DNA of 64,000 nucleotides, taken from Notoacmeibacter sp. MSK16QG-6 (lineage in GTDB: Bacteria > Pseudomonadota > Alphaproteobacteria > Rhizobiales > Rhizobiaceae). The position numbers and the translations under genes are program-made. The notes beneath the pieces were generated by a model, which searched no databases, had not been told where the DNA came from, and saw nothing but the letters and a program-made list of their open reading frames with translations. The DNA is taken from contig NZ_JAMYXM010000001.1 in NCBI RefSeq assembly GCF_024158145.1, positions 806,001 through 870,000 on the forward strand, given 5' to 3'. The first letter of the stretch is position 1, and the number at the start of each line of letters is the position of its first letter. Positions 1-64,000 of the stretch are shown here, one piece after another.

Positions 1-2
1 CC

Positions 3-911
3 GGAACAATCGGATTTTCGCCAAGGAGCCAAAACTCTCCCGCGGCGCTTTCGGCAACGCTCGGTTTCCAGACCCTCGACCTTATGTCGCTTGTCCAGCG
101 TATCGACTCCGGAGATAGCAGCGAGCGGCGGAGCCGCCTTCGCCCCTCGGCGCAAAACTCAGATCGGAGCCGTGCTCACAACCGCATCTCCATTGATCTG
201 CGCCTCTCCGCTGACGAAGCCAGCTATGGTGAGGTCAGACTGACCGATCTGGCGGTCAGCGGGCGGTTCGGCGCAGATGAAAGCGTCCTCGACATCAACA
301 ATGCGCAGTTGCTCGGCGGAACACTGCAAGGGAATTGGCGCAAAGATCGGCTGGCAAGCGAAAAACAAAGTCGTCTCGAACTCCATTTTTCCGAGATTTC
401 AGGATCGCAATTATCTGATGGACTTGGCCTTCCAGGCGTTCTTCCCAGCGGCGTGGCCACCATCGACCTGACACTGGCCGGAGCATCGTCCCTCAACCGC
501 CTGCTCCTTCGCGGCCAGGGACAATTCAAGGCGCAATTCGATAGCGGCGAGATTGCGGGGCTCGATCTTGCACCGATTATCGATGAAGAACTGGGAGGCG
601 GCTTTTTCAGCCTTTCGCGTCTTGCCGGAAGCGGTCTCGATTATGATGAAGCCAGTTTTGAAGGCGCCGTTCAGCGTGGCATTGCTCGCCTCGATACAGG
701 CCTGATCCGAACCGGACGATACCGGATCGAGTTGAATGGGCGCGTGCCCTATGCCAGCAACAGTCTGGCGCTTTCGGGCCGACTGCTCGCCGCACCCTCA
801 CCCGGCCTGACCGGAACGGTGCCCAAGGATGCGCAACCGCGTGTTCTAAGCCGCTTCTTCGTCGGCGGATCGTTCTCCGACCCGTTTCTCACCACCACGC
901 GGGACCGGTAA
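3..911 (+). CDS. AsmA-like protein, C-terminal part (5' truncated by window)
   Basis: The reading frame is open from base 3, so the gene begins before the window; the ATG at 84 lies inside it. About 302 codons are visible. The fragment has the alternating beta-strand pattern of the AsmA C-terminal region, with segments such as LLGGTLQGNW, SGSQLSDGLGL and GEIAGLDLAPIIDE. AsmA-family proteins are long, envelope-anchored, and implicated in outer-membrane assembly or phospholipid transport; the membrane anchor would be upstream of the window. It ends in a polar tail (TTTRDR) and converges on the acyl-CoA regulator gene 7 bases away. The family call rests on fold-like pattern only; exact function is not determinable here. 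Confidence 0.7.
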   Translation, partial: GTIGFSPRSQNSPAALSATLGFQTLDLMSLVQRIDSGDSSERRSRLRPSAQNSDRSRAHNRISIDLRLSADEASYGEVRLTDLAVSGRFGADESVLDINNAQLLGGTLQGNWRKDRLASEKQSRLELHFSEISGSQLSDGLGLPGVLPSGVATIDLTLAGASSLNRLLLRGQGQFKAQFDSGEIAGLDLAPIIDEELGGGFFSLSRLAGSGLDYDEASFEGAVQRGIARLDTGLIRTGRYRIELNGRVPYASNSLALSGRLLAAPSPGLTGTVPKDAQPRVLSRFFVGGSFSDPFLTTTRDR

Positions 912-918
912 TTGCCTG

Positions 919-2364
919 TCACCGAAAGTCGAACGCGGAAAGCCCGGTGACCATTTCGTCCAAACCCAGCGGCCTCGTTATCGGCGGCTCGGCACGAGCA
1001 AGGCATGCCTGGCGTTCGCACAGTCTGCAGGCTGGGCCAATAGGCGTTGCCGGAACAAATGCCTCCTTCGTGCCGCCCGCCTCCACGCCAGGAAGCCCAT
1101 CACCGTAAACGATCTCATCCTTCTGACTCAAGTCGCAGCCAAGCAGAATCGCTGTGCGGCGGGGCCGTTCGGAAAACGAGCCCTGCGGCCCCTCCAGCGT
1201 TCGGCTGACCGTCAGAAAGGCGGCGCTATCCGGCATCTCCACCGCCTCGACAAACAGTTGGCCAGGCTGAGTGAACGCCGCGTGGATCGCCAGTTTCGGA
1301 CAGTGCCCCCCGAAACGCTGTTGCGGGAACCCTGTCGCACCGGCACGGCGGAATCTGTTTCCGGCATTGTCGATTTCCAGCATGAAAAATGGTACGCCCT
1401 CAGACCCTTCCCGCCGCAAGCTTGTCAGCCGATTGGCTACCTGTTCGAAACTGACGGAAAAGCGGCTCCGCAAAACATCTATGTCGTAGCGGACGCGACG
1501 CGCGGCCGTGAAAAATCTTTCATAGGGCATCATCAAAGCGTGGGCGGCGTAGCGCGCGAGTTCAAAGCGGGCAATGCGGCGCGCTTCTTCGGTCGCAAGC
1601 GGCAATGAGCCGATCTGGTCGGCGATCGGTTGCGCCAAAGCGATCATGGCGGCTTCCATTGCCACTTCGCGAAGTTGGTCGAAAGGCGAAAGCCGCTCGG
1701 AAATAAAGAGACGCTGGCTGTGGCGGTCGAAGCGACGGCGCCAGAGCGGCATTGTCGAAACGGGAAGTACCCTTACGGAAAGCCCCTGCTCGGCGCGGAA
1801 CCATTCCTTCAAAGCAGGCAGCAAGGCATCGCCTGGCGACAATGTCTCATAAAACGCTTCGGCGGCCTCTTCGATAGCCGGAAAATAATTCGGACGCGCC
1901 TCCAGTAGTTCCCGCACTTCATCGATGGGCATACGCTTGCCGGCCACTGCCGTCACGCGCCCTTCCTTGGCGAGGATGGACGACAGGTCGGAAAGCCTTT
2001 CGCCCTGCTCCACGTAAGCGCGGTGTAGCTTGACGATAGAGGCAGCGACATTCGGCGCGGCTTCCGCCACCTCCAGCAGTTCAGTTTCGCTTGGCACATC
2101 GTCTGAAAGGAGAGGATCTGAGAAGACCTGTCTGATCTCGCCCACTGTGGCGTCGGATTCACCCTGTAGCTGCTCGGGGTCGACGCGGAAGACCGATGTC
2201 AGCTTCAAAAGGATCTGCACGGTCAGCGGACGCTGATTGCGCTCGATCAGATTGAGATAGGACGGGGAAATTCCCAAACGCTCCGCCATGGCGGTCTGGG
2301 TTAGTTTTTCCGCATGGCGAATACGGCGGATACGGGGGCCGGCGAAAATCTTGCGGTCAGCCAT
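919..2364 (-). CDS. Short-chain acyl-CoA responsive XRE-family regulator (ScfR/RamB-like)
   Basis: 481 aa from ATG 2364; a TTG three codons upstream is an alternative. Residues about 8-63 are an XRE helix-turn-helix (LTQTAMAERLGISPSYLNLIE). The middle (about 155-300) corresponds to the IrrE/ImmA-like domain but has no HExxH, reading REVAMEAA where a zincin would have its motif, so protease activity is unlikely. The C-terminus resembles DUF2083, with cysteines in GCDLS and CRLCERQAC. Family members (RamB, ScfR, MccR/PrpR type) sense short-chain acyl-CoA and control propionate, acetate or glyoxylate genes. No target gene is adjacent. It is divergent from the small gene at 2634 across 269 bases, which may hold an autoregulatory site. 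Family confidence is good; the ligand is inferred. Confidence 0.82.
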   Translation of the reverse strand: MADRKIFAGPRIRRIRHAEKLTQTAMAERLGISPSYLNLIERNQRPLTVQILLKLTSVFRVDPEQLQGESDATVGEIRQVFSDPLLSDDVPSETELLEVAEAAPNVAASIVKLHRAYVEQGERLSDLSSILAKEGRVTAVAGKRMPIDEVRELLEARPNYFPAIEEAAEAFYETLSPGDALLPALKEWFRAEQGLSVRVLPVSTMPLWRRRFDRHSQRLFISERLSPFDQLREVAMEAAMIALAQPIADQIGSLPLATEEARRIARFELARYAAHALMMPYERFFTAARRVRYDIDVLRSRFSVSFEQVANRLTSLRREGSEGVPFFMLEIDNAGNRFRRAGATGFPQQRFGGHCPKLAIHAAFTQPGQLFVEAVEMPDSAAFLTVSRTLEGPQGSFSERPRRTAILLGCDLSQKDEIVYGDGLPGVEAGGTKEAFVPATPIGPACRLCERQACLARAEPPITRPLGLDEMVTGLSAFDFR

Positions 2365-2481
2365 GAGCTTCAAAAACCGTACGAAGGAGAGAACAGCAGA
2401 GTAAAACTTTTTACAAAATTACAGATGCAGCGTGCGCCAAGCAAGACAGCTTGACCCTTTCTTACAAAAGCTCTTCTTCAT

Positions 2482-2511
2482 ATCCGCCAAAAAGCGGATA
2501 AGAATTTTTTT
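2482..2511. promoter_or_regulatory. Inverted repeat with T-run between divergent genes
   Basis: ATCCGC (2482-2487) and GCGGAT (2494-2499) are perfect inverted halves around CAAAAA, followed by a T-run at 2504-2511. It lies between the divergent regulator (start 2364) and the gene at 2634. It could be an operator for the regulator or a weak terminator/attenuator hairpin in the 2634 leader. The sequence alone does not decide. Confidence 0.3.
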
Positions 2512-2633
2512 CTTGGCCGCCACGCTCTTTACAATCGATGACAGGGCGCCATTGTCGAAAATGGTTCGCTTGCAAAGCCAGATATGCGGGGCTATCGAGC
2601 CGGAACACAAACAGATCGCATGGAGACGCGACG

Positions 2634-2867
2634 ATGAAACCACCCGTCAAGGAACGCGCCGAGGAACAGTCCTCTGCCATGGATGGCGACCAGCAGGCAG
2701 CGATCCGTATGGTCGCCAACGACCTTCACCGCCTTAACCAGAGCGTGATGAAGGCGGTGGACGCCGGCGTATCGGTGGAACTTGTCCGCTCCGCCCGCCA
2801 TCATGGCGGCGAGGGCAACTGGGGCGATCTTCTCGTCCCGGTCATCATCGCGCAGAAGGCCGGCTAA
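2634..2867 (+). CDS. Small conserved-type hypothetical protein
   Basis: 77 aa, soluble, no signal peptide. The ATG at 2634 is chosen because GGAG at 2622-2625 sits 8 bases upstream; a frame-open region upstream lacks a ribosome site. The protein has a polar N-terminus and a core 'AAIRMVANDLHRLNQ', 'AVDAGVSVELVRSARHH', ending in 'GDLLVPVIIAQKAG'. I do not recognise a named domain. It is monocistronic: a strong intrinsic terminator follows at 2901. Codon use looks like its neighbours. Function unknown. Confidence 0.7.
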   Translation: MKPPVKERAEEQSSAMDGDQQAAIRMVANDLHRLNQSVMKAVDAGVSVELVRSARHHGGEGNWGDLLVPVIIAQKAG

Positions 2868-2900
2868 CTGAAAGCCGAATGAACTTAGCAGCTCATCGAA

Positions 2901-2929
2901 AGGCGTGGCTTCGACAGCCACGCCTTTTT
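2901..2929 (+). terminator. Rho-independent terminator
   Basis: A perfect 10-bp inverted repeat, AGGCGTGGCT / AGCCACGCCT, with a 5-base loop TCGAC, is followed directly by TTTT. It lies 33 bases after the stop of the small gene ending at 2867 and before the convergent DUF1206 gene. It is the clearest intrinsic terminator in the window. Confidence 0.88.
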
Positions 2930-2948
2930 CGTTTCGGCGATATTTTGC

Positions 2949-3758
2949 TCAGCCCGGCGCGTCGGCGTCCTCTACATTGATCCTCCGCCAGATGGCTTCG
3001 GCAAAAGAGTAGGCGGCGAAACAAATCAGGCCGATCCCGACGGCGCCCATGAGCCAGGAACCTGCTGGCAGGTCGGCAATGAAGCGAAGAGCATCGGCGA
3101 GGCCGACATGCTCTTCGCCGCCGCCGCTGATCGCACGCCAGCCGAAAAGATAAGCGATAACGAGAAAGATAATGCCCCTCGCCGTCAAACCGGTTCGCGA
3201 CACCGGATCGACGATCCACTGCGCCTCGGGGCTCGGGTTCATATATTTCAGATAGCGGCGCTTATATGCCTTTACGAGATGGGCGACCGCGACACCCAAA
3301 AACACGGCAGCCAGTATAGAGGCAGCAAGGGTCGATCCGACAAAATTCGCCATGGTCTGGGCGACACCGCCGCCGCTATCGTCGCTATTTGCACCGCCGC
3401 GCCATAGCGAAAATGTATAAAGCGCCAGAGCCGCATAAGTGAAACAGGAAGCGAGAAGACCGCCCCTGATTGCCAAACCTTTAGGCTTCAGACCGTGATC
3501 GTCCGTATCGAAGATCGACTGAATAAACCGCCAGACCGAATAAGCCACCAGACCGATCATCAGTCCGATCGCAACCACCGTTCCGAAGCCGCTACCGCCC
3601 AACAATTTTTGCAGAGCGTCCTTCGAACCGAGAATTTCACCGTCGCCGATGGCAAAATAGGCCGCAAATATCCCTATCACCAGAAAGACAAGACCGCGTG
3701 CAGCGTAGCCCGTACGCGCGAAAGGTCGAAAAACACGTTCCATGGCCTTGCGATCCAT
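2949..3758 (-). CDS. DUF1206 family membrane protein
   Basis: 269 aa from ATG 3758, preceded by GGAGGAG about 10 bases upstream; an in-frame ATG at 3797 has no such site. It has roughly six hydrophobic segments in three similar pairs (for example GYAARGLVFLVIGIFAAYFAIG, then LTARGIIFLVIAYLFGW), the internal triplication typical of DUF1206. The repeated 'ARG(L/I)(V/I)FLVI' element is visible at two of the three units. Function of the family is not established. It is divergent from the DUF1223 gene and convergent with the terminated small gene. Confidence 0.85.
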   Translation of the reverse strand: MDRKAMERVFRPFARTGYAARGLVFLVIGIFAAYFAIGDGEILGSKDALQKLLGGSGFGTVVAIGLMIGLVAYSVWRFIQSIFDTDDHGLKPKGLAIRGGLLASCFTYAALALYTFSLWRGGANSDDSGGGVAQTMANFVGSTLAASILAAVFLGVAVAHLVKAYKRRYLKYMNPSPEAQWIVDPVSRTGLTARGIIFLVIAYLFGWRAISGGGEEHVGLADALRFIADLPAGSWLMGAVGIGLICFAAYSFAEAIWRRINVEDADAPG

Positions 3759-3865
3759 CGGTTCGCTTCTCCTCCGGCTGATCAACTGGTCTGGCATTAA
3801 GCTGTAATAATAGGGAAAGTTCCTTCGATAAGAAGTCGTGCATATTGAACGGAGGATGCCACGTT

Positions 3866-4567
3866 ATGAAGCTTCTCATCGGTCTATTCGCAGGCTTGTG
3901 CCTCTCCACCTCCGCTCTGGCGCAATCGCACCCACTCACGGTTGTTGAACTCTTTACCAGCCAGGGCTGCAATTCCTGCCCGCCCGCCGATGCCTATCTG
4001 GAGGATCTGGCCGAGCGTGAAGACGTGCTGGCCCTCGGATATCATGTCGATTACTGGGACCGGCTCGGCTGGAAGGACACCCTTGGCGATCCCGCTTTCA
4101 CTGCCCGGCAGTATGGATATGCCCAAACCCTGCAACGGAAGGGAGTTTACACGCCCCAGGCCGTTATAAACGGCAGCCTTCATCTCGTTGGCTCCAACCG
4201 ACCTGCGATCGATGCATTGATCGCTGAAGACAAGGATGCCGATGAAGCGACATTATCCCTGAACGTTTCAAAAGATGCGGAGATTTCGGTTTCAATATCC
4301 GGGGCACAGAAAGACGATCCATCCCTTCGGCTCACTATCGTCCACTATCGGAATGAGGCGCTGGTTCCGATCGAACGCGGAGAAAATGCCGGGAAGACGA
4401 TTGCATATGTCAATGCTGTGCGGTCAGTAGAGACTTTGGCGCTGCCAGCTGACGGCGAGGCATTATCCGTGTCCCGGTCGGAGGAAGGCGAAGGGCTCGC
4501 CATTCTCCTTCAAGTCTACAGTCCGAAGGGCGCGCCGGGCGCCATTCTTGCCGCGGCGCGTTATTGA
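3866..4567 (+). CDS. Exported DUF1223 thioredoxin-fold protein
   Basis: 233 aa from ATG 3866, with GGAGG at 3851-3855 upstream. Residues 1-20 are a signal peptide (MKLLIGLFAG...STSALA). The mature start has the DUF1223 signature ELFTSQGCNSCPPAD with a CxxC-type motif, and 'DYWDRLGWKDTLGDP' follows. The family has a thioredoxin-like fold and is predicted periplasmic; a redox role is inferred from CNSC and is not proven. It converges on the PAP2 gene with a 9-base gap. Confidence 0.85.
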   Translation: MKLLIGLFAGLCLSTSALAQSHPLTVVELFTSQGCNSCPPADAYLEDLAEREDVLALGYHVDYWDRLGWKDTLGDPAFTARQYGYAQTLQRKGVYTPQAVINGSLHLVGSNRPAIDALIAEDKDADEATLSLNVSKDAEISVSISGAQKDDPSLRLTIVHYRNEALVPIERGENAGKTIAYVNAVRSVETLALPADGEALSVSRSEEGEGLAILLQVYSPKGAPGAILAAARY

Positions 4568-4576
4568 TTGCAGGCG

Positions 4577-5314
4577 TTACGGTCGCTCAAACCGCAGACG
4601 CCCATCGCGCCAGCGCTGAAGGAGCGTCATCGCGACCCAGCAAAGACACGCCCAGAAGGTCCCGATTGCCCAGCCGGCGAGAACATCCGACGGCCAGTGA
4701 ACACCCAAATAGACCCGTGTGACGCCGATCAGCAGGGCATAGATTACCGCCATGACGAAGATATATATCCGCCCCCGCGGATTGTCGGTCAGACGGATCA
4801 GCATAACGGCAAGCGTCAGCACGACGCAGGTGGTGATCGTGGCGTGCCCTGACGGGAAGCTCTTGGTGTGGATCACATCGAGCTGCGTCACCAGGTCGGG
4901 TCGCGGGCGGCTATAGAAGAGCTTCAGGCTGGTCGATAGAAGCATGCCGCCCAGAATACCGATAGAGACGAAAAGAGCCGCGCCCCACCGCCGCTCGACC
5001 GCCAGGAAGCCGAGCACGGTGATGATGAGCAGCGTCACCACGGGAATACCCCCCAGCGCTGTAAACTCGATGGCGGATTCACGAACCCATTGCGGGCCAA
5101 TTGTCTGCTCCGGATTGCCCGGCTTACGGAAGAAAAGCAGGATGGCCTGGTCCAACCGTTCGGTTTCGCCCTCATCGACTTCATCGGCGATACTGAGAAA
5201 CGTGAAAAGTGCCGCCGAGGCGATGGCGGCAACAATTATTGAGGCCAGTGAAAACGGGCTTTCACGCAATTCGGTCAAAAGTGTCCGGGCTGTTTGTCTG
5301 ATCGTTCCCTGCAT
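4577..5314 (-). CDS. PAP2-superfamily membrane phosphatase
   Basis: 245 aa with about six membrane segments. All three phosphatase motifs are present: KLFYSRPRPD (KxxxxxxRP), SFPSGH (PSGH) and GVTRVYLGVHWPSD (SRxxxxxHxxxD, with TR in place of SR). Such enzymes dephosphorylate phosphatidate, undecaprenyl pyrophosphate or related lipids on the periplasmic side. The ATG at 5314 has GGGAG about 8 bases upstream. It is divergent from the glutamine-synthetase-like gene. The substrate cannot be read from sequence. Confidence 0.88.
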   Translation of the reverse strand: MQGTIRQTARTLLTELRESPFSLASIIVAAIASAALFTFLSIADEVDEGETERLDQAILLFFRKPGNPEQTIGPQWVRESAIEFTALGGIPVVTLLIITVLGFLAVERRWGAALFVSIGILGGMLLSTSLKLFYSRPRPDLVTQLDVIHTKSFPSGHATITTCVVLTLAVMLIRLTDNPRGRIYIFVMAVIYALLIGVTRVYLGVHWPSDVLAGWAIGTFWACLCWVAMTLLQRWRDGRLRFERP

Positions 5315-5401
5315 TCAAACTTCTCCCGTTCTCCCCGGCCACTTCTCTCAATCGGCAATCGAATCTATATCGAGCGCAACATAAGTAGTGACGGAATAGA
5401 A

Positions 5402-6841
5402 ATGACAACGCAAAACGAACCGCGCGAGACCGGCAATACAGCCTCATCCGGGGATAACGATCTCCAGAGTGCGGTTCAATCTCTGCGCGGCGTTTCCGGC
5501 TGGTCGGAGGCAACGGCCTGGCTTCAGGCTCGCGGCATCGAGGATATCGAATGCATCACACCGGATCTTGCGGGCGTCACGCGCGGCAAGATGATGCCGA
5601 GCTCCAAATTTACCTCGAATACCGCACTGTCACTGCCGTCATCGCTCTTTCGCCAGACTATTTCCGGCGAATATCCAGAAGAGACGGGCGGCTTCCGTTA
5701 CGATCCGAACGATGGCGATCTAAAGCTTCGGCCCGATCTATCGACCCTTTGCGTCGTGCCGTGGGAGAGCGATCCGACCGCCCAGGTTATTTGCGATATT
5801 GTCGACACGAGCGGAGAGCCTGTCCGCTATACGCCACGAAACGTTCTGAAACGGGTCGTCGAAGCATACGCCGCTGACGGGTTTCGCCCGGTCGTTGCGC
5901 CCGAGATCGAGTTCTACCTCGTCGCCCAGAACATCGATCCCGATGATCCGCTCAAACCACCGAAGGGCCGGTCGGGACGGCCCATCCAGGGTGGCCAGTC
6001 CTATTCCATCGCAGGTATCAACGAGTTCGACGATCTGGTCGACGACATCTACCACTTCTCCGAAGCGCAAGGGCTCGAGATCGATACGCTGATCCATGAA
6101 GAAGGGCCGGCGCAGATGGAGATCAATCTGCGTCACGGCGATCCCCTCGAACTGGCGGATCAAGTTTTCCTTTTCAAGCGGACCATTCGTGAAGCGGCGA
6201 TGAAGCACGATATCTACGCCACATTCATGGCCAAGCCGATGGAGGGCCTGCCTGGCAGTGCCATGCATATTCACCAAAGCGTGATCGATAACGAAAATGG
6301 CGGCAACGTCTTCACGCTCGACAATGGCGAGCCGTCTCCCCTGTTCTTTCATTATGTCGGTGGGATGCAGCGCTACGTGCCGCGCGCACTCGTCACCATG
6401 GCGCCCTACGTCAATTCATACCGCCGTCTCGCGCCGGACATGGCCTGCCCACTCAACAATAAATGGGGCTACGACAACCGCACCACCGCCTTTCGGGTGC
6501 CCGCCTCGGAGCCGCAGGCGCGTCGCGTGGAAAATCGCCTGCCGTCTTCGGACGCAAACCCCTATCTCGCTCTCGCTTCGTCTTTGGCGGCGGGTCTTCT
6601 GGGCATCCGGAACAAGGTCGAGCCAGAAGAGCCGACGCAGGAGTCCGTCAATGAAGGGGCCATCGAGTTGCCGCGAAGCCTGCTTGACGCTGTGGCGCTG
6701 TTCGAGGCGGAAGACGATTTCAGGGAAGTTCTCGGCCGCGAGTTCATCACGAATTATTGCGGCGTCAAACGCGGTGAATTCGAAACCTTCATGCAGGTCA
6801 TCAGCCCCTGGGAGCGCGAGTTCCTTCTGCTGAACGTCTGA
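5402..6841 (+). CDS. Glutamine synthetase family protein (gamma-glutamylpolyamine synthetase-like)
   Basis: 479 aa from ATG 5402; an upstream in-frame start would run into the divergent gene. It has the GS catalytic fold: EIEFYLV, the 'MHIHQS' metal/ATP region, and 'NNKWGYDNRTTAFRVP' near the glutamate site. The length and lack of the GlnA adenylylation region fit PuuA-type ligases, which join glutamate to putrescine or another amine at ATP cost. Context supports this: an NTF2-like protein and a PuuB-like FAD oxidase follow on the same strand with short gaps (13 and 56 bases). Precise amine substrate is inferred. Confidence 0.82.
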   Translation: MTTQNEPRETGNTASSGDNDLQSAVQSLRGVSGWSEATAWLQARGIEDIECITPDLAGVTRGKMMPSSKFTSNTALSLPSSLFRQTISGEYPEETGGFRYDPNDGDLKLRPDLSTLCVVPWESDPTAQVICDIVDTSGEPVRYTPRNVLKRVVEAYAADGFRPVVAPEIEFYLVAQNIDPDDPLKPPKGRSGRPIQGGQSYSIAGINEFDDLVDDIYHFSEAQGLEIDTLIHEEGPAQMEINLRHGDPLELADQVFLFKRTIREAAMKHDIYATFMAKPMEGLPGSAMHIHQSVIDNENGGNVFTLDNGEPSPLFFHYVGGMQRYVPRALVTMAPYVNSYRRLAPDMACPLNNKWGYDNRTTAFRVPASEPQARRVENRLPSSDANPYLALASSLAAGLLGIRNKVEPEEPTQESVNEGAIELPRSLLDAVALFEAEDDFREVLGREFITNYCGVKRGEFETFMQVISPWEREFLLLNV

Positions 6842-6854
6842 GAAAGCCGCCAGA

Positions 6855-7265
6855 ATGACGATGGAGACCAGAGGCGATTCCGAAACCGTTCTACGGCGCG
6901 ACCATATAGCGGCGCTCTTCGATGCCTATCGCGATGGATTTGATGATTTCGATGCGGAAACGATCGTCGACTGTTTCGCTTTTCCGGTCACGATCTGGCA
7001 GTTCGGCAAAGGCAACGTCTTCAACGAACCGGACGATCTTCTGGAGAATATCGACGCTCTCCTCGACGTGCTGGGCAGGGAAGAAATCGCGTCGTCGGAT
7101 TACGAAATAAAAAATTGCGAGATCGCCGGATCAACCGCGTTCGCGACTATCGACTGGACCCAGAGCCGCGCCGATGGCGAAGAAGCATGGCGGTTTACCT
7201 GCCACTACACGCTTCTATCCGACGCGCAGCAACTTCCCGCTATCGCAATGATCTTCAACGTGTAG
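6855..7265 (+). CDS. NTF2/SnoaL-like small protein
   Basis: 136 aa, soluble and acidic. The pattern 'LFDAYRDGFDDFDAETIVDCFAFPVTIW' followed by 'YEIKNCEIAGSTAFATIDW' and 'WRFTCHYTLL' resembles the cone-shaped NTF2/SnoaL fold: a helix pair then strands with aromatic and acidic residues lining a pocket. It lies between the GS-like ligase (13-base gap) and the PuuB-like oxidase (56-base gap to ATG 7322) and probably shares their transcript. A role in binding or processing the gamma-glutamylated amine is only a guess from position. Confidence 0.65.
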   Translation: MTMETRGDSETVLRRDHIAALFDAYRDGFDDFDAETIVDCFAFPVTIWQFGKGNVFNEPDDLLENIDALLDVLGREEIASSDYEIKNCEIAGSTAFATIDWTQSRADGEEAWRFTCHYTLLSDAQQLPAIAMIFNV

Positions 7266-7321
7266 GAAATCCAGCGAAACTCGGCCTTGTGAACCGCTTT
7301 CGCTCCGGCTAATTGCGCGCG

Positions 7322-8614
7322 ATGAATTATCGTAGCCCCATTTCTCCCGGCGTCTCCTGGTACGAAGCCAGCGTCGCGGAACGTCCTTCCTACCCGCCAC
7401 TGGAAGGCGACATCCGCGCCGATGTCGCGATCGTCGGGGGCGGATATACCGGACTTTCAGCCGCACTAAGGCTGGCCGATCAAGGCACCAAGGCGGTTCT
7501 CATCGACGCGCACCGTTTCGGAGACGGGGCATCGGGTCGAAATGGCGGCCAGCTTGGCACCGGTCAGCGCGCATGGCCGACCGAATTGGAAGGCGATCTT
7601 GGACTGGAGCGGTCCCGCGCTCTGTTTCAGATTGCCGAAGATGCCAAGTCCGAACTGCTGGCCATGGCGGACGATCACGGCTTCGACATCGACTACCGTC
7701 CCGGCCAGATCAGCGCGGTTCACAAAAAGCGCTGGATAAAAGGTTATCGCAACCACACCGAAGCCATGGCCGAGCGCTACGATTACCCTCATCTCGCTTT
7801 TCTCGACCGCGAGCAGACGGCTGCGGCCATCGGCTCCGAGCGGTATCACGCCTCCATCCGCGATGTGGGAACGGGCCATATCCATCCGCTCAAGCTTGTT
7901 GTCGGACTAGCCGCGGCTGCAAAAAGGTCCGGTGCGAAGCTCTACGAGAATACGCCGGCGCTGGATATCGCTGCCGAGAACGGTGGGATCGCAATCCGGA
8001 CCGAGCGGGGCGTCGTTCATGCATCACGCTGTCTCGTCGCGACCAATGCCCACGGCGACGCGTTCGACGCCGAGCCAGTCTCGCCGCGCCATATCATGCC
8101 CATCCGGTCCTTTGTCGGCACGACATCTGCATTGCCGGATGACAACGCCATACTACCGGCGGGCGAAGCGGTCGACGACAGCCGGTTCATGGTACGCTAT
8201 TTTCGCAAGACGCCAGACAATCGACTGATGTTCGGCGGTCGGGAGGCCTATAGCGCCAAGACACCGAATGATATTGCAGGCCATATCCGACGTCAGATCG
8301 GCGAAATTTTTCCGGCCCTCTCGAAGACCGATATCGATCATGTCTGGGGTGGCTCGGTCGGTATCACTCTGCCGCGTCTGCCCTTCGTTCGGACGATCAT
8401 GCCGGGCGTTACTTCTATCGGCGGCTTTTCCGGCCACGGCGTCATGATGGCGACGCATACGGGCAGGCTATGGGCCGATGCCGTGACCGGCCATCGCGAC
8501 GATCTGGATTTGCTCAAGGATCTGGATATTCCGCCCTTTCCCGGCGGTACGGCGCTACGCAAGCCGCTACTGTTTCTTGCCATGACATGGTACGCGATGC
8601 TGGACCGGCTTTGA
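7322..8614 (+). CDS. FAD-dependent amine oxidase, PuuB-like (DAO family)
   Basis: 430 aa. The N-terminus 'SPGVSWYEAS' followed by a Rossmann dinucleotide site 'VAIVGGGYTGLSAALRL' is typical of gamma-glutamylputrescine oxidase and related DAO-family enzymes; 'GASGRNGGQLG' (FAD-binding) and the C-terminal 'SIGGFSGHGVMMA' are also present. The ATG at 7322 is preferred over a TTG at 7313. The likely reaction is oxidation of a gamma-glutamyl amine to the aldehyde. It completes a ligase-oxidase pair with 5402-6841; the dehydrogenase and hydrolase steps of the Puu pathway are not in the window. Confidence 0.82.
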   Translation: MNYRSPISPGVSWYEASVAERPSYPPLEGDIRADVAIVGGGYTGLSAALRLADQGTKAVLIDAHRFGDGASGRNGGQLGTGQRAWPTELEGDLGLERSRALFQIAEDAKSELLAMADDHGFDIDYRPGQISAVHKKRWIKGYRNHTEAMAERYDYPHLAFLDREQTAAAIGSERYHASIRDVGTGHIHPLKLVVGLAAAAKRSGAKLYENTPALDIAAENGGIAIRTERGVVHASRCLVATNAHGDAFDAEPVSPRHIMPIRSFVGTTSALPDDNAILPAGEAVDDSRFMVRYFRKTPDNRLMFGGREAYSAKTPNDIAGHIRRQIGEIFPALSKTDIDHVWGGSVGITLPRLPFVRTIMPGVTSIGGFSGHGVMMATHTGRLWADAVTGHRDDLDLLKDLDIPPFPGGTALRKPLLFLAMTWYAMLDRL

Positions 8615-8683
8615 CACGGGTCAAGGGTTATCGGCTGCCCTATATCTTCGCGTGAACATCCACAGGACGCTTTTGCATAGCAG

Positions 8684-8724
8684 CCTTCACGAAGGTTCAT
8701 TGCCCTTCTAAATCGATTTATATA
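8684..8724 (+). promoter_or_regulatory. Candidate zwf promoter with upstream dyad
   Basis: TTCATT (8696-8701), a 17-base spacer and TATATA (8719-8724) form a sigma70-like promoter; TATAAA at 8721-8726 is an alternative -10. An inverted repeat CCTTCACGAAGG (8684-8695) touches the -35 and could be an operator for a carbon-source regulator. GGAG at 8744-8747 is the likely zwf ribosome site, 13 bases before the ATG. Confidence 0.4.
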
Positions 8725-8760
8725 AAGAATCGGTATCGTTATTGGAGAACCGCCCGCTTT

Positions 8761-10233
8761 ATGAGCAGCACCATTATTCCGGTCGCATCGTGCGATTTCA
8801 TCATTTTCGGCGCGACAGGCGATCTGGCCGAGCGCAAGCTTTTGCCGGCCCTTTATCACCGCCAATGCGCGGGCCAATTTACGGAACCGACCCGTATCAT
8901 AGGCGCCTCGCGGTCCGAACTTACCGACGATGCCTTCCGTGACTATGCACGAGACGCGCTGCACGAATTCGTCGGCGAGGAAGAGCGGGATCATGGCGAG
9001 ATCGAAAAATTTCTGGACCGCCTTTCCTATGTCGCCATCGACGCCAAGAGCGACGAAGGGTGGGGCGAGTTGCGCGAAAAGGTCGGCGAGAGCAAAGCGG
9101 TGCGCGCGTTTTATCTGGCGGTTGGACCATCGCTCTTCGGCCCAATCGCGGAACGGATTCGAGAACACGGCCTTCTGAGCGACGACGCAAGGATCGTAGT
9201 GGAAAAACCACTCGGACGCGATCTCGACTCGGCCGTCGAACTGAACAAGACGCTCTCCTCGGTTTTCCGCGAAGACCAGATCTTCCGCATCGACCATTAT
9301 CTCGGCAAGGAGACTGTGCAGAATCTGATGGTGCTGCGCTTCGGGAACGCGCTTTACGAGCCGCTCTGGAACAGCGCCCATATCGACCACGTACAGATCA
9401 CCGTGGCGGAGAATGTCGGGCTGGAGAGCCGGGCAGACTATTACGACAAGTCCGGCGCGATGCGCGATATGGTCCAGAACCATATCCTTCAGCTTCTGTG
9501 TCTCGTCGCGATGGAGCCTCCCTCCTCGCTGGATGCGGACGCCGTTCGCGACGAAAAGCTCAAGGTTCTGCGCGCACTCGATCCGCTAACGGGGGAAGCC
9601 GTCCACCGGCGCACCGTGCGGGGACAGTATCGTGAGGGAGCTTCACGTGGCGGCGCCGTCAAAGGCTATCTGGAAGAATTGGAAAGCGGGCACAGCGACA
9701 CCGAAACCTTCGTCGCCCTGAAGGCGGAGATCGGAAACTGGCGCTGGGCAGGCGTGCCCTTTTATCTGCGGACCGGCAAGCGTCTGGCAGCACGCGCGTC
9801 CGAGATCGTCGTTCAGTTCAAACCCATTCCGCATTCCATATTTGAGGAGGCCGCTGGCGAAGTCATCGCCAACCAGCTCGTCATCCGGCTGCAGCCAGAT
9901 GAAGGCGTGAAGCAGTGGATGATGGTCAAGGACCCTGGCCCTGGCGGAATGCGCCTGCGCCATGTACCCCTCGACATGTATTTCTCCGATGCATTCAACG
10001 TTCGCAATCCCGATGCATATGAGCGCTTGCTGACCGATGTCGTGCGCGGAAATCAGACCCTTTTCATGCGTGGGGACGAGGTGGAAGCGGCATGGCGGTG
10101 GATCGATCCGATCCTGGAAGAATGGCAGAACCGTCCGAAGGATGTCGCCGGATATACATCTGGGTCATGGGGGCCATCGGCCTCCATCGGCCTGATCGAA
10201 CGCGACGGTCGGAGCTGGCATGAATCCGTCTGA
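8761..10233 (+). CDS. zwf: Glucose-6-phosphate 1-dehydrogenase
   Basis: 490 aa, usual family length. The dinucleotide-binding site IFGATGDLAERK is at about 15-26 and the active-site motif RIDHYLGKE at 176-184, with the catalytic His in DHYLGKE. The enzyme oxidises glucose-6-phosphate to 6-phosphogluconolactone, reducing NADP or NAD. It is the first gene of zwf-pgl-edd; pgl begins inside its last codons (14-base overlap), pointing to translational coupling. A candidate promoter and dyad lie upstream at 8684-8724. No oddities. Confidence 0.97.
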   Translation: MSSTIIPVASCDFIIFGATGDLAERKLLPALYHRQCAGQFTEPTRIIGASRSELTDDAFRDYARDALHEFVGEEERDHGEIEKFLDRLSYVAIDAKSDEGWGELREKVGESKAVRAFYLAVGPSLFGPIAERIREHGLLSDDARIVVEKPLGRDLDSAVELNKTLSSVFREDQIFRIDHYLGKETVQNLMVLRFGNALYEPLWNSAHIDHVQITVAENVGLESRADYYDKSGAMRDMVQNHILQLLCLVAMEPPSSLDADAVRDEKLKVLRALDPLTGEAVHRRTVRGQYREGASRGGAVKGYLEELESGHSDTETFVALKAEIGNWRWAGVPFYLRTGKRLAARASEIVVQFKPIPHSIFEEAAGEVIANQLVIRLQPDEGVKQWMMVKDPGPGGMRLRHVPLDMYFSDAFNVRNPDAYERLLTDVVRGNQTLFMRGDEVEAAWRWIDPILEEWQNRPKDVAGYTSGSWGPSASIGLIERDGRSWHESV

Positions 10234-10984
10234 TCCCCCCGCCCATCGCGATCCCGCCGATCTTCTTGCCGACGCGCCTGGCGAGCCGGCGTGGCGGGAA
10301 CATTCTAGCGGGGGACGGCTGGCCGAACGCTTGGCGGACAAAGTCGCCGAACAGCTCTCCGAGGCCATCGAAGCGCGCGGCATCGCCACATTGATCCTGT
10401 CGGGCGGTCGGACGCCTGAAAAGTTCTTCGTCGCGCTGTCAGAACGCGAGATCGCGTGGGACAAGGTGATCGTGACGCTTGTCGATGAGCGTTTCGTCGA
10501 CATGTCATCGCCCCGCTCCAACGCAGCCATGGTCATTCAGCGGCTTTTGCAGCGAAACGCAGCCGATGCCGCGTTCGAGCCGCTTTACGAGCCGGTTGCA
10601 AGCGCCGAATTGGCTGCGGATAACGCCAGCCGCCGTCTGGCCGGTCTGCCGCAGCCCTTCGATGTCGTGATTCTCGGCATGGGAACGGACGGTCACACCG
10701 CCTCGTTTTTTCCGAAAGGCGACCGCTTGGACGAGGCGCTCGACTCAAAAGGCGAACCGCGCATCATCTCGATGAATGCGCCGGATGCCGGAGAGCCCCG
10801 CCTGACCTGGACACTGCCCGCTCTCGCCAGTGCGCGGAGCCTCCATCTTCATATCGAGGGCGTGGAGAAGAAGAACGTGCTGTTCGATGCACTTTCCGAC
10901 GAAGAATCGCCCTACCCGATCCGCGCAGTCTTCAACCGCGCCAAATCGACGATCACCATCTGGTACGCGCCAGCCGAAGGATAG
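10220..10984 (+). CDS. pgl: 6-phosphogluconolactonase
   Basis: 254 aa. '[14 protein letters not shown]' and 'VDERFV' followed by '[16 protein letters not shown]' are the DevB/Pgl-type signature segments. It hydrolyses 6-phosphogluconolactone to 6-phosphogluconate. The ATG at 10220 is preceded by GGAG within the zwf coding end, so the two are coupled; edd starts 4 bases after its stop. The N-terminal 25 residues are Pro/Asp-rich and longer than in many homologues. Confidence 0.95.
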
Positions 10985-10988
10985 AATC

Positions 10989-12806
10989 ATGGCAACCGCA
11001 GAGATCCAACGCATCACGCAACGCATTGTGGAGCGCAGCAAACCCACACGCGAAGCCTATCTCGAACGGCTCGATGCGGCAGTTACGGCGGGCGTGAACC
11101 GTACTTCGCTGTCCTGCTCCAACCTCGCTCACGGTTTCGCTGTGTGTTCGCCGGCGGAAAAGAGAGACCTGTCCGGTGACACCGTGCCCAATCTGGGCAT
11201 TATCACGGCCTATAACGACATGCTGTCGGCCCACCAGCCCTTCGAACGTTTCCCTGAGATCATTCGGGCGGCAGCCCGTGAAGCCGGCGGCGTGGCGCAG
11301 GTCGCTTCGGGCGTGCCCGCCATGTGCGACGGCGTAACGCAGGGCCAGCCCGGCATGGAGCTTTCGCTCTTCTCACGCGACATTATCGCCATGGCGGCAG
11401 GTGTCGGCCTATCGCATAATATGTTCGATGCGGCGGTTTATCTCGGCGTCTGCGACAAGATCGTGCCGGGCCTTTTTATCGCAGCGCTCACCTTCGGCCA
11501 TCTGCCGAGCATATTCGTGCCTGCCGGACCGATGCCGTCCGGCTTGCCAAACGATGAGAAAGCGCGCATCCGCCAACTCTATGCTGAAGGCAAGGTGGGC
11601 CGGAACGAGTTGCTGGAAGCCGAGAGCAAAAGCTATCACGGTCCCGGCACCTGCACTTTTTACGGCACGGCCAACTCCAACCAGATGATGATGGAAATGA
11701 TGGGCCTGCACATGCCCGGCGCGTCATTCATCAATCCGAACACGCCGCTCCGCGATGCGCTGACCAAGGAGGCCATCAGCCGGGCCTTCCAGATCACGCA
11801 AGCGGGCAATGAATTCACCCCTGTCGGGCGAATGATAGACGAGCGTTCGATCGTCAATGCTGCGGTCGGCCTGAATGCGACGGGCGGCTCGACCAATCAT
11901 ACGATTCATCTCGTGGCCATGGCCGGTGCAGCGGGCATCAAGCTCAACTGGCAGGATATCTCCGATATTTCCGATACTGTGCCACTGCTGGCGCGGGTTT
12001 ATCCGAACGGCCTTTCGGATGTGAACCATTTCCAGGCGGCAGGCGGCATGGGCTTTCTGATCAAGGAACTCTGCAAGGCCGGGCTGATGCATGACGACAT
12101 CCGCACCGTCTATGGCGAGGGAATGGAAGCATACGGCATAGAGGTCACGCTAAATGAGGATGGATCGGTCCGCCGCGAGCCGGCGCCGGATGTCAGCCAT
12201 GAGCCGAAAATCCTGACAACGGCGGATCAGCCATTCCAGCCGACTGGCGGGATTGAAGTGCTCAAAGGCAATATCGGCGACGCCATCATCAAAATCTCCG
12301 CCGTCAAACCGGAAAACCGCGTCGTCGAAGCTCCGGCTGTCGTTTTCGAGGATCAGTCCGAACTGCAGGAAGCCTTCAAGGCCGGAGAGTTGGAGAAGGA
12401 TTTCGTCGCAGTCGTCCGTTTTCAGGGGCCGCAGGCCAACGGCATGCCCGAATTGCATAAGCTGACACCGCCGCTTGGCGTATTGCAGGATCGCGGCTTC
12501 AAGGTCGCGCTTGTGACGGACGGGCGCATGAGTGGCGCTTCTGGCAAGGTTCCGGCTGCCATTCACGTCACGCCCGAAGCGCTCAGCGGTGGGCCAATCG
12601 CCAAGGTCCGCACCGGCGACCTGGTGCGCGTGGACGGCGAGAAAGGCACGCTCGAGGTGCTGGTCGATGACGCCGAGTTTCTCGCCCGCGAAAATGCCCA
12701 GGGCGATATGGCAAAGAACCAGTACGGCATGGGTCGTGAACTGTTCTCGGCTTTCCGCTCGGTCGTCGGACGGGCCGATCAGGGCGCGACGGTTTTCGCT
12801 ATCTGA
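10989..12806 (+). CDS. edd: Phosphogluconate dehydratase
   Basis: 605 aa from ATG 10989, the usual Edd length; in-frame upstream codons lie inside pgl. IlvD/Edd-family features: '[16 protein letters not shown]', '[19 protein letters not shown]' and '[14 protein letters not shown]', with cysteines expected to hold the iron-sulfur cluster, and '[17 protein letters not shown]' near the end. It dehydrates 6-phosphogluconate to KDPG in the Entner-Doudoroff pathway. The aldolase gene eda is not in the window. Confidence 0.96.
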
Positions 12807-12867
12807 AACTTAGACGGGCGGCTCTCGTGAAAAAAGCCGTCCGCAATAACACAGCGAAAACGAAACG

Positions 12868-15372
12868 CTAGCGGCTCATCCGTTCAGCCAATCCATCCAG
12901 TATCTCGCGCATGGAGCGGACGGTTTCACGCATTTCCGCCAGTTCCCGGCGATCGGCATCCTGCTGGGCCTGCTGCATAGCCACTTCTGGTCCACGGGCA
13001 TGGTATGGATGGGGGGAATGGCCCTGCCATTCCGGCTCTTGCCACGCTGTCTCCCGATAGGGAGCGGGCATACCGGCAGGGCGGTATGGAGCGACCGGCT
13101 GACTCTGACCCACAGACTGCGAATGGTAGCCCGGCCAGGATGGGCGATGCGGTGCGTAGCCGGGATGGTAGTCGGACGGATATCCCCACCCTTGCTGCGG
13201 CTGAGAATAGGGGGCGTTGGCAGGTGGGTATTGCGAAGACGCCAGATGATCCAGTCGGGGATCATACGCAGATGGATAGGCCGGCGGCGCATTCGGCACC
13301 ACATCGCCCCGTCCACCATAAGGTTCGAGTGGGCGATGGCCGGTCATCTCTGCGTCCTGTTGCGGTGAATAAGGGTTTGGATTGGTCTGGCGATACATCG
13401 TGTCCTCGCTAAGCGTCTCGATAGGCTCGTCTTCTGTCACGGCCGTGTCCCGGCTTTCGGCTTCCGTGGTTTCCCTTTCCCGGATGACGGTGCTGCCCTG
13501 GGCCAAGGATCGCTGCGCCTTCATGTCTTCCCAGACACCGAGGATCGCCCCGATTACCAGGCCAAGCACGAATCCGAGTATCGTGAAAAGAATGACGGTC
13601 GAAGCGCGTGAGGGGCCTTCCGGCTTCAGCGGCGGTTGCGCCTTGCCGATAATAGAGATGTTGGTGGTATCAATATCCTTCTGCTCGCCGGCATCGCGGG
13701 CCCGCAGCAGATAGGACTCGTAGATATTCCGTTTGGCGGCCGCTTCTCGTTCCAATTGTCGTAAAGTCACGAGTTCGTCGGAAATGTCGCCCTGGCGAAC
13801 CTTCATCTGGGCAAGGCGGTCGGCCAGGTCCTGCTGCTGCTGACGGGCACGGCGCAACTCCGCTTCGGCCGAGGCCGCTATTCGGCGCAGTTCGGCAGCC
13901 ATCTGTTCGCGGGAGCCGCGCAATTGCGATTCAATAGCGATACGCTGCGGATGGCGTGGTCCCAGTCGGGCCGAAAGACTTTCCGCCTGCTGGCGGAGCT
14001 GCGCATATTGCGCGCGCAATTCGCTGATGACCGGCGAATTGATGGCCTCGGGCACCCCTCCGCCGAGAATGGCGTCCGTGCTGGTTTCGCGGATCGAACG
14101 AGCCTTGGCCTGCAATTCGATGAGTTGAGCTTCCGCACTCGCAAGCTGATCGTTGAGGCGAAGAATTTCTTCGTCCGTAATCAGCCGCCCCTGCGATTCC
14201 ACCAGATCGTTTTCGGTACGGAAGGCTTCGACGGCCCGCTCTGCCGCCTCGACTTCCGTTCGCAGATCATCGAGCCGAGCCGTGATCTCACTCTCTGCGC
14301 GTCCTGCCGTGGCAGAGGACAAATTGCGCGAAACCTCAACGTAAGCAGCCACGACAGCGTTGGCGATATCCGCCGATAATTGCGGATCGCGCGTTTCCGC
14401 CTGCACAGAGACGACGAATGTGCGATCCGCACGCGCAATGTCGAGAGATTCAGCCAGATCGCTAGCAGCGTTGGCAATCTCGCTGTCTTCGTCGCTCTTT
14501 GCGGCGAATGGATTGATGGACCGAAGACTGGCCACCAACGCAAAAAGGCCACGAGGCGGCGCGGTGAAGCGCGGATCGTTGGCGAGGTCGAGATCCTTCG
14601 CGACCTTCTGCATCACCTGCGGCGCATACATCAGCCGCACCTGATTTTCGACCAGAGCCAGCGTCGCATCGGACGGCAGACCCTGAGAGGTCATGTCGCG
14701 CTCTGAAATCTTGATGTTGCGAGGATCGATCAGAACATCGGCGGAAGCCACATAGGTTTTCGGCGTCGAAAGCGCGATTACAACACCGAGTATCGCGCCG
14801 ATGAGCGTCGTGGCGACAATGATGAGCTTGGCGTTCCATACGCCAGTCAGAACCGCCACCGGATCGACTGCCGGCCGCCAGACCTCGCTGACCACACGCC
14901 GCCGTTCGTATGATGAGGCAGCACGGGGCTGGTAATCACTCGGCATGACCGGTGGCGGGCTGGCTTGTACATCGCGCACCGGCTCTGTCTTCACGACCTT
15001 GGGGCGGTCGTCGCTCGACTTGTCCGGCTCCGCGGGTTTGTGCTGCTTTCGATGGAGCCAGTCCCGGAAGGATTGCAGGACCGTTGGCGTCTCGGGATCG
15101 TCTTCGCCTGCAGGCCGGGCGGTTTCTCTTTCGTTCGCAGGATCAGGCCGTGATGTCTCACGTGATCGGGGAGCGGGTCGGGAGTCTGTATGTGAACGCG
15201 AAGGCGGTGGTGGCGAAGCTTCCCGCTCCGCCGCCATGGAGAGCACACTGTTGCTGCGCCGCGGACGCTTCCGATCTCTTGCTTCAGCGTAAAGCTCGCG
15301 AATATCCGGCTCGGCAGGATCTGGTTCCTGCCGGTTTGCGGATGCCGCTCGAGAGAGAAATGATCCGGCCAT
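12868..15372 (-). CDS. GumC/Wzz-like polysaccharide co-polymerase with long N- and C-terminal extensions
   Basis: 834 aa. Residues 1-175 are polar and basic/proline-rich. Membrane segment 1 is at about 183-202 and segment 2 near 587-610, enclosing a periplasmic region with long coiled coils and a GNVR-like part ('VTLRQLEREAAAKRNIYESYLLRA'). This is the Wzz/GumC plan for controlling chain length or export of surface polysaccharide. There is no C-terminal BY-kinase (no Walker A). Instead the last 220 residues are rich in Pro, Tyr, Gln and Ser, ending in a short helix. AGGA lies 5 bases before the ATG. It is divergent from the flippase gene. Confidence 0.85.
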   Translation of the reverse strand: MAGSFLSRAASANRQEPDPAEPDIRELYAEARDRKRPRRSNSVLSMAAEREASPPPPSRSHTDSRPAPRSRETSRPDPANERETARPAGEDDPETPTVLQSFRDWLHRKQHKPAEPDKSSDDRPKVVKTEPVRDVQASPPPVMPSDYQPRAASSYERRRVVSEVWRPAVDPVAVLTGVWNAKLIIVATTLIGAILGVVIALSTPKTYVASADVLIDPRNIKISERDMTSQGLPSDATLALVENQVRLMYAPQVMQKVAKDLDLANDPRFTAPPRGLFALVASLRSINPFAAKSDEDSEIANAASDLAESLDIARADRTFVVSVQAETRDPQLSADIANAVVAAYVEVSRNLSSATAGRAESEITARLDDLRTEVEAAERAVEAFRTENDLVESQGRLITDEEILRLNDQLASAEAQLIELQAKARSIRETSTDAILGGGVPEAINSPVISELRAQYAQLRQQAESLSARLGPRHPQRIAIESQLRGSREQMAAELRRIAASAEAELRRARQQQQDLADRLAQMKVRQGDISDELVTLRQLEREAAAKRNIYESYLLRARDAGEQKDIDTTNISIIGKAQPPLKPEGPSRASTVILFTILGFVLGLVIGAILGVWEDMKAQRSLAQGSTVIRERETTEAESRDTAVTEDEPIETLSEDTMYRQTNPNPYSPQQDAEMTGHRPLEPYGGRGDVVPNAPPAYPSAYDPRLDHLASSQYPPANAPYSQPQQGWGYPSDYHPGYAPHRPSWPGYHSQSVGQSQPVAPYRPAGMPAPYRETAWQEPEWQGHSPHPYHARGPEVAMQQAQQDADRRELAEMRETVRSMREILDGLAERMSR

Positions 15373-15534
15373 CCGGTCCTTACCGCCAAGCTCAAGAGCC
15401 GGTCCTGAACGCCGACACTCAATTCTTGTCGAACTCTAAACAGCCATGGCAAAGAAAGTGTAAAGATTGGCGCTGTGGTCCCATTACCTGTCGGAACGAA
15501 CCGGACATTAAGAGCTGTCGGGCATGATGCGGCG

Positions 15535-16851
15535 ATGTCGGACAGCCAAGCTCATAGCGGAACCGTCACCCGCAAGACCTCGTGGACGCAGAGAATGATC
15601 GCGCGTCTGCCAGCGGGCGCCTTGCAGCTGACAGGTGGCTATCTTGCCGCGACCAGCGGATCGCTGGGTCGGTTGGTTTTTTCGCTGGCCTATTTCGTTC
15701 TGCTCGCCAACACGCTGACGATTGCCGAGTTCGGCATTTTCGCCACCGCCAGTGCCGCCGGCGTGATGCTGTCGCGCATTGTCGGGTTCGGCATGTCATC
15801 GCCTCTCTATCGCGCGGCGACCGTGCGGCCCAGATTAATCGGTCTCTACGCAGGCGGGTTTTTATTGGCCGCTGTGTTGTCTCTTCCGATCCTCGTCGTC
15901 GCGTCAATCGTTACATGGGCCTTGATCTTTTCCCGTGATGTTCCGTTCACGCCCTTTGCGCTGATCGTTGCTGCGGAAGCTCTGCTATGGCGGAGCACAG
16001 AGATCGTTATCATCGTCAATAACGGTCTGGAGCGCTTTGGGAGAGGCGCTATTCTCACGATTATGGGCACAGCGCTGCGCGCGCTCGCCGCTCTGTGCCT
16101 GACATTTCTTGCCGCGCCAGATCTTACTTCCTGGTCATGGCTTTATCTGCTCGCCAACGGTGCGGCGCTCGCAATTGCAATTTTGTTCTACTGGCCCCGC
16201 CAAAAACTTCGATGGCATCCCGGCGTCTGGTGGCGACGAACAGCCGATGCCTTTCCGGTCTGCGGTGCAGAAATATTGTTTTATCTTCAGTCCGAACTGG
16301 ACAAGTTGCTCGTTCTTTATCTCGGTGGGCCGCAACTGGCTGGCCTCTATGCCGTCGTGATGCGGCTTGTCGACCTGACCGCCCTGCCCGTCCGCACATT
16401 CACCATGCTATTGATCCAGAAGCTGATGGGCAGCACCGAGGCTATCGCATCGCGCCTGCGCCGGTTTGGTCTGGAGGCGACAATCGCGACCGCCTCGACG
16501 CTTGGCATCGCGGCACTCGCCGGCATTCTGTGGTTATGGCCGACATTGCTGGGCGACAATGTCGCGGAAGCCGCGCCACTCGTCCTGCTCGTTCTCGCAG
16601 TTCCGGCGCTGCGTAATCTCGTCGAATATCATGCCGAACTGCTATACGGCCGAGGTCAAAGCGGCAGGCGCATGGTCAATTTGGCCGTTCTGGGTGTGGC
16701 AAAGGCCGTACTGCTCGCGGGCATTCTCGCTCAGTTCGCCGAAACCGGCTCTATCATGATAGCGTTGAACGCGGTATTTGCCGTGCTTTATGGGCTGTCG
16801 CTCGTTCTGACCTATCGCGCCTTGTCGAGAAAGACAGGCAAATCGTTCTAG
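15535..16851 (+). CDS. Wzx-like polysaccharide flippase
   Basis: 438 aa from ATG 15535; an upstream GTG at 15475 is less likely. About 12-14 hydrophobic segments, beginning 'GYLAATSGSLGRLVFSLAYFVLLANTL', in the pattern of the MOP/PST oligosaccharide-lipid flippases, which move undecaprenyl-linked repeat units across the inner membrane. 'TLTIAEFGIFATASA' matches the conserved first-loop 'L...EFG.F..A'. It sits in the polysaccharide locus with GumC-like, glycosyltransferase and O-antigen-ligase-like genes. Confidence 0.82.
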   Translation: MSDSQAHSGTVTRKTSWTQRMIARLPAGALQLTGGYLAATSGSLGRLVFSLAYFVLLANTLTIAEFGIFATASAAGVMLSRIVGFGMSSPLYRAATVRPRLIGLYAGGFLLAAVLSLPILVVASIVTWALIFSRDVPFTPFALIVAAEALLWRSTEIVIIVNNGLERFGRGAILTIMGTALRALAALCLTFLAAPDLTSWSWLYLLANGAALAIAILFYWPRQKLRWHPGVWWRRTADAFPVCGAEILFYLQSELDKLLVLYLGGPQLAGLYAVVMRLVDLTALPVRTFTMLLIQKLMGSTEAIASRLRRFGLEATIATASTLGIAALAGILWLWPTLLGDNVAEAAPLVLLVLAVPALRNLVEYHAELLYGRGQSGRRMVNLAVLGVAKAVLLAGILAQFAETGSIMIALNAVFAVLYGLSLVLTYRALSRKTGKSF

Positions 16852-16861
16852 ACTGTGCCGC

Positions 16862-17758
16862 CTAGCCGATTACGCGGCGCAGATCGCCAATGTCCGATCC
16901 GGTAAAGCTCTGCAGCGCTACGGCAACCTGGCTCTCGCCCATCGCTTCGATGAAATCGCGGATGCCACCTTCGGTCAGCCCCGGACCGCCCCAATAGGTG
17001 TGACACCATTCTGTGTCGTCATGGAAATGATGCGCCGGATCGTCCAACTCATCGCTGAAGCGGCCGTAGATCATGCACTCTGAGAAGCTGCGCCGGCGAG
17101 CCAGCAAATCGACCCAGTGTCGCGAGCAGGCCGCTTCGATGCGGGCCGTCATCGCCCGAACGGAGGCCGTGCGCCAGGCGATGAGCGTTGCGATATAATC
17201 ATGCGGCGAAGTGCTTGCGCCGAGGCCCAAAATACGCCCTGCATTTCGGCTCCAGACGTGCTGCTCGGAGGGTGGACGGCGGACCAATTCGAACGGTCTG
17301 CGAAACAGCCGGACGGCGCCATTGTCGGCAATGACATCGCGGGCGTCGAACGCCTTGACGAAGGCAACGTCGCTATCCAGAAGAACCATAGCCTGTTCGT
17401 CGATATGTTCGGCGATCGCGATTTTTCGAATTTGCTGCACGTGCCAGCCACGAAGCGGCCAACCGCGCCATGAGAGCCAGACCCGGCGCCTGCCGAAGCT
17501 GAAGGGATCGGCGACGTCGTGGAGCGATCGCGGCAGGATATCTCCTTCGCTAACAACCTCTCGTTGCTTTCCTTCAAACTCCCGAAACAGCGGCGCATCG
17601 CGATCAGAGACCAAGACGAGGTGTCGGGTATAGCCCCGCACATGCTTGTCCAGTGTGTCACACAGCAGTCTGAACCGGTCTATATCGCCGGCATAGCTTG
17701 CGGTAACGAGCGCGACGGATCGGTCGTCACCGGACGCCGAGCCTTCCGATTGTCTCAA
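16862..17758 (-). CDS. DUF6492-type protein, putative sugar transferase
   Basis: 298 aa if started at TTG 17758, which overlaps the stop of the upstream gene as TTGA (17758-17755); an ATG at 17860 would overlap that gene by about 106 bases. It has 'VALVTASYAGDIDRFRLLCDTLD' (nucleotide-sugar-type N-terminus), 'LVLVSDRDAPLF' and 'MVLLDSDVAFVKAF' with a DSD motif like the DxD of GT-A glycosyltransferases, and 'HDDTEWCHTYWGGPGL'. I associate this with DUF6492. Translationally coupled to the WecG/TagA-like gene, so probably part of repeat-unit synthesis. Confidence 0.72.
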   Translation of the reverse strand: MRQSEGSASGDDRSVALVTASYAGDIDRFRLLCDTLDKHVRGYTRHLVLVSDRDAPLFREFEGKQREVVSEGDILPRSLHDVADPFSFGRRRVWLSWRGWPLRGWHVQQIRKIAIAEHIDEQAMVLLDSDVAFVKAFDARDVIADNGAVRLFRRPFELVRRPPSEQHVWSRNAGRILGLGASTSPHDYIATLIAWRTASVRAMTARIEAACSRHWVDLLARRRSFSECMIYGRFSDELDDPAHHFHDDTEWCHTYWGGPGLTEGGIRDFIEAMGESQVAVALQSFTGSDIGDLRRVIG

Positions 17759-18519
17759 CGTCCGCTCCGATCTATCAGAACGCGATAGAGAAAACGCGGA
17801 TTGCCGATCACATAGCGAGCGAAAAGGCGGCGTGGCTCCAGAGCAAGCCGCCAGACCCACTCACTTCGCAAGCGCCGAACCAATTTGGGTGCGCGGGGTA
17901 CGGCGCCGGCCAGAAAGTCGAACAAGGCGCCGACGCCGAAAACCAATGTGCAATGGCGCTGGTCCAGATTGCCCACGATCCAGTTCTCCTGTGCCGGCAC
18001 GCCCAGAGCGACCATCAGCAGATCGGGCTTGTCGGCCTTTAGATGCTCAAGGATGGCATGCTCCGATCCCGCATCGAAATAGCCATCGGAAAAGGCCGTG
18101 AACCGGTTCTGCGGAAATCGCTCCTTTAGCGCTTCAACAGCGCCGTTGAGGCTGTCCAGTTTGGCCCCGATGAGACCGACATGCAGCGGCGGGTGCAATC
18201 GCTCAAGAAGAAAGGGCATGAAATCCGTACCGTTGAGGTTGGCCGGGAAGGTCTGACCGTCCTTCAGCCAAGCCGCTATATCCACCCCAATACCATCCGG
18301 CAGAACCAGAAAATTCTGCAATAGCTGCGCATATGCAGTATCTTCGGCCGCGATATTGGCGACGTGGCTATTGAGAAATGCGATGCGTGAAAATTCGCCG
18401 CGATGAAGACGCGACTGTAATTGCTCGGCGGCCTCTTTCGCCGTCAGCGCGGCAACCTCATGGCCGAGTACCCTTTTTGTCGGTATTGATAAATGTGGCT
18501 TGGCTTCAACCGACATCAT
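17755..18519 (-). CDS. WecG/TagA/CpsF family glycosyltransferase
   Basis: 254 aa from ATG 18519 (or the adjacent ATG at 18516). The start overlaps the stop of the upstream glycosyltransferase as ATGA. Family marks: 'IAFLNSHVANIA', 'VLPDGIGVDIAAWL', 'GVPAQENWI' and 'GVGALFDFLAG', followed by 'RAPKLVRRLRSEWVWRLALEP'. The family adds a sugar, often ManNAc(A) or glucose/mannose derivatives, to a lipid-linked acceptor at the inner membrane. It is the middle gene of a three-gene minus-strand operon. Confidence 0.9.
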   Translation of the reverse strand: MMSVEAKPHLSIPTKRVLGHEVAALTAKEAAEQLQSRLHRGEFSRIAFLNSHVANIAAEDTAYAQLLQNFLVLPDGIGVDIAAWLKDGQTFPANLNGTDFMPFLLERLHPPLHVGLIGAKLDSLNGAVEALKERFPQNRFTAFSDGYFDAGSEHAILEHLKADKPDLLMVALGVPAQENWIVGNLDQRHCTLVFGVGALFDFLAGAVPRAPKLVRRLRSEWVWRLALEPRRLFARYVIGNPRFLYRVLIDRSGR

Positions 18520-19685
18520 GCCGCCCGAAATGCAGCCATGTCGCGTCCGAGCGCCGCGAGCGCACGATCCATCGCATCGCCAAGCGCGGCCTTCTGCGCC
18601 AGATGAAAAGCCGATCCGTCGATGCGGCGCGCGTCGGCTGCCTGTTTGACCATGAGTGACGCGAATTCCGCCGGATCGTCCGAGACCGTGACGTTGTGCG
18701 GAAGATGGGCGATACCGCGAAGCGAGCTGGTCGTCGCGACCGCAGGCATCCCCAGTTCGAACGTCTCGAGCGTCTTGAGCTGTACACCCGTCCCGGCGCG
18801 GCTCGCCAAGGGCACTATGCGACCACCGAGAAGGAATTCTGTCGCATCCTCGACCCGGCCGACGAAACGTATATTGGCCGCCGGCGAACGAATATCGCTG
18901 GGCATGTCGCCTGCGATTTCGACCGTGAAATCGGCAGGCAGGCAAGGCGCAACTTGTTGGAGGAACCACTCAAGACCGATCCTGTTCGGCGTCCATCCCC
19001 ACGAGCCGATCATCGTCGCATCAACCCTTGGCTCGATAGACGGTGCATTCACCGCCGCGGGCGTTACAAGCGGCAGAACCGTTGCGTCTTCAGCCGACAT
19101 GCCGAGCGCTTTTCTGTCGTCGTCCGTCAGGGTAATGAGATGGCTGGCCTGGCGGCATAGATCCGCCTCCAGCTCTTCCAGAAGCGCCGCTTCACGCCGG
19201 TACAGGGCACGTTCGAAAGCTCCCGACGCGGCGGCCGCATTCTGGCGCGCTGACTGGTGTTCGACATTATGAGCGATAAAGAGCGCGGGCCGGTCGCGGA
19301 AAAGCTCCGGATAAGCCCCTGCCATCTGCACGGAATTCCAGACGAACGCGTCGATTGGCGGCAAGGCCGCAAGCTCCGCCGCCAGTGACGAAGACGGCTT
19401 CTGTCTCAGTTTGGCGCTGGCGAAGGTGAGCCCGGTACGAACAGCTCTTCCAAGCCAACCGAGTTTCGTCGCCAGCGACGCGTTCTGCGTTCGAGCATCC
19501 ATTTCGCCTAGCACGATCATCCGATCGTCCTGCCGTCCGACAGGCTGGCCGGGCCATTTGTATCCCAGCACGGTGACGCGTTCGACACGTTCATCGAGCG
19601 CCGCAAGCATGGCGGCATTGGCCACGTCGAAACCACTTGCCGGTGTCTCTGGCGGGATCAGGGATGTCACGAATACGAGGTGCAT
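18516..19685 (-). CDS. GT4-like glycosyltransferase
   Basis: 389 aa from ATG 19685 (MHLVFVTSLIPPETPASG). GT-B plan: an N-terminal domain with 'ALFIAHNVEHQSARQ', and a C-terminal domain with 'GSWGWTPNRIGLEWFLQQV', 'IRFVGRVEDATEFL' and 'RIVPLASRAGTGVQLKTLETFELGMPAVAT', the usual donor-binding region of family 4 enzymes. Donor and acceptor are unknown. First gene of the minus-strand GT4-WecG-DUF6492 operon, coupled to the next gene by ATGA. Confidence 0.85.
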   Translation of the reverse strand: MHLVFVTSLIPPETPASGFDVANAAMLAALDERVERVTVLGYKWPGQPVGRQDDRMIVLGEMDARTQNASLATKLGWLGRAVRTGLTFASAKLRQKPSSSLAAELAALPPIDAFVWNSVQMAGAYPELFRDRPALFIAHNVEHQSARQNAAAASGAFERALYRREAALLEELEADLCRQASHLITLTDDDRKALGMSAEDATVLPLVTPAAVNAPSIEPRVDATMIGSWGWTPNRIGLEWFLQQVAPCLPADFTVEIAGDMPSDIRSPAANIRFVGRVEDATEFLLGGRIVPLASRAGTGVQLKTLETFELGMPAVATTSSLRGIAHLPHNVTVSDDPAEFASLMVKQAADARRIDGSAFHLAQKAALGDAMDRALAALGRDMAAFRAA

Positions 19686-19834
19686 ATCTTCAAGGCGCTC
19701 TTGCTGAAGGTGCTTTGATAGCCGCCTTCGGTTTGTAATGCTCCATTTAGATGAAAGTGCCGTTAACACGCGCATGAGTAGAGATATGTAAACAATTTTT
19801 AACTTTAGATTGCTCTACTACACGCTGCCTCGCC

Positions 19835-20893
19835 ATGAGGTTTTTTGAGTTCGGCCAGGGTTGTTGCAGTCAAATGGACCAGAACGGTGTTCTTAAGGAC
19901 GAGGAGAACGTCCCGCCGGTTTCGACCATCTTGACGCGATCACCCGATTTAAATGTCGAAGCGCCCGAAGTCATCGTCACCGTGCCGACCTACAAGCGCC
20001 CGGACCATCTGCTCAAAACGCTGCAAAGCCTGCGTGACCAGAAAACGAGCCGCCGCTATGCGGTGATCGTGATGGAAAACGAGGACGATAAACGGGAAGG
20101 CGCCCACGCAGCGGCTCCGCTGTTCGAAAGCGGGTCGCTGACAGGTTTGATCATCGCGGCACACCGGCGAGGCAATTGCGAGGCCTACAATGCCGGGTGG
20201 CAGACGGCGCTGGACACCTTTCCAAACTTTCGGCATCTGCTCGTCATAGACGATGACGAAATCGCCGAGCCGCGCTGGCTGGCCCGCATGTGCGGAACGG
20301 CCGAAACGCTGGAGGTCGATATCGTCGGCGGGCCGCAGAACCCGGTTTTCGAGAAAGACGAATACAAGATCTGGAGCCGGCACCCGGTCTTTCGTCCGCC
20401 CTACACGGAGACTGGGCCTGTGCCAGCTCTCTATTCGACCGGGAACCTTCTAATGAAGCGGCCGGTGCTGGAGCATTTCTCGCCGACTTTTCTCGATCTG
20501 CGCTTCAACTTCATGGGCGGCGGCGATTCCGATTTTTTAATGCGGGCGCGCAAATCCGGCTATGACTTCGGTTGGTGCGCGGAGGCCACCGTTCACGAAA
20601 CCATCCCATCCCGCCGTTTGCAGGCGGACTGGATCAGGACACGCTCCCTTCGCAACGGCGTCATTTCCACGCTGGTCGATCATGAGCGGCGGAAGGGTCA
20701 TGCCTTCGCCCGCGGACGGGTTCTGATGAAAAGCCTTGCCCTATTGGCCGCATCCCCCGCCAGGGGTCTGAAGGCCGGCCTTGCCGCCCGTTCCTTATCC
20801 GTCGGTCTATATCCCGTTCTGGTAGGCGCAGGGCGCGTTCTCGGCGAATTCGGTTACATGAATGACCAGTACCGCCAAGCCGAGAAGAACTGA
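19835..20893 (+). CDS. Family 2 glycosyltransferase
   Basis: 352 aa from ATG 19835; an ATG at 19874 is equally possible as neither has a clear ribosome site. GT-A fold: 'VIVTVPTYKRPDHLLKTLQSLRDQ' at the N-terminus, 'LLVIDDDEIAEPRWLARM' carrying the metal-binding acidic cluster, and 'FNFMGGGDSDFLMRARKSG'. Probably adds a sugar to the lipid-linked repeat. Its last 32 bases overlap the O-antigen-ligase-like gene, so the two are coupled. Divergent from the GT4 operon over about 150 AT-rich bases. Confidence 0.88.
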   Translation: MRFFEFGQGCCSQMDQNGVLKDEENVPPVSTILTRSPDLNVEAPEVIVTVPTYKRPDHLLKTLQSLRDQKTSRRYAVIVMENEDDKREGAHAAAPLFESGSLTGLIIAAHRRGNCEAYNAGWQTALDTFPNFRHLLVIDDDEIAEPRWLARMCGTAETLEVDIVGGPQNPVFEKDEYKIWSRHPVFRPPYTETGPVPALYSTGNLLMKRPVLEHFSPTFLDLRFNFMGGGDSDFLMRARKSGYDFGWCAEATVHETIPSRRLQADWIRTRSLRNGVISTLVDHERRKGHAFARGRVLMKSLALLAASPARGLKAGLAARSLSVGLYPVLVGAGRVLGEFGYMNDQYRQAEKN

Positions 20894-22196
20894 TCGCCAG
20901 ATCCTTCTCGAACTGACGAGAGGAGCCTGGCGTGATGGCACGCTGGCGACCATGGTGGCCTGCCTCATGCTGGCGGTCGCGCTGATCGGGTTTCGGCCAA
21001 TCGTTGTCGATTACGACCCGGACTATCTGACGCAGGGCGATCCGCTCAATCAAATGGGTTGGGGCGCCATGCTGGTGCTTTCGGTCGTTGCCGGCCTTTT
21101 GATGGCCGACGCCAGACGACTCTACGCGCTGGTTTCGCCATCCTGGCTGCTACTGATCGCCATGGTGCTGTTGAGTGTCATGCGGACGCCCGATCCGATG
21201 GCGGCTTTTCGCGGTGCGGTCTTCACGATAATCGGGATCGGGACTGTCATGGTCGTGCTGTCGCTTCCGCGCACCCAGGCTCAGATGGCGAGTGTTCTGG
21301 CATTTGCTGCGCTGGCTTTGCTGATCCTCAGCTATTTTGCGGTTTTTGCCTTTCCGCAGTCCGGCGTCCATCAGACCGGATATTTCGAGGATCAGCATGC
21401 CGGCCTCTGGCGAGGTATCTATCCGCACAAGAACGTCGCCGGGCCGGTGGCGGCCTGCACCCTATTTGTCGGCCTCTACCTCTTGCGGCTCGGCCGTCCA
21501 GCCATTGGTGGGCTGATCTTCGTGTTGGCGGCAATTTTCGTGCTGAAAACCGGGTCGAAGACGACGCTCGGACTGATTGGCATCACGGTTTTCATGGTTC
21601 TTCTGCCTACATGGACTGGCTTTCGCCGGTTTCTGCCAGCCATCTTTTTCGTCGCCGTCGCGGTGCTGACCGTCGCAACGCTCGGTATTGTCTTCATCGA
21701 GCCACTGAAACACTGGGTCAACTCGATAGCGCCTACCTTCAGCTATACCGGGCGGACAACACTTTGGGACTTCGGCGGCCGCATGGCGATGGAGCGACCG
21801 TGGACGGGATATGGCTACGGTAATTTCTGGCAGACGCCGCTGGTGCTCGAAGCCGAACCTCACTTCGACGAGAGATGGGATTTTCGACGGATCGGGGATT
21901 CTCATAGCGGCTATATCGACGTTCTCCTGATGGGCGGATTTCCGGCTCTTGCCGTCACACTTCTAGCCATATGGATAGCGCCCATGGCCGATTATGTGCG
22001 CGTCCCACAACTTAAACAGAACATCCTATTCGCCGACGTGATGATGATGATCGTCATCTTCACGGTGATGAACGCCTTTCTTGAGACCTTTTTCTTCAAC
22101 CGCGCCGACCCTGTCTGGATCTATCTGCTTCTTGGCAGTTTCGGCCTGCGGATTGCCTCGCGGTTTACGCTTCACGAGAATGGCGCACCGCGCTGA
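20862..22196 (+). CDS. O-antigen ligase/polymerase-like membrane protein
   Basis: 444 aa with about 10-12 membrane segments and the large periplasmic loop expected of the Wzy_C/O-antigen ligase family. The segment 'GLWRGIYPHKNVAGPVAACTL' holds the typical H-K-N of this family before the loop, and 'RPWTGYGYGNFWQ' with 'DSHSGYIDVLLMGG' carries a second conserved His-containing region. It would polymerise or ligate the polysaccharide exported by the flippase. Its start overlaps the GT2 end by 32 bases. Confidence 0.88.
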   Translation: MTSTAKPRRTDRQILLELTRGAWRDGTLATMVACLMLAVALIGFRPIVVDYDPDYLTQGDPLNQMGWGAMLVLSVVAGLLMADARRLYALVSPSWLLLIAMVLLSVMRTPDPMAAFRGAVFTIIGIGTVMVVLSLPRTQAQMASVLAFAALALLILSYFAVFAFPQSGVHQTGYFEDQHAGLWRGIYPHKNVAGPVAACTLFVGLYLLRLGRPAIGGLIFVLAAIFVLKTGSKTTLGLIGITVFMVLLPTWTGFRRFLPAIFFVAVAVLTVATLGIVFIEPLKHWVNSIAPTFSYTGRTTLWDFGGRMAMERPWTGYGYGNFWQTPLVLEAEPHFDERWDFRRIGDSHSGYIDVLLMGGFPALAVTLLAIWIAPMADYVRVPQLKQNILFADVMMMIVIFTVMNAFLETFFFNRADPVWIYLLLGSFGLRIASRFTLHENGAPR

Positions 22197-22265
22197 GGCG
22201 CGTCTTGCGCCGTCCGACCGACTTTGCCACAAGCGCTGGTGAGGCAACGAAAAGCGGAGCGCCAC

Positions 22266-23072
22266 ATGCGAATTCTGATGGTCGGATGCGGCAATATGGG
22301 TTTTGCCATTCTGAAAGCCTGGCTCGGCTCAGAAGCGATTTCGGCCGATGCCGCCGGCGTGGTTGAGCCTGGTGAGGCCGGACGGAACCGTGCCGCCTCG
22401 CTAGGCGTCGCCACATACGCCGAAGCACCCTCTCCCGAGACTTTTCCGGCCGATCTCATCGTCCTGGCGCTCAAACCGCAGATCATGGGTGACGTTGCCC
22501 CCGCCTACCGTCCCTACACCGAAAGCGGCGCGGCAATCATGACCATCGCCGCCGGTCTTCCGATCGCTTTCTATGAGGCCATTTTCGGTGCGGGAACGCC
22601 TGTTATCCGGGTAATGCCCAACACGCCCGCGGCCATCGGCGAAGGCATGATGGCCTTTATCGCCAATGCATCCACGACCGAGAGTCTGATCCAGCAGGCA
22701 ACGCAGTTGCTCAAGGCCAATGGTGCGGTCGCCGAGTTGAAAAATGAAGCACAGATGGATGCCGTCACGGCTATATCCGGTAGTGGCCCCGCCTATCTCT
22801 TTCACTTTCTGGAAGCGCTGACCGACGCCGGCGAAAAGATCGGACTGGAACCGGATATGGCTGCGCTACTGGCCCGGCAGACCGTCCTCGGCGCGGCAAA
22901 ACTGGCTGCCGATGGGGATGTCGAGCCCGCCGAACTCCGCCGTCAGGTAACTAGTCCGAACGGCACGACAGCGGCCGGTCTAGCGCCGATGATGGAAGGC
23001 GACCGACTGAAACTTTTAATGCGCGAAGTCGCTGAAGCCGCAAAACTGCGTTCGATCGAACTGTCGCGCTGA
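22266..23072 (+). CDS. proC: Pyrroline-5-carboxylate reductase
   Basis: 268 aa from ATG 22266. 'MRILMVGCGNMGFAILKAWL' is the NAD(P)-binding site. 'VIRVMPNTPAAIGEGMMAF' and the C-terminal 'MDAVTAISGSGPAYLFHFLEAL' are the ProC signatures, with 'RRQVTSPNGTTAAGL' at the substrate site. It reduces 1-pyrroline-5-carboxylate to proline. Monocistronic; a stem-loop follows at 23098. Confidence 0.95.
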   Translation: MRILMVGCGNMGFAILKAWLGSEAISADAAGVVEPGEAGRNRAASLGVATYAEAPSPETFPADLIVLALKPQIMGDVAPAYRPYTESGAAIMTIAAGLPIAFYEAIFGAGTPVIRVMPNTPAAIGEGMMAFIANASTTESLIQQATQLLKANGAVAELKNEAQMDAVTAISGSGPAYLFHFLEALTDAGEKIGLEPDMAALLARQTVLGAAKLAADGDVEPAELRRQVTSPNGTTAAGLAPMMEGDRLKLLMREVAEAAKLRSIELSR

Positions 23073-23097
23073 CTTCCCAAGCGCGGCACAACGAATA

Positions 23098-23132
23098 TGG
23101 CGGCCGCACCCGGGACACTGGGTAGGCCGCCA
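23098..23132. terminator. Stem-loop between convergent genes, possible terminator
   Basis: TGGCGGCC (23098-23105) pairs with GGCCGCCA (23125-23132), with an inner ACCC/GGGT pair inside the loop. It lies between proC and the convergent imelysin gene. There is no T-run on either side, so intrinsic termination is uncertain. Confidence 0.45.
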
Positions 23133-23162
23133 CGATTTGCTCAGGCCATGAATGCCGCTGAC

Positions 23163-24449
23163 TTACTGGAAGACAGCGTTCGGGTTATCGAGGCTGTCGG
23201 AGCCTTCCAGTTCGATACTGCCGAGATCGAGTGCGGCGATCACCCGCTCGATGGTCCGGGTCTGCGCGATAAGAGCATCGATAGCCGCCTGGACGCGGGC
23301 ATTGCCCTCTTCGTTTCCTTCGCCGATCTGCTGATCGTATGCCTCGCCGCCCTCGGCCTTGTCGGCAATCGCCTGCATCGCCGTCATGGTTTCTTCAAGG
23401 CGGGTCTGCATCTCTTCATCAAGAGCCGGATCTTTGGCTTTTACGAGGTCTGAGAGCGATGGGCCGGATACGGCCTCGCTACCGCCTCCCCCATAAGTGC
23501 CGAGATAGACGTTCTGAATGCCCTTCGCGTCATACAGATGGGAGTTGTGCGTGTTGTCGGAAAAGCAGTCGTGCTCTTCTTCCGGGTCGTGCAATAGCAG
23601 GCCAAGCTTCATGCGCTCGCCAGCCAGTTCTCCGTAGGAAAGAGAGCCAAGGCCTGTAAGGATAGCACGGAGCGCCTCGCCCGGTTCGCCGTCAGTCAGG
23701 TTTTTCCTGGCCGCGCCATCGGTTTCCCAATTGCCAACCATCTCTTCCAGATCGGCAATCAGAAGATCGGACGCCGCCTTCAGATACTCGGCCCGCCGTT
23801 CGCAATTGCCGCCCGTGCATTCGTCACCAGCAGCGAAATCTGTCGCCGGGCGCGAGCCAGCACCGGCATCGGTGCCGTTCAAATCCTGACCCCAAAGAAG
23901 AAATTCGATGGCGTGATATCCGGTCGCGACATTGGCCTCAACGCCACCGGCTTCCTGCAAGGTGTCCTGGAGAAGGGCCGGTGTGATCGTCCCGGCGTCT
24001 ATCGTCTCGCCGTTGAGTGAGAGGTTCGGATTGGCGATGATATTTGCGGTATAGGCTGTGTTGGCGTCGCTTTCGGTACCGTAGGACGCATCGACATAAT
24101 CGATCAGCCCCTCATCGAGCGGCCAGGCGTTGACCCGCCCTTCCCAATCGTCGACGACGGGATTGCCGAAACGATACGCTTCCGTCTGCTGATACGGTAC
24201 CCGTGCAGCGAGCCACGCCTCGCGCGCAGCCTGCAGGGTTTCATCGCTCGGTTTCTCGATCAGCGCATCGATCTTTGCGTCCAGATCGCGAGCAGTCTCA
24301 AGTGAATCGGAATATTTCGCCAGAGCGATGTCAGCATAGTTGGTGATAACCGCAGATCGGTCGACGCCGTCATCCGCCAGAGTTGGAGCCGCCGTTCCGG
24401 CAAGAAGAGCGGCGAGCAGACCCGCACGGATGGAGTAGCGATGGTTCAT
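23163..24449 (-). CDS. Imelysin family iron-acquisition protein (IrpA/IcmP-like)
   Basis: 428 aa from ATG 24449 with AGGA 6 bases upstream. Signal peptide about residues 1-25 (AGLLAALLAGTAAPTLADD). The imelysin-fold GxHxxE motif is visible as 'GYHAIEFLLWGQDLNGT'. It also has 'DCFSDNTHNSHLYDAKGIQNVYLG' near the C-terminus, as in the long IrpA type. These periplasmic or outer-surface proteins belong to iron uptake; imelysin (M75) peptidase activity is doubtful. Second gene of a minus-strand unit after the Cys-containing protein (23-base gap). Confidence 0.9.
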   Translation of the reverse strand: MNHRYSIRAGLLAALLAGTAAPTLADDGVDRSAVITNYADIALAKYSDSLETARDLDAKIDALIEKPSDETLQAAREAWLAARVPYQQTEAYRFGNPVVDDWEGRVNAWPLDEGLIDYVDASYGTESDANTAYTANIIANPNLSLNGETIDAGTITPALLQDTLQEAGGVEANVATGYHAIEFLLWGQDLNGTDAGAGSRPATDFAAGDECTGGNCERRAEYLKAASDLLIADLEEMVGNWETDGAARKNLTDGEPGEALRAILTGLGSLSYGELAGERMKLGLLLHDPEEEHDCFSDNTHNSHLYDAKGIQNVYLGTYGGGGSEAVSGPSLSDLVKAKDPALDEEMQTRLEETMTAMQAIADKAEGGEAYDQQIGEGNEEGNARVQAAIDALIAQTRTIERVIAALDLGSIELEGSDSLDNPNAVFQ

Positions 24450-24472
24450 GTCGATCCTTTCGAATAATGTCG

Positions 24473-25015
24473 TCAATGAAGAGTTCGGTGAGTTGAGCGA
24501 TGCAATGGAGACGGTGGCCCCCCTCTCTCGGCAAGAGACGCCGTCATGGCGGCAGAGACCGGCAGAAGGGTTCGGCCGACCATGCGTAGGCGCAGCGCGT
24601 AATCGGTGGCAGAGATCGTCAATTCGCCACAACGTAGCGGGCAGGACAGCGCCTGCGCGGCGATCTGACCTGTCTGTTCATCGCCATGTTGCGCAGCGGC
24701 GATGAGCGCCAGTAAAAGCCCCTCGTCGCGGCAGAGATGACGAATATCGCTGTTAAAAAACCGTAGCGGACAGCGCGCGCATCGGCCGAGTGTGCCGATT
24801 ATCCCGACCAGCCCGTCAAAGGCGATCCGGCCGTCGGTCTCGCCGAGATCCTCAAGATAAAGCGACCACGCCCCGCGCCATGCCGATACCTCGCCGGTCG
24901 CACAGCCCGAAAGACTGTTGCGGTAGCCCTCAACCACCAGCCGCTCCGCCGGTCGCGCCAGATATGTTTCGGCGGGGCAAACGGGTTCGCTCCGCGAATC
25001 GTCGAAACGCGACAT
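24473..25015 (-). CDS. Cys-containing hypothetical protein of the iron cluster
   Basis: 180 aa from ATG 25015, preceded by GAGG (25028-25025) at good spacing. No signal peptide or membrane segment is clear. It contains 'VCPAETYLARPAERLVVEGYRN', then 'GRCARCPLRFFNSDIRHLCRDEG' and 'SCPLRCGEL', giving about seven cysteines, several as CxxC or CPL(R). I do not recognise a named domain. It precedes the imelysin gene in one transcript under a promoter like that of the di-heme operon, so a role in metal handling is likely but unproven. Confidence 0.68.
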   Translation of the reverse strand: MSRFDDSRSEPVCPAETYLARPAERLVVEGYRNSLSGCATGEVSAWRGAWSLYLEDLGETDGRIAFDGLVGIIGTLGRCARCPLRFFNSDIRHLCRDEGLLLALIAAAQHGDEQTGQIAAQALSCPLRCGELTISATDYALRLRMVGRTLLPVSAAMTASLAERGGPPSPLHRSTHRTLH

Positions 25016-25050
25016 GAAGACTGACCTCGGCACCAATGCTGTTCCGGGCT

Positions 25051-25111
25051 TTGGTAAAATTTTCGATCAGTGGAGTCAAAGAGTCTAGTTTAAAATTCTT
25101 CCAGTCTGGAA
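25051..25111 (-). promoter_or_regulatory. Promoter and candidate iron-responsive operator, unit B
   Basis: Reading on the minus strand: CCAGACTGG dyad (25109-25101), an Irr-box-like pair TTTAAAA/TTCCAGT with 3-base spacer (25089-25105, plus-strand reading), then TTGACT (-35, 25079-25074), 17 bases and TACCAA (-10, 25056-25051). The ATG at 25015 is 36 bases beyond. A near copy precedes the di-heme gene. Conservation over two loci is the main support; the regulator is inferred. Confidence 0.6.
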
Positions 25112-25127
25112 GCGTCGCTGCCGGCGA

Positions 25128-26198
25128 TCAGAGTGCGAGAATATGATTGTCGAAAGCGATCGGCTTCAACTCATGATCGCCAAAACGGCCCGTCCCGCTG
25201 GACGTGAGAAAGCCGCCAGAAAGAGGCGCCACACCGCAGATGTCCACCCCCTCCTGAAGGCCGATCACCCTACCGCTGCCGGCATCGAGCATGATCGCAA
25301 GATCGCCATGCGGGGAGGTGATGGCGACCTGGCCCTCGTTCTGATTGACGCTGACCGATCCGACATAACCGTCAAGGCGGGGAGCAAGTTCGCCAAGATC
25401 GTATTCCCGCCGATCCTCGCCAAGGGCGAAAGAAAGGAGCAGCGGCGGACAAGCGGCCGCCTCGCCCTGCCACTGACAACCGACGAAAACCTGCCCGTCT
25501 TGGGTAATGTCCATATGACGGGTCGACAGGCGCGCCCAGTCTGGCGGAAGGGTGTGTTTCTCTTTCAGCGATCCATCGGCCACGTCGATAAAGGCAAGTG
25601 ACGGCTCCATAGAGGCCAGGTTCAGGATTTGACGGCCGAAATCCGGATGCGTTTCCATCCCGCCATTGGCGACGATCAGCGAGCGCCCATCCGGCGACAT
25701 GACCAGATCGTGCGGACCGACACCGTGGCTGGACCATTCGCCAATGCGCCGAAAGCCGTCTGTCGCATCGTAGAGGCCGAGGACACCGATGCCGTTTTCG
25801 TAGTCGTTCTCCGTCGCGACCAACAGGCGGTCGTCATCAATGAACAGGCCATGACCATAGAAATGGCGAGTCGGTGGACAGGCGAAGACTTTGGGTTCAC
25901 TGCCCTTCTGCCGATTGACCGCGACCGCAAATGTGCCGGGTCTTCTGGCAAAAGCGACCAGGTGCCTCCCGGTTGAATCGGCAGTGACATCGTGGCCCCG
26001 TCCCGGCAAAGCGATACGGTGCAGGAGCTCGCCTTCGCTATCGAGAATCGCCATGCCAAACCGCTCGCCTTCCATAAAGGCCGTGGCGAAAAGCGGGTTG
26101 CCGGTCTTCTCTGCGGTTGCTGCCATCGGCAGGCCAATCGTGGCTAGCGCCGCGCTGAAACCGCACAACAAAGTCCTCCGAGAAAGATCGGTCTTCAT
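25128..26198 (-). CDS. DUF1513 family protein (Tat-exported beta-propeller)
   Basis: 356 aa. Twin-arginine-like signal 'LSRRTLLCGFSAALATIGLPMAATA'. The mature protein has repeated blade-like segments ('LVVANGGMETHPDFGRQ', 'VNRQKGSEPKVFACPPTRHFYGHG', 'GRHLVAFARRPGTFAVAV') as in DUF1513, thought to be a YncE-like propeller. The family nearly always accompanies imelysins and di-heme oxidoreductases; it starts 3 bases after the second imelysin's stop. Probably a periplasmic partner in iron acquisition; mechanism unknown. Confidence 0.88.
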   Translation of the reverse strand: MKTDLSRRTLLCGFSAALATIGLPMAATAEKTGNPLFATAFMEGERFGMAILDSEGELLHRIALPGRGHDVTADSTGRHLVAFARRPGTFAVAVNRQKGSEPKVFACPPTRHFYGHGLFIDDDRLLVATENDYENGIGVLGLYDATDGFRRIGEWSSHGVGPHDLVMSPDGRSLIVANGGMETHPDFGRQILNLASMEPSLAFIDVADGSLKEKHTLPPDWARLSTRHMDITQDGQVFVGCQWQGEAAACPPLLLSFALGEDRREYDLGELAPRLDGYVGSVSVNQNEGQVAITSPHGDLAIMLDAGSGRVIGLQEGVDICGVAPLSGGFLTSSGTGRFGDHELKPIAFDNHILAL

Positions 26199-26201
26199 CC
26201 G

Positions 26202-27302
26202 TCAATCTCCATCGAGTGATGAAAAGCCCGCAACGAGTCCGATGGCGCCGGCGAAGCGTTCGGCAAACAGGCTCCGCAGACTGCGTGTGACGATCAGGAG
26301 GTAGGCGACGGGTGAACGATCCTTCTCGTCCTCCGCCAGTTTTGGCAAAGGTTGATCGATCCCGGATAAGGCGCGTTGCGCGTTGGCGAATTCGAACCGA
26401 ATTTCCGAAGAAAGGTTGCTGTTTTCGGTCGGTAAAAGGCGCTGCATTCCTGCCTCGTCATACAATTCCGACAAGCCTCCGAGATTCTGCGCAAGGGCAT
26501 CGCCAGTCAGCCCCGCACGCCACCATGCTGCGGCCTTCGGACGGGCCTTGTTCTCATCGCCGCCGAGAAACGGCACGATGCGCGCATCGGCGATCAGTTC
26601 AAGGCCATTGGTGAAAGTGCCAAGCAACGCACGAAGCGAATCTTCCTGCGTTCGGAAGTCGGCGTAGGCAGAATCGGGATTGGCGAAACGATTGGCAATG
26701 CCGCCGGGTTCTGACCATTCATTCGCGACCGTCGCCGCTGTCGCCTCGACCCGAGCCGTCACCGCTTCGGCAAACCTGCAGCGAAAGCTATCACCGTTTG
26801 CCGCCATCTCTTCGGCACCGGTACCGAAGAGTAGAAATTCCAGCGTTCCAAGGCCTTGCAGCGCAACGCTCTTCGCCGCCAGAGTGTCAGCAGCGGTGGC
26901 AGTTTCATCCTTTTTGGCCAGAACCCCCTGGACCTGCCGCAGACCGATGCCGCGCCTGTCCGGGAAAAAATAAAGCCGCTCGGCCGCGTTCTGATGCAGG
27001 ATCGGTCCGAAGCGGACCGTTTCCATTCTAGACCAGGCCGATACCGCTTCGGCAAAGGCCGCTCTCGTCTTCTGGAGTCTTTCGTCACCGGCTTCTGTGC
27101 AAAGTGCCTCGACGGCATTGCCCATGGCGGCGGCACGATCCTGAACCCTTCGGTAGCCGGGCCGAAAGAAATTCTCGACGGCATCTGTCAGAACGGCGCG
27201 TACCGCTGCATCACTCGAATCTGCCGCTCGACCGCTGGCGGGGACAAAGGGCATCGAACCGAACGCCATGATTGCCACAATGGCGAAAGCGCGAAAGGTC
27301 AT
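26202..27302 (-). CDS. Second imelysin family protein
   Basis: 366 aa from ATG 27302, which overlaps the di-heme gene's stop as ATGA. Signal peptide about residues 1-26 (FRAFAIVAIMAFGSMPFVPASGRA). Imelysin-like 'GLGTLEFLLFG' is present, but the GxHxxE His is replaced (QGLGTLEF), so the classical metal site is incomplete. Shorter than the imelysin at 23163 and only distantly similar. Middle gene of the di-heme/imelysin/DUF1513 operon. Confidence 0.88.
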   Translation of the reverse strand: MTFRAFAIVAIMAFGSMPFVPASGRAADSSDAAVRAVLTDAVENFFRPGYRRVQDRAAAMGNAVEALCTEAGDERLQKTRAAFAEAVSAWSRMETVRFGPILHQNAAERLYFFPDRRGIGLRQVQGVLAKKDETATAADTLAAKSVALQGLGTLEFLLFGTGAEEMAANGDSFRCRFAEAVTARVEATAATVANEWSEPGGIANRFANPDSAYADFRTQEDSLRALLGTFTNGLELIADARIVPFLGGDENKARPKAAAWWRAGLTGDALAQNLGGLSELYDEAGMQRLLPTENSNLSSEIRFEFANAQRALSGIDQPLPKLAEDEKDRSPVAYLLIVTRSLRSLFAERFAGAIGLVAGFSSLDGD

Positions 27303-28894
27303 AGGGACTCCAGAAAAGCGATGAGCGCCTCTCGCTCTGATTTTTCCATAGCTGCGTAAGCATCGCGGGCTGTCTGCGCTTCGCCACCGTGCCAGAGAAT
27401 TGCCTCTTCCAGGTTTCGGGCACGGCCATCGTGCAGAAAAAGCGTGTGTCCGGAGACGATTTCCGTCAGGCCGATGCCCCAGAGCGGCTGGGTACGCCAT
27501 TCCTGCCCGTTCGCACGGCCGACCTGCTGACCATCCGCCAGTCCCTCACCCATATCGTGCAGGAGAAAATCGGAATATGGCCAGATGAGCTGGAAGGCAT
27601 GTGCCTCGTTCGAGGCGTCGCGGCGCGTAACGAATTTCGGTGTGTGGCAACTTGCGCAACCTGCGCCGTAGAAAGCCTCTTTGCCCGCTAGAACTGCCTT
27701 GTCTGCGACGTCGCGCCGCTCCGGCACCGCCAGATTTTCCGAATAGAACGTGATCAGTTCGATAACGGGGTCGGGCGCCTCGGTCGGACCGAGACGCTTC
27801 TGCTCGCCGTTCGGCTGAGCGAGGCAATCCGCCTGGGCGTCCGTGCAATCGCCATAGGAACGCGGTACGGGCGGAGACGAGATACCGATGTCGCCCGCCA
27901 GCGCTTCGGACGACTGTTCATGTACGGTCGCATTCTGAGCCTTCCAGCCAAAACGGCCGGGCACCACATGGTCGGTCAAGCTTCCTCGTGCCCAGGCCAT
28001 ACGACCGGAAATACCGTCTCCATCAGCATCGTCCGGATCGGCATTGGCCGCCAGATCGGCCGGGTGGATCGCCTGAATAAGACCCATGCCAATCATGGGG
28101 TTGGCGATGCGAGGAGAAAGACTGATGTGTTCATCGAGAGGCCCGTACGCCAGATCACGGACGCTATAGTGCGGCTTGCGAAGCGACACGATCGTGCCGT
28201 CCCCCAGCGTGACCGGCATCTCCTCGTAACGAATATCGACCTGGCCCTCCGGTAAAAGACCGGGAACAGCCGCTGTCTGAAGCTGGCCGCCATAGGTGTC
28301 ATCGGGGATAGCCGGAGCGAGAAAGTTCTCCAGCGCCGCTCTCTCATCGTCCGTCACTGCCGGCTTGCCGAGGCGGATCAGCATGGAAACGGCGGGCTCA
28401 CCGGGGACTGGCGGCTGGCCACGGCCGTCCTTCAGATGACAGTTCTGGCACGCCCGCGCGTTGAATAGCGGACCGAGGCCATCCGACGCACTCGTGGATG
28501 AGGGTGACGCAACCCAAAGCTTGCGAAAAAGCGCGTTGCCAAGCTTAAAACGCTCTTCTTCAGCGAAGGTCAGATTGGCTGAGAAATGCGAGAAGGCATC
28601 GCGATTGACGATCTTCGCGGAAGTGGCAGCGCCCCCGCTCATCGCTTCGAAGGGCTCGGGCTTGTCGAAGGACTTCGCAGGCGTGGTGACGGACACCACC
28701 CGACGCCGATCCTTCTCGGATAGATCGTTGCGCTCGATGAGACTGCCAGTGACATTGGCATAAGGGGGAAACTGGCCGCCATCGGCAACCGGAACGGCGT
28801 CGTCCGCCGCTTGGGCGCTTCCGACTGCGCCAAGCATAGAGATGCAGAGCAGTGCTACGATTGGTCCGGAAGTCCGGCTTGCCCCGCACTTCAT
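27299..28894 (-). CDS. Di-heme oxidoreductase (DUF1111, iron-acquisition type)
   Basis: 531 aa from ATG 28894, chosen because GGAG lies 6 bases upstream; an ATG at 28897 would be too close. Signal peptide 'IVALLCISMLGAVGSAQA'. Two c-type heme sites are clear: CQNCH and CASCH. Other family marks are 'GLGPLFNARACQNCH' and 'WRTQPLWGIGL'. These periplasmic enzymes accompany imelysins, perhaps reducing or oxidising iron for uptake. First gene of a three-gene operon under a promoter at 28932-28991. Confidence 0.9.
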   Translation of the reverse strand: MKCGASRTSGPIVALLCISMLGAVGSAQAADDAVPVADGGQFPPYANVTGSLIERNDLSEKDRRRVVSVTTPAKSFDKPEPFEAMSGGAATSAKIVNRDAFSHFSANLTFAEEERFKLGNALFRKLWVASPSSTSASDGLGPLFNARACQNCHLKDGRGQPPVPGEPAVSMLIRLGKPAVTDDERAALENFLAPAIPDDTYGGQLQTAAVPGLLPEGQVDIRYEEMPVTLGDGTIVSLRKPHYSVRDLAYGPLDEHISLSPRIANPMIGMGLIQAIHPADLAANADPDDADGDGISGRMAWARGSLTDHVVPGRFGWKAQNATVHEQSSEALAGDIGISSPPVPRSYGDCTDAQADCLAQPNGEQKRLGPTEAPDPVIELITFYSENLAVPERRDVADKAVLAGKEAFYGAGCASCHTPKFVTRRDASNEAHAFQLIWPYSDFLLHDMGEGLADGQQVGRANGQEWRTQPLWGIGLTEIVSGHTLFLHDGRARNLEEAILWHGGEAQTARDAYAAMEKSEREALIAFLESL

Positions 28895-28931
28895 CATTTG
28901 CTCCGTTGAAATTCCACCCGCTTTCAAGGCG

Positions 28932-28991
28932 CTGATAGGCGTCGGACAGTGGATAAGTCAAAGACGCTATTTTGGAAATATTCCAGACTGG
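28932..28991 (-). promoter_or_regulatory. Promoter and candidate iron-responsive operator, unit A
   Basis: Minus-strand reading: CCAGTCTGG (28991-28983), an Irr-box-like pair TTTGGAA/TTCCAGA with ATA spacer (28971-28987, plus reading), then TTGACT (-35, 28961-28956), 18 bases, TATCAG (-10, 28937-28932). The start codon at 28894 is 38 bases further. Twenty-seven of 35 aligned positions match the block upstream of the gene starting at 25015. No Fur-box consensus was recognised. Confidence 0.6.
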
Positions 28992-29050
28992 CAAGATCAA
29001 GATAGGTTCGTCGGACCAGGGTATGGCAGCACTTTCCACAGCCGATCGAT

Positions 29051-29069
29051 AGAAATTTGCAAAATTTCT
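29051..29069. promoter_or_regulatory. Near-perfect AT-rich palindrome upstream of receiver gene
   Basis: AGAAATTT (29051-29058), spacer GCA, AAATTTCT (29062-29069): perfect inverted halves of 8 bp. It is 40 bases before the start of the receiver gene at 29109 and about 60 bases upstream of the iron promoter on the other strand. It is a good candidate for a dimeric repressor site; the regulator is unknown. Confidence 0.45.
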
Positions 29070-29108
29070 AATTTAGGGAGATTATTCCCACAATTCAGGG
29101 GAGACCGC

Positions 29109-29504
29109 TTGTCCGTGCGAATTCTTTATGTCGACGATGATTCCGATATCACCGAAATCGCGACCATGTCGCTTCGCCTGAACAGCGATCTCGAAGTCAG
29201 AAGCTGCGCCAATGGCGAAGACGCCCTTGCGACGGCGCGATGCTGGCAGCCCGACCTCGTTCTGCTCGATGTCATGATGCCGAAAATGGACGGTCCGACC
29301 GTTCTGAAGGCGTTGCAGCACGCGCCCGAGACTGCGGATATTCCCGTCGTTTTCATGACAGCCAGAACGCAGCCATTTGAAATCGAACGTTTCGAATCAT
29401 TGGGCGCTCGCGGCGTGATCGCCAAACCTTTCGACCCCATGACACTTGCAACACAGGTCATGGCCTACCTGAAAAACGCGCCAGCGCACTCTCCCACGTT
29501 GTGA
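29109..29504 (+). CDS. Single-domain response regulator (receiver only)
   Basis: 131 aa. Start TTG 29109 is chosen because AGGGGAG (29097-29103) sits 5 bases upstream; GTG 29115 is an alternative. It is a complete CheY-like receiver: acidic pair in 'LYVDDDSD', phospho-acceptor D54 in 'LVLLDVMMPKMDG', T in 'VFMTART' and K in 'VIAKPFDP'. There is no output domain. It is a paralogue of 36134-36517 and converges on the histidine kinase at 29547, its probable partner. Confidence 0.92.
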   Translation: MSVRILYVDDDSDITEIATMSLRLNSDLEVRSCANGEDALATARCWQPDLVLLDVMMPKMDGPTVLKALQHAPETADIPVVFMTARTQPFEIERFESLGARGVIAKPFDPMTLATQVMAYLKNAPAHSPTL

Positions 29505-29546
29505 GAATGACGAAAGCTCGGCCATTCATCAGGCAGTGGCCGCTTC

Positions 29547-32500
29547 CTAGGCGGAGCGCTGCTCCATCATCATAGCGTCGTCTTCCACGGCCCCCGCGAT
29601 TGGAAGGTCGACCCAGAAGGTCGAGCCGCATCCGACTTCGCTCTCGAACCCGATACTGCCGCCCATCTCCTCGACCATCATTTTTGCCAGATGCAAGCCG
29701 AGGCCGGTGCCGCTCGTCTTTCTGGTCGCCGAAGAGTCGGCCTGGGCGAAACGAGAAAAAATACGCGGCCGGAACTGGTGTTGGATGCCCGGACCATTGT
29801 CCGTCACGCATACTCGTATCTTATCTCCGTGACGCTTGCCGGCCACCTGAACCGTCCCACCCTCTGGCGAGAACTTGGCCGCATTGGACAGAAGATTGGC
29901 AAGGATCTGATGAAAGCGGTGCCGGTCGACGGCGATCTCGACCTCCGGCAGGTCATCGTCCAGTTTCTGATCGACCCCGGCCTGATCGGCGTATCCCTGA
30001 TTTGCGTCGATTGCATCGACGATCAACCGGCGCAGGTTTTCGGGCTGGATGTCGAATGACATGTTACCGGTCGACATCTTCTCCAGATCGAGAATGTCGT
30101 TGACGAGCAGAACGAGGCGTTCGGAATTGGCGTGCGCGATCGTCAACAGGCGCTGCAAACCCTCCGAAAGGTCGTCGCTCATCGTGCCGATGATCAGGCC
30201 GAGCGATCCGCGGATCGATGTCAGAGGCGTGCGCAACTCGTGGCTAACGCTCGCCACGAACTCCGATTTCATACGCTCCGTTTCCTTCTGCTCCGATATA
30301 TCCTGATAGATCGTTATGAGATGATCCGAGCCGTCATGGTCATGGCCCAGCGATACACTGATCAGCATCCAGAGAGCCCGGCCGTCCTTGTGTAGAACCC
30401 GCATCTCGCGCTGATAGGATTTCAATTCCCCGCGCAGAACCTGTTCAAGCTTTCCGTCCTTGCTGACTTCCAAATCGTCCATGTGAAACAATTCGGAGAT
30501 GTCGATGGCCATCAACTCGGTTTCCGAATAGCCCAGTAGATTGCAGAGCGCCGCATTGACCTTGATCCATTGGCGCCTGGGCGTCATCAGCGCCATCCCC
30601 ACCGGCGCGTCCTCGATTGCGTTACGGAATTTCTTCTCACTAGCGAGAAGAGCAGCGGTCGCATCCTTCAGTTCGGTGATGTTGGTCTGAGTGCCGACCA
30701 TTCGAATAGCCGAGCCATTGGCATTCCGTGCAGCGATAACGGCATCCGAGCGCATCCATATCCAGCTACCGTCAACGCAACGGATACGATACTCGGCGAT
30801 GGAGCGGGGGGTCTTGCCGAGGATACAGGCCCTGTCCGCTTCCAGAACCGCCGGCAGGTCGTCCGGATGAATCCGTTCGATCCACTCTTTCTGGGAATCG
30901 ATGGCGGCATCTGGCGCGAAGCCGAGCATCGTCTTCCACGTCTCCGAAACCTTGGACGTCTTCGCCTTCAGGTCGATATCGAAGACGCCTAGATCGGCGC
31001 CCTCAAGAGCCAGCTTCCAGCGTTCCTCCGTCTGTTCCAAGGCCCGCTTGGCCCGGACTTCACCGGTTATATCGCGGATGATAGCGGTATAACGCTGTTC
31101 ATCGTTTTCACCCGTCCATCCATTCAGCTGAATGGCCAGGTGAAGCGCCTCGCCCATGAGTGTGCGGGCTGTGACTTTTCGTTCCGACGTGGTCTCCGTA
31201 TCGGCCAAAAGATCAAGCTGACGAAGGTGTTGAACAAGCCACTCGTCGGACTTCTCCCCCTCATCAAGCCCGAACAACCTGCTGGCTGCCCGATTGTATT
31301 GTAGAACTTCGCCACCACCGTTGAGCACCACGATGGCGACGACGGCGGTCTGAACAATGGACTGGTTCTGCTGTTCCACAGCGACGATTTCGCGTGTCTT
31401 GCGCTCCACCGTCTGCCGGATCGATTCCTGTCGGCGGTCCAGCGCCAGCAGGAAGAGGCTGAGAAGGAAAGTGGCGAGAAGACCACCCAGCAGCACCAAA
31501 AGCCCCTCGCGACTAACGACCGTTGCATCGAAAGCGGGCGTACTCTCCCAGACCAGCGTCCAGCCTCGCCCCATGACGGAAAGGGTTTCCGCCACGCGGA
31601 AGCCCCCTGATTTCGCCAGAGGTTTTTCGTTACTGGAGACAATCAGACTTTCCGCGTCGGTTGTCGGCCCTTCATATATGGCGACATTCAATCGCGCGCC
31701 CTGGCTCTGCGTCAGCCCGCTCAGAAGAGCGCTGCCGGTCACATGCGCGTATGTCCAGCCTATGAAGGTCTGCCGTCTGCGAAGCTCGTTCTGTGGCCGC
31801 TTTTCGCCATCATATATCGGACGAAAAATCAGGAAGCCGAGATCCTTTGTTTCTTCGCTGAGACGCCGGGTGATCGTCGCCATGCCGGTATCACGCGCAT
31901 GAAGGGCGGCGTCATATTTCCCGGCTTTTATCTCCTCGGTTGGCGGCGCCGCAGCTACTGACTGGTCCGAGGGTGAAAAATACTCGATGGTCTCGACCGT
32001 CTCATCATCAAATAGACCCGACAGGCGAGCGAATGCACCTTCTAAATCCGCCAGAGACGCGGCAGTGCCCTCATCGGAATTTATGATCAGCGCGCCGATA
32101 TCGTAGGTTTCCGACAGCACGTCTCCAAACGTGATTTCATCGACGAATCTCGCCCATTCCTGAGGATCGACATTGTTTGACCCCCTGAAGAAGCCAGCGG
32201 CGGCGTCCAGGCTTTCCTTGTAGGAGTTGAGACGCTGCAGAAGCGCAAATTCGTGGTCATGCGCCAAGGTTTCAAAGGCGTTCTGGTTACGCTGATCGGC
32301 GATACGTCCCGTCACGCCAGACGCCAGGAAGGTCAGGCAAAGCGATAAGGCCAAAACGGCAAACGACATGCGGGTGAAGCTCGTCACCGGCTTTTCCGCG
32401 CATGTCAGCGTCCAGGGACGCCATGGTCCCAGTAGGCCGATAGGAAGGAAAATGATGACGCCCAGGACTTGTCCCAGCCACCATGTCGGCCAGCTCACAG

Positions 32501-32993
32501 GCACCTCGGACAGGGCGACACCATCCCGTATCATCACCACCGCAAAACCTATGGTCGGCGCGATAAGGCAGATAAGCGGCCCGCAGAGAAGCAGGAGAAG
32601 GCCGAAGTCACGGGCTTTCTCGAACTGGATCGGCCGACCGAACATTCGTCTGGCGATCCATGCCGCGCCAACTGCCTGAATGGTGGGTCCAATCGAAAAG
32701 GGTAATGCTCTTCCAACCGTATGCCAGGATATCGGCATACCGGACGACACGAGAATACCTGTGGAGAGGATGATGGAACCGAGTAGAACACCGGGCCAGA
32801 GCCGCATGCCCCATAAGATCAGAACGGCGATCGCCAATCCGGCCTGAGGCCAAATGGCAACGTCGTAATCGGCCGGCTTGGTCAATGCCGGTCCAATCAT
32901 GCCCATGGCCCAATAGGCCAAGGCAATCGCCGACAGCTTCAGCAGATAGGCCGGAATTCGGTCAATCATCGTCATGAAAGTTGGCATGATCAT
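29547..32993 (-). CDS. MASE1-CHASE-PAS histidine kinase
   Basis: 1148 aa from ATG 32993 (AGGA 5 bases upstream). Order: MASE1-like membrane region (about 10-240, 'AIWPQAGLAIAVLILWGM'), CHASE-type periplasmic sensor (about 255-500, 'LNSYKESLDAAAGFFRGSNNVDPQEW'), a further membrane segment near 515, three PAS domains (about 560-880), HisKA with 'FVASVSHELRTPLTS' (His near 918) and HATPase with 'NLLSNAAKFSPEGG' and 'GTGLGLHLAKMM'. No receiver. Third gene of an operon after the GGDEF regulator and Hpt genes, 67 bases from hpt. The ligand is unknown. Confidence 0.92.
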   Translation of the reverse strand: MIMPTFMTMIDRIPAYLLKLSAIALAYWAMGMIGPALTKPADYDVAIWPQAGLAIAVLILWGMRLWPGVLLGSIILSTGILVSSGMPISWHTVGRALPFSIGPTIQAVGAAWIARRMFGRPIQFEKARDFGLLLLLCGPLICLIAPTIGFAVVMIRDGVALSEVPVSWPTWWLGQVLGVIIFLPIGLLGPWRPWTLTCAEKPVTSFTRMSFAVLALSLCLTFLASGVTGRIADQRNQNAFETLAHDHEFALLQRLNSYKESLDAAAGFFRGSNNVDPQEWARFVDEITFGDVLSETYDIGALIINSDEGTAASLADLEGAFARLSGLFDDETVETIEYFSPSDQSVAAAPPTEEIKAGKYDAALHARDTGMATITRRLSEETKDLGFLIFRPIYDGEKRPQNELRRRQTFIGWTYAHVTGSALLSGLTQSQGARLNVAIYEGPTTDAESLIVSSNEKPLAKSGGFRVAETLSVMGRGWTLVWESTPAFDATVVSREGLLVLLGGLLATFLLSLFLLALDRRQESIRQTVERKTREIVAVEQQNQSIVQTAVVAIVVLNGGGEVLQYNRAASRLFGLDEGEKSDEWLVQHLRQLDLLADTETTSERKVTARTLMGEALHLAIQLNGWTGENDEQRYTAIIRDITGEVRAKRALEQTEERWKLALEGADLGVFDIDLKAKTSKVSETWKTMLGFAPDAAIDSQKEWIERIHPDDLPAVLEADRACILGKTPRSIAEYRIRCVDGSWIWMRSDAVIAARNANGSAIRMVGTQTNITELKDATAALLASEKKFRNAIEDAPVGMALMTPRRQWIKVNAALCNLLGYSETELMAIDISELFHMDDLEVSKDGKLEQVLRGELKSYQREMRVLHKDGRALWMLISVSLGHDHDGSDHLITIYQDISEQKETERMKSEFVASVSHELRTPLTSIRGSLGLIIGTMSDDLSEGLQRLLTIAHANSERLVLLVNDILDLEKMSTGNMSFDIQPENLRRLIVDAIDANQGYADQAGVDQKLDDDLPEVEIAVDRHRFHQILANLLSNAAKFSPEGGTVQVAGKRHGDKIRVCVTDNGPGIQHQFRPRIFSRFAQADSSATRKTSGTGLGLHLAKMMVEEMGGSIGFESEVGCGSTFWVDLPIAGAVEDDAMMMEQRSA

Positions 32994-33060
32994 ACGATCC
33001 TTTGCCGATACTCTCCCCGCCCGGCGCTGCATTCCGATACTTGGTTGGTAGTCAACCGGC

Positions 33061-33432
33061 TCAACCGCTCACGCTTTTCCTGGACGGCTCCAGCAATTTC
33101 GCGAAATGGCCATCTGCCTTCGCTGCCTCGGCTTCGACAGATCGCAACAACTCATGCAGATCGCTTCCTTCACGACAGGCCTGCTCCAGCGCGAGGGAGC
33201 GCTCCGAAAGGCGTGAGCAACCGAGAATGCCGGCTCGTGATGCGAGTTTGTGAGCGCGCGATTCAATCTCATCGACTGCCGAGACATCGCTTTGCGCCAG
33301 TTCGACGGACAATTGACGGAGATTGTCGACGAACACCTCAATTCGCTGCAGATCGAAGATCGTAAGCAATTCGTCCAGTGCCGCCCGATTGAATTCCTCT
33401 CCGCTCATCTGTGCCGCTCCGTCCTGCTCCAT
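33061..33432 (-). CDS. Stand-alone Hpt phosphotransfer protein
   Basis: 123 aa if ATG 33432 is used; ATG 33408 has the better ribosome site (GGAG, 8 bases) and would give 115 aa. All helical. The Hpt signature 'SRAHKLASRAGILG' has the phospho-accepting His at 61 (from 33432). It begins 2 bases after the GGDEF-regulator stop and precedes the kinase gene. Such proteins pass phosphate between a receiver and a second receiver, so it fits a split phosphorelay with the receivers nearby. Confidence 0.88.
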   Translation of the reverse strand: MEQDGAAQMSGEEFNRAALDELLTIFDLQRIEVFVDNLRQLSVELAQSDVSAVDEIESRAHKLASRAGILGCSRLSERSLALEQACREGSDLHELLRSVEAEAAKADGHFAKLLEPSRKSVSG

Positions 33433-33434
33433 TC

Positions 33435-34721
33435 TCAAGCCGTCGCTTTTAAATGGGCCGTGCTCCAATCCGTCGCGTCGGTTACCGTTCGCCCACGGCC
33501 ACGCGCCTTCGCCTGGTAGAGAGCAGAATCGGCGAGCCTGACGAGATCGGCAGCCGCCATTCCGGCGCCGAAATCGCTGATGCCGGCACTGAAGGACACG
33601 CTGAACGCGCCCTGCTCAACGTCGAATTCGGTCTCTTCAAAAGTTTCACGCAGGCGGTCGATGACCTGAGCGGCCGCTTCGGCGTCAGTATCGAGCAGGA
33701 TCACGCCAAATTCTTCACCGCCCAGCCGCCCGATCAGATCGGTCTTGCGAAGCGAGGTCGAAAGCAATGTCGCCAGAGACCGAATGACACGGTCGCCGAC
33801 CTGATGCCCATAAGTGTCGTTGACAGACTTGAAATGATCCAGATCGATCAGTGCGACGCTGACCTTGGCCTTGGTGCGATGGCTCCGTTCAATCTCGTTC
33901 TCCAGCTGCGCGTGGAACCGTCCGTGGTTCAGAAGTCCCGTCAGGCTATCGCGTTCGATCAGACTTTTGAGAGCGCCGGCCCTTTGGAGCCGCATCTCGA
34001 CGACTTCGCACAACCGGCTCGGGCTTACGGGTTTTAAAATGAAATCGTCGCCGCCCAGCCGGCGTGCCTGCAACTGGCGATTGGGGTCGCGTTCGCCGGA
34101 AAGAAAAATGATCGGCAGAGAGAGATTTTCCTGATCCTGCCGAATGATACGCGCAAACTCGATACCATCGACATCGGGCATCTGCAGGTCGAGCAGGACC
34201 GCGTCGACGGAATCGGCCTGGAGGAAGGAGAACGCCTGCTGCGCGCTTTCGACAACCGTTACGGTCATATCGGCCTGACGCAAAGCCTGAGCACTCACTT
34301 CCTGGGTCATGAAATCATCGTCCACGATGAGCACGTGAGACTGACGCGCATGTTGCAGCGTCGAGAAATGGCGGACCCAACTTGTCAGTTCGTCACTGGA
34401 GAGTGGAGCGTGAACGATCCCGGCCACGCCTTGCCTCGCGGCCTGGAGCCGAGCCCCGAATGCGTTGTCATCGGTGATCTTGATCGTCGGCAGATGACGC
34501 GCCGTCTCCTGCCATCTCGCCATTGCGTGTTTTACGCCGTCATTGACGATGGCAAGATGCGGCTGAAAGGCGTCGTCTTCGAATGGGAGATCGGAAAAAC
34601 CGTCGATGGGCGTGAAGCGCAGTTCACCGACGACGGCACTAATCTGCGAGAGCGATGCACCCTCGTCGAAGATGACGATCGATCCCCGGTTTTTAGCGTC
34701 GGTGATATTGGCGTTATGCAT
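33435..34721 (-). CDS. Receiver-GGDEF diguanylate cyclase (PleD-like)
   Basis: 428 aa from ATG 34721 (GGAGGG just upstream). Residues about 14-120 resemble a receiver lacking a proper phospho-site ('LAIVNDGVKH'); the second receiver (about 128-240) is complete, with D178 in 'AVLLDLQMPDVDG'. The GGDEF domain has an intact GGEEF (334-338), and an inhibitory-site RKTD (325-328) 5 residues before it. It should make c-di-GMP when phosphorylated, with product feedback. First gene of dgc-hpt-kinase. Confidence 0.92.
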   Translation of the reverse strand: MHNANITDAKNRGSIVIFDEGASLSQISAVVGELRFTPIDGFSDLPFEDDAFQPHLAIVNDGVKHAMARWQETARHLPTIKITDDNAFGARLQAARQGVAGIVHAPLSSDELTSWVRHFSTLQHARQSHVLIVDDDFMTQEVSAQALRQADMTVTVVESAQQAFSFLQADSVDAVLLDLQMPDVDGIEFARIIRQDQENLSLPIIFLSGERDPNRQLQARRLGGDDFILKPVSPSRLCEVVEMRLQRAGALKSLIERDSLTGLLNHGRFHAQLENEIERSHRTKAKVSVALIDLDHFKSVNDTYGHQVGDRVIRSLATLLSTSLRKTDLIGRLGGEEFGVILLDTDAEAAAQVIDRLRETFEETEFDVEQGAFSVSFSAGISDFGAGMAAADLVRLADSALYQAKARGRGRTVTDATDWSTAHLKATA

Positions 34722-34900
34722 GATCCCTCCACAGCCGCATCCTGCCAGAAGACAGTGCCGGAACCTCAACGCCATCTTTCCTTTATTGGCTGTAGAAAGT
34801 CTTAACGCCACCTATTCAGGGAACCTCAAGCAACGGACCGTTAGCATTTTGAAAGCGAAATTCATTGAGAATACGGACTGCCACTCCCGGAGGAACAAAC

Positions 34901-36091
34901 GTGACCATCTCCCCAGACGGCCCAATCATTCTGATCGTGGACGACGATCCGGACTTTCGGGAGATTCTCCGGGGCGTTCTTCAAAAGAATAATTTCCAGA
35001 CTCTCGAAGCCAAAAGCGCACAAGATCTTTCCAGCTTCGTCGACAGCAGCGAATTCGACTGTGTTCTGCTCGACTACCGTCTGGAAGGCGAGACGGCCTT
35101 TCATGTCATGGATGTCCTCGCCAAATCCTCCAATGCGGACGCTCCGGTCATCATGATGACCGGCTCGACCGAGCAGAGTGTCGCCATCAAGGCTTTCCGC
35201 TTCGGTGTGGCCGATTTTCTTCCGAAGACGACACTCGGATTTCGCGATCTCGGCAATGTGATTCAAAAGGCCATCGAAAATAAGCGCCAAAGCGTTGCAG
35301 AGCGCACCGAGTTGAAACGTCTTCGCGAAGAGCGCGTCATCGATATCGTCACCGGCACATTCAGCCGGACCGAGTTCGAGCGCCGCGTGGAGTCACATGT
35401 CGAGGCCGGCCCGTCGCGGCATGATCCTGTCATCGTGCTTTCGCTCGACGCCTATTACCGCGAGACGCTCAGCCGTTTTGGGCAGAAGAATGCCGATGCG
35501 CTGCTTCGCGAGGCGATAACGCGTCTGCGCGCCCACACCGATTCCGAAGATATATGGGGCCGGACGGGCGACGGAACCTTCGCCTGTCTGTCGCCCTCGA
35601 TCAAAGACAGGGCGAGCTTGCAGAACAAGCTCGAAACGCTCCAGAAAGCCGCATCCTTCATTTTCCGTGTCGGTGCGGCAGCCCTTTCCGTAGAGCCTGA
35701 ACTACACACACTTATTGCATCGGACGGGGCCGGTGCTCTCATTGAAAAGCTGGCCGATCTGTCATCGCCATCCGGTGAACAGACGGCCACCCAGCCCGCC
35801 TTTACAAACTTCGCCAGCGCGGACGATGGTACGAACGATCCCACCGGCGAACAGGTGGAGAGGCGGCGCGTGCGCCGTACACGTGTTCTGAAAGCCGCCA
35901 AGATCATCGTCGGTCCATCGACAATCGACTGCGCGGTGCGGGATATGTCAGAACTCGGCCTTCGGCTGAGGCTCGAGCAGTACACGCCGCTTCCCTCCCG
36001 GTTTGCCGTGCGGCTTTCCGATACGGGTGAAGTTCGGGACGTTGGGCTGCGCTGGCAGCGCGACCGTGAATGCGGGGTAGAGTTTGTCTAA
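34901..36091 (+). CDS. Receiver, degenerate GGDEF and PilZ protein
   Basis: 396 aa from GTG 34901, with GGAGG at 34889-34893, 7 bases upstream. Receiver 1-120 with D58 in 'CVLLDYRLEGETA' and K in 'FLPKTT'. A GGDEF-like fold (about 140-270) has GRTGDGTF (220-227) where GG(D/E)EF would be, so cyclase activity is unlikely. The C-terminal PilZ domain (about 319-396) keeps the arginine-rich start and D-x-S-x-x-G (DMSELG, 348-353), so c-di-GMP binding is plausible. Divergent from the diguanylate cyclase operon across 179 bases. Confidence 0.88.
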   Translation: MTISPDGPIILIVDDDPDFREILRGVLQKNNFQTLEAKSAQDLSSFVDSSEFDCVLLDYRLEGETAFHVMDVLAKSSNADAPVIMMTGSTEQSVAIKAFRFGVADFLPKTTLGFRDLGNVIQKAIENKRQSVAERTELKRLREERVIDIVTGTFSRTEFERRVESHVEAGPSRHDPVIVLSLDAYYRETLSRFGQKNADALLREAITRLRAHTDSEDIWGRTGDGTFACLSPSIKDRASLQNKLETLQKAASFIFRVGAAALSVEPELHTLIASDGAGALIEKLADLSSPSGEQTATQPAFTNFASADDGTNDPTGEQVERRRVRRTRVLKAAKIIVGPSTIDCAVRDMSELGLRLRLEQYTPLPSRFAVRLSDTGEVRDVGLRWQRDRECGVEFV

Positions 36092-36133
36092 GCCTGGTCG
36101 ACCGCGGCGCTGGCGATAAGTTGATTCTGTCGG

Positions 36134-36517
36134 TCAGCGGGGCGCCGAAACCAGCGTATCCTTGACCTGCTGGATAAGTTCGAGCGGCATGAATGGCTTG
36201 GCAATTACACCTAAAGCGCCGAGAGCTATGTATCCGTCGACATCCTGCTTTTGGGTTCTCGCCGTCACGAAGATTATGGGAATGTTGTTGGTCTCCTCGA
36301 CGAGGCGCAGACGACGCAACGTCTCAGGACCATCCACCACCGGCATCATCACATCAAGCAGAATGACGTCCGGCTTCCAGGTTCTGGCCAGCGGCACGGC
36401 TTCTTCGCCAGAGGCGCACGCTTTGACATCGAACTCATCGCCGAGGCCCAGCGAAATCGTCGCGATCTCACGAATATCCGGTTCGTCGTCGACATATAGG
36501 ACGCGCAATTTTTCCAT
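36134..36517 (-). CDS. Single-domain response regulator (receiver only)
   Basis: 127 aa CheY-like receiver with 'LYVDDEPD', D55 in 'VILLDVMMPVVDG', T in 'FVTART' and K in 'VIAKPFMP'. No output domain. Close paralogue of the receiver at 29109, sharing 'D(V)MMP', 'GVIAKPF' and the overall length. It follows the kinase gene (stop 36551) by 33 bases on the same strand and is its likely partner. Probably passes phosphate to the Hpt protein or acts by protein contacts. Confidence 0.92.
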   Translation of the reverse strand: MEKLRVLYVDDEPDIREIATISLGLGDEFDVKACASGEEAVPLARTWKPDVILLDVMMPVVDGPETLRRLRLVEETNNIPIIFVTARTQKQDVDGYIALGALGVIAKPFMPLELIQQVKDTLVSAPR

Positions 36518-36550
36518 TCGGCCATCCCGCGCTTCGGTCAGCGAGAGACG

Positions 36551-38329
36551 TTAGCGCGAGAAGGCTTCATGTTTTCCTAATGGCACGACGGTCTCGCCTG
36601 CTTCCGCCTCGTTCAGCTTTTGCCGCAAGGAATCTGACAGCCGGCCCGTCATATCAGCGGCATCGGACGCCATTTCTACGATGGGAAACTCCACGATAAA
36701 GGTTGTCCCCTCGCCCATGGCGGTGTCGAAATCGATGGCGCCGTCCATTCGCTCCACAATCGCCTTGCAAATATTGAGCCCCAGACCCGTTCCGCCCTTC
36801 GTTCTATTGTCGGCAGAGTCCACCTGTTCAAACTTTTCGAACAGGCGGTGGTGAAACGATGCCGGAATGCCAGCACCTTCATCTGTGATGGAAATCCGAG
36901 CCTTCCCGTCATTTTCTTTTAGCCGAACGGTGACAGTGCCGCCGCTTGGCGAAAACTTCAGAGCGTTCGAAAGCAAATTGGCGATGATCTGGTTGAACCG
37001 GTCGGCATCGACGAGGCCCGCAAGACCGGGCGCCTCGTTGTGGAACTCAATTGCGACATCGTCAGACGATCGATAATTGGCACTACCTTCAATTGCTTCT
37101 TCGATCAGACCATCGAAAGCCGTTGGGCTCAGTTCGAAAGGCATCGAACCGGATTCGATCTTCTCGATATCCAGAATGTCATCGACAAGGTTCTTTAGCC
37201 GCTCGCTGTTCTGCAAGGCCAGACCAAGAAGTCGATCCACCGACTCCGGCATCTTCCCCTGACTGCCGCTCGCCAAGAGGCTGAGCGCGCCGTGGATCGA
37301 CGTCAGAGGGGTCCGCAATTCGTGGCTAACAGTTGCAACGAACTCGTTCTTCATCCGCTCGTTGCGTTTCTGGGTGGTGATATCAGAGATACTTCCGTCC
37401 CAAACCAGGCGTTCATGACTGTCGACCCGCGGCTCCGCGCTGAGTTGCAGCCAGACCAGTTCGCGCGTCGGGTGTTGGTAAGTGGCTTCGAAAGACCAAC
37501 GATTTCTGCTCTCGGCAGACGTCTCCAAAAGATGCATGAGGCGCGCCCGGTCGGTTTCATTGAGAAGACCGTAGAGAAAGTCCGGCGTCTCCAGAAACCG
37601 CTGACGGCGTATACCGAAAATCTTGCGGCTGCCCTCGGACACATACGGAAAACATAGGCGCCCCCGATCGTCCAAGGTCATCTGAAACAACATGCCCGGA
37701 GCATTGTTGGCGATGGCGACGAGATGAGCTTCCATCTCGACTTTCGATTTAATCGCCCACCGTCTCTGCTGCTCGGCAATGATCAATCCGCCAAGAAGCA
37801 GCACCGCCAGAAAGTTGGTCGGCACGAACATGCTGGCCGACCGCAAAACGATTTCTATAGGCACTTGGGCGAGGATGAATATCGTTATTGTGGGAACGAT
37901 GCCCGCGATCAGCGCCTGGTAGAAAATGTATAATTTGGACGGCGCGAAACCACGCCACTTTGTCCACCACGCCCAAAGGATCACCGATGAAAGCGCAGCC
38001 GTTCCGATACTGGCTGCTCCGGCTATCGCGCCCAGACCGCCATAGCTCCAACGTATCGCCATCATGACGATCGCGCTGATGAGCGCGCTGATCGGTCCGC
38101 CGATCGCGCCCGAAAGCACGGCTACTGCGTTGCGAGGATCAGTCCTGACACCCGGGATCAGTTCGACCGAATTCGACATGACGATGGCGCCTGTCACGGC
38201 AAACACAATCCCGTAGACGATGCCGCCCAGCCAGAGCGACCCCCGAAGCCTTTCTCCGAAGAACACACAACAAAGCACGGCGACCACAATCACCGAACCG
38301 CCTTCGATCATAGATATGATGGAATCCAT
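36551..38329 (-). CDS. 5TM-LYT histidine kinase
   Basis: 592 aa from ATG 38329, with GAGG about 6 bases upstream. N-terminal membrane region (about 1-195) resembles the 5TMR-LYT sensor ('NAVAVLSGAIGGPISALISA', 'WSYGGLGAIAGAASIG'). A PAS-like domain (about 210-320) follows, then HisKA 'FVATVSHELRTPLTSIHG' (His near 335) and HATPase 'NLLSNALKFSPSGG', 'GTGLGLNICKAIVERM'. No receiver. The catalytic half closely resembles the kinase at 29547. Followed by the receiver gene 36134. LYT-type sensors often respond to cell-wall or small-molecule cues; the ligand is unknown here. Confidence 0.9.
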   Translation of the reverse strand: MDSIISMIEGGSVIVVAVLCCVFFGERLRGSLWLGGIVYGIVFAVTGAIVMSNSVELIPGVRTDPRNAVAVLSGAIGGPISALISAIVMMAIRWSYGGLGAIAGAASIGTAALSSVILWAWWTKWRGFAPSKLYIFYQALIAGIVPTITIFILAQVPIEIVLRSASMFVPTNFLAVLLLGGLIIAEQQRRWAIKSKVEMEAHLVAIANNAPGMLFQMTLDDRGRLCFPYVSEGSRKIFGIRRQRFLETPDFLYGLLNETDRARLMHLLETSAESRNRWSFEATYQHPTRELVWLQLSAEPRVDSHERLVWDGSISDITTQKRNERMKNEFVATVSHELRTPLTSIHGALSLLASGSQGKMPESVDRLLGLALQNSERLKNLVDDILDIEKIESGSMPFELSPTAFDGLIEEAIEGSANYRSSDDVAIEFHNEAPGLAGLVDADRFNQIIANLLSNALKFSPSGGTVTVRLKENDGKARISITDEGAGIPASFHHRLFEKFEQVDSADNRTKGGTGLGLNICKAIVERMDGAIDFDTAMGEGTTFIVEFPIVEMASDAADMTGRLSDSLRQKLNEAEAGETVVPLGKHEAFSR

Positions 38330-38648
38330 CGCGAACCTCTTACCCTTACAAAGAACTATGGAGGACAAGAGATTAAGAATTGATATTGAAGCAGAGCCGA
38401 ATCCCGGCAGTATAACTAAGAATATATTGCTACCTATGGGCGCTCATAATGCAACCGGTCACCTAACCTTGCGTTACATTTCATTCCTGGCTGGCCACAG
38501 AGGTCAGGACGCAATGGAGCGCAGGCCGCCACATTGACCCGCGGCGCGTGCAACAAATGTCGTTTCCGCCTTCCGTTCAGGATGGTTTGCCAAATGGCAC
38601 GCGCTGCTACATAGACAGTCAACGATATTCAGCGAACGAAAGATTGCC
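38330..38648. other. 319-base intergenic region between kinase and rsbR
   Basis: Divergent region, AT-richer than its surroundings. A weak promoter-like pair toward rsbR is TTGAAG (38386-38391), 19 bases, TATAAC (38411-38416). It would leave a leader of about 225 bases. I found no GGAAC/CGTT (EcfG-type) element, no strong ribosome site before the rsbR ATG and no convincing small ORF. Nothing else can be supported. Confidence 0.4.
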
Positions 38649-39521
38649 ATGCCCAACGAAACAACCGTCGCGTCGATCATCATTAATGATTACGATCGCG
38701 TTTTGGCCGAATGGCTGAAAGTACAGACTGCGGAAGGTGTTAAAAGGACGGACCTCGTTTCCGGCAAGGAGTCGGAGCAACAGAGCCGCGAACTTCTGTC
38801 GGCGATGGCGAAAGCCATGCCGAAAGAAGCGACGGATGACGATCTCGATCTGGCGGAGGCGGGCTGGGAGCCGGTTCGCGATGCCCTGGAGGATATTGCC
38901 GAGAACAGAACGCAGCGCGGTGTTTCGACCACCGAAATGGGTTGGTTCATCGGCGCGCTCAAACAGCCCCTCTTCAAGATGCTGCAAAGCGAGCTTGGCG
39001 AGAAGCCGCGCGTTCTGATGCGGGAAATCTGGAACGCCACTCGGCTTATCGACCAGATCAGTCTTCACGCGATCGAAACTCTCGTCTCCAAGCGCGAGGC
39101 GATCATCGAACGCCAGCGCGCCGAGATGACGGAGGTCGCCGCACCGGTCGTGAAAATATGGGACAGCATCGTGACCGTTCCGCTGATCGGCACGTTGGAC
39201 TCGTTCCGTGCTCAGACCGTGATGGAAAATCTGCTGGATGCCATCGTGCAATGGGAGGCCGAGGTTGCCATCATCGACATCACCGGCGTTTCGACCGTCG
39301 ATACCATGGTCGCGCAGCATCTGCTGAAGACGGCATCGGCTGTACGCCTCATGGGTGCCGAATGCGTCATTTGCGGCATCAGTCCGAAAATCGCGCAGAC
39401 GGTCGTGAACCTTGGGGTGGAACTGCCAAACATCGTGACACGTGTCGATCTGGAAAGCGGTCTCGCCTACGCATTCGATCGGCTAGGTGTGCAGGTCGGT
39501 CGAGGATCAGCGGGTGCTTGA
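38649..39521 (+). CDS. rsbR: RsbR-like stressosome scaffold/sensor
   Basis: 290 aa. An N-terminal all-helical domain (about 1-160) resembles a sensory/scaffold turret, and the C-terminal STAS domain (about 165-285) is close to Bacillus RsbRA: 'AIIDITGVSTVDTMVAQHLL' and 'GISPKIAQTVVNLGVELPNIVTRVDLESGL'. Putative phospho-acceptors are T219 (VDT) and T251 (AQT), corresponding by motif to the RsbRA threonines. In stressosomes RsbR with RsbS forms the large complex that traps RsbT. First gene of a five-gene operon; its stop overlaps the rsbS start. Confidence 0.92.
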   Translation: MPNETTVASIIINDYDRVLAEWLKVQTAEGVKRTDLVSGKESEQQSRELLSAMAKAMPKEATDDDLDLAEAGWEPVRDALEDIAENRTQRGVSTTEMGWFIGALKQPLFKMLQSELGEKPRVLMREIWNATRLIDQISLHAIETLVSKREAIIERQRAEMTEVAAPVVKIWDSIVTVPLIGTLDSFRAQTVMENLLDAIVQWEAEVAIIDITGVSTVDTMVAQHLLKTASAVRLMGAECVICGISPKIAQTVVNLGVELPNIVTRVDLESGLAYAFDRLGVQVGRGSAGA

Positions 39522-39891
39522 CGCGGCCAACCCTATTCCGATGATGACGATTAATGGCTGCATCATCGTAGCCATTCGCGACGATCTGGACGATCAGGAA
39601 ATCGTCTCTCTCCAAGACCGGCTCGTCGAGGAAGTGGCCAAGCGCAACGCCCATGGCGTTGTCATCGACATATCGAGCCTTGAGATCGTCGACACCTTCG
39701 CCGGTCGAATGCTCGCAGCGATGGCGCAGATGGCGCGGGTCATGAACGCAAGGACAATCGTTGTCGGTATGCGTCCGGCCGTTGCCATGACCCTCGTCGA
39801 ACTTGGAATGACCCTGGACGGGGTGGAGACAGCATTGAACGCGGACCGGGCTATCAACGCGATTGTGAGTGACCGGTCAAACAAGCTGTGA
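39514..39891 (+). CDS. rsbS: RsbS-like stressosome core STAS protein
   Basis: 125 aa from GTG 39514 (GAGGA at 39502-39506). It overlaps the rsbR end. A single STAS domain matches RsbS: 'IPMMTINGCIIVAIRDDLDDQE', 'GVVIDISSLEIVDTFAGRML' and 'VVGMRPAVAMTLVELGMTLDGVETALN'. The acceptor position, Ser59 in Bacillus RsbS, is Thr61 here (VDT). RsbS with RsbR forms the core that binds RsbT until phosphorylated. Coupled to rsbT by GTGA. Confidence 0.92.
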   Translation: MLDAANPIPMMTINGCIIVAIRDDLDDQEIVSLQDRLVEEVAKRNAHGVVIDISSLEIVDTFAGRMLAAMAQMARVMNARTIVVGMRPAVAMTLVELGMTLDGVETALNADRAINAIVSDRSNKL

Positions 39892-40292
39892 CCGACGAAG
39901 CCGCGAGGGTGACGCTCAAGACATCAGGCGATGTCGCGTTCGCAAGGCAGGCGGCGGCAAAAGCGATGGCCGCCATCGGGGCATCCACCATCAAAAGCAC
40001 GAAATTCGTCACAGCCGTCTCCGAGATCGCCCGCAACGCCGTCATCTACGGGCGTGGCGGCGTTATCAGCTTCTCCGAGGCCGGCGCCGCCGGACAGAAA
40101 CGCGTCGTCGCTGTGTGCACCGATCGCGGACCCGGTATTGACGACATAGATCGGGCGGTCAGCGACGGGTTCAGCACGGGAAAAAGCCTTGGCCTTGGAT
40201 TGGGCGGAGCCAAACGGCTTGTCGACCGTTTCGAAATCACCTCATCTTCCAAACAGGGAACGAAAGTAACACTCGAATGTGGCCCCCGATGA
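39888..40292 (+). CDS. rsbT: RsbT-like switch kinase
   Basis: 134 aa from GTG 39888, overlapping the rsbS stop as GTGA. GHKL-type ATPase: N box 'AVSEIARNAVIYGRGG', 'DRGPGIDDID', 'GLGLGGAKRLVDRF'. In Bacillus, RsbT phosphorylates RsbR/RsbS, is released and activates RsbU; here no RsbU is in the window. The likely alternative partner is the fusion kinase at 41284, which has its own RsbT-like domain. Stop overlaps the start of the next gene. Confidence 0.93.
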   Translation: MTDEAARVTLKTSGDVAFARQAAAKAMAAIGASTIKSTKFVTAVSEIARNAVIYGRGGVISFSEAGAAGQKRVVAVCTDRGPGIDDIDRAVSDGFSTGKSLGLGLGGAKRLVDRFEITSSSKQGTKVTLECGPR

Positions 40293-41287
40293 TCTCACTA
40301 CCGGTCGAAGACGAAAGCCAGATCGGGGCCGTTCGCCGTGCATCGCTGGCCGCTGCCAAATCGGTCGAACTGACAGATGACGATATGGATCGGCTGGCGA
40401 TCATCGTGACCGAAGCCTGCACCAATCTCATTCGTCACGCCAAGAACGGCGAGGTGCTTATAGGCGCGGAGACCGGCGGCAAGGGTGGGTGCGTGACCAT
40501 TGTCGCTCTCGATGGCGGACCTGGCATCACCAATGTCGAAGCGGCCATGGTGGACGGCTTTACCACAGCCGATTCCAAACCCCGTGGGATCGGTGGCGGT
40601 CTTGGCTCCATGCAACGAATGGCCGATTCATTCGACATTCATAGCGGGCCGCATGGCACCACGCTGGTCGCGAAAATCGGTCATCGCCGACAGGCCTCAT
40701 CATTCTACGACGTCGCAGGACTGATCGTGCCAAAACCTGGTTACGAAATGGGTGGCGACGCCTTTAATCTGCGGGTCGGCAAGACCACCACCACGGTCAT
40801 GCTTATGGACGTGCTGGGCCATGGGCCGAAAGCGGCCCAAGACGCCGCGACCGGCGTCGAGGCCTTTGCAAAGACGAAAACCGCAACACTTGAAGAGACT
40901 GAGCAGGCGATCGCCCATGCGCTGGCAGGCGGGCGGGGCGCAGCGGCCTTGCTCGTCGAAATTCCGCACGAGCCGGGCGTCTTACGCTGCGTCGGCGTTG
41001 GCAATATCAAAGGCGACATTTTCCACGCCGATGGACGGCGTAACGGCATCCCGTCCCAGCCGGGCATATTGGGCGCCACCTCCCGCCATCCACGTGTGAC
41101 GGAGCATGAATGGACATCCGAATCCGTCCTCCTGCTTGCCACCGACGGATTGAAGACCATTTCAGCCCAACCAGAGCCGACATCCCTGTTCTTCCGAAGT
41201 GCAGAGATGATCGCCAGCACAATCTACAAACTGAAGCGCCGGGGAACCGACGATTCGGGCGTTCTTGTCGTGAGGTCCCGCCCTTGA
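40289..41287 (+). CDS. ATPase-PP2C protein (RsbX-like phosphatase with anti-sigma-type domain)
   Basis: 332 aa from ATG 40289, overlapping the rsbT stop as ATGA. Residues about 1-130 are a GHKL ATPase of the RsbW/anti-sigma type ('VTEACTNLIRHA', 'DGGPGI', 'GGGLGSM'). About 135-332 is a SpoIIE/PP2C-type phosphatase with 'GYEMGGDAFNLRV', 'MDVLGHGPKA', 'LLLATDGLK' and 'DDSGVLVV', keeping metal-binding aspartates. RsbX in Bacillus removes phosphate from RsbS/RsbR; the extra N-terminal domain suggests a fused switch. Coupled to the next gene by TTGA. Confidence 0.85.
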   Translation: MISLPVEDESQIGAVRRASLAAAKSVELTDDDMDRLAIIVTEACTNLIRHAKNGEVLIGAETGGKGGCVTIVALDGGPGITNVEAAMVDGFTTADSKPRGIGGGLGSMQRMADSFDIHSGPHGTTLVAKIGHRRQASSFYDVAGLIVPKPGYEMGGDAFNLRVGKTTTTVMLMDVLGHGPKAAQDAATGVEAFAKTKTATLEETEQAIAHALAGGRGAAALLVEIPHEPGVLRCVGVGNIKGDIFHADGRRNGIPSQPGILGATSRHPRVTEHEWTSESVLLLATDGLKTISAQPEPTSLFFRSAEMIASTIYKLKRRGTDDSGVLVVRSRP

Positions 41288-42414
41288 AATCCGTTGTGAC
41301 ATCGATCGCGCTCGAACAGGATGGCGACGTCTCCCACACTCGGCGCACGGCGCGGCTCATTGCCAAGGTCGGGGGCGCGACAAGCCGTGATCAGATCCGC
41401 TTCGCTACCGCCGTCTCGGAGATTGCGCGAAACGCCGTTCAGTATGGGAAGGACGGGGTCGCGGAGTTTGCGTTTGACGAGGGAAAATCAGGACTCTGTC
41501 TCATCGCCCGTGTGCAGGACCACGGAAACGGGATCGAAGGGCTCGACGATCTCCTGCGCAACCGTCACCAGTCCCATCGCGGGCCGGGCCTCGGACTTTC
41601 CGGTTCTCAGAAGCTGGTTGACGCCTTCCGCGTCAACACGGACGAAGCCGGCACGACAATCGACCTAACTCTCAATCTAGGCGGAAATGACGATGCTTCC
41701 GACATTGCGAAGGAAGCCGCGGAGGCGCTCGTCAAAGCCTCGCACGGATCGCCCATCGAGGAGCTGGCAGAACAGAACCGAGCGCTTCGTGATGCATTGG
41801 CGGAACAACAGTTCCTGCTGCGGGAAATGCATCACCGAACCAAGAACAATCTTGCGATCATTCAGTCGCTTGCCCTTCTTCAGGCCCGGCAGTCGAGCCA
41901 CGAAGAGACCCGTAAGGCGCTGAATGATTTCACCGGCCGCATCCAGGCCTTCGCCAACGCGCATAATCTTCTGCACCAAGCCGACGACGTGACCGAGGTC
42001 GATCTGCAAAAACACATCGAGACGCTTGCGGAACGTCTGCGCCTTGCTATCGACAAGAGCGGGGTATCGATCGAAACGCAGAGCGAAGCGCTTTCTGTAT
42101 CCTTCGATACGGCGACCGAGATCGGTCTGATCGTCAACGAGTTGCTGACCAATGCCGTCAAACACGCATCGAGCAAAGGACGCGGCAAAAAATGCGTCCG
42201 GGTCACTGCAGCTCAAAAGGGGCCGAAGATTCGCCTGACCGTCAAAGATGACGGCCCGGGCCTCGACAATGCCGAAACGGTTCTGCGCAAGTCGCGTTCG
42301 CTCGGTTGGAAAATCGTCGAGGGCTGCGTCAGAAAGCTCAATGGCAGCATCGAGGTGGATGGCAGCGACGGCATGGCCGTCTCCATCGAATTCAACGGCC
42401 ATTCGCTCCAATAG
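41284..42414 (+). CDS. RsbT-like domain fused to HisKA_2 histidine kinase
   Basis: 376 aa from TTG 41284, overlapping the previous stop as TTGA. Residues about 1-133 match the stand-alone RsbT ('FATAVSEIARNAVQYGKDGV', 'DHGNGI', 'GPGLGLSGSQKLVDAF'). About 165-376 is a HisKA_2/HWE-type kinase: 'REMHHRTKNNLAIIQSLALLQAR' (His183), 'FANAHNLLHQ', 'GLIVNELLTNAVKHA', 'DDGPGL'. No membrane segment or receiver. The stressosome could set this kinase's state through its RsbT-like domain. Kinases of this class often feed PhyR in alphaproteobacteria; that link is inference. Confidence 0.88.
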   Translation: MKSVVTSIALEQDGDVSHTRRTARLIAKVGGATSRDQIRFATAVSEIARNAVQYGKDGVAEFAFDEGKSGLCLIARVQDHGNGIEGLDDLLRNRHQSHRGPGLGLSGSQKLVDAFRVNTDEAGTTIDLTLNLGGNDDASDIAKEAAEALVKASHGSPIEELAEQNRALRDALAEQQFLLREMHHRTKNNLAIIQSLALLQARQSSHEETRKALNDFTGRIQAFANAHNLLHQADDVTEVDLQKHIETLAERLRLAIDKSGVSIETQSEALSVSFDTATEIGLIVNELLTNAVKHASSKGRGKKCVRVTAAQKGPKIRLTVKDDGPGLDNAETVLRKSRSLGWKIVEGCVRKLNGSIEVDGSDGMAVSIEFNGHSLQ

Positions 42415-42457
42415 GCTGCGCCTGACGGCCAAGTTCGAAATCTTCGGTAAGGAAGCG

Positions 42458-42533
42458 TGGTGCCCAGGGGTGGAATCGAACCACCGACACTGCGATTTTC
42501 AGTCGCATGCTCTACCAACTGAGCTACCTGGGC
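42458..42533 (-). tRNA. tRNA-Phe (GAA)
   Basis: 76 bases with encoded CCA. Acceptor GCCCAGG pairs with CCTGGGC, discriminator A. The D arm GCTC..GAGC, anticodon loop CTGAAAA with GAA, and T arm GGTGG-TTCGATT-CCACC are all intact. It converges on the stressosome operon and ends the housekeeping block as in other Hyphomicrobiales. Confidence 0.98.
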
Positions 42534-42658
42534 ATTCCGGAGAAACTGGCCGTTCGGCCGACGCGGCTTGGTAATCCAACGTCCGGAAACGGGCGGGTTA
42601 TAGCGACGCACCCTGCACGTGGCAAGCGGTCCGACAGCGCTTTTTTGACCCTGTCCGG

Positions 42659-42862
42659 TTAATCGCCGCGTTGGGCGGTTTCCTCCACATTTTCTTCCTC
42701 TTCCGTGACCGGAATGGCGTAGCTGCCGGTCAGCCAACGCGAAAGGTCGACATCCTTGCATCGAGGCGAGCAGAAGGGGAAATGCTCACGCACGCTCGGG
42801 CGTCCGCATTCAGGGCATGGGCGGGCGGGGCGCAGCGGCGTAACATTGTCTGCGGTGGCCAT
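42659..42862 (-). CDS. yacG: DNA gyrase inhibitor YacG
   Basis: 67 aa from ATG 42862. Zinc ribbon with '[31 protein letters not shown]', i.e. CxxC...CxxxC, the YacG signature. YacG binds GyrB and inhibits gyrase. The acidic tail '[15 protein letters not shown]' is unremarkable. Follows maf on the minus strand after 86 bases. Confidence 0.93.
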
Positions 42863-42948
42863 TTCATATCCATCGGTTGGAAAGCAAAAGCGGCGGCGGA
42901 ACCGCACTCATCTTGGTATGCGCAGCGGCTCAATCAAGCCCGAAGGGC

Positions 42949-43581
42949 TCAAACGCGGCCTGGCTGGCCCAACCACCCCCGATGAACGTGAAATCCTTCG
43001 CCCACCAGAAGCGACACGGTTTCATAGAGCGGCAGGCCCACGACATTGGAATAGCTGCCGATGAGTTTGATGACAAATGTGCCAGCAAGACCCTGAATAG
43101 CGTAGCCGCCCGCCTTCCCGCGCCATTCGCCGCTGGCGAGGTAGGCATCCAGCTCTTCCCCGCTCAGCCGCTTGAAGCGAACGCGGCTCTCTACCATGCG
43201 CTGGCGGAAATTTCCGTTCGGCGTGACGAGGCAGATCCCGGTATGAACCCTGTGGCTTCTGCCCGAAAGAAGCCGCAACGCGGCCGAGGCCTCATCGACC
43301 ATCTCGGTCTTCGGCAAGATGCGCTGACCGACGGACACGACCGTGTCCGCTGCCAGGATAAAGGCGCGTTTCTTTTCGGCTTGATTGCGCTGGGTTTCGA
43401 ACGCTGCCTCGGCCTTCTGCACCGACAGCCTTTTGGCCAGCGAGCGAGGATGCTCGGCCCTGCGGGGCGTCTCATCGATCTCAGTCGGCAACAGCGCATC
43501 GGGTTCGATGCCGGCCTGTTGCAGCAATTCGACACGCCGCGGCGAGCCCGAGGCGAGAATCAGTTTCTGCAGCACGCTCAT
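42949..43581 (-). CDS. maf: Maf-like nucleotide pyrophosphatase
   Basis: 210 aa. '[18 protein letters not shown]' at the N-terminus and 'TEIDETPRR' are Maf marks; 'AADTVVSVG' holds the catalytic Asp and '[27 protein letters not shown]' the C-terminal signature. Maf-family enzymes hydrolyse non-canonical or cellular nucleoside triphosphates, in some bacteria affecting septum formation. Directly downstream of infA (31 bases). Confidence 0.95.
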
Positions 43582-43612
43582 GCTCTTCTCGCCTTTCGCC
43601 GCCGCATGCGGC

Positions 43613-43831
43613 CTATTTGAAGCGATAGGTGATACGGCCCTTGGTCAGATCATAGGGCGTCATCTCGACAAGGACCTTGTCGCCTGTGAGCACACGAATG
43701 CGGTTCTTGCGCATCCGGCCAGCCGTATGAGCAATGATTTCGTGATCGTTTTCCAGCTTGACCCGGAACATGGCGTTCGGGAGCAATTCCGTTACGACAC
43801 CGGGAAATTCGAGAACTTCTTCTTTCGCCAT
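43613..43831 (-). CDS. infA: Translation initiation factor IF-1
   Basis: 72 aa, exactly the usual size. S1/OB-fold: '[40 protein letters not shown]' and '[22 protein letters not shown]'. IF-1 binds the 30S A site during initiation. The 138-base region upstream separates it from the UPF0262 gene and probably contains its promoter, though no clear element was identified there. Confidence 0.99.
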
Positions 43832-43969
43832 TCTTCGCCTTTATTCATTACGGCGCGGCCGGAGCCGGCACAGCGCGCGCGGAACCTATAGGAAGAGCCG
43901 ACGGAAGGAAACAGCCTCCCGCCGGCCAATTGTCTATTCGCAAGTGCGGCTCTTAGAGCATATCAGCCA

Positions 43970-44449
43970 CTAGCCGCGCCAGTGCAGAACGCAAACAAGG
44001 GTGAACAACCGTCGTGCGGTATCGAAATCTATGTCGATCTTTCCAGCCAGGCGGTCCTGCAATGTCTGACTGCCTTCATTGTGCAAACCGCGCCGGCCCA
44101 TATCGATTGCCTCGATCTGCGCCGAAGACGCTGTTCGGATCGCTTCGTAGTAGCTTTCGCAGATCATGAAGTATTCCTTCACAATCCGCCGAAATGGCGT
44201 GAGCGAGAGAATGTTGGTCACGACCGCGTCGCCGTTCTCCCGCGTAATCTCGAAGATCAGCTTGTTGTCGCGTACACCCAGACGCAGCTTGTAGGGACCG
44301 CCACTATCGTCTCCCACGGGCTGAAAGCTGTTCTCCTCGATCAGATCGAAGATCGCGACCTCTCGTTCATGCTCCACATCCGGGGTTGAGCGACCGATCG
44401 ATTCATCGAGCACCACATCGATCAACCGGCCGTTCTTCTGCTCACCCAT
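43970..44449 (-). CDS. UPF0262 family protein
   Basis: 159 aa from ATG 44449; GGAGG lies 5 bases upstream, favouring this over ATG 44464. Soluble. '[32 protein letters not shown]' and 'LVCVLHWRG' at the C-terminus are typical of UPF0262. Overlaps hisD by 8 bases, so coupled to it. Function unknown. The family is essentially alphaproteobacterial, supporting the taxonomic placement. Confidence 0.93.
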
Positions 44450-45752
44450 CACGGCCTCCGGCATTCATCCGGATCGAGACTGACCGCGCATGAGCGCCGA
44501 GGCCCTCCGCTTCTGCAAGGGCGATGGCAGCAGGGCCGAGCGCACGAAGCTGATCGGGGCCGCATTTCAGAACGCTGGTCCGCTTCATATAGTCGAGCAC
44601 GCCCAGACCGGACGAGAAGCGGGCCGAGCGCGCCGTCGGCAAAACGTGGTTCGAGCCGCCAACGTAATCGCCAATGACTTCCGGCGTATGCGCACCGACA
44701 AAGATAGCGCCGGCATTGCGAACCTTGCCGACATATTCTTCCGCGCCATCGAAGGCGAGTTCGAGGTGCTCCGCTGCGATCCGATCGACGAGCGGCAGGG
44801 CCTCATCGAAGTCGGGCACGACGATGACCGCGCCGAAATCCTTCCATGATGTACGGGCGATGTCGGCACGCGGAAGCGTTCTCAGCTGCCGCTCTACGGC
44901 CTCGATCACCGCTTCGCCGAAGGATCGATCGTCCGTCATCAATATGGACTGAGCCGCGGCGTCGTGCTCGGCCTGCGCCAGAAGATCGGCGGCGATCCAG
45001 TCTGGATTGTTATTGCCGTCAGCCAGGACGAGCACTTCGGACGGTCCGGCAATCATATCGATGCCCACCGTTCCGAAAACGCGCCGTTTGGCCGCTGCGA
45101 CATAGGCGTTTCCGGGACCGACGATCTTCGAAACCGGCGCAATCGTCTCCGTACCGTAAGCAAGTGCGGCGATGGCCTGCGCTCCGCCGATCCGATAAAT
45201 TTCCCTGACGCCGGCCAGCCGCGCCGCCACAAGAACCAGTGGATTGACCACGCCATCGGGCGTCGGCACCACCATGGCGATGCGTTCCACGCCCGCGACC
45301 ACTGCCGGCAAGGCGTTCATCAGCACCGATGAGGGATAGGACGCCGTGCCGCCCGGCACATATAGGCCAACTGCCTCGACCGCCGTCCACCGGCTGCCGA
45401 GTTCGACGCCCAGCGCATCGGTGTAGATATCGTCTTTCGGCAGTTGACGCTCATGATGCGAACGAATCCGGTCGCGCGCCAGGGTCAAAGCATCCAAAGT
45501 GCTCGATGCAACATCGTGGAATGCCTCATCAATCTCATCTTCACTGAAGGCGATATCGGCTGGCGCGCCAATCTCGAACCGGTCGAACCGCCTCGTATAA
45601 TCGATGACCGCCCTGTCGCCCTCAGCCATCACCGCGGCGATGATTTCGGCCACGGCCCGATCGACATCCGGGGACGCCTCACGCTTCATTGACAGAAGCG
45701 CAGCAAAGCGTTCCTCGAAATCTTCGGCGGCGGTCGAAAGCGTGATGGCCAT
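44442..45752 (-). CDS. hisD: Histidinol dehydrogenase
   Basis: 436 aa. '[26 protein letters not shown]' (NAD-binding region), '[16 protein letters not shown]', '[12 protein letters not shown]', '[18 protein letters not shown]' and the C-terminal '[18 protein letters not shown]' are HisD signatures, with the zinc-binding His residues in place. It oxidises histidinol to histidine. Other his genes are elsewhere; this stand-alone placement beside murA is common in Hyphomicrobiales. Confidence 0.97.
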
Positions 45753-45814
45753 GACTGGCGATGATTTTCCCTACCCGGCAAAAACCGGCTACGATTGGAG
45801 ACGTTCCGACCGCC

Positions 45815-46255
45815 TTACAGATCGTGAGCCGGCCGGCTCTCCGTCTGCCATGCCGCGCCCAGATCGGCAAGGCGCAGTTCGATACACTCGACCTCGAGCG
45901 CGATCGTCGCGTCGGCGGAAAATATCAGTTCGACGGTGCCGCCTGGATCGTCTTCCAAACCATTTGGCGCAAACTGCACGGCCAAAAGATTGAGTACCGA
46001 CTCATCGGCTGACTGATCGATGTTGGTCGAGCGAACGGCGGAAACCCTTGCGACCGAAAGAACCGCGAGCCGTCTTTCTCCGCGGCTGAAGAAACGCCGC
46101 TTCTTCTCCCAGGCATAACGGCGCAGCGGCAAGACAAAGGTTTGCGTACGACGGTCGTAGGCGGCCTCGACAGGTTTGGCGAGGGCGTCCTGGCAGTGGG
46201 CCGAAATCACCACAAGATCGTCGGCGTCGAAAGCGGCAAGTTTCAGTTCATTCAT
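45815..46255 (-). CDS. DUF2948 family protein
   Basis: 146 aa from ATG 46255 (GGAAG 5 bases before). 'LAAFDADDLVVISAHCQDAL' and 'RYAWEKK' near the middle are conserved in DUF2948. No signal or membrane segment. Function unknown. It lies between murA and hisD on the minus strand, the usual place in Hyphomicrobiales. Confidence 0.9.
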   Translation of the reverse strand: MNELKLAAFDADDLVVISAHCQDALAKPVEAAYDRRTQTFVLPLRRYAWEKKRRFFSRGERRLAVLSVARVSAVRSTNIDQSADESVLNLLAVQFAPNGLEDDPGGTVELIFSADATIALEVECIELRLADLGAAWQTESRPAHDL

Positions 46256-46374
46256 GGGAACTTCCATATGAGGATCGGGCCTTACCGATTCAACATTGTC
46301 ACCGTCCTGCCCAAGTCCAGTCGCTTTCGAAGTTCTTGGCCTGCAGCGAGGAACCGCCCAGCGCCGAAGCGCTT

Positions 46375-47664
46375 TCAGTCGGCGACACGCTCGATCTCGG
46401 CCCCGCAGGCGGCCAATTTCGCCTCCAGCCGCTCAAAGCCCCGATCCAAATGGTAGACGCGGTTGACCTCCGTGGTGCCCTCAGCCGCAAGGCCGGCGAT
46501 GATGAGCGCCGAAGACGCGCGCAAATCGGTCGCCATAACCGGCGCGCCACGAAGCGTCGGCACGCCTTCCACAACAGCAGACTGTCCCGACAGACTGATA
46601 TGCGCGCCGAGCCGCGCCAGTTCCTGCACATGCATGAAGCGATTTTCGAAGATCGTTTCCACGATACGCGAGGTGCCGGTCGAGCGCGTCATCAGTCCCA
46701 TGAACTGGGCCTGCAGGTCCGTTGGAAAGCCTGGAAAGACTTCCGTGGTGACATCGACCGGGTTGATTTCGCTTCCACTCTTGCGCACCCGGATACCGCC
46801 GGTTTCTTCCGTCACTTCCGCGCCGCTGTCGCGGATCTTCTCCAGCGCCGCCTGCAGAAGATCGGCCTTTGCGCCAGCCAGCAGAACGTCGCCGCCAGTC
46901 ATCGCCACAGCCATGGCATACGTGCCGGTCTCGATGCGGTCGGCGACGACAGCGTGTCGCGCGCCGGAAAGCTGGGTGACGCCCTCAATCGTAATGGTGG
47001 ACGTGCCGTGGCCGGTAATCTTCGCACCCATTGCGATCAGGCATTCGGCCAGATTGACCACCTCCGGCTCACGCGCCGCGTTCTCAAGTTCGGTCGTTCC
47101 CTTGGCAAGGGTGGCGGCCATCATCAGCACATGGGTCGCGCCGACGGAGACCTTCGGGAAAACGTAGCGCCCGCCTTTCAGCCCGCCTTCGGCCTTGGCG
47201 TTGACGTAACCGCCATCGACTTCAATCTCGGCGCCCAGATGATGCAGCCCGTCAATGAAAAGATCGACCGGACGCGTACCGATGGCGCAGCCGCCCGGCA
47301 GCGACACCCGCGCCTTGCCCGTACGGGCAAGAAGCGGGCCGACGACCCAGAAGCTGGCGCGCATTTTCGACACCAGTTCGTAGGGGGCGGTGGTGTCGAC
47401 GATGTTGCGCGCCGTGAAGTGGATGTTGCGGGCGTAATTTTCATCCTGACCACGGCGTTTGCCCGTGACCGAATAATCCACACCATGATTGCCGAGAATA
47501 CGAATCAGTTGATCGACATCGTCGAGATAAGGCACGTTTTCCAGCGTCAACGTGTCGTCGGTCAAAAGCGATGCAATCATCAAAGGCAGCGCTGCGTTCT
47601 TGGCGCCGGAAATCGGAATGGTGCCGACGAGCGGCTTGCCACCCACAATACGAATACGATCCAT
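46375..47664 (-). CDS. murA: UDP-N-acetylglucosamine 1-carboxyvinyltransferase
   Basis: 429 aa from ATG 47664 (GAGG 6-7 bases upstream; ATG 47697 lacks this). '[28 protein letters not shown]' at the N-terminus carries the Lys of the active site; '[19 protein letters not shown]' holds the catalytic Cys. It transfers enolpyruvate from PEP to UDP-GlcNAc, the first committed step of peptidoglycan synthesis. First gene of the housekeeping block. Confidence 0.98.
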
Positions 47665-47777
47665 AAAAGCCTCTACAAGCTGCTGCGCGTTATTCACGAT
47701 CCATACTGACGATCCGCGCGGCCGGTTTGCGTCAGGTCAAGGCGAGCGCGTTCCTCTAGACGAAGTTCGGGATGCGT

Positions 47778-47969
47778 TCAAGAATCCGGCTCATCGTGCG
47801 ATGAGCGGGCATTGCCGGTTATCGGAGCATTGCGCTCTTCTTCGGCAGCTGGCAGCCCGCTCCGCCGGTCGGCCTTGCCGCCACGCGAAGCGTGGGACTG
47901 GGCCTTACGGCGACGGATATTGGCTCGAAGCTGTTCGGCCAACCGCTCTTTCCTGTCCTTTTCCGACAT
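47778..47969 (-). CDS. Small basic hypothetical protein
   Basis: 63 aa from ATG 47969. Highly charged: 'EKDRKERLAEQLRANIRRRKAQ' forms a basic helix, then a polar tail. Small proteins with this RLxEQLRANxxRRKAQ pattern are often found beside murA in alphaproteobacteria. No known function. It lies 113 bases upstream of murA on the same strand. Confidence 0.72.
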   Translation of the reverse strand: MSEKDRKERLAEQLRANIRRRKAQSHASRGGKADRRSGLPAAEEERNAPITGNARSSHDEPDS

Positions 47970-48105
47970 TTCGCAGACCCCTTGATGGCCGCCATTACGG
48001 CCCGCCAATGATTTTGCGTCCTCGGCTGCTTGCCAAGGCAGGGACGTTATGGCAATACCCGCCGCGTTCGCGGGCCGCCTTATCGGCTGGCCGACCGCGT
48101 GCGAT

Positions 48106-48180
48106 GCTGCCGTAGCTCAGGGGTAGAGCACTCCCTTGGTAAGGGAGAGGCCGAGAGTTCAAATCTCTCCGGCAGCACCA
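48106..48180 (+). tRNA. tRNA-Thr (GGT)
   Basis: 75 bases including CCA. Acceptor GCTGCCG/CGGCAGC, D arm GCTC..GAGC, anticodon stem CTCCC/GGGAG with loop TTGGTAA (GGT), T arm GAGAG-TTCAAAT-CTCTC. All arms pair well. Promoter not identified. Confidence 0.98.
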
Positions 48181-48223
48181 TCCAACTTGCCTCATCGATA
48201 AAGTTTTGATTGGAGTTGGTCAC

Positions 48224-49537
48224 CTATATGACGCGGAAGCGCGCGCCAAGGGCGTGTACAATGGTTGCGCCGAGCTCGTAATAAGCGGCTCTCGCGCCCG
48301 TCATCGTCTCGGAATGGTCGTCGCTGACCGGCAGCGGCAAAGCCGTCTCATCCTTATTGACCAGATATCTCGCCGCGGCGGACCCGAAAACGGTGCCGGG
48401 CGCGATACCCCTGCCCGAATAGCCGAAGATCGAAAGACCCGATGGTCCCAATACCTGCACCTTTGGCAGATGGTCTGCCGCCATGGCGATCCGCCCGCTC
48501 CATTCATGTTCGAAGGGAATGTCGGCAAGAGCCGGATAAAGCGCCTTCAGTTTTCGCCTGGCCCACCCGGCATGAATGCGCCCTGCCCGGCTGTTGCTAT
48601 TCCCCATCCCGCCGATGATCAGGCGACCTGACCTGTCCAACCGGATCGATGACATGACCAGGGCGGTGTCCCAGCACCCTTCTTTGCCTGGCAAGACTGT
48701 TTGCAGGGCTTCTGCGGGTAAAGGGACGGTTGCGAACTGAGAGTAATTCACGGTTACGTATCTTGGAGCATCGCATTGCGTCCAAGCAGTGTCGTAGGCA
48801 TTGGTCGCTTGAAGAAGCGCCCTTGCCCGGACAATGTATTGTCCCGACCGTAAGACCCAGACGCCATCCCGCCATTCGGCCGCTTGCACCGGCGTATCGG
48901 AATAGATCCTCGCGCCAATGCGCATGGCCGCGCGAGCCAGCCCGTGGCAATAAGCAAGCGGTTGGATGGTTCCGGCCTTCGGGTTCCAGAGCGCGCCGTG
49001 GAAAACGGAAGAGCCGGTGCGCCGGCGGGCTTCATCCGAATTGAGGAGGTGAAGCACGCTTCCGAAAGCATTTGCTTGACGGTGGCGTCGTCGCAAATCC
49101 GCCTTTCCGCTTGGCGTATGCGCCAGATGCAGCGTACCCGCGCGTGTCGCTTCGCAGTCGATGCTCTCCCGCTCGATAATTTCGAAAACGCGATCGGGGC
49201 CAGCGCCCAGCGCGTCGATGAGACGGCGCCCGTCGCTCCCGCCCATCTGCGCGATGATCGTTTCAGGCGGCAGCCACAGACCCGCATTGACGAGCCCGAC
49301 ATTACGGCCCGAACCGCCGAAGCCAACCGTCCGAGCCTCAAGAACCGCAACAGACGCGCCAAGTCGGCTTGCTTCCAGCGCCGCTGCACAACCGGTAAAG
49401 CCTGCCCCGATAATTGCGAAGTCGACGGTAAGGTCTGTGTCCAGCGGAACGGTCGCAGCCCTCTCGGTAAGGCTTGCGCCCCATAGGCCGGTTTCGGCCC
49501 CAGTGGTCACTTCCATGCCCGTCATGTCGTGGTCCAT
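48224..49537 (-). CDS. FAD-dependent oxidoreductase (DAO family)
   Basis: About 437 aa from ATG 49537; in-frame ATGs at 49561, 49525 and 49516 make the start uncertain. Rossmann site 'FAIIGAGFTGCAAALEASRL', FAD segment 'GGSGRNVGLVNAGLW', and C-terminal 'GLSIFGYSGRGIAPGTVFG'. Same superfamily as the PuuB-like enzyme at 7322 but only distantly similar. Likely oxidises an amine or amino acid derivative; the substrate is unknown. Alone on the minus strand, 109 bases before the FghA gene's stop. Confidence 0.82.
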   Translation of the reverse strand: MDHDMTGMEVTTGAETGLWGASLTERAATVPLDTDLTVDFAIIGAGFTGCAAALEASRLGASVAVLEARTVGFGGSGRNVGLVNAGLWLPPETIIAQMGGSDGRRLIDALGAGPDRVFEIIERESIDCEATRAGTLHLAHTPSGKADLRRRHRQANAFGSVLHLLNSDEARRRTGSSVFHGALWNPKAGTIQPLAYCHGLARAAMRIGARIYSDTPVQAAEWRDGVWVLRSGQYIVRARALLQATNAYDTAWTQCDAPRYVTVNYSQFATVPLPAEALQTVLPGKEGCWDTALVMSSIRLDRSGRLIIGGMGNSNSRAGRIHAGWARRKLKALYPALADIPFEHEWSGRIAMAADHLPKVQVLGPSGLSIFGYSGRGIAPGTVFGSAAARYLVNKDETALPLPVSDDHSETMTGARAAYYELGATIVHALGARFRVI

Positions 49538-49646
49538 CCGCAACCACCAGCGCCCGCCCATCGGCTACGCAGCGCCGGCCCAAAGGTCAGACCATCCTAA
49601 TCATCGGCAGCACGCCGCGACAGACCCTATCGACTAATGGCGCCCG

Positions 49647-50489
49647 TCACACGCCCGCAAGGCGTTGCGCGTGCCAGCGCAAATGATCTTCCATGAAAGT
49701 CGAGATGAAATAATAACTGTGGTCGTAGCCCGGTTGTAACCGCAAGGTCAGATCGATTCCGGCCTCTTCGCAGGCATCAGCCAACCGCTCGGGCTGTAGC
49801 TGCTCTTTCAGAAAATTGTCATCAGCCCCCTGATCGACAAGAAGGGCCGGTAGCCGAGCGCCATCTTCGATCAACGCGACCGCATCGTGTCTGCGCCATG
49901 CGCTCTTGTCGTCACCGAGATAGGCCGGCAGCGCCTTTTGACCCCATGGCACCTCGCTCGGCGCAACGATGGGCGCGAAGGCCGAAACGGCCCGGAAGCG
50001 GTCGGGATGCGAAAGGCCTATGGTCAGCGCGCCATGGCCACCCATGGAATGACCCATGATCGACTGGCTGGAAGCATCCATCGGAAAATGCTCAGCGACT
50101 AAAGTAGGCAGTTCCTTCGTCACATATGACCACATGCGATAATTTTCCGCATAGGGATCTTCGGTCGCATCGACATAAAACCCCGCTCCGAGGCCGAAAT
50201 CGTAAGCGCCTTCCGGGTCGTCCGGAACCCCCTCGCCACGGGGCGAGGTGTCCGGCGCGATGAAGATCAGACCGAGTTCGGAGCATGCCCGCCGATATTC
50301 GCCCTTCTCCATGACATTGGCATGGGTGCAGGTCAGCCCGGAGAGATACCAGACCGCCGGAAGCAATGCGCCTTCGGCATGATCGGGGACGAAGACGGCG
50401 AAGGTCATCTCCGTCTTCGTCTCGGCGCTCAGATGGCGGCAGACATATTGTGTGCCGCCATGACTGCGGTTTTGGCTGACGATTTCCAT
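49647..50489 (-). CDS. fghA: S-formylglutathione hydrolase
   Basis: 280 aa, the usual length. 'GHSMGGHGALTIGL' holds the nucleophilic Ser in GxSxG; 'LVDQGADDNFL' the Asp; 'PGYDHSYYFISTFMEDH' the His. It hydrolyses S-formylglutathione to formate and glutathione. Begins 12 bases after the stop of the dehydrogenase gene and completes the glutathione-linked formaldehyde detoxification pathway with it. Confidence 0.96.
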   Translation of the reverse strand: MEIVSQNRSHGGTQYVCRHLSAETKTEMTFAVFVPDHAEGALLPAVWYLSGLTCTHANVMEKGEYRRACSELGLIFIAPDTSPRGEGVPDDPEGAYDFGLGAGFYVDATEDPYAENYRMWSYVTKELPTLVAEHFPMDASSQSIMGHSMGGHGALTIGLSHPDRFRAVSAFAPIVAPSEVPWGQKALPAYLGDDKSAWRRHDAVALIEDGARLPALLVDQGADDNFLKEQLQPERLADACEEAGIDLTLRLQPGYDHSYYFISTFMEDHLRWHAQRLAGV

Positions 50490-50501
50490 GATGGCTCCGA
50501 C

Positions 50502-51611
<1,110 letters not shown>

Positions 51612-51742
51612 GGCGTTCCCTCCCCTGATCGGTTTTCCAGTCTGGCCTAGGCGAAACGGCGATAAGGTTTCAAGCCTGACGAGCGCATGTTTCGATCAAA
51701 TTTCTCTATCACTTGGCGCGTGTCATCAACACTGCCCGATGC

Positions 51743-52537
51743 TCAGCGCATCGACCAACCGTGACTGACCACGATGGACTGCCCTGTCAGTGCGTTGGAT
51801 CGGAAAGACGCAAGAAAAGTCGCCACATCGGCGACGTCTTCCATGGTGGTGAATTCCTGATCCACCGTGTTGCCGAGCATGATTTCGTTGACCACTTTTT
51901 CCTCGGAAATGCCGAGATTTTTCGCCTGTTCCGGAATTTGCCTTTCCACCAACGGCGTTTTGACGAAGCCGGGGCAGATCACATTGGAGCGGACGCCGTG
52001 TTTCGCGCCTTCCTTCGCCATAACGCGGGACAGGCCAAGGATGCCGTGCTTTGCCGCCACATAAGCCGCCTTCTGTGTCGAGGCTTCGTGACTGTGCACC
52101 GAACCCATATAGATGAGCGATCCGCTTTTCTGTGGATACATATGTTTGACAGCGGCCTTGGTGGTCAGAAACGATCCGTCCAGATGGATCGAAACGACCT
52201 TCCTGAACTGTTCATAGGGAAAGTCCTCGATCAGATGCACGATCTGGATGCCGGCATTGGCGACCAGCGTATCGACCCTGCCGAACGTTTCCGCCACTTG
52301 GTCCATACCGCTATTGACGGCCTCTTCGTCGGTCACATCCATATTGACCGTGAGACTCTCGGTGCCGAATTTATCTTTCAGCATGGAGGCCGTCTCTTCG
52401 GCGCCTTCCATGTCGATGTCACAAATTGCGATTTTTGCGCCCTGCGCCGCCATGCCCACCGCGATAGCCTGGCCGATACCCGATCCTGCCCCGGTGATCA
52501 CCGCCACATTGCCATCCAGAGATTTATCGCCAGCCAT
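51743..52537 (-). CDS. bdhA: 3-hydroxybutyrate dehydrogenase (SDR)
   Basis: 264 aa from ATG 52537; another ATG at 52552 is possible. SDR features: 'VITGAGSGIGQAIAVGMAAQG', 'VANAGIQ', 'YMGSVHS' (catalytic Ser), 'YVAAKHG' (YxxxK) and 'VICPGFVKTPLVERQIP', the last being typical of the BDH subgroup. It interconverts 3-hydroxybutyrate and acetoacetate in PHB or ketone body use. Between mscL and frmA, all on the minus strand but separated by larger gaps. Confidence 0.9.
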   Translation of the reverse strand: MAGDKSLDGNVAVITGAGSGIGQAIAVGMAAQGAKIAICDIDMEGAEETASMLKDKFGTESLTVNMDVTDEEAVNSGMDQVAETFGRVDTLVANAGIQIVHLIEDFPYEQFRKVVSIHLDGSFLTTKAAVKHMYPQKSGSLIYMGSVHSHEASTQKAAYVAAKHGILGLSRVMAKEGAKHGVRSNVICPGFVKTPLVERQIPEQAKNLGISEEKVVNEIMLGNTVDQEFTTMEDVADVATFLASFRSNALTGQSIVVSHGWSMR

Positions 52538-52618
52538 TGAATGCCGCTCCATCGTTTGCCGGTTGATTTTGCCTTCGCCGAAACACTTGTGCTGCATTGC
52601 GGTAAAGGCAAGCGGCAA

Positions 52619-53068
52619 TCAGGTTGCGACGTCCGGCCGTTTTTCGCCGCGAACGAGCGCATCGCGGATTTCGGTCAGAAGCTGAATGTCGGCAGGCGGC
52701 GCGGAAGCCGCCACTTCCTTTTCCTTGTTTTCCTTGCGGCGCAGATTGTTGACCCCTTTGACCATCAGGAAGACGATGAAGGCGAGGATCAGGAAATTAA
52801 GAATGACAGTTACGAAGCTGCCATAGGCGAGGACAGCACCCTGCTCTCTGGCGGCATCGAGCGTATTCGCCTCCACACTGCCAGCAAGCGGAAGGAAGTA
52901 ATTGGAGAAATCGAACCCGCCGAAGACCGCGCCTGCAATCGGCATGATGATGTCGTCAGTCAGCGACTTCACGATGCCGCTGAAAGCGGTGCCGACGATC
53001 ACGCCGACCGCCAGATCCATGACATTGCCCTTGGCGATAAATTCCTTGAATTCCTGATAGATCGTCAT
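52619..53068 (-). CDS. mscL: Large-conductance mechanosensitive channel
   Basis: 149 aa from ATG 53068 (AGGGA 6 bases before). N-terminal '[34 protein letters not shown]' is the MscL TM1 and its preceding helix; TM2 is '[23 protein letters not shown]'. C-terminal cytoplasmic helix '[15 protein letters not shown]'. It opens under hypo-osmotic membrane tension. Independent of its neighbours. Confidence 0.97.
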
Positions 53069-53240
53069 GACAGTCCCTTTCGTCTCAATCAGACCTTCTG
53101 TGTGCTTGGGTAGACTCTCTCGAAAATCGATCCGATCGCGACACAATGGTCAAGCATGACTGCCTTCCAGTGAACAGAACGCTGGGCTAGAATTGGATGG
53201 CAGGCCTGGAGAGCGCCGAAGAGGGAGGGAGCATGGCTAT

Positions 53241-56200
53241 ATGAACGCATGGGTCGTTTCGCTCGTCGCGCTCATTTACCTGACGGTTCTCTTCGTGGTC
53301 GCCGCGCTTGGCGACCGTGGCCATAACAAACGCGCAGAGCGCGACCGCCCCATCCGCTACGCGCTTTCACTTGCCGTTTACTGCACCTCGTGGACGTTTT
53401 TCGGCTCGGTCGGGGTTGCCGCAAATAGCGGCCTGCAATTCCTGACCATTTATATCGGGCCGGCGCTCGTTTTCATTCTCGCCACACCATTCATCAAGCG
53501 GATCACCCGAATCTCGAAGGCGGAACGCATCACCTCCATCGCCGACTTCCTGGCATCGCGTTACGGCAAAAGCTTTTCGGTCGCCTCAATCGCAACCCTG
53601 ATCGCCACGATTGGAGTGGTGCCCTACATCGCGCTGCAACTAAAGGCGATTTCCGATTCCGTCACCCTTCTGGCCGAGACACGAAGCGTCGGCGCAGCAG
53701 CGCTTCCCATGCCGATCGGTGTTGGCGGCACCTCCTTCTGGGTCACGGTGCTGCTGGCGATCTTCGCCATCTTGTTCGGAACGCGGCAAACAGACGCAAC
53801 AGAACATCAGGATGGGCTGGTTTTCGCCATCGCCATCGAATCCGTCATCAAGCTGGCTGCCTTCCTTATCGTCGGTTTCAGTGTCTGCTTCTTGCTCTTC
53901 GACCCTTCCAGCCTTTGGGAGCAGGTCAGCAATCATCCGGCGGTATGGGACAGCCTGACGAACGATACGCCGGTGATCGGATGGTTCACGCTGACCCTTC
54001 TGTCGGGGTCGGCCATTCTTCTACTGCCGCGACAGTTCTACGTAATGGTGGTCGAGAACCGGTCAGAGCGCGAAGTGGAACGGGCGCGCTGGCTCTTTCC
54101 GCTTTATCTCGTCGCCATCAATATTTTCGTTCTGCCCATCGCCTTGGTCGGGCTGACGACAGTCGGCGGACAAACCAATGCCGACCTTTACGTGCTTGCC
54201 ATCCCGTTGCTCGCCGGCAATGAATGGCTCTCCATCGTCGCTTTCATCGGTGGGCTCTCCGCTGCGACAGCCATGGTCATTATGGCGTCGGTCGCCCTTT
54301 CCATCATGATCTCCAACGATCTGATCATGCCGGTCGTCCTTCATCGAACACTCGGCATGCGCTGGGCCGATCATGAAGACTGGTCACGTACTATTCTTTT
54401 CATCCGCCGTCTCGCCATCGCAGGATTGCTCGCGGCCGGTTATTTCTACTACCGCTCGATCGACAATGCCGCGCTCTTGGCGTCCATAGGGCTGCTGTCC
54501 TTTGCCGCCATCGCACAATTCATGCCGGCATTTCTCGGCGGCATGGTCTGGCGCGGGGCAAACGGGCGGGGTGCAATTGCCGGCATGACCGTCGGCTTCT
54601 TCGCCTGGTCCTATACGCTCCTTCTTCCCAGCATTCTGCCGCCCGACGCGGCAATGCTCGTGGACGGTCCGTTCGGTCTTTCATGGCTGCGGCCGGAAGC
54701 GCTTTTCGGTCTCGACCTGTCATCGCTGGAACATGGAACGCTGATCTCGTTAACGGCAAACACACTGGCCTTCATCATCGGTTCGCTATCGCGCAGCGCC
54801 CTGCCCCGCGAACGCATACAGGCAGCGTTGTTCGTACCGCGCGGCGCGGGCCGCTCGCCATTTCCGCGCAAGATCAAAACGCAGCTTACCGTCGGTGAAA
54901 TTCAGACAACCATCGGCCGCTATCTCGGCCAAGAGCGCACCGAACGTAGTTTCCGCTCGTGGCAGCAGCGTGAAAATCGGGTTCTTCAGCCGTCCGATAT
55001 TGCCGACGCTCAAATCCTGCGCTTCGCTGAAGGGCTTCTCGGCAGCGCCGTCGGATCATCATCCGCAAGGCTCATCCTGTCGCTTCTGCTGGAACGCTAC
55101 GACACCAATGCCAGCTTCGCCTACACGCTTCTGGACGACGCGACCGAAGCGCTGCAGCAGAACCGGGGGCTTCTGCAGATCGCTCTCGATCAGATGGAAC
55201 AGGGCATTACCGTGTTCGATCGCGACCTGCGGCTAACCTGTTGGAACCGGCGTTTCCGTACCCTCTTCAATCTGCCGGAGTCACTTGGCGTGGTGGGCGC
55301 GCCACTCTCAGATGTCATCGAACATCTGGCAGGTCAGCAGGAGATCGAGGAGCGGGAAATCGAAAAGATCATCGACAGGCTGGCGTGCGCGCAGTCGGCA
55401 TGGCAACTCGAATTGCGGCGATCGGGACGGATTATCGAAATTCGGACCCGGCCCATGCCTGAAGGCGGCGTGGTCGGCACATATACGGATATCACGGCCC
55501 AGGTGGAATCGGACCGCGCTCTGAAAAGCGCCAATGAAGGGCTCGAAGCGGCGGTCGCGGCGCGAACGCGCGAATTGCTGGATGTCAATGGCGAACTGGT
55601 GGATGCAAGGCGCGCCGCTGAGGACGCCAATCTCGGAAAGACGCGGTTTCTGGCGGCGGTTGGACACGACATTCTCCAACCGCTGAACGCGGCGCGCCTT
55701 TACTGCTCCGCCATCGGTGAGCGAACGCAAGCGACCGAACAGATACCGAAAGACCTCCCCAAAACCGTGCAGCGCATCGATGCGTCACTCAATGCGGTGG
55801 AGGACATTTTATCCGCTGTTCTGGATATCTCACGACTGGACACCGGCGCTTTGACAGCCAACGTCACCACGTTTCGGCTGGGCGATGTCTTACAGCATGT
55901 CGCGACCGCGCTTGCTCCCCTTGCCGAAGCCAAGGGATTGAAGCTGCACGTCATTGCCTCATCCGTCCTCGTCGACAGCGACATCAACCTGCTGCGCCGC
56001 CTCGTTCAGAACTTGGTCTCTAACGCGATCAAATACACCCGAAGCGGGCGCGTGCTGCTTGGTGTCAGACGGCGCGGAGACGATGCCGAAATTCAGGTCC
56101 TCGATACCGGCATCGGAATGGCCGAAGATCAGCTCTCCGCCATTTTTGACGAATTCGCACGGCTTGAAGAAGGTGCCCGTGAAGCCGAAGGACTGGGTCT

Positions 56201-56750
56201 CGGCCTTTCGATCGTCGACCGCATCGCACGGGTGCTCAACCTTGAAGTCGCGGTTCGATCGCGGCCGGGCGACGGCACGAATTTTGCCGTCGTCCTTCCC
56301 ATCAGCAAAGCCAGCCAGCCGAGTAAATCGCTTAGCCAGCCAAGATCGCTAATCGCCGCTCGCAATTTCAGCGACCTTCGAATTCTGACAATCGACAACG
56401 AGCCCGATATTCTGGACGGTATGGAACTGCTCCTGAAAGGCTGGGGTTGCACCGTGCAACGCGCCACGGGATCAGACGGCATTCGCGCTCTTCCTGCCGA
56501 CAATCCGCCAAACCTCATCCTCGCCGACTATCATCTGAACGGCGAAACCGGTTTTGACGCGATCGATAATGCGCGTCAGTGGTTCGATCGCGAGATTTCG
56601 GCTGTGTTGATTACCGCCGACCGGTCGAAAAGCGTAATGATGGAAGCGGCCGACCGAGATATTCCAATGCTCAACAAGCCGGTAAAGCCCGCCAAACTGC
56701 GGCTGATTATGAATCGCCAGAAGAAAACGCAGCAGGCAGCAGCCGAATAG
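53241..56750 (+). CDS. SLC5 symporter-like hybrid histidine kinase (CrbS/NahK-like)
   Basis: 1169 aa from ATG 53241 (GAGGGAGGGAG about 9 bases upstream). Residues 1-500 resemble a sodium:solute symporter with about 12-13 membrane helices. Next come a linker, PAS (about 630-760), coiled coil, HisKA 'RFLAAVGHDILQPLNAARLY' (H809), HATPase 'NLVSNAIKYTRSGR', 'GLGLGLSIVDRI', and a receiver 'LILADYHLNGETG' (D1096). This is the CrbS layout, which senses or transports a carboxylate and controls acetyl-CoA synthetase through CrbR. The NarL-type gene at 56753 is convergent. The solute is not proven. Confidence 0.92.
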   Translation: MNAWVVSLVALIYLTVLFVVAALGDRGHNKRAERDRPIRYALSLAVYCTSWTFFGSVGVAANSGLQFLTIYIGPALVFILATPFIKRITRISKAERITSIADFLASRYGKSFSVASIATLIATIGVVPYIALQLKAISDSVTLLAETRSVGAAALPMPIGVGGTSFWVTVLLAIFAILFGTRQTDATEHQDGLVFAIAIESVIKLAAFLIVGFSVCFLLFDPSSLWEQVSNHPAVWDSLTNDTPVIGWFTLTLLSGSAILLLPRQFYVMVVENRSEREVERARWLFPLYLVAINIFVLPIALVGLTTVGGQTNADLYVLAIPLLAGNEWLSIVAFIGGLSAATAMVIMASVALSIMISNDLIMPVVLHRTLGMRWADHEDWSRTILFIRRLAIAGLLAAGYFYYRSIDNAALLASIGLLSFAAIAQFMPAFLGGMVWRGANGRGAIAGMTVGFFAWSYTLLLPSILPPDAAMLVDGPFGLSWLRPEALFGLDLSSLEHGTLISLTANTLAFIIGSLSRSALPRERIQAALFVPRGAGRSPFPRKIKTQLTVGEIQTTIGRYLGQERTERSFRSWQQRENRVLQPSDIADAQILRFAEGLLGSAVGSSSARLILSLLLERYDTNASFAYTLLDDATEALQQNRGLLQIALDQMEQGITVFDRDLRLTCWNRRFRTLFNLPESLGVVGAPLSDVIEHLAGQQEIEEREIEKIIDRLACAQSAWQLELRRSGRIIEIRTRPMPEGGVVGTYTDITAQVESDRALKSANEGLEAAVAARTRELLDVNGELVDARRAAEDANLGKTRFLAAVGHDILQPLNAARLYCSAIGERTQATEQIPKDLPKTVQRIDASLNAVEDILSAVLDISRLDTGALTANVTTFRLGDVLQHVATALAPLAEAKGLKLHVIASSVLVDSDINLLRRLVQNLVSNAIKYTRSGRVLLGVRRRGDDAEIQVLDTGIGMAEDQLSAIFDEFARLEEGAREAEGLGLGLSIVDRIARVLNLEVAVRSRPGDGTNFAVVLPISKASQPSKSLSQPRSLIAARNFSDLRILTIDNEPDILDGMELLLKGWGCTVQRATGSDGIRALPADNPPNLILADYHLNGETGFDAIDNARQWFDREISAVLITADRSKSVMMEAADRDIPMLNKPVKPAKLRLIMNRQKKTQQAAAE

Positions 56751-56752
56751 GA

Positions 56753-57421
56753 TCAGCCACGGGCGGACAGCGCCGGCGCCTTCGCCCCCAGTTGCGACAG
56801 AAGAATGACGGCCTGCGTGCGGCTGTCGACGTTCAGCTTCGTCAGAACGGCGGACACATGCGCCTTGATGGTGGCCTCCGACACATTCAACTCGTAGGCG
56901 ATCTGCTTGTTGAGCAGCCCCTCGGCGATCATTGTCAATACGCGGGTCTGCTGCGGCGTCAACGTGCCGAGCCGGTCGATAAGGTCGGCCATCTGGGGGT
57001 CTGTTTCCACGCCCAGATCGATATTCGGCGGAACCCAGACCTCACCTTCCAGAACCTGCTCTATCGCTTCGCGGATCGTCTCCATCGAAGCGGATTTCGC
57101 GATATAACCAGCGGCGCCGAGCTCAATCGCGCGGCGAATGGTCTGTGGCGCTTCTGTAGCGGAAACGACGATGATCGGGATATTGGCCTGAACGGCGCTG
57201 AGACCGATAATGGCGGAGTGGCCGGATGAGCCGGGCATATTCAAATCCAACAAAATCAGATCGTAGTCTTCGCAATTCTCCACAAGGCGTTTCGCCCCTG
57301 CGAAATCGCCAGCCTCCTGAATCTCACACTCGCTCGGCAACCCCGCAAGCACCTGTCGGAGCGCGCCGCGAAACAGGGGATGATCGTCTGCAATCAATAT
57401 CTTGAGCGCTGTGTCAGACAA
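56753..57421 (-). CDS. NarL/LuxR-type response regulator (CrbR-like)
   Basis: 222 aa from TTG 57421, with GGGGAGGA before it; the upstream frame is unlikely. Receiver with D59 in 'LILLDLNMPGSSGHS' and K in 'GYIAKSAS'. C-terminal HTH 'LTPQQTRVLTMIAEGLLNKQIAYELNVSEATIKAHVSAVLTKL' (split here for the LuxR motif, about 155-205). Convergent with the symporter-kinase, ends 2 bases apart. This pairing is as for CrbSR, so likely acetate/carboxylate genes are targets. No acs gene in the window. Confidence 0.92.
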   Translation of the reverse strand: MSDTALKILIADDHPLFRGALRQVLAGLPSECEIQEAGDFAGAKRLVENCEDYDLILLDLNMPGSSGHSAIIGLSAVQANIPIIVVSATEAPQTIRRAIELGAAGYIAKSASMETIREAIEQVLEGEVWVPPNIDLGVETDPQMADLIDRLGTLTPQQTRVLTMIAEGLLNKQIAYELNVSEATIKAHVSAVLTKLNVDSRTQAVILLSQLGAKAPALSARG

Positions 57422-57544
57422 TTGTATCCATCCTCCCCAGCGTTGGCCGAATGTCTCCCACACACGACGACAACGCGCTTTTTGCTTGTAAAGCCCCCCC
57501 GATTTGATGACAACCCAAACCAAAGTGACGGTCGGGAGACGATA

Positions 57545-59098
57545 TTGAACAGGAGCCGAAGTGCATTCAGTAGTGCCTGGGCAGCGCTCATTTTGGGTTT
57601 TGCCGCCCTGGGCCTGGCCGGACTTGCATTTATTGGTGAACGCGCGGGCGTTCCCCTCTCCATGCTTCAGTTCCTGTTGAATATATGCGTTATCGGCACT
57701 CTTCTGGGCTTCGGCGTCTCGTCGCTCATCGTCGAACCACAGCGCTGGAGTTTTGCCGAGCGGCGCGTGCGCGGCATAAGCGCCGTGCCCGCTGCCATTG
57801 TGTTGGCGCTGACCACCGCATGGGCGACGTCCGGCAATCTGACGACTTCAGCGCCAATTGCGATCTTCATTGGCTGTCTTGCAGGGCTATTCCTATCCAT
57901 TCTTGTCCTCGGTCCGAGAATGCGACGGATTGGCGCTTCGAGTCCGGGCCGAATGCTCAGCCTGCGCTACACGAGTTGGGAAGGCCTGCCACTCCGGCTG
58001 TTGATGGGGTCCGTCAGCTGCGCTCTTCTCGCGGGGCTTGTCCTCCATCTCCTCGAACTCGTCGCCGAGCGGCTCGTCGCTGGCCTGTCATTGTCCCGGA
58101 TTCCGGCGATCGCGCTTGCCGCTTTTGTCATTTTCCTTCCGGCATGGGCCGGCGGCATCACCACTCTCATACGTCTTTCGCGTATCGGGTTTGCCTTCGG
58201 CATCGCCACGGTCGTCGTCGCGCTTCTCATTGGACAGACCCTGCCCGGCAGCAGCTTGGCCTCTCTGCCGCTTCTTCCTGTGGATTGGGACGCCGCGGTC
58301 TTGAACACGATAGGCGCGGGCCTTCTGTCGATCGTGTTTTTGCCGGCGACGATGCCGGTCATTGGAAGTCTTTCGACACCGCGTTCCAATTATCGCCTCG
58401 CCGGGTGGCTCGCTTTTCTAAGCGCAATCACGATCACGGTGCTGCTTTGGCTTGGCGGGCCGAACGATGCCTCGGTTTCGGCTGAGCAGACGCTGACAAG
58501 TAGCGGCTTGGCGCCACTGCTGACGGACATGGCGAGCCTTGCCATGCTGGCGATTGGCGGCAGCATTCTGCTCTTCGCGCTGGCGACCAGTCTCATCGAC
58601 GACATCGTACTTTCCGTGATGGATGAGCCGAGCATCGTTCCTGGCCGACTTCTGGCTTGGCGGAGATTTGCGATGATCGGCGTAGTAATCGGCTTGACCG
58701 CAGGCTTGCTGGTGATTGGCGATGATGCTCTCGGGATCGATCGGATGGCAGCGCCCGTTTTTGTCGCCATGGCCATCGCAGCCTATCCACCAGCCTTGCT
58801 CTGGTCCGGAGCCAGCGCGATCGGTGTTCTGGCCGGCATTTCGTTCGCAGGCCTGTCGCAGATCGTTCTTCTTCTAGTTCTTCAAGCGGATGCCTTGCCT
58901 GCCATTGCGATTCATCTCGACGACGGTTTGATCTGTGGCCTGTTCGGCCTGGCAGTCGCCATTGTGCTCAGCCTTGTGGTTCCGCCAAGATACGACGCCC
59001 GGCAGAGTGCGAGCGCAATGGCGCGCACCGACGACAACGCCGCTTTCGATCGCAGAGCCAAATCGCATCCGGCTTCGCCGATATCGGTTGCTTCCTAA
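57545..59098 (+). CDS. Multi-pass membrane protein, possible divergent symporter
   Basis: 517 aa from TTG 57545 (GGGAG 6 bases upstream). About 13 hydrophobic segments with few charges, such as 'ALILGFAALGLAGLAFIGERAG' and 'VFVAMAIAAYPPALLWSGASAIG'. The topology and position beside the symporter-kinase suggest a divergent sodium:solute symporter, but I see no firm signature. The C-terminus is polar. It diverges from the NarL-type regulator across 123 bases, so it may be one of that regulator's targets. Confidence 0.62.
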   Translation: MNRSRSAFSSAWAALILGFAALGLAGLAFIGERAGVPLSMLQFLLNICVIGTLLGFGVSSLIVEPQRWSFAERRVRGISAVPAAIVLALTTAWATSGNLTTSAPIAIFIGCLAGLFLSILVLGPRMRRIGASSPGRMLSLRYTSWEGLPLRLLMGSVSCALLAGLVLHLLELVAERLVAGLSLSRIPAIALAAFVIFLPAWAGGITTLIRLSRIGFAFGIATVVVALLIGQTLPGSSLASLPLLPVDWDAAVLNTIGAGLLSIVFLPATMPVIGSLSTPRSNYRLAGWLAFLSAITITVLLWLGGPNDASVSAEQTLTSSGLAPLLTDMASLAMLAIGGSILLFALATSLIDDIVLSVMDEPSIVPGRLLAWRRFAMIGVVIGLTAGLLVIGDDALGIDRMAAPVFVAMAIAAYPPALLWSGASAIGVLAGISFAGLSQIVLLLVLQADALPAIAIHLDDGLICGLFGLAVAIVLSLVVPPRYDARQSASAMARTDDNAAFDRRAKSHPASPISVAS

Positions 59099-59136
59099 TC
59101 GACCATGGGAAGCGGCAGGACAATTCAGCCCGTAAT

Positions 59137-59559
59137 TTATAGCGCTTCGCCGGTCTTCTCCTCCGCCTGGAATTCCCTGACCATGTCACGGAAGGCGTCG
59201 AAAAAGCGCCTCATATACCCAAGCGCCTGATCGAATTCCGCCTCCGAGGGCAGCGCTTCCTTCTCGTCATCCCGTTTCTTTAGCTGCCGCTCGAGAGCGG
59301 CCACACGTTTTTCCAGCCGGTCAATACGTGTTTGGCTACCGTTCGCAATCTGGTCATCGGGTCTGTCGGTCGCGCAGCTCAATTTGCCTTTGGCCTGGCG
59401 GCAGACGGTGATTTCTCCGGTCTGGCTGTCCATTCGTACCCAGCCATCCTCGGTTCGGTCCATCACATATCGATCCGGCGCACTCCACGCCACGGTCCCA
59501 GTCGCCAATAGGCCAGCCACGACGACAATGCCTGAACCAGTCATGAGAAGGTTTCGCAT
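59137..59559 (-). CDS. Small exported hypothetical protein with coiled coil
   Basis: 140 aa from ATG 59559; GGGA lies at good distance (7 bases), better than ATG 59565. Signal peptide 'LLMTGSGIVVVAGLLATGTVAWS'. Then 'RYVMDRTEDGWVRMDSQTGEITVC', two cysteines, and a coiled coil 'RIDRLEKRVAALERQLKKRDDEKE', ending in an acidic helix. Proteins with the 'RMDTQTGE..C' pattern occur in related genomes, function unknown. Converges on the membrane protein at 57545. Confidence 0.72.
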   Translation of the reverse strand: MRNLLMTGSGIVVVAGLLATGTVAWSAPDRYVMDRTEDGWVRMDSQTGEITVCRQAKGKLSCATDRPDDQIANGSQTRIDRLEKRVAALERQLKKRDDEKEALPSEAEFDQALGYMRRFFDAFRDMVREFQAEEKTGEAL

Positions 59560-59670
59560 GATCATTTCCCTGTTCGAAATCGTTCGGCGATTCCAACGGT
59601 TCACTGGAACCCGAAGTCATCGGCCCTTTGCATCGCTCACTATTTTCGCTACGCCGACACCATGGGAACG

Positions 59671-60009
59671 ATGATCTATAAGGCGGTGCCGGCGCCAATA
59701 TGGCGACAGGCACAACAAAAAGCAGAATGGGGCGGAGCACCGGTCGATCTGGCCGATGGTTACATCCATTTTTCCACTGCTGACCAGCTTATCGAGACGC
59801 TGGCCAAACATTTTGCTGGCCAAGAGGATCTCGTCCTCGTCGCAATCGACGAAGACCGGCTGGGCGAGGCCCTTCGTTGGGAAGTCTCGCGAGGTGGCGC
59901 GCTCTTTCCACATCTTTACGCGCCGCTATCGACGAAGGATGTAGACTGGGTCGAAGAGTTGCCGCTCGATACCGATGGTCATCATCGGCTACCGGAGCGT
60001 CTTTCATGA
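59671..60009 (+). CDS. DUF952 family protein
   Basis: 112 aa from ATG 59671, with GGGA just before. 'IYKAVPAPIWRQAQ', 'DLADGYIHFSTADQLIETLAKHFAG' and 'RGGALFPHLYAPL' match DUF952. The family resembles a small ADP-ribosyltransferase-type fold; activity is not established. Its stop overlaps the pyrD start as ATGA, so the two are co-translated, an arrangement I know from other Hyphomicrobiales. Confidence 0.88.
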   Translation: MIYKAVPAPIWRQAQQKAEWGGAPVDLADGYIHFSTADQLIETLAKHFAGQEDLVLVAIDEDRLGEALRWEVSRGGALFPHLYAPLSTKDVDWVEELPLDTDGHHRLPERLS

Positions 60010-61103
60010 AGCTGACAAGTCTCAGCACAATGCCTCTAATGGCGTTGGAGGCCGAGCAGGCACACAGCGCCTCCATTGCAGCCCTCAAGGCGGGCGCAGG
60101 GCGAATGTTTGGCCCTGGCCAACCTTTCAAATCCGAACGCCTTAAAGCCAATGTGGCAGGTCTGGCCTTTCCGAACCCTCTCGGCATGGCTGCCGGCTAC
60201 GACAAAAACGCGGAGGTGCCCGATCCGCTTCTCGCCCTCGGTTTCGGATTTGTCGAGGTGGGCACGGTGACGCCGCAACCACAGGCAGGCAATCCTCAGC
60301 CGCGTATTTTTCGGCTGAAGACCGAAAAAGCAATCATCAACCGGCTTGGCTTCAACAATGAAGGACATGAGGCCGCGCTTCTCCGCCTCATGAAGCGGCG
60401 TCACAGAGGCGGGCTGGTCGGCGTCAATATCGGCGCGAACAAGGACAGCGAAGACCGCGTTTCCGACTACGAGCGTGGCATTGCCAGTTTTGCATCCTAT
60501 GCGTCATATTTCACCGCAAATATCTCATCGCCCAACACGCCAGGGCTGCGCGATCTCCAAAGCGCAGAAAACCTCTCCGATCTGCTAAGCAGAATCATGG
60601 CGGCGCGCGATGCAGCAGCCGCCGAAATGGGACGCGTAGTGCCTGTTTTTCTGAAGATCGCGCCGGATCTACAGGAGGCCGATCTCGATCACATTGCGCG
60701 CTCCGCCGAGACTTACGGACTGGACGGATTGATCGTATCGAACACCACTCTGTCGCGGGCCAACCTTCTGGACCGCAAAGCCGGCGCGGAGGCCGGAGGC
60801 CTCTCGGGCAAACCGCTTTTCAATCATTCGACCACCGTTCTGGCAAAGATGCGTGAGCGGGTGGGTCCCGCTCTGCCGCTTATCGGAGTAGGCGGCGTGC
60901 ACGATGCGCAAAGCGCGCTCGAAAAGATCCGGGCAGGCGCCGATCTGGTGCAGCTCTATTCGGTGATGGTGTACGAGGGGCCGCGCCTTCCTCTCCGTAT
61001 ATTGCGCGGCATGGACCGGTTGCTTGCGGCGGAAGGCGAGACCGTCCGTTCCATCAGAGACCGGACGATGAAGGAATGGGCGAGCCGGCCTCTGCCGACC
61101 TGA
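60006..61103 (+). CDS. pyrD: Dihydroorotate dehydrogenase (quinone), class 2
   Basis: 365 aa from ATG 60006. FMN/substrate regions: 'GLAFPNPLGMAAGYDKNAEV', 'GVNIGANKDSEDRVSDY', 'ANISSPNTPGLRDLQ' with catalytic Ser class-2 type, 'IVSNTTLSR', 'GVGGVHDAQSALEKIRAGA'. It is membrane-peripheral, oxidising dihydroorotate and passing electrons to quinone in pyrimidine synthesis. Its last 50 bases overlap tail-to-tail with the MATE gene. Confidence 0.96.
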   Translation: MKLTSLSTMPLMALEAEQAHSASIAALKAGAGRMFGPGQPFKSERLKANVAGLAFPNPLGMAAGYDKNAEVPDPLLALGFGFVEVGTVTPQPQAGNPQPRIFRLKTEKAIINRLGFNNEGHEAALLRLMKRRHRGGLVGVNIGANKDSEDRVSDYERGIASFASYASYFTANISSPNTPGLRDLQSAENLSDLLSRIMAARDAAAAEMGRVVPVFLKIAPDLQEADLDHIARSAETYGLDGLIVSNTTLSRANLLDRKAGAEAGGLSGKPLFNHSTTVLAKMRERVGPALPLIGVGGVHDAQSALEKIRAGADLVQLYSVMVYEGPRLPLRILRGMDRLLAAEGETVRSIRDRTMKEWASRPLPT

Positions 61104-62439
61104 ACTCTTCTTTCATTTTGGCAGGAAGAGCTGCCAGCAGCAGCAAACCCCGCGCCAGCAGAAAAAGATGAAGCGAGGCCCACAGCGCCGCATTGCCGTA
61201 GAGCGGCGTGAAGATGAAAAGCGCTGCAACGAAAAGCGCCAGCGATACGAGCATCCTGTTGCGCATGGACGTTCCCCAGGTCGCGCCTATAAAAACGCCA
61301 TCCATCTGAAAGGCCAGAACGCCGGTAATCGGCGTAAGCGCGGCCAGAGGCAGCCAAAGATCGGCAACCCGCCGCACGTCGGGCGCTGTGGTCATCAATG
61401 CAATCAACGTTTCGCCGCCAAGATAAAACAGCGCCGCGAGGACGAACGAGAGGATAAAACCCCATAAAGCTGTCAGCTTGACCGCCCGTACAAAGGGGCC
61501 GCGCCGCGCGCCACCGACCGCGTGGCCGACGAAGCGTTCCGCCGCTGTCGCAAAGCCGTCCAGTAGATAGCCGCCGAGCAGAAAGAAGTTGAGCAGCACC
61601 GCATTGGCAGCCAGTTGCACCGTACCGAGCCCGGCTCCGGCCCGTGTGAAGAGAGCGAAGGCGCTCAGGAGCGCGAAGGTTCGGATCATAATGTCGCGGT
61701 TGAGCGCCAGAAGGCGGGAAAAGGCGGGCCGATCCATAATCCGCATAAGGTTGGGGCGGTCGTCCTTGCGATAGATCGCCGCCATTACGAGGAGACCGGC
61801 GACGAATCCGATGACCTCCCCGGCCACTGTGCCCCAGGCGACGCCTTCCAGCCCCCAGCCAAAGACCAGCCCGAACAGCACTGACAGGCTCATATTGCCG
61901 CCATTGACAACAATCTGCAGCCCAAACGCCGTGCCGGATTGCCCGCGTCCCAGCAAGGTGCCGAGAAGGGCGTAATTGGCCAAAGCGAACGGCGTAGAGA
62001 GCGCACGGATTACGATATAATCGGTCATCGCCGCAGAGACGCTGGCTTCGGCGGCGATGAACAGCCGGCCCACCCATGCGATCAGGGGGCCGGCGATGGC
62101 GATGAGGAGACCGCAGGCAATAGCGATCATCAGGGCGCGAGCAAGAATGGCCTGCTCTTCGACAAAGTCATCCCGACCGCTGGCCTGGGCGATCAGGCCC
62201 GTCGTACCCGACCTCAGAAAATTGAAAGTGCCGAAGACGAGGTCGAAAACGATCGCACCTGCCGCGAGACCACCTATAAGAGCAGCATCGCCAAGCTGAC
62301 CGACGATAGCCGTATCGACGATACCGATCAGCGGCGTCGTTACAAAGGCCAGCGTCGTCGGTACAGCGATGGCGAAAACCGCGCGATGGGTCAGATGCAT
62401 TTGATCTGCGCGAGGCGTTGATCGATCAATTGGTGTCAT
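61054..62439 (-). CDS. MATE family efflux transporter (DinF-like)
   Basis: 461 aa from ATG 62439; ATG 62400 is an alternative. Twelve hydrophobic segments. 'AVPTTLAFVTTPLIGIVDTAIVGQLG' is the DinF-type MATE N-terminus and 'FNFLRSGTTGLIAQASGRDD' the following loop; 'LFTRAGAGLGTVQLAANAVLLNFFLL' begins the second half. It likely exports drugs or toxic compounds by cation antiport. The C-terminal tail overlaps the end of pyrD by 50 bases. Confidence 0.9.
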   Translation of the reverse strand: MTPIDRSTPRADQMHLTHRAVFAIAVPTTLAFVTTPLIGIVDTAIVGQLGDAALIGGLAAGAIVFDLVFGTFNFLRSGTTGLIAQASGRDDFVEEQAILARALMIAIACGLLIAIAGPLIAWVGRLFIAAEASVSAAMTDYIVIRALSTPFALANYALLGTLLGRGQSGTAFGLQIVVNGGNMSLSVLFGLVFGWGLEGVAWGTVAGEVIGFVAGLLVMAAIYRKDDRPNLMRIMDRPAFSRLLALNRDIMIRTFALLSAFALFTRAGAGLGTVQLAANAVLLNFFLLGGYLLDGFATAAERFVGHAVGGARRGPFVRAVKLTALWGFILSFVLAALFYLGGETLIALMTTAPDVRRVADLWLPLAALTPITGVLAFQMDGVFIGATWGTSMRNRMLVSLALFVAALFIFTPLYGNAALWASLHLFLLARGLLLLAALPAKMKEEFRSAEAGSPIPSSSGL

Positions 62440-62577
62440 TTCATGCAATCGTGCCGGTCATCCATCACCCCTAAACGAATGGACAAAATGCGCCAAAATA
62501 TATGATGTCATTGGGACAGGGTTTATCTTGCCTCGCTCATCGGAGACAACAAACTTCGTTCCGAAGGAGGTATCGCT

Positions 62578-62601
62578 ATGAGATCGTCTTCATTACGATG
62601 A
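62578..62601 (+). CDS. Seven-codon leader ORF
   Basis: GAAGGAGG, the strongest ribosome site in the area, is 6 bases before ATG 62578. The frame encodes MRSSSLR and stops at TGA 62599-62601, which overlaps the ATG 62598 of the next gene. This suggests translational coupling or attenuation by a short peptide. Seen directly; function is inferred. Confidence 0.45.
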   Translation: MRSSSLR

Positions 62602-63152
62602 ACATTTCGATCTGGTCGAAATGGGGAACCGCGATGGATAGGCGCGGAAGCAGCGAACAGACGGTCATCGCCTGGCTTGGCACGGCGGCTCTAATCTCCC
62701 TCGCCCTGTTATTTATCATGCGCTGGGTTCTTCAGGACGAACGGGAAAAAGACCCGATCGTCGTCATGGGCGGCGGCTTTCTCTTCAACTACAGGATCAG
62801 CGAAATCTCCTATGGCGTGACTGCTGGCGTGGCTCGTGCGATTCCTGTCGGTTCGCGACTGTTTGCTTCGTTCGAAGACCCTGCCGGAGGACCGCCTATC
62901 GAGACGGATGCAAAGCTGGAAGTGCGCCGCACACGGGTGTTTCTGACCAGCGGTAAGGTGCGCGGCGTCATCAAGGACCGGCCCTATCACGTATCGCTCA
63001 TTTTGAAAGGGCGGAATGGCGATGTGCTCTGGAGTAAGGAACTTGCCTATCGCTCCAGGCTGGACGGAGACATGATAGGCGATGAACCGCTGACCATCGG
63101 TCCCGGCTATACGCCCAATCCTAAACTACAGCCAGGTTCGGCAGGCGGCTAG
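62598..63152 (+). CDS. Membrane-anchored hypothetical protein
   Basis: 184 aa from ATG 62598 (or 172 from ATG 62634). One membrane segment 'VIAWLGTAALISLALLFIMRWV' near residues 21-42, then a soluble, probably periplasmic domain with strands 'IVVMGGGFLFNYRISEISYGVTAGVARAIPVGSRLFASFEDPAG' (given in pieces) and 'RVFLTSGKVRGVIKDRPYHVSLIL'. No recognised domain. Coupled to a 7-codon leader ORF. Upstream of the deacetylase-family gene with a 46-base gap; no functional link is evident. Confidence 0.68.
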   Translation: MNISIWSKWGTAMDRRGSSEQTVIAWLGTAALISLALLFIMRWVLQDEREKDPIVVMGGGFLFNYRISEISYGVTAGVARAIPVGSRLFASFEDPAGGPPIETDAKLEVRRTRVFLTSGKVRGVIKDRPYHVSLILKGRNGDVLWSKELAYRSRLDGDMIGDEPLTIGPGYTPNPKLQPGSAGG

Positions 63153-63198
63153 TTGCCAGGATTGCCGTTCTCCCACCCTCATCTAACCTATATGTCCA

Positions 63199-64000
63199 AT
63201 GGCGCGGCTCCCGATCGTTCATCATCCCGATTACGATGCCCGGTTCTCGCCGGTTCACCGCTTTCCGATGGGCAAATATACTTTGCTGATGAACGCGTTG
63301 CGCGAGCGCGGCATTGTTGACCGCGCGTCCTTGCATCGACCGGGCCTCGCTCCTTCGAACTGGCTGGGACTGGCGCATGATCGCGGTTATGTGGACCGGG
63401 TTCTGACGCAGCGCGTGCCGCCTGTAATCGAAAGACTGATCGGTTTTGCCGTGGATGAGAGGGTCGCCCGGCGTGCCTCGCTGGCATGTGCGGGGACGGT
63501 GCTGGCCGCACGTCTTGCGCTGGAAGAGGGCCTTGCCTGCAACACGGCCGGTGGCAGCCATCATGCGCGTTTCGAACACGGTGCCGGCTTCTGTGTCTTC
63601 AACGATGTAGCCGTGGCCACCGAAGTGTTACGCGCTGGCGGCGAAGCGCGACGCGTTCTCATTATCGATGCGGACGTTCATCAAGGTGACGGGACGGCGC
63701 GCATCTTCGCCGATCAGCCGGATGTTTTCACCTTCTCGATCCATGGGGCGAAAAACTATCCAAACGCAAAGGAGACGAGTGATCTGGATATCGAACTGGC
63801 GGATGGGACAGGCGACGAAGCCTATCTGGAGCGGCTGGCCGCCGGACTCAATGAGGCACTGACACGGTTCCCCGATACCGATTTCGCTTTCTATCTGGCC
63901 GGTGTCGACCCGCATCGTGAAGACCGGCTCGGCCGGCTCTCGATGACCGATGAAGGGCTGGCCCGCCGTGACGAAATGGTGCTGTCGGCTCTACGCGAGC
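63199..64000 (+). CDS. Histone deacetylase family protein (3' truncated by window)
   Basis: 267 codons visible, open to the window end. 'LPIVHHPDYDARF' at the N-terminus, 'GLACNTAGGSHHARFEHGAGFCVFND' with the catalytic His pair (GGSHHA), 'IDADVHQGDGTARIF' with the zinc-binding DxH, and 'FYLAGVDPHREDRLGRLSMT' with the third ligand region. This is the zinc-dependent AcuC/HDAC superfamily; in bacteria it covers acetoin-, polyamine- and other deacetylases. The substrate is not readable. Confidence 0.92.
   Translation, partial: MARLPIVHHPDYDARFSPVHRFPMGKYTLLMNALRERGIVDRASLHRPGLAPSNWLGLAHDRGYVDRVLTQRVPPVIERLIGFAVDERVARRASLACAGTVLAARLALEEGLACNTAGGSHHARFEHGAGFCVFNDVAVATEVLRAGGEARRVLIIDADVHQGDGTARIFADQPDVFTFSIHGAKNYPNAKETSDLDIELADGTGDEAYLERLAAGLNEALTRFPDTDFAFYLAGVDPHREDRLGRLSMTDEGLARRDEMVLSALRE

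Follow-up and report, generated by a model that had tools for sequence, protein, structure and literature searches.

The window, a 64,000-nucleotide stretch of the genome of Notoacmeibacter sp. MSK16QG-6, contained a recurrent stressosome operon whose terminal gene encoded a histidine kinase with an RsbT-like input domain. Because the kinase is terminal in an operon that recurs and carries an RsbT-like domain at its input, two-component signaling is the best reading of the stressosome output, as judged from sequence comparison. It is highly probable that the kinase is the stressosome output, and reasonably probable that it docks through its RsbT-like domain; for PhyR as its target in the window genome, the balance is even. 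The stressosome is a stress-sensing complex best known from Bacillus.

Organization of the operon

As the first-pass annotation had described, domain matches placed five overlapping genes at positions 38649–42414, all on the forward strand. The rsbR gene (38649–39521) encoded an RsbRD_N sensor domain (E = 2e-17) followed by a STAS domain (5e-17), and rsbS (39487–39891; likely start GTG 39514) encoded a STAS protein (1e-11). The switch kinase gene rsbT (39888–40292) matched HATPase_c_2 (5e-12). The fourth gene (40277–41287; likely start ATG 40289) encoded an RsbT/SpoIIAB-like ATPase domain (HATPase_c_2, 1e-15) fused to an RsbX-type PP2C phosphatase (SpoIIE/PP2C, 1.5e-10), and this fusion is named PX here. 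The fifth gene (41284–42414) started with TTG and encoded the RsbT-domain histidine kinase, composed of an RsbT-like domain (residues 2–132), a HisKA_2 domain, and a catalytic ATPase domain. The longest open reading frame of the kinase began at 41110, and a scan from this position gave two ATPase stretches together with HisKA_2 (1e-19) and HWE_HK (2e-12). The alignment of relatives began instead at TTG 41284, where the start overlaps the PX stop, which bears out the kinase end at 42414 given previously. The rsbS/rsbT and PX/kinase junctions overlapped as GTGA and TTGA, respectively, and the alternative PX start at 40289 may give an ATGA overlap.

The operon is more than a chance arrangement, considering the matches of RsbR and RsbS to solved stressosomes and the gene order kept in many genomes. 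A tRNA-Phe gene adjoined the operon. The G+C content was 0.59–0.61 over most of the operon, 0.60–0.62 downstream, and 0.56–0.59 upstream, and these figures were not decisive either way for horizontal transfer at the tRNA.

Stressosome core and phosphatase

RsbR and RsbS matched chains of the solved stressosomes 6QCM, 7O0I, and 6JHK. RsbR had the variable N-terminal domain and C-terminal STAS domain expected in an RsbRST stressosome. Its residues Ser185 and Thr219 were aligned with Thr175 and Thr209 of Listeria RsbR, and Thr70 of RsbS (numbered from 39487) was aligned with Ser56 of Listeria RsbS, so that a Ser or Thr occupied all three core phospho-acceptor positions and RsbS retained a phosphorylatable acceptor, with Thr at the Ser position. 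The ATP-binding and catalytic residues of RsbT were intact (N-box Glu, Asn, and G1 box), and the window genome had no other RsbT-sized ATPase. Thr rather than Ser at the RsbS acceptor, considered as a marker of a HisKA_2 output, held for the first 18 loci and failed in the larger set. The acceptor follows clades, and was Ser in the five loci where phyR heads the operon.

The top structural matches of PX were the Moorella stressosome phosphatase 3ZT9, which was closest (TM 0.88), and RsbX (3W40). By its modeled fold, the ATPase–PP2C protein is RsbX-like and supplies the feedback phosphatase of an RsbRST stressosome, with an additional N-terminal ATPase domain that is unusual. The observation that neither RsbU nor a sigma factor is encoded here was locally right, and it could be extended for RsbU, the phosphatase output of the Bacillus SigB-type pathway: a SpoIIE search of the genome (E ≤ 0.001) gave two matches, PX and a second protein judged by eye to be a PPM phosphatase joined to a protein kinase, and no RsbU candidate. 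An RsbU output elsewhere in the genome, which would have spoken against a histidine kinase output, was thus not found by this search.

Distribution among relatives

When the five-gene order was sought in other genomes, it proved recurrent: a kinase with an N-terminal RsbT-like domain directly followed PX in 35 of 62 stressosome loci. Nineteen of these kinases had a HisKA_2 transmitter and 16 a HisKA transmitter; Pfam scans covered 25 of the 35, and the remaining kinases were recognized from HMM or phmmer hits and from alignment. In the laboratory strains Phaeobacter inhibens DSM 17395 and Deinococcus radiodurans R1, the operon with the RsbT-domain kinase was located on plasmids. Most of the HisKA kinases had their own REC domain, and REC-kinase genes came next in several of their operons. 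The design thus does not need PhyR, and in general it is that of an "RsbT-domain kinase", not specific to PhyR, as the sequences of the HisKA versions indicate. In ten loci a kinase followed PX and no RsbT-like domain was found in it, which makes the domain dispensable. RsbU_N kinases were encoded at three loci where the PP2C stands alone (L093, L094, and L162).

Possible connection to PhyR–NepR–EcfG

The first-pass annotation had suggested that the operon might feed PhyR–NepR–EcfG. Genome profile searches found all three proteins in the window genome, away from the operon, so that it combined a HisKA_2 transmitter with PhyR–NepR–EcfG, as expected for an HWE/HisKA_2 general stress response kinase. 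Kinases of the HisKA_2 class serve the alphaproteobacterial general stress response, according to passages of PMC12148442. The transmitter of the window kinase (H-box HHRTKNN) had EL346 (4R39), an HWE/HisKA_2-type LOV-HK, as its best structural match and PhyK as its best NCBIfam match, scoring 109.5 bits for the transmitter only, which was far below the 750-bit cut-off of the PhyK equivalog (NF051872).

In a related genus (g399), phyR was located 15–16 bp upstream of rsbR in all five genomes searched and was the first gene of the operon. In all five, no other protein of the genome matched PhyR_sigma2 better than the product of this phyR. In one of them (G741), the PhyR was above the NCBIfam PhyR cut-off (309 versus 240), and the kinase of the operon scored 140.9 bits against PhyK. 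The adjacency was found in 5 of the 19 HisKA_2-type loci, all of one genus, and was absent from the window, where phyR lay on another contig than the operon. PhyR_sigma2 (PF22029) was matched in 29 of 29 genomes and also matches ECF sigma factors, the second match in the window genome being EcfG; for this reason it was not used as a test for the presence of PhyR. Another HisKA_2 kinase of the window genome (L002) also had PhyK as its best match (87 bits), so PhyR has other candidate donors there.

The EcfG-type promoter consensus, which we took to be GGAAC-N16/17-CGTT, had no match in the 400 bp upstream of rsbR in the window. The same scan gave one match in the phyR–nepR–ecfG locus (L009). 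Upstream of rsbR the motif was found in 2 of 24 loci, both of the HisKA type, and it was found upstream of phyR in none of the five operons headed by that gene. EcfG-dependent expression thus lacks support as a general property of the operon. In summary, the suggested wiring to PhyR was supported by the genes in the genome and by the phyR-first operons of five relatives, but not by a phyR on the same contig or by an EcfG-type promoter in the window.

A rival explanation is that the stressosome gates the kinase and the receiver is not PhyR but a single-domain response regulator or a nearby receiver-GGDEF protein. Just upstream of the operon (33435–38368) were genes for two receiver-GGDEF proteins, a single receiver, and a HisKA kinase. 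The REC domains and REC-kinase genes of the HisKA versions point in the same direction. Among HisKA_2 loci, a gene for a single-domain receiver lay about 520 bp upstream of rsbR in Salipiger, and in L060 such a gene lay downstream, beside another kinase. In addition, the search for NepR gave nothing in 3 of the 22 stressosome genomes covered. On the other hand, five genomes have phyR at the head of the operon, and no receiver gene stood beside the operon in loci L048–L053 and L057 (flanks of about 4–7 kb). The neighboring kinase and receivers of the window were therefore rejected as conserved partners, although in the window itself they may still act with the operon. A receiver other than PhyR is plausible but clearly the less likely choice.

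RsbT-like domain of the kinase

The N-box Glu and Asn were intact in all 37 RsbT, all 33 PX, and 27 of 28 kinase domains; the 28-kinase set leaves out L153, and L050 and L052 are in none of the domain sets. The lid motif was DG[FY][ST][ST] in RsbT and mostly [GN]R[YH][RQ]S in the kinases. Two kinases (L084 and L153) had lost the ATP site while the domain was retained, which suits a docking role better than catalysis. The linker helix of the window kinase carried SPIEELAEQNRAL (residues 156–168), and 26 of 28 kinases had the motif [DSNE]P...[QK]N[RQ].[LM] after the RsbT-like domain and ahead of either HisKA_2 or HisKA. The inter-domain confidence of the predicted kinase structure was low (pTM 0.41).

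In trees, the RsbT-like domains of the kinases formed one clade (95/93), and the PX domains formed another (95/99). In the tree of all three domains, no single branch set the free RsbTs apart from the others (3 changes), and the branch of L084 was long. The kinase tree was built without L084, dropped as a long branch, and without L153. HisKA and HisKA_2 were exchanged three times on the best tree, whereas well-supported branches forced only one exchange, so that no number of exchanges is claimed.

It is also conceivable, though rather unlikely, that the RsbT-like domain is not a client of the STAS proteins and that the kinase is switched when free RsbT, once released from the core, binds this domain or the linker helix, much as it pairs with RsbU_N in other operons. 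According to passages of PMC12143880, the N-terminal domain and linker of RsbU are the parts through which RsbT exerts its action. The RsbU_N kinases of the three loci with a stand-alone PP2C agree with such a contact, and the ten PX loci whose kinases had no RsbT-like domain found would still need some contact. However, RsbU_N was matched on none of the 25 Pfam-scanned RsbT-domain kinases among the 35. Moreover, we know of no precedent for pairing of RsbT with an RsbT-like domain. A second Ser/Thr kinase acting on the STAS proteins under control of the histidine kinase, with the signal running from the two-component system to the stressosome, is quite improbable, since the intact N-box is set against an altered lid in the kinase clade and two proteins that persist with their ATP site lost.

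Proposed signaling mechanism

The preferred reading, in which the kinase docks on the core as the stressosome output, builds on the observed genes and domains, the intact active-site residues, the conserved order, the single clade of kinase domains, and the phyR-first operon of the related genus; docking, release, linker switching, and phosphotransfer are the steps we infer. RsbR and RsbS would form the STAS core, and the same STAS surface would have three clients with RsbT-type ATPase domains, namely free RsbT, PX, and the kinase. Without stress, the RsbT-like domain would keep the kinase on the core. On stress, RsbT would phosphorylate RsbR (Ser185 and Thr219) and RsbS (Thr70), and the affinity for the clients would be lost. 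The freed RsbT-like domain may then order the adjoining linker helix, comparable to the action of RsbT on RsbU, and so switch the HisKA_2 kinase. A response regulator, with PhyR the likeliest, would receive the phosphoryl group, and EcfG would be released from NepR. PX, as an RsbX with its own RsbT-like domain for targeting the substrate, would reset the core.

The chain up to the kinase as the stressosome output, with PhyR taken as the foremost candidate target, may equally well hold or fail. A broader proposal, held slightly less firmly, is that the stressosome and PhyR–NepR–EcfG form one pathway in some alphaproteobacteria, in which PhyR is phosphorylated by an RsbT-domain HisKA_2 kinase once the phosphorylation switch that liberates RsbT has also set this kinase loose from the STAS core; in one genus, phyR is the leading gene of the operon. 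More widely, joining RsbT to a kinase, and likewise to RsbX, would have converted a diffusible stressosome messenger into an integral module for docking and switching, on which the transmitters can be exchanged.

Comparison with known systems

The stressosome wired to two-component signaling, as first annotated, is supported by the terminal RsbT-domain kinase of a recurrent operon, but it is not new in itself: such coupling, including alphaproteobacterial cases, is mentioned in passages of PMC9237108, PMC10014275, and PMC12143880. Kinase–receiver phosphorelays downstream of stressosomes, e.g., in Ruegeria, and RsbU_N signaling proteins in alpha, beta, and gamma groups are described in parts of PMC9237108. 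In Vibrio vulnificus, a two-component kinase likewise follows the stressosome genes (rsbRSTX and D1/D2) and the SigB cascade is absent, and the relevant passages do not describe D1 with an RsbT-like domain (PMC9237108 and PMC10014275). The systems surveyed in those parts of PMC9237108 have a globin-type RsbR and a single-domain RsbX, whereas the window operon had an RsbRD_N-type RsbR and RsbT-like domains on both phosphatase and kinase; it was thus not of the Vibrio type, in contrast to L093 and L094.

The RsbU_N histidine kinases of stressosome operons likewise receive the stressosome input through an N-terminal domain and linker helix, as parts of PMC9237108 and PMC12143880 indicate. These kinases must be bound by RsbT, whereas the window kinase has the RsbT-like domain built in and lacks RsbU_N. 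Moorella thermoacetica has the PP2C (3ZT9) most like the PP2C half of PX, and its stressosome output is also not a sigma factor. That output is the diguanylate cyclase MtG, according to passages of PMC12143880, and 3ZT9, a chain of 192 residues, lacks an ATPase domain. The targets of Gram-negative stressosomes are described as largely open in parts of PMC9237108. In the window operon, the gene itself indicates the output, a histidine kinase with a built-in RsbT.

The sensors known for HWE/HisKA_2 general stress kinases are of types other than RsbT, such as LOV and PAS domains. The general stress kinases PhyK and LOV-HK share the transmitter class of the window kinase (passages of PMC12148442; EL346, 4R39), and no such kinase with an RsbT-like domain was found in the literature searched. 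Likewise, the RsbT-domain kinase, the tethered phosphatase, and the phyR operon were not found in that literature, whose scope did not extend to the 2005 and 2017 stressosome reviews of Pane-Farre and others, the former of which may list similar operons. If the kinase feeds PhyR, a cytoplasmic complex of several proteins is added to the inputs of the alphaproteobacterial response, and stressosome–SigB and PhyR–EcfG, two well-studied general stress responses, meet in series in some species. The position of phyR at the head of the operon in one genus makes this direct wiring of both stress systems testable.

The five-gene operon of the window

The first-pass annotation had proposed a stressosome operon at 38649–42414, and five plus-strand genes with overlapping ends were confirmed there: rsbR (Pfam RsbRD_N and STAS), rsbS (STAS), rsbT (HATPase_c_2), PX, an RsbT-like ATPase joined to an RsbX-type PP2C (HATPase_c_2 and SpoIIE), and an RsbT-domain histidine kinase (HATPase_c_2, HisKA_2, and HATPase_c). 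The kinase frame was readable from 41110, and the alignment of its relatives began at a TTG at 41284, overlapping the PX stop codon. RsbR and RsbS matched chains of solved stressosomes. The phospho-acceptors reported for Listeria, T175 and T209 of RsbR and S56 of RsbS (PMC6614362), were aligned with S185 and T219 of RsbR and T70 of RsbS in the window. Both RsbR positions were Ser and Thr in 18 of the 19 HisKA_2-type loci by pattern scan, and the alignment row of the locus missed by the pattern, L070, showed Ser and Thr as well.

In the genome, an assembly of 3.5 Mb in 15 contigs with 99.7% completeness, HATPase_c_2 had 14 matches; the top four were all from this operon, and RsbT was the sole RsbT-sized frame. 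The operon kinase was the strongest of eight HisKA_2 matches. A SpoIIE search gave two matches, PX and, read by eye, a PPM phosphatase–Ser/Thr protein kinase fusion (L011, 484–2223, minus strand, C8 of the same genome), whose gene adjoined a likely formate/nitrite transporter gene (also by eye).

A tRNA-Phe gene (42458–42533, minus strand) was located immediately 3' of the operon; given the sporadic distribution of the operon it is a possible integration site, with a clear compositional sign absent. The adjoining stretch 33435–38368 encoded a membrane 5TM-PAS-HisKA kinase, a single receiver, and two receiver-GGDEF proteins, a set not found beside the operon in the closest relatives.

PX and the RsbT-domain kinase

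For the PX model (pLDDT 84.5, pTM 0.85), the top structural match was 3ZT9, a stressosome phosphatase from Moorella (TM by target 0.88), followed by RsbX (3W40; 0.81) and, farther down, SpoIIAB (1TIL; 0.75). Each Asp of the PP2C motifs, presumably metal-binding, was invariant across seven aligned sequences. Because of the 3ZT9 and RsbX matches and these invariant residues, PX is best read as a putative resetting phosphatase of the RsbX type. Its RsbT-type domain could serve as a handle, bringing the phosphatase to the STAS core.

The window kinase was composed of an RsbT-like domain (residues 2–132), the segment SPIEELAEQNRAL (residues 156–168), and, C-terminal to these, the H-box of HisKA_2 and a catalytic domain. 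The segment lay within a long helix (residues 157–203 of the model). The model was fair at best (pLDDT 73, pTM 0.41), and its domain placement was left unused because of this low confidence. The best solved relative, by sequence and by fold among the best 50 fold matches, was the HWE kinase EL346 (4R39).

In a tree of 78 RsbT-like domains (133 columns, weak backbone), the kinase domains formed a single clade (support 95/93) and the PX domains a separate one (95/99); the free RsbTs were not all on one side of any branch. A comparison of 98 domains showed both N-box residues (Glu and Asn) in 37/37 RsbT, 33/33 PX, and 27/28 kinase domains, whereas the lid motif was DG[FY][ST][ST] in RsbT and mostly [GN]R[YH][RQ]S in the kinases. 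The linker motif, [DSNE]P...[QK]N[RQ].[LM], preceded either transmitter type in 26 of 28 kinases and was missing in L109 and L121. The ATP-binding residues were gone and the domain retained in the kinases of L084 (4130–6208, minus strand) and L153 (4981–7482, plus strand; outside the 28-kinase set). Because of the clade, the motif, and these lost ATP sites, we infer that the kinase RsbT-like domain would be a docking and switch module in which ATP chemistry is secondary. The sequences suggest one such module with an exchangeable transmitter, HisKA_2 or HisKA.

Distribution of the operon

Loci were collected with RsbS as query. A single-protein search (E 1e-8) hit 12 of 397 genomes in the order; an alignment search (E 1e-25) hit 13 of 385 genomes in the class, 13 of 82 in the order to which genome G741 belongs, and 23 of 398 in the phylum, the genome sets overlapping. 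To these were added six named loci on genome contigs (one of Flavimaribacter, four of Aurantimonas, and one of Mangrovicella) and three on plasmids (of Phaeobacter inhibens DSM 17395, Salipiger, and Deinococcus radiodurans R1, MP1). Of the 62 loci examined, that of the window among them, 19 (again counting the window) had an RsbT-like HisKA_2 kinase after the ATPase-PP2C gene. An RsbT-like HisKA kinase, mostly with REC, occupied this place in 16. A HisKA kinase in which no RsbT-like domain was found followed the ATPase-PP2C gene in 10 loci, which were counted against the RsbT-like-domain design. The kinase lay 5' of rsbR in six (L115–L120; L118 broke off ahead of PX where its contig ended, and in L117, L119, and L120 no PP2C half was detected), and an RsbU_N kinase accompanied a stand-alone PP2C in three (L093, L094, and L162). 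Two loci (L086 and L091) were cut off, and no downstream kinase was recognised in L160 and L161. The Pfam scan covered 25 of the 35 RsbT-domain kinases; the remainder were assigned by phmmer or HMM matches and alignment.

A tandem pair of RsbT-like genes with a stand-alone PP2C, perhaps the unfused counterpart of PX, was present in three loci (L067, 7252–8731; L114, 3991–5444; L159, 5723–7212). In a single locus, L092 (4414–8548), a PAS-type RsbR and an ATPase-PP2C protein were followed by a GGDEF-EAL protein, a possible direct cyclic-di-GMP output of a stressosome.

All 19 HisKA_2 fusions were alphaproteobacterial. The six RsbT-domain kinases outside the class, that is, labelled as the same phylum, plus Deinococcus, were all of HisKA type (L121, L146, L148, L150, L151, and L153). 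The D. radiodurans MP1 locus (L121, 4687–10491) encoded RsbR, RsbS, RsbT, PX, an RsbT-like HisKA-REC kinase, and then a REC-HisKA kinase, whose existing annotation went no further than STAS protein, anti-sigma regulatory factor, and ATP-binding protein. The five-gene operon of P. inhibens DSM 17395 (L069, 6349–10167) was carried on a 262-kb plasmid, and the window kinase was matched in 65 Phaeobacter plasmid records, some of which may not be this operon.

phyR at the operon head

PhyR–NepR–EcfG had been suggested as a possible outlet, and the single NepR match of the window's genome was indeed flanked by PhyR and EcfG. Three of 22 stressosome genomes gave no NepR match; two of these three were 89% and 90% complete. 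In one related genus, phyR was gene 1 of the stressosome operon (L087, 8259–9062, L110, 6720–7511, L112, 6485–7288, and L113, 6372–7175, minus strand; L111, 3586–4377, plus strand). In G741 of this genus, it was 15 bp 5' of rsbR on the same strand, and its product matched PhyR_sigma2 (3.5e-22), PhyR_sigma-like (2.8e-12), REC (5e-15), and the NCBIfam PhyR family (309 bits, cut-off 240). The phyR–rsbR order was repeated in all four further searched genomes of the genus (G851–G854; PhyRs identified by phmmer), with gaps of 15–16 bp. The operon-head PhyR was the best PhyR_sigma2 match in all five genomes; a second PhyR-like gene of G741 was less similar to the PhyR of the window's genome (117 vs 220 bits). 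These operons ended with an RsbT-like HisKA_2 kinase (by Pfam in G741 and G854, by homology in the other three). PhyK was the best NCBIfam match of the kinase transmitter in G741 (140.9 bits) and the window (109.5 bits), both far under the cut-off of 750. It was also the best match (87 bits) of L002, another of the HisKA_2 kinases encoded by the genome that holds the window.

In a scan of the other loci of at least 6 kb, no phyR was found beside the operon, nor did the window operon have a phyR neighbour. No EcfG-type promoter (GGAAC-N16/17-CGTT) was found in the 400 bp upstream of the window operon, and none was found ahead of phyR in the five operons that it heads. These negatives, like the missing NepR matches, count against the PhyR link.

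Two-component signalling as the predicted stressosome output is well supported by the conserved architecture. PhyR as the putative output is supported in the related genus by conserved gene order; for the window kinase, PhyR would be a plausible output by extension from that genus.

Comparison with known systems

Among the open-licence papers listed on stressosomes and RsbT, no title or abstract opening dealt with a kinase bearing an RsbT-like domain or with a phyR-stressosome operon. Kinases encoded downstream of stressosome genes, in some cases with RsbU_N, have been described, alphaproteobacteria included (PMC9237108, section 10). Vibrio mutants deleted for D1, the kinase gene downstream, were reported to show phenotypes similar to those of an rsbRSTX deletion (PMC10014275). 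The study of the RsbT–RsbU linker, whose authors pointed out RsbU_N kinases, described RsbU as switched by RsbT through ordering of the linker coiled coil (PMC12143880). The alphaproteobacterial general stress response is described as coordinated by HWE/HisKA_2 kinases (PMC12148442).
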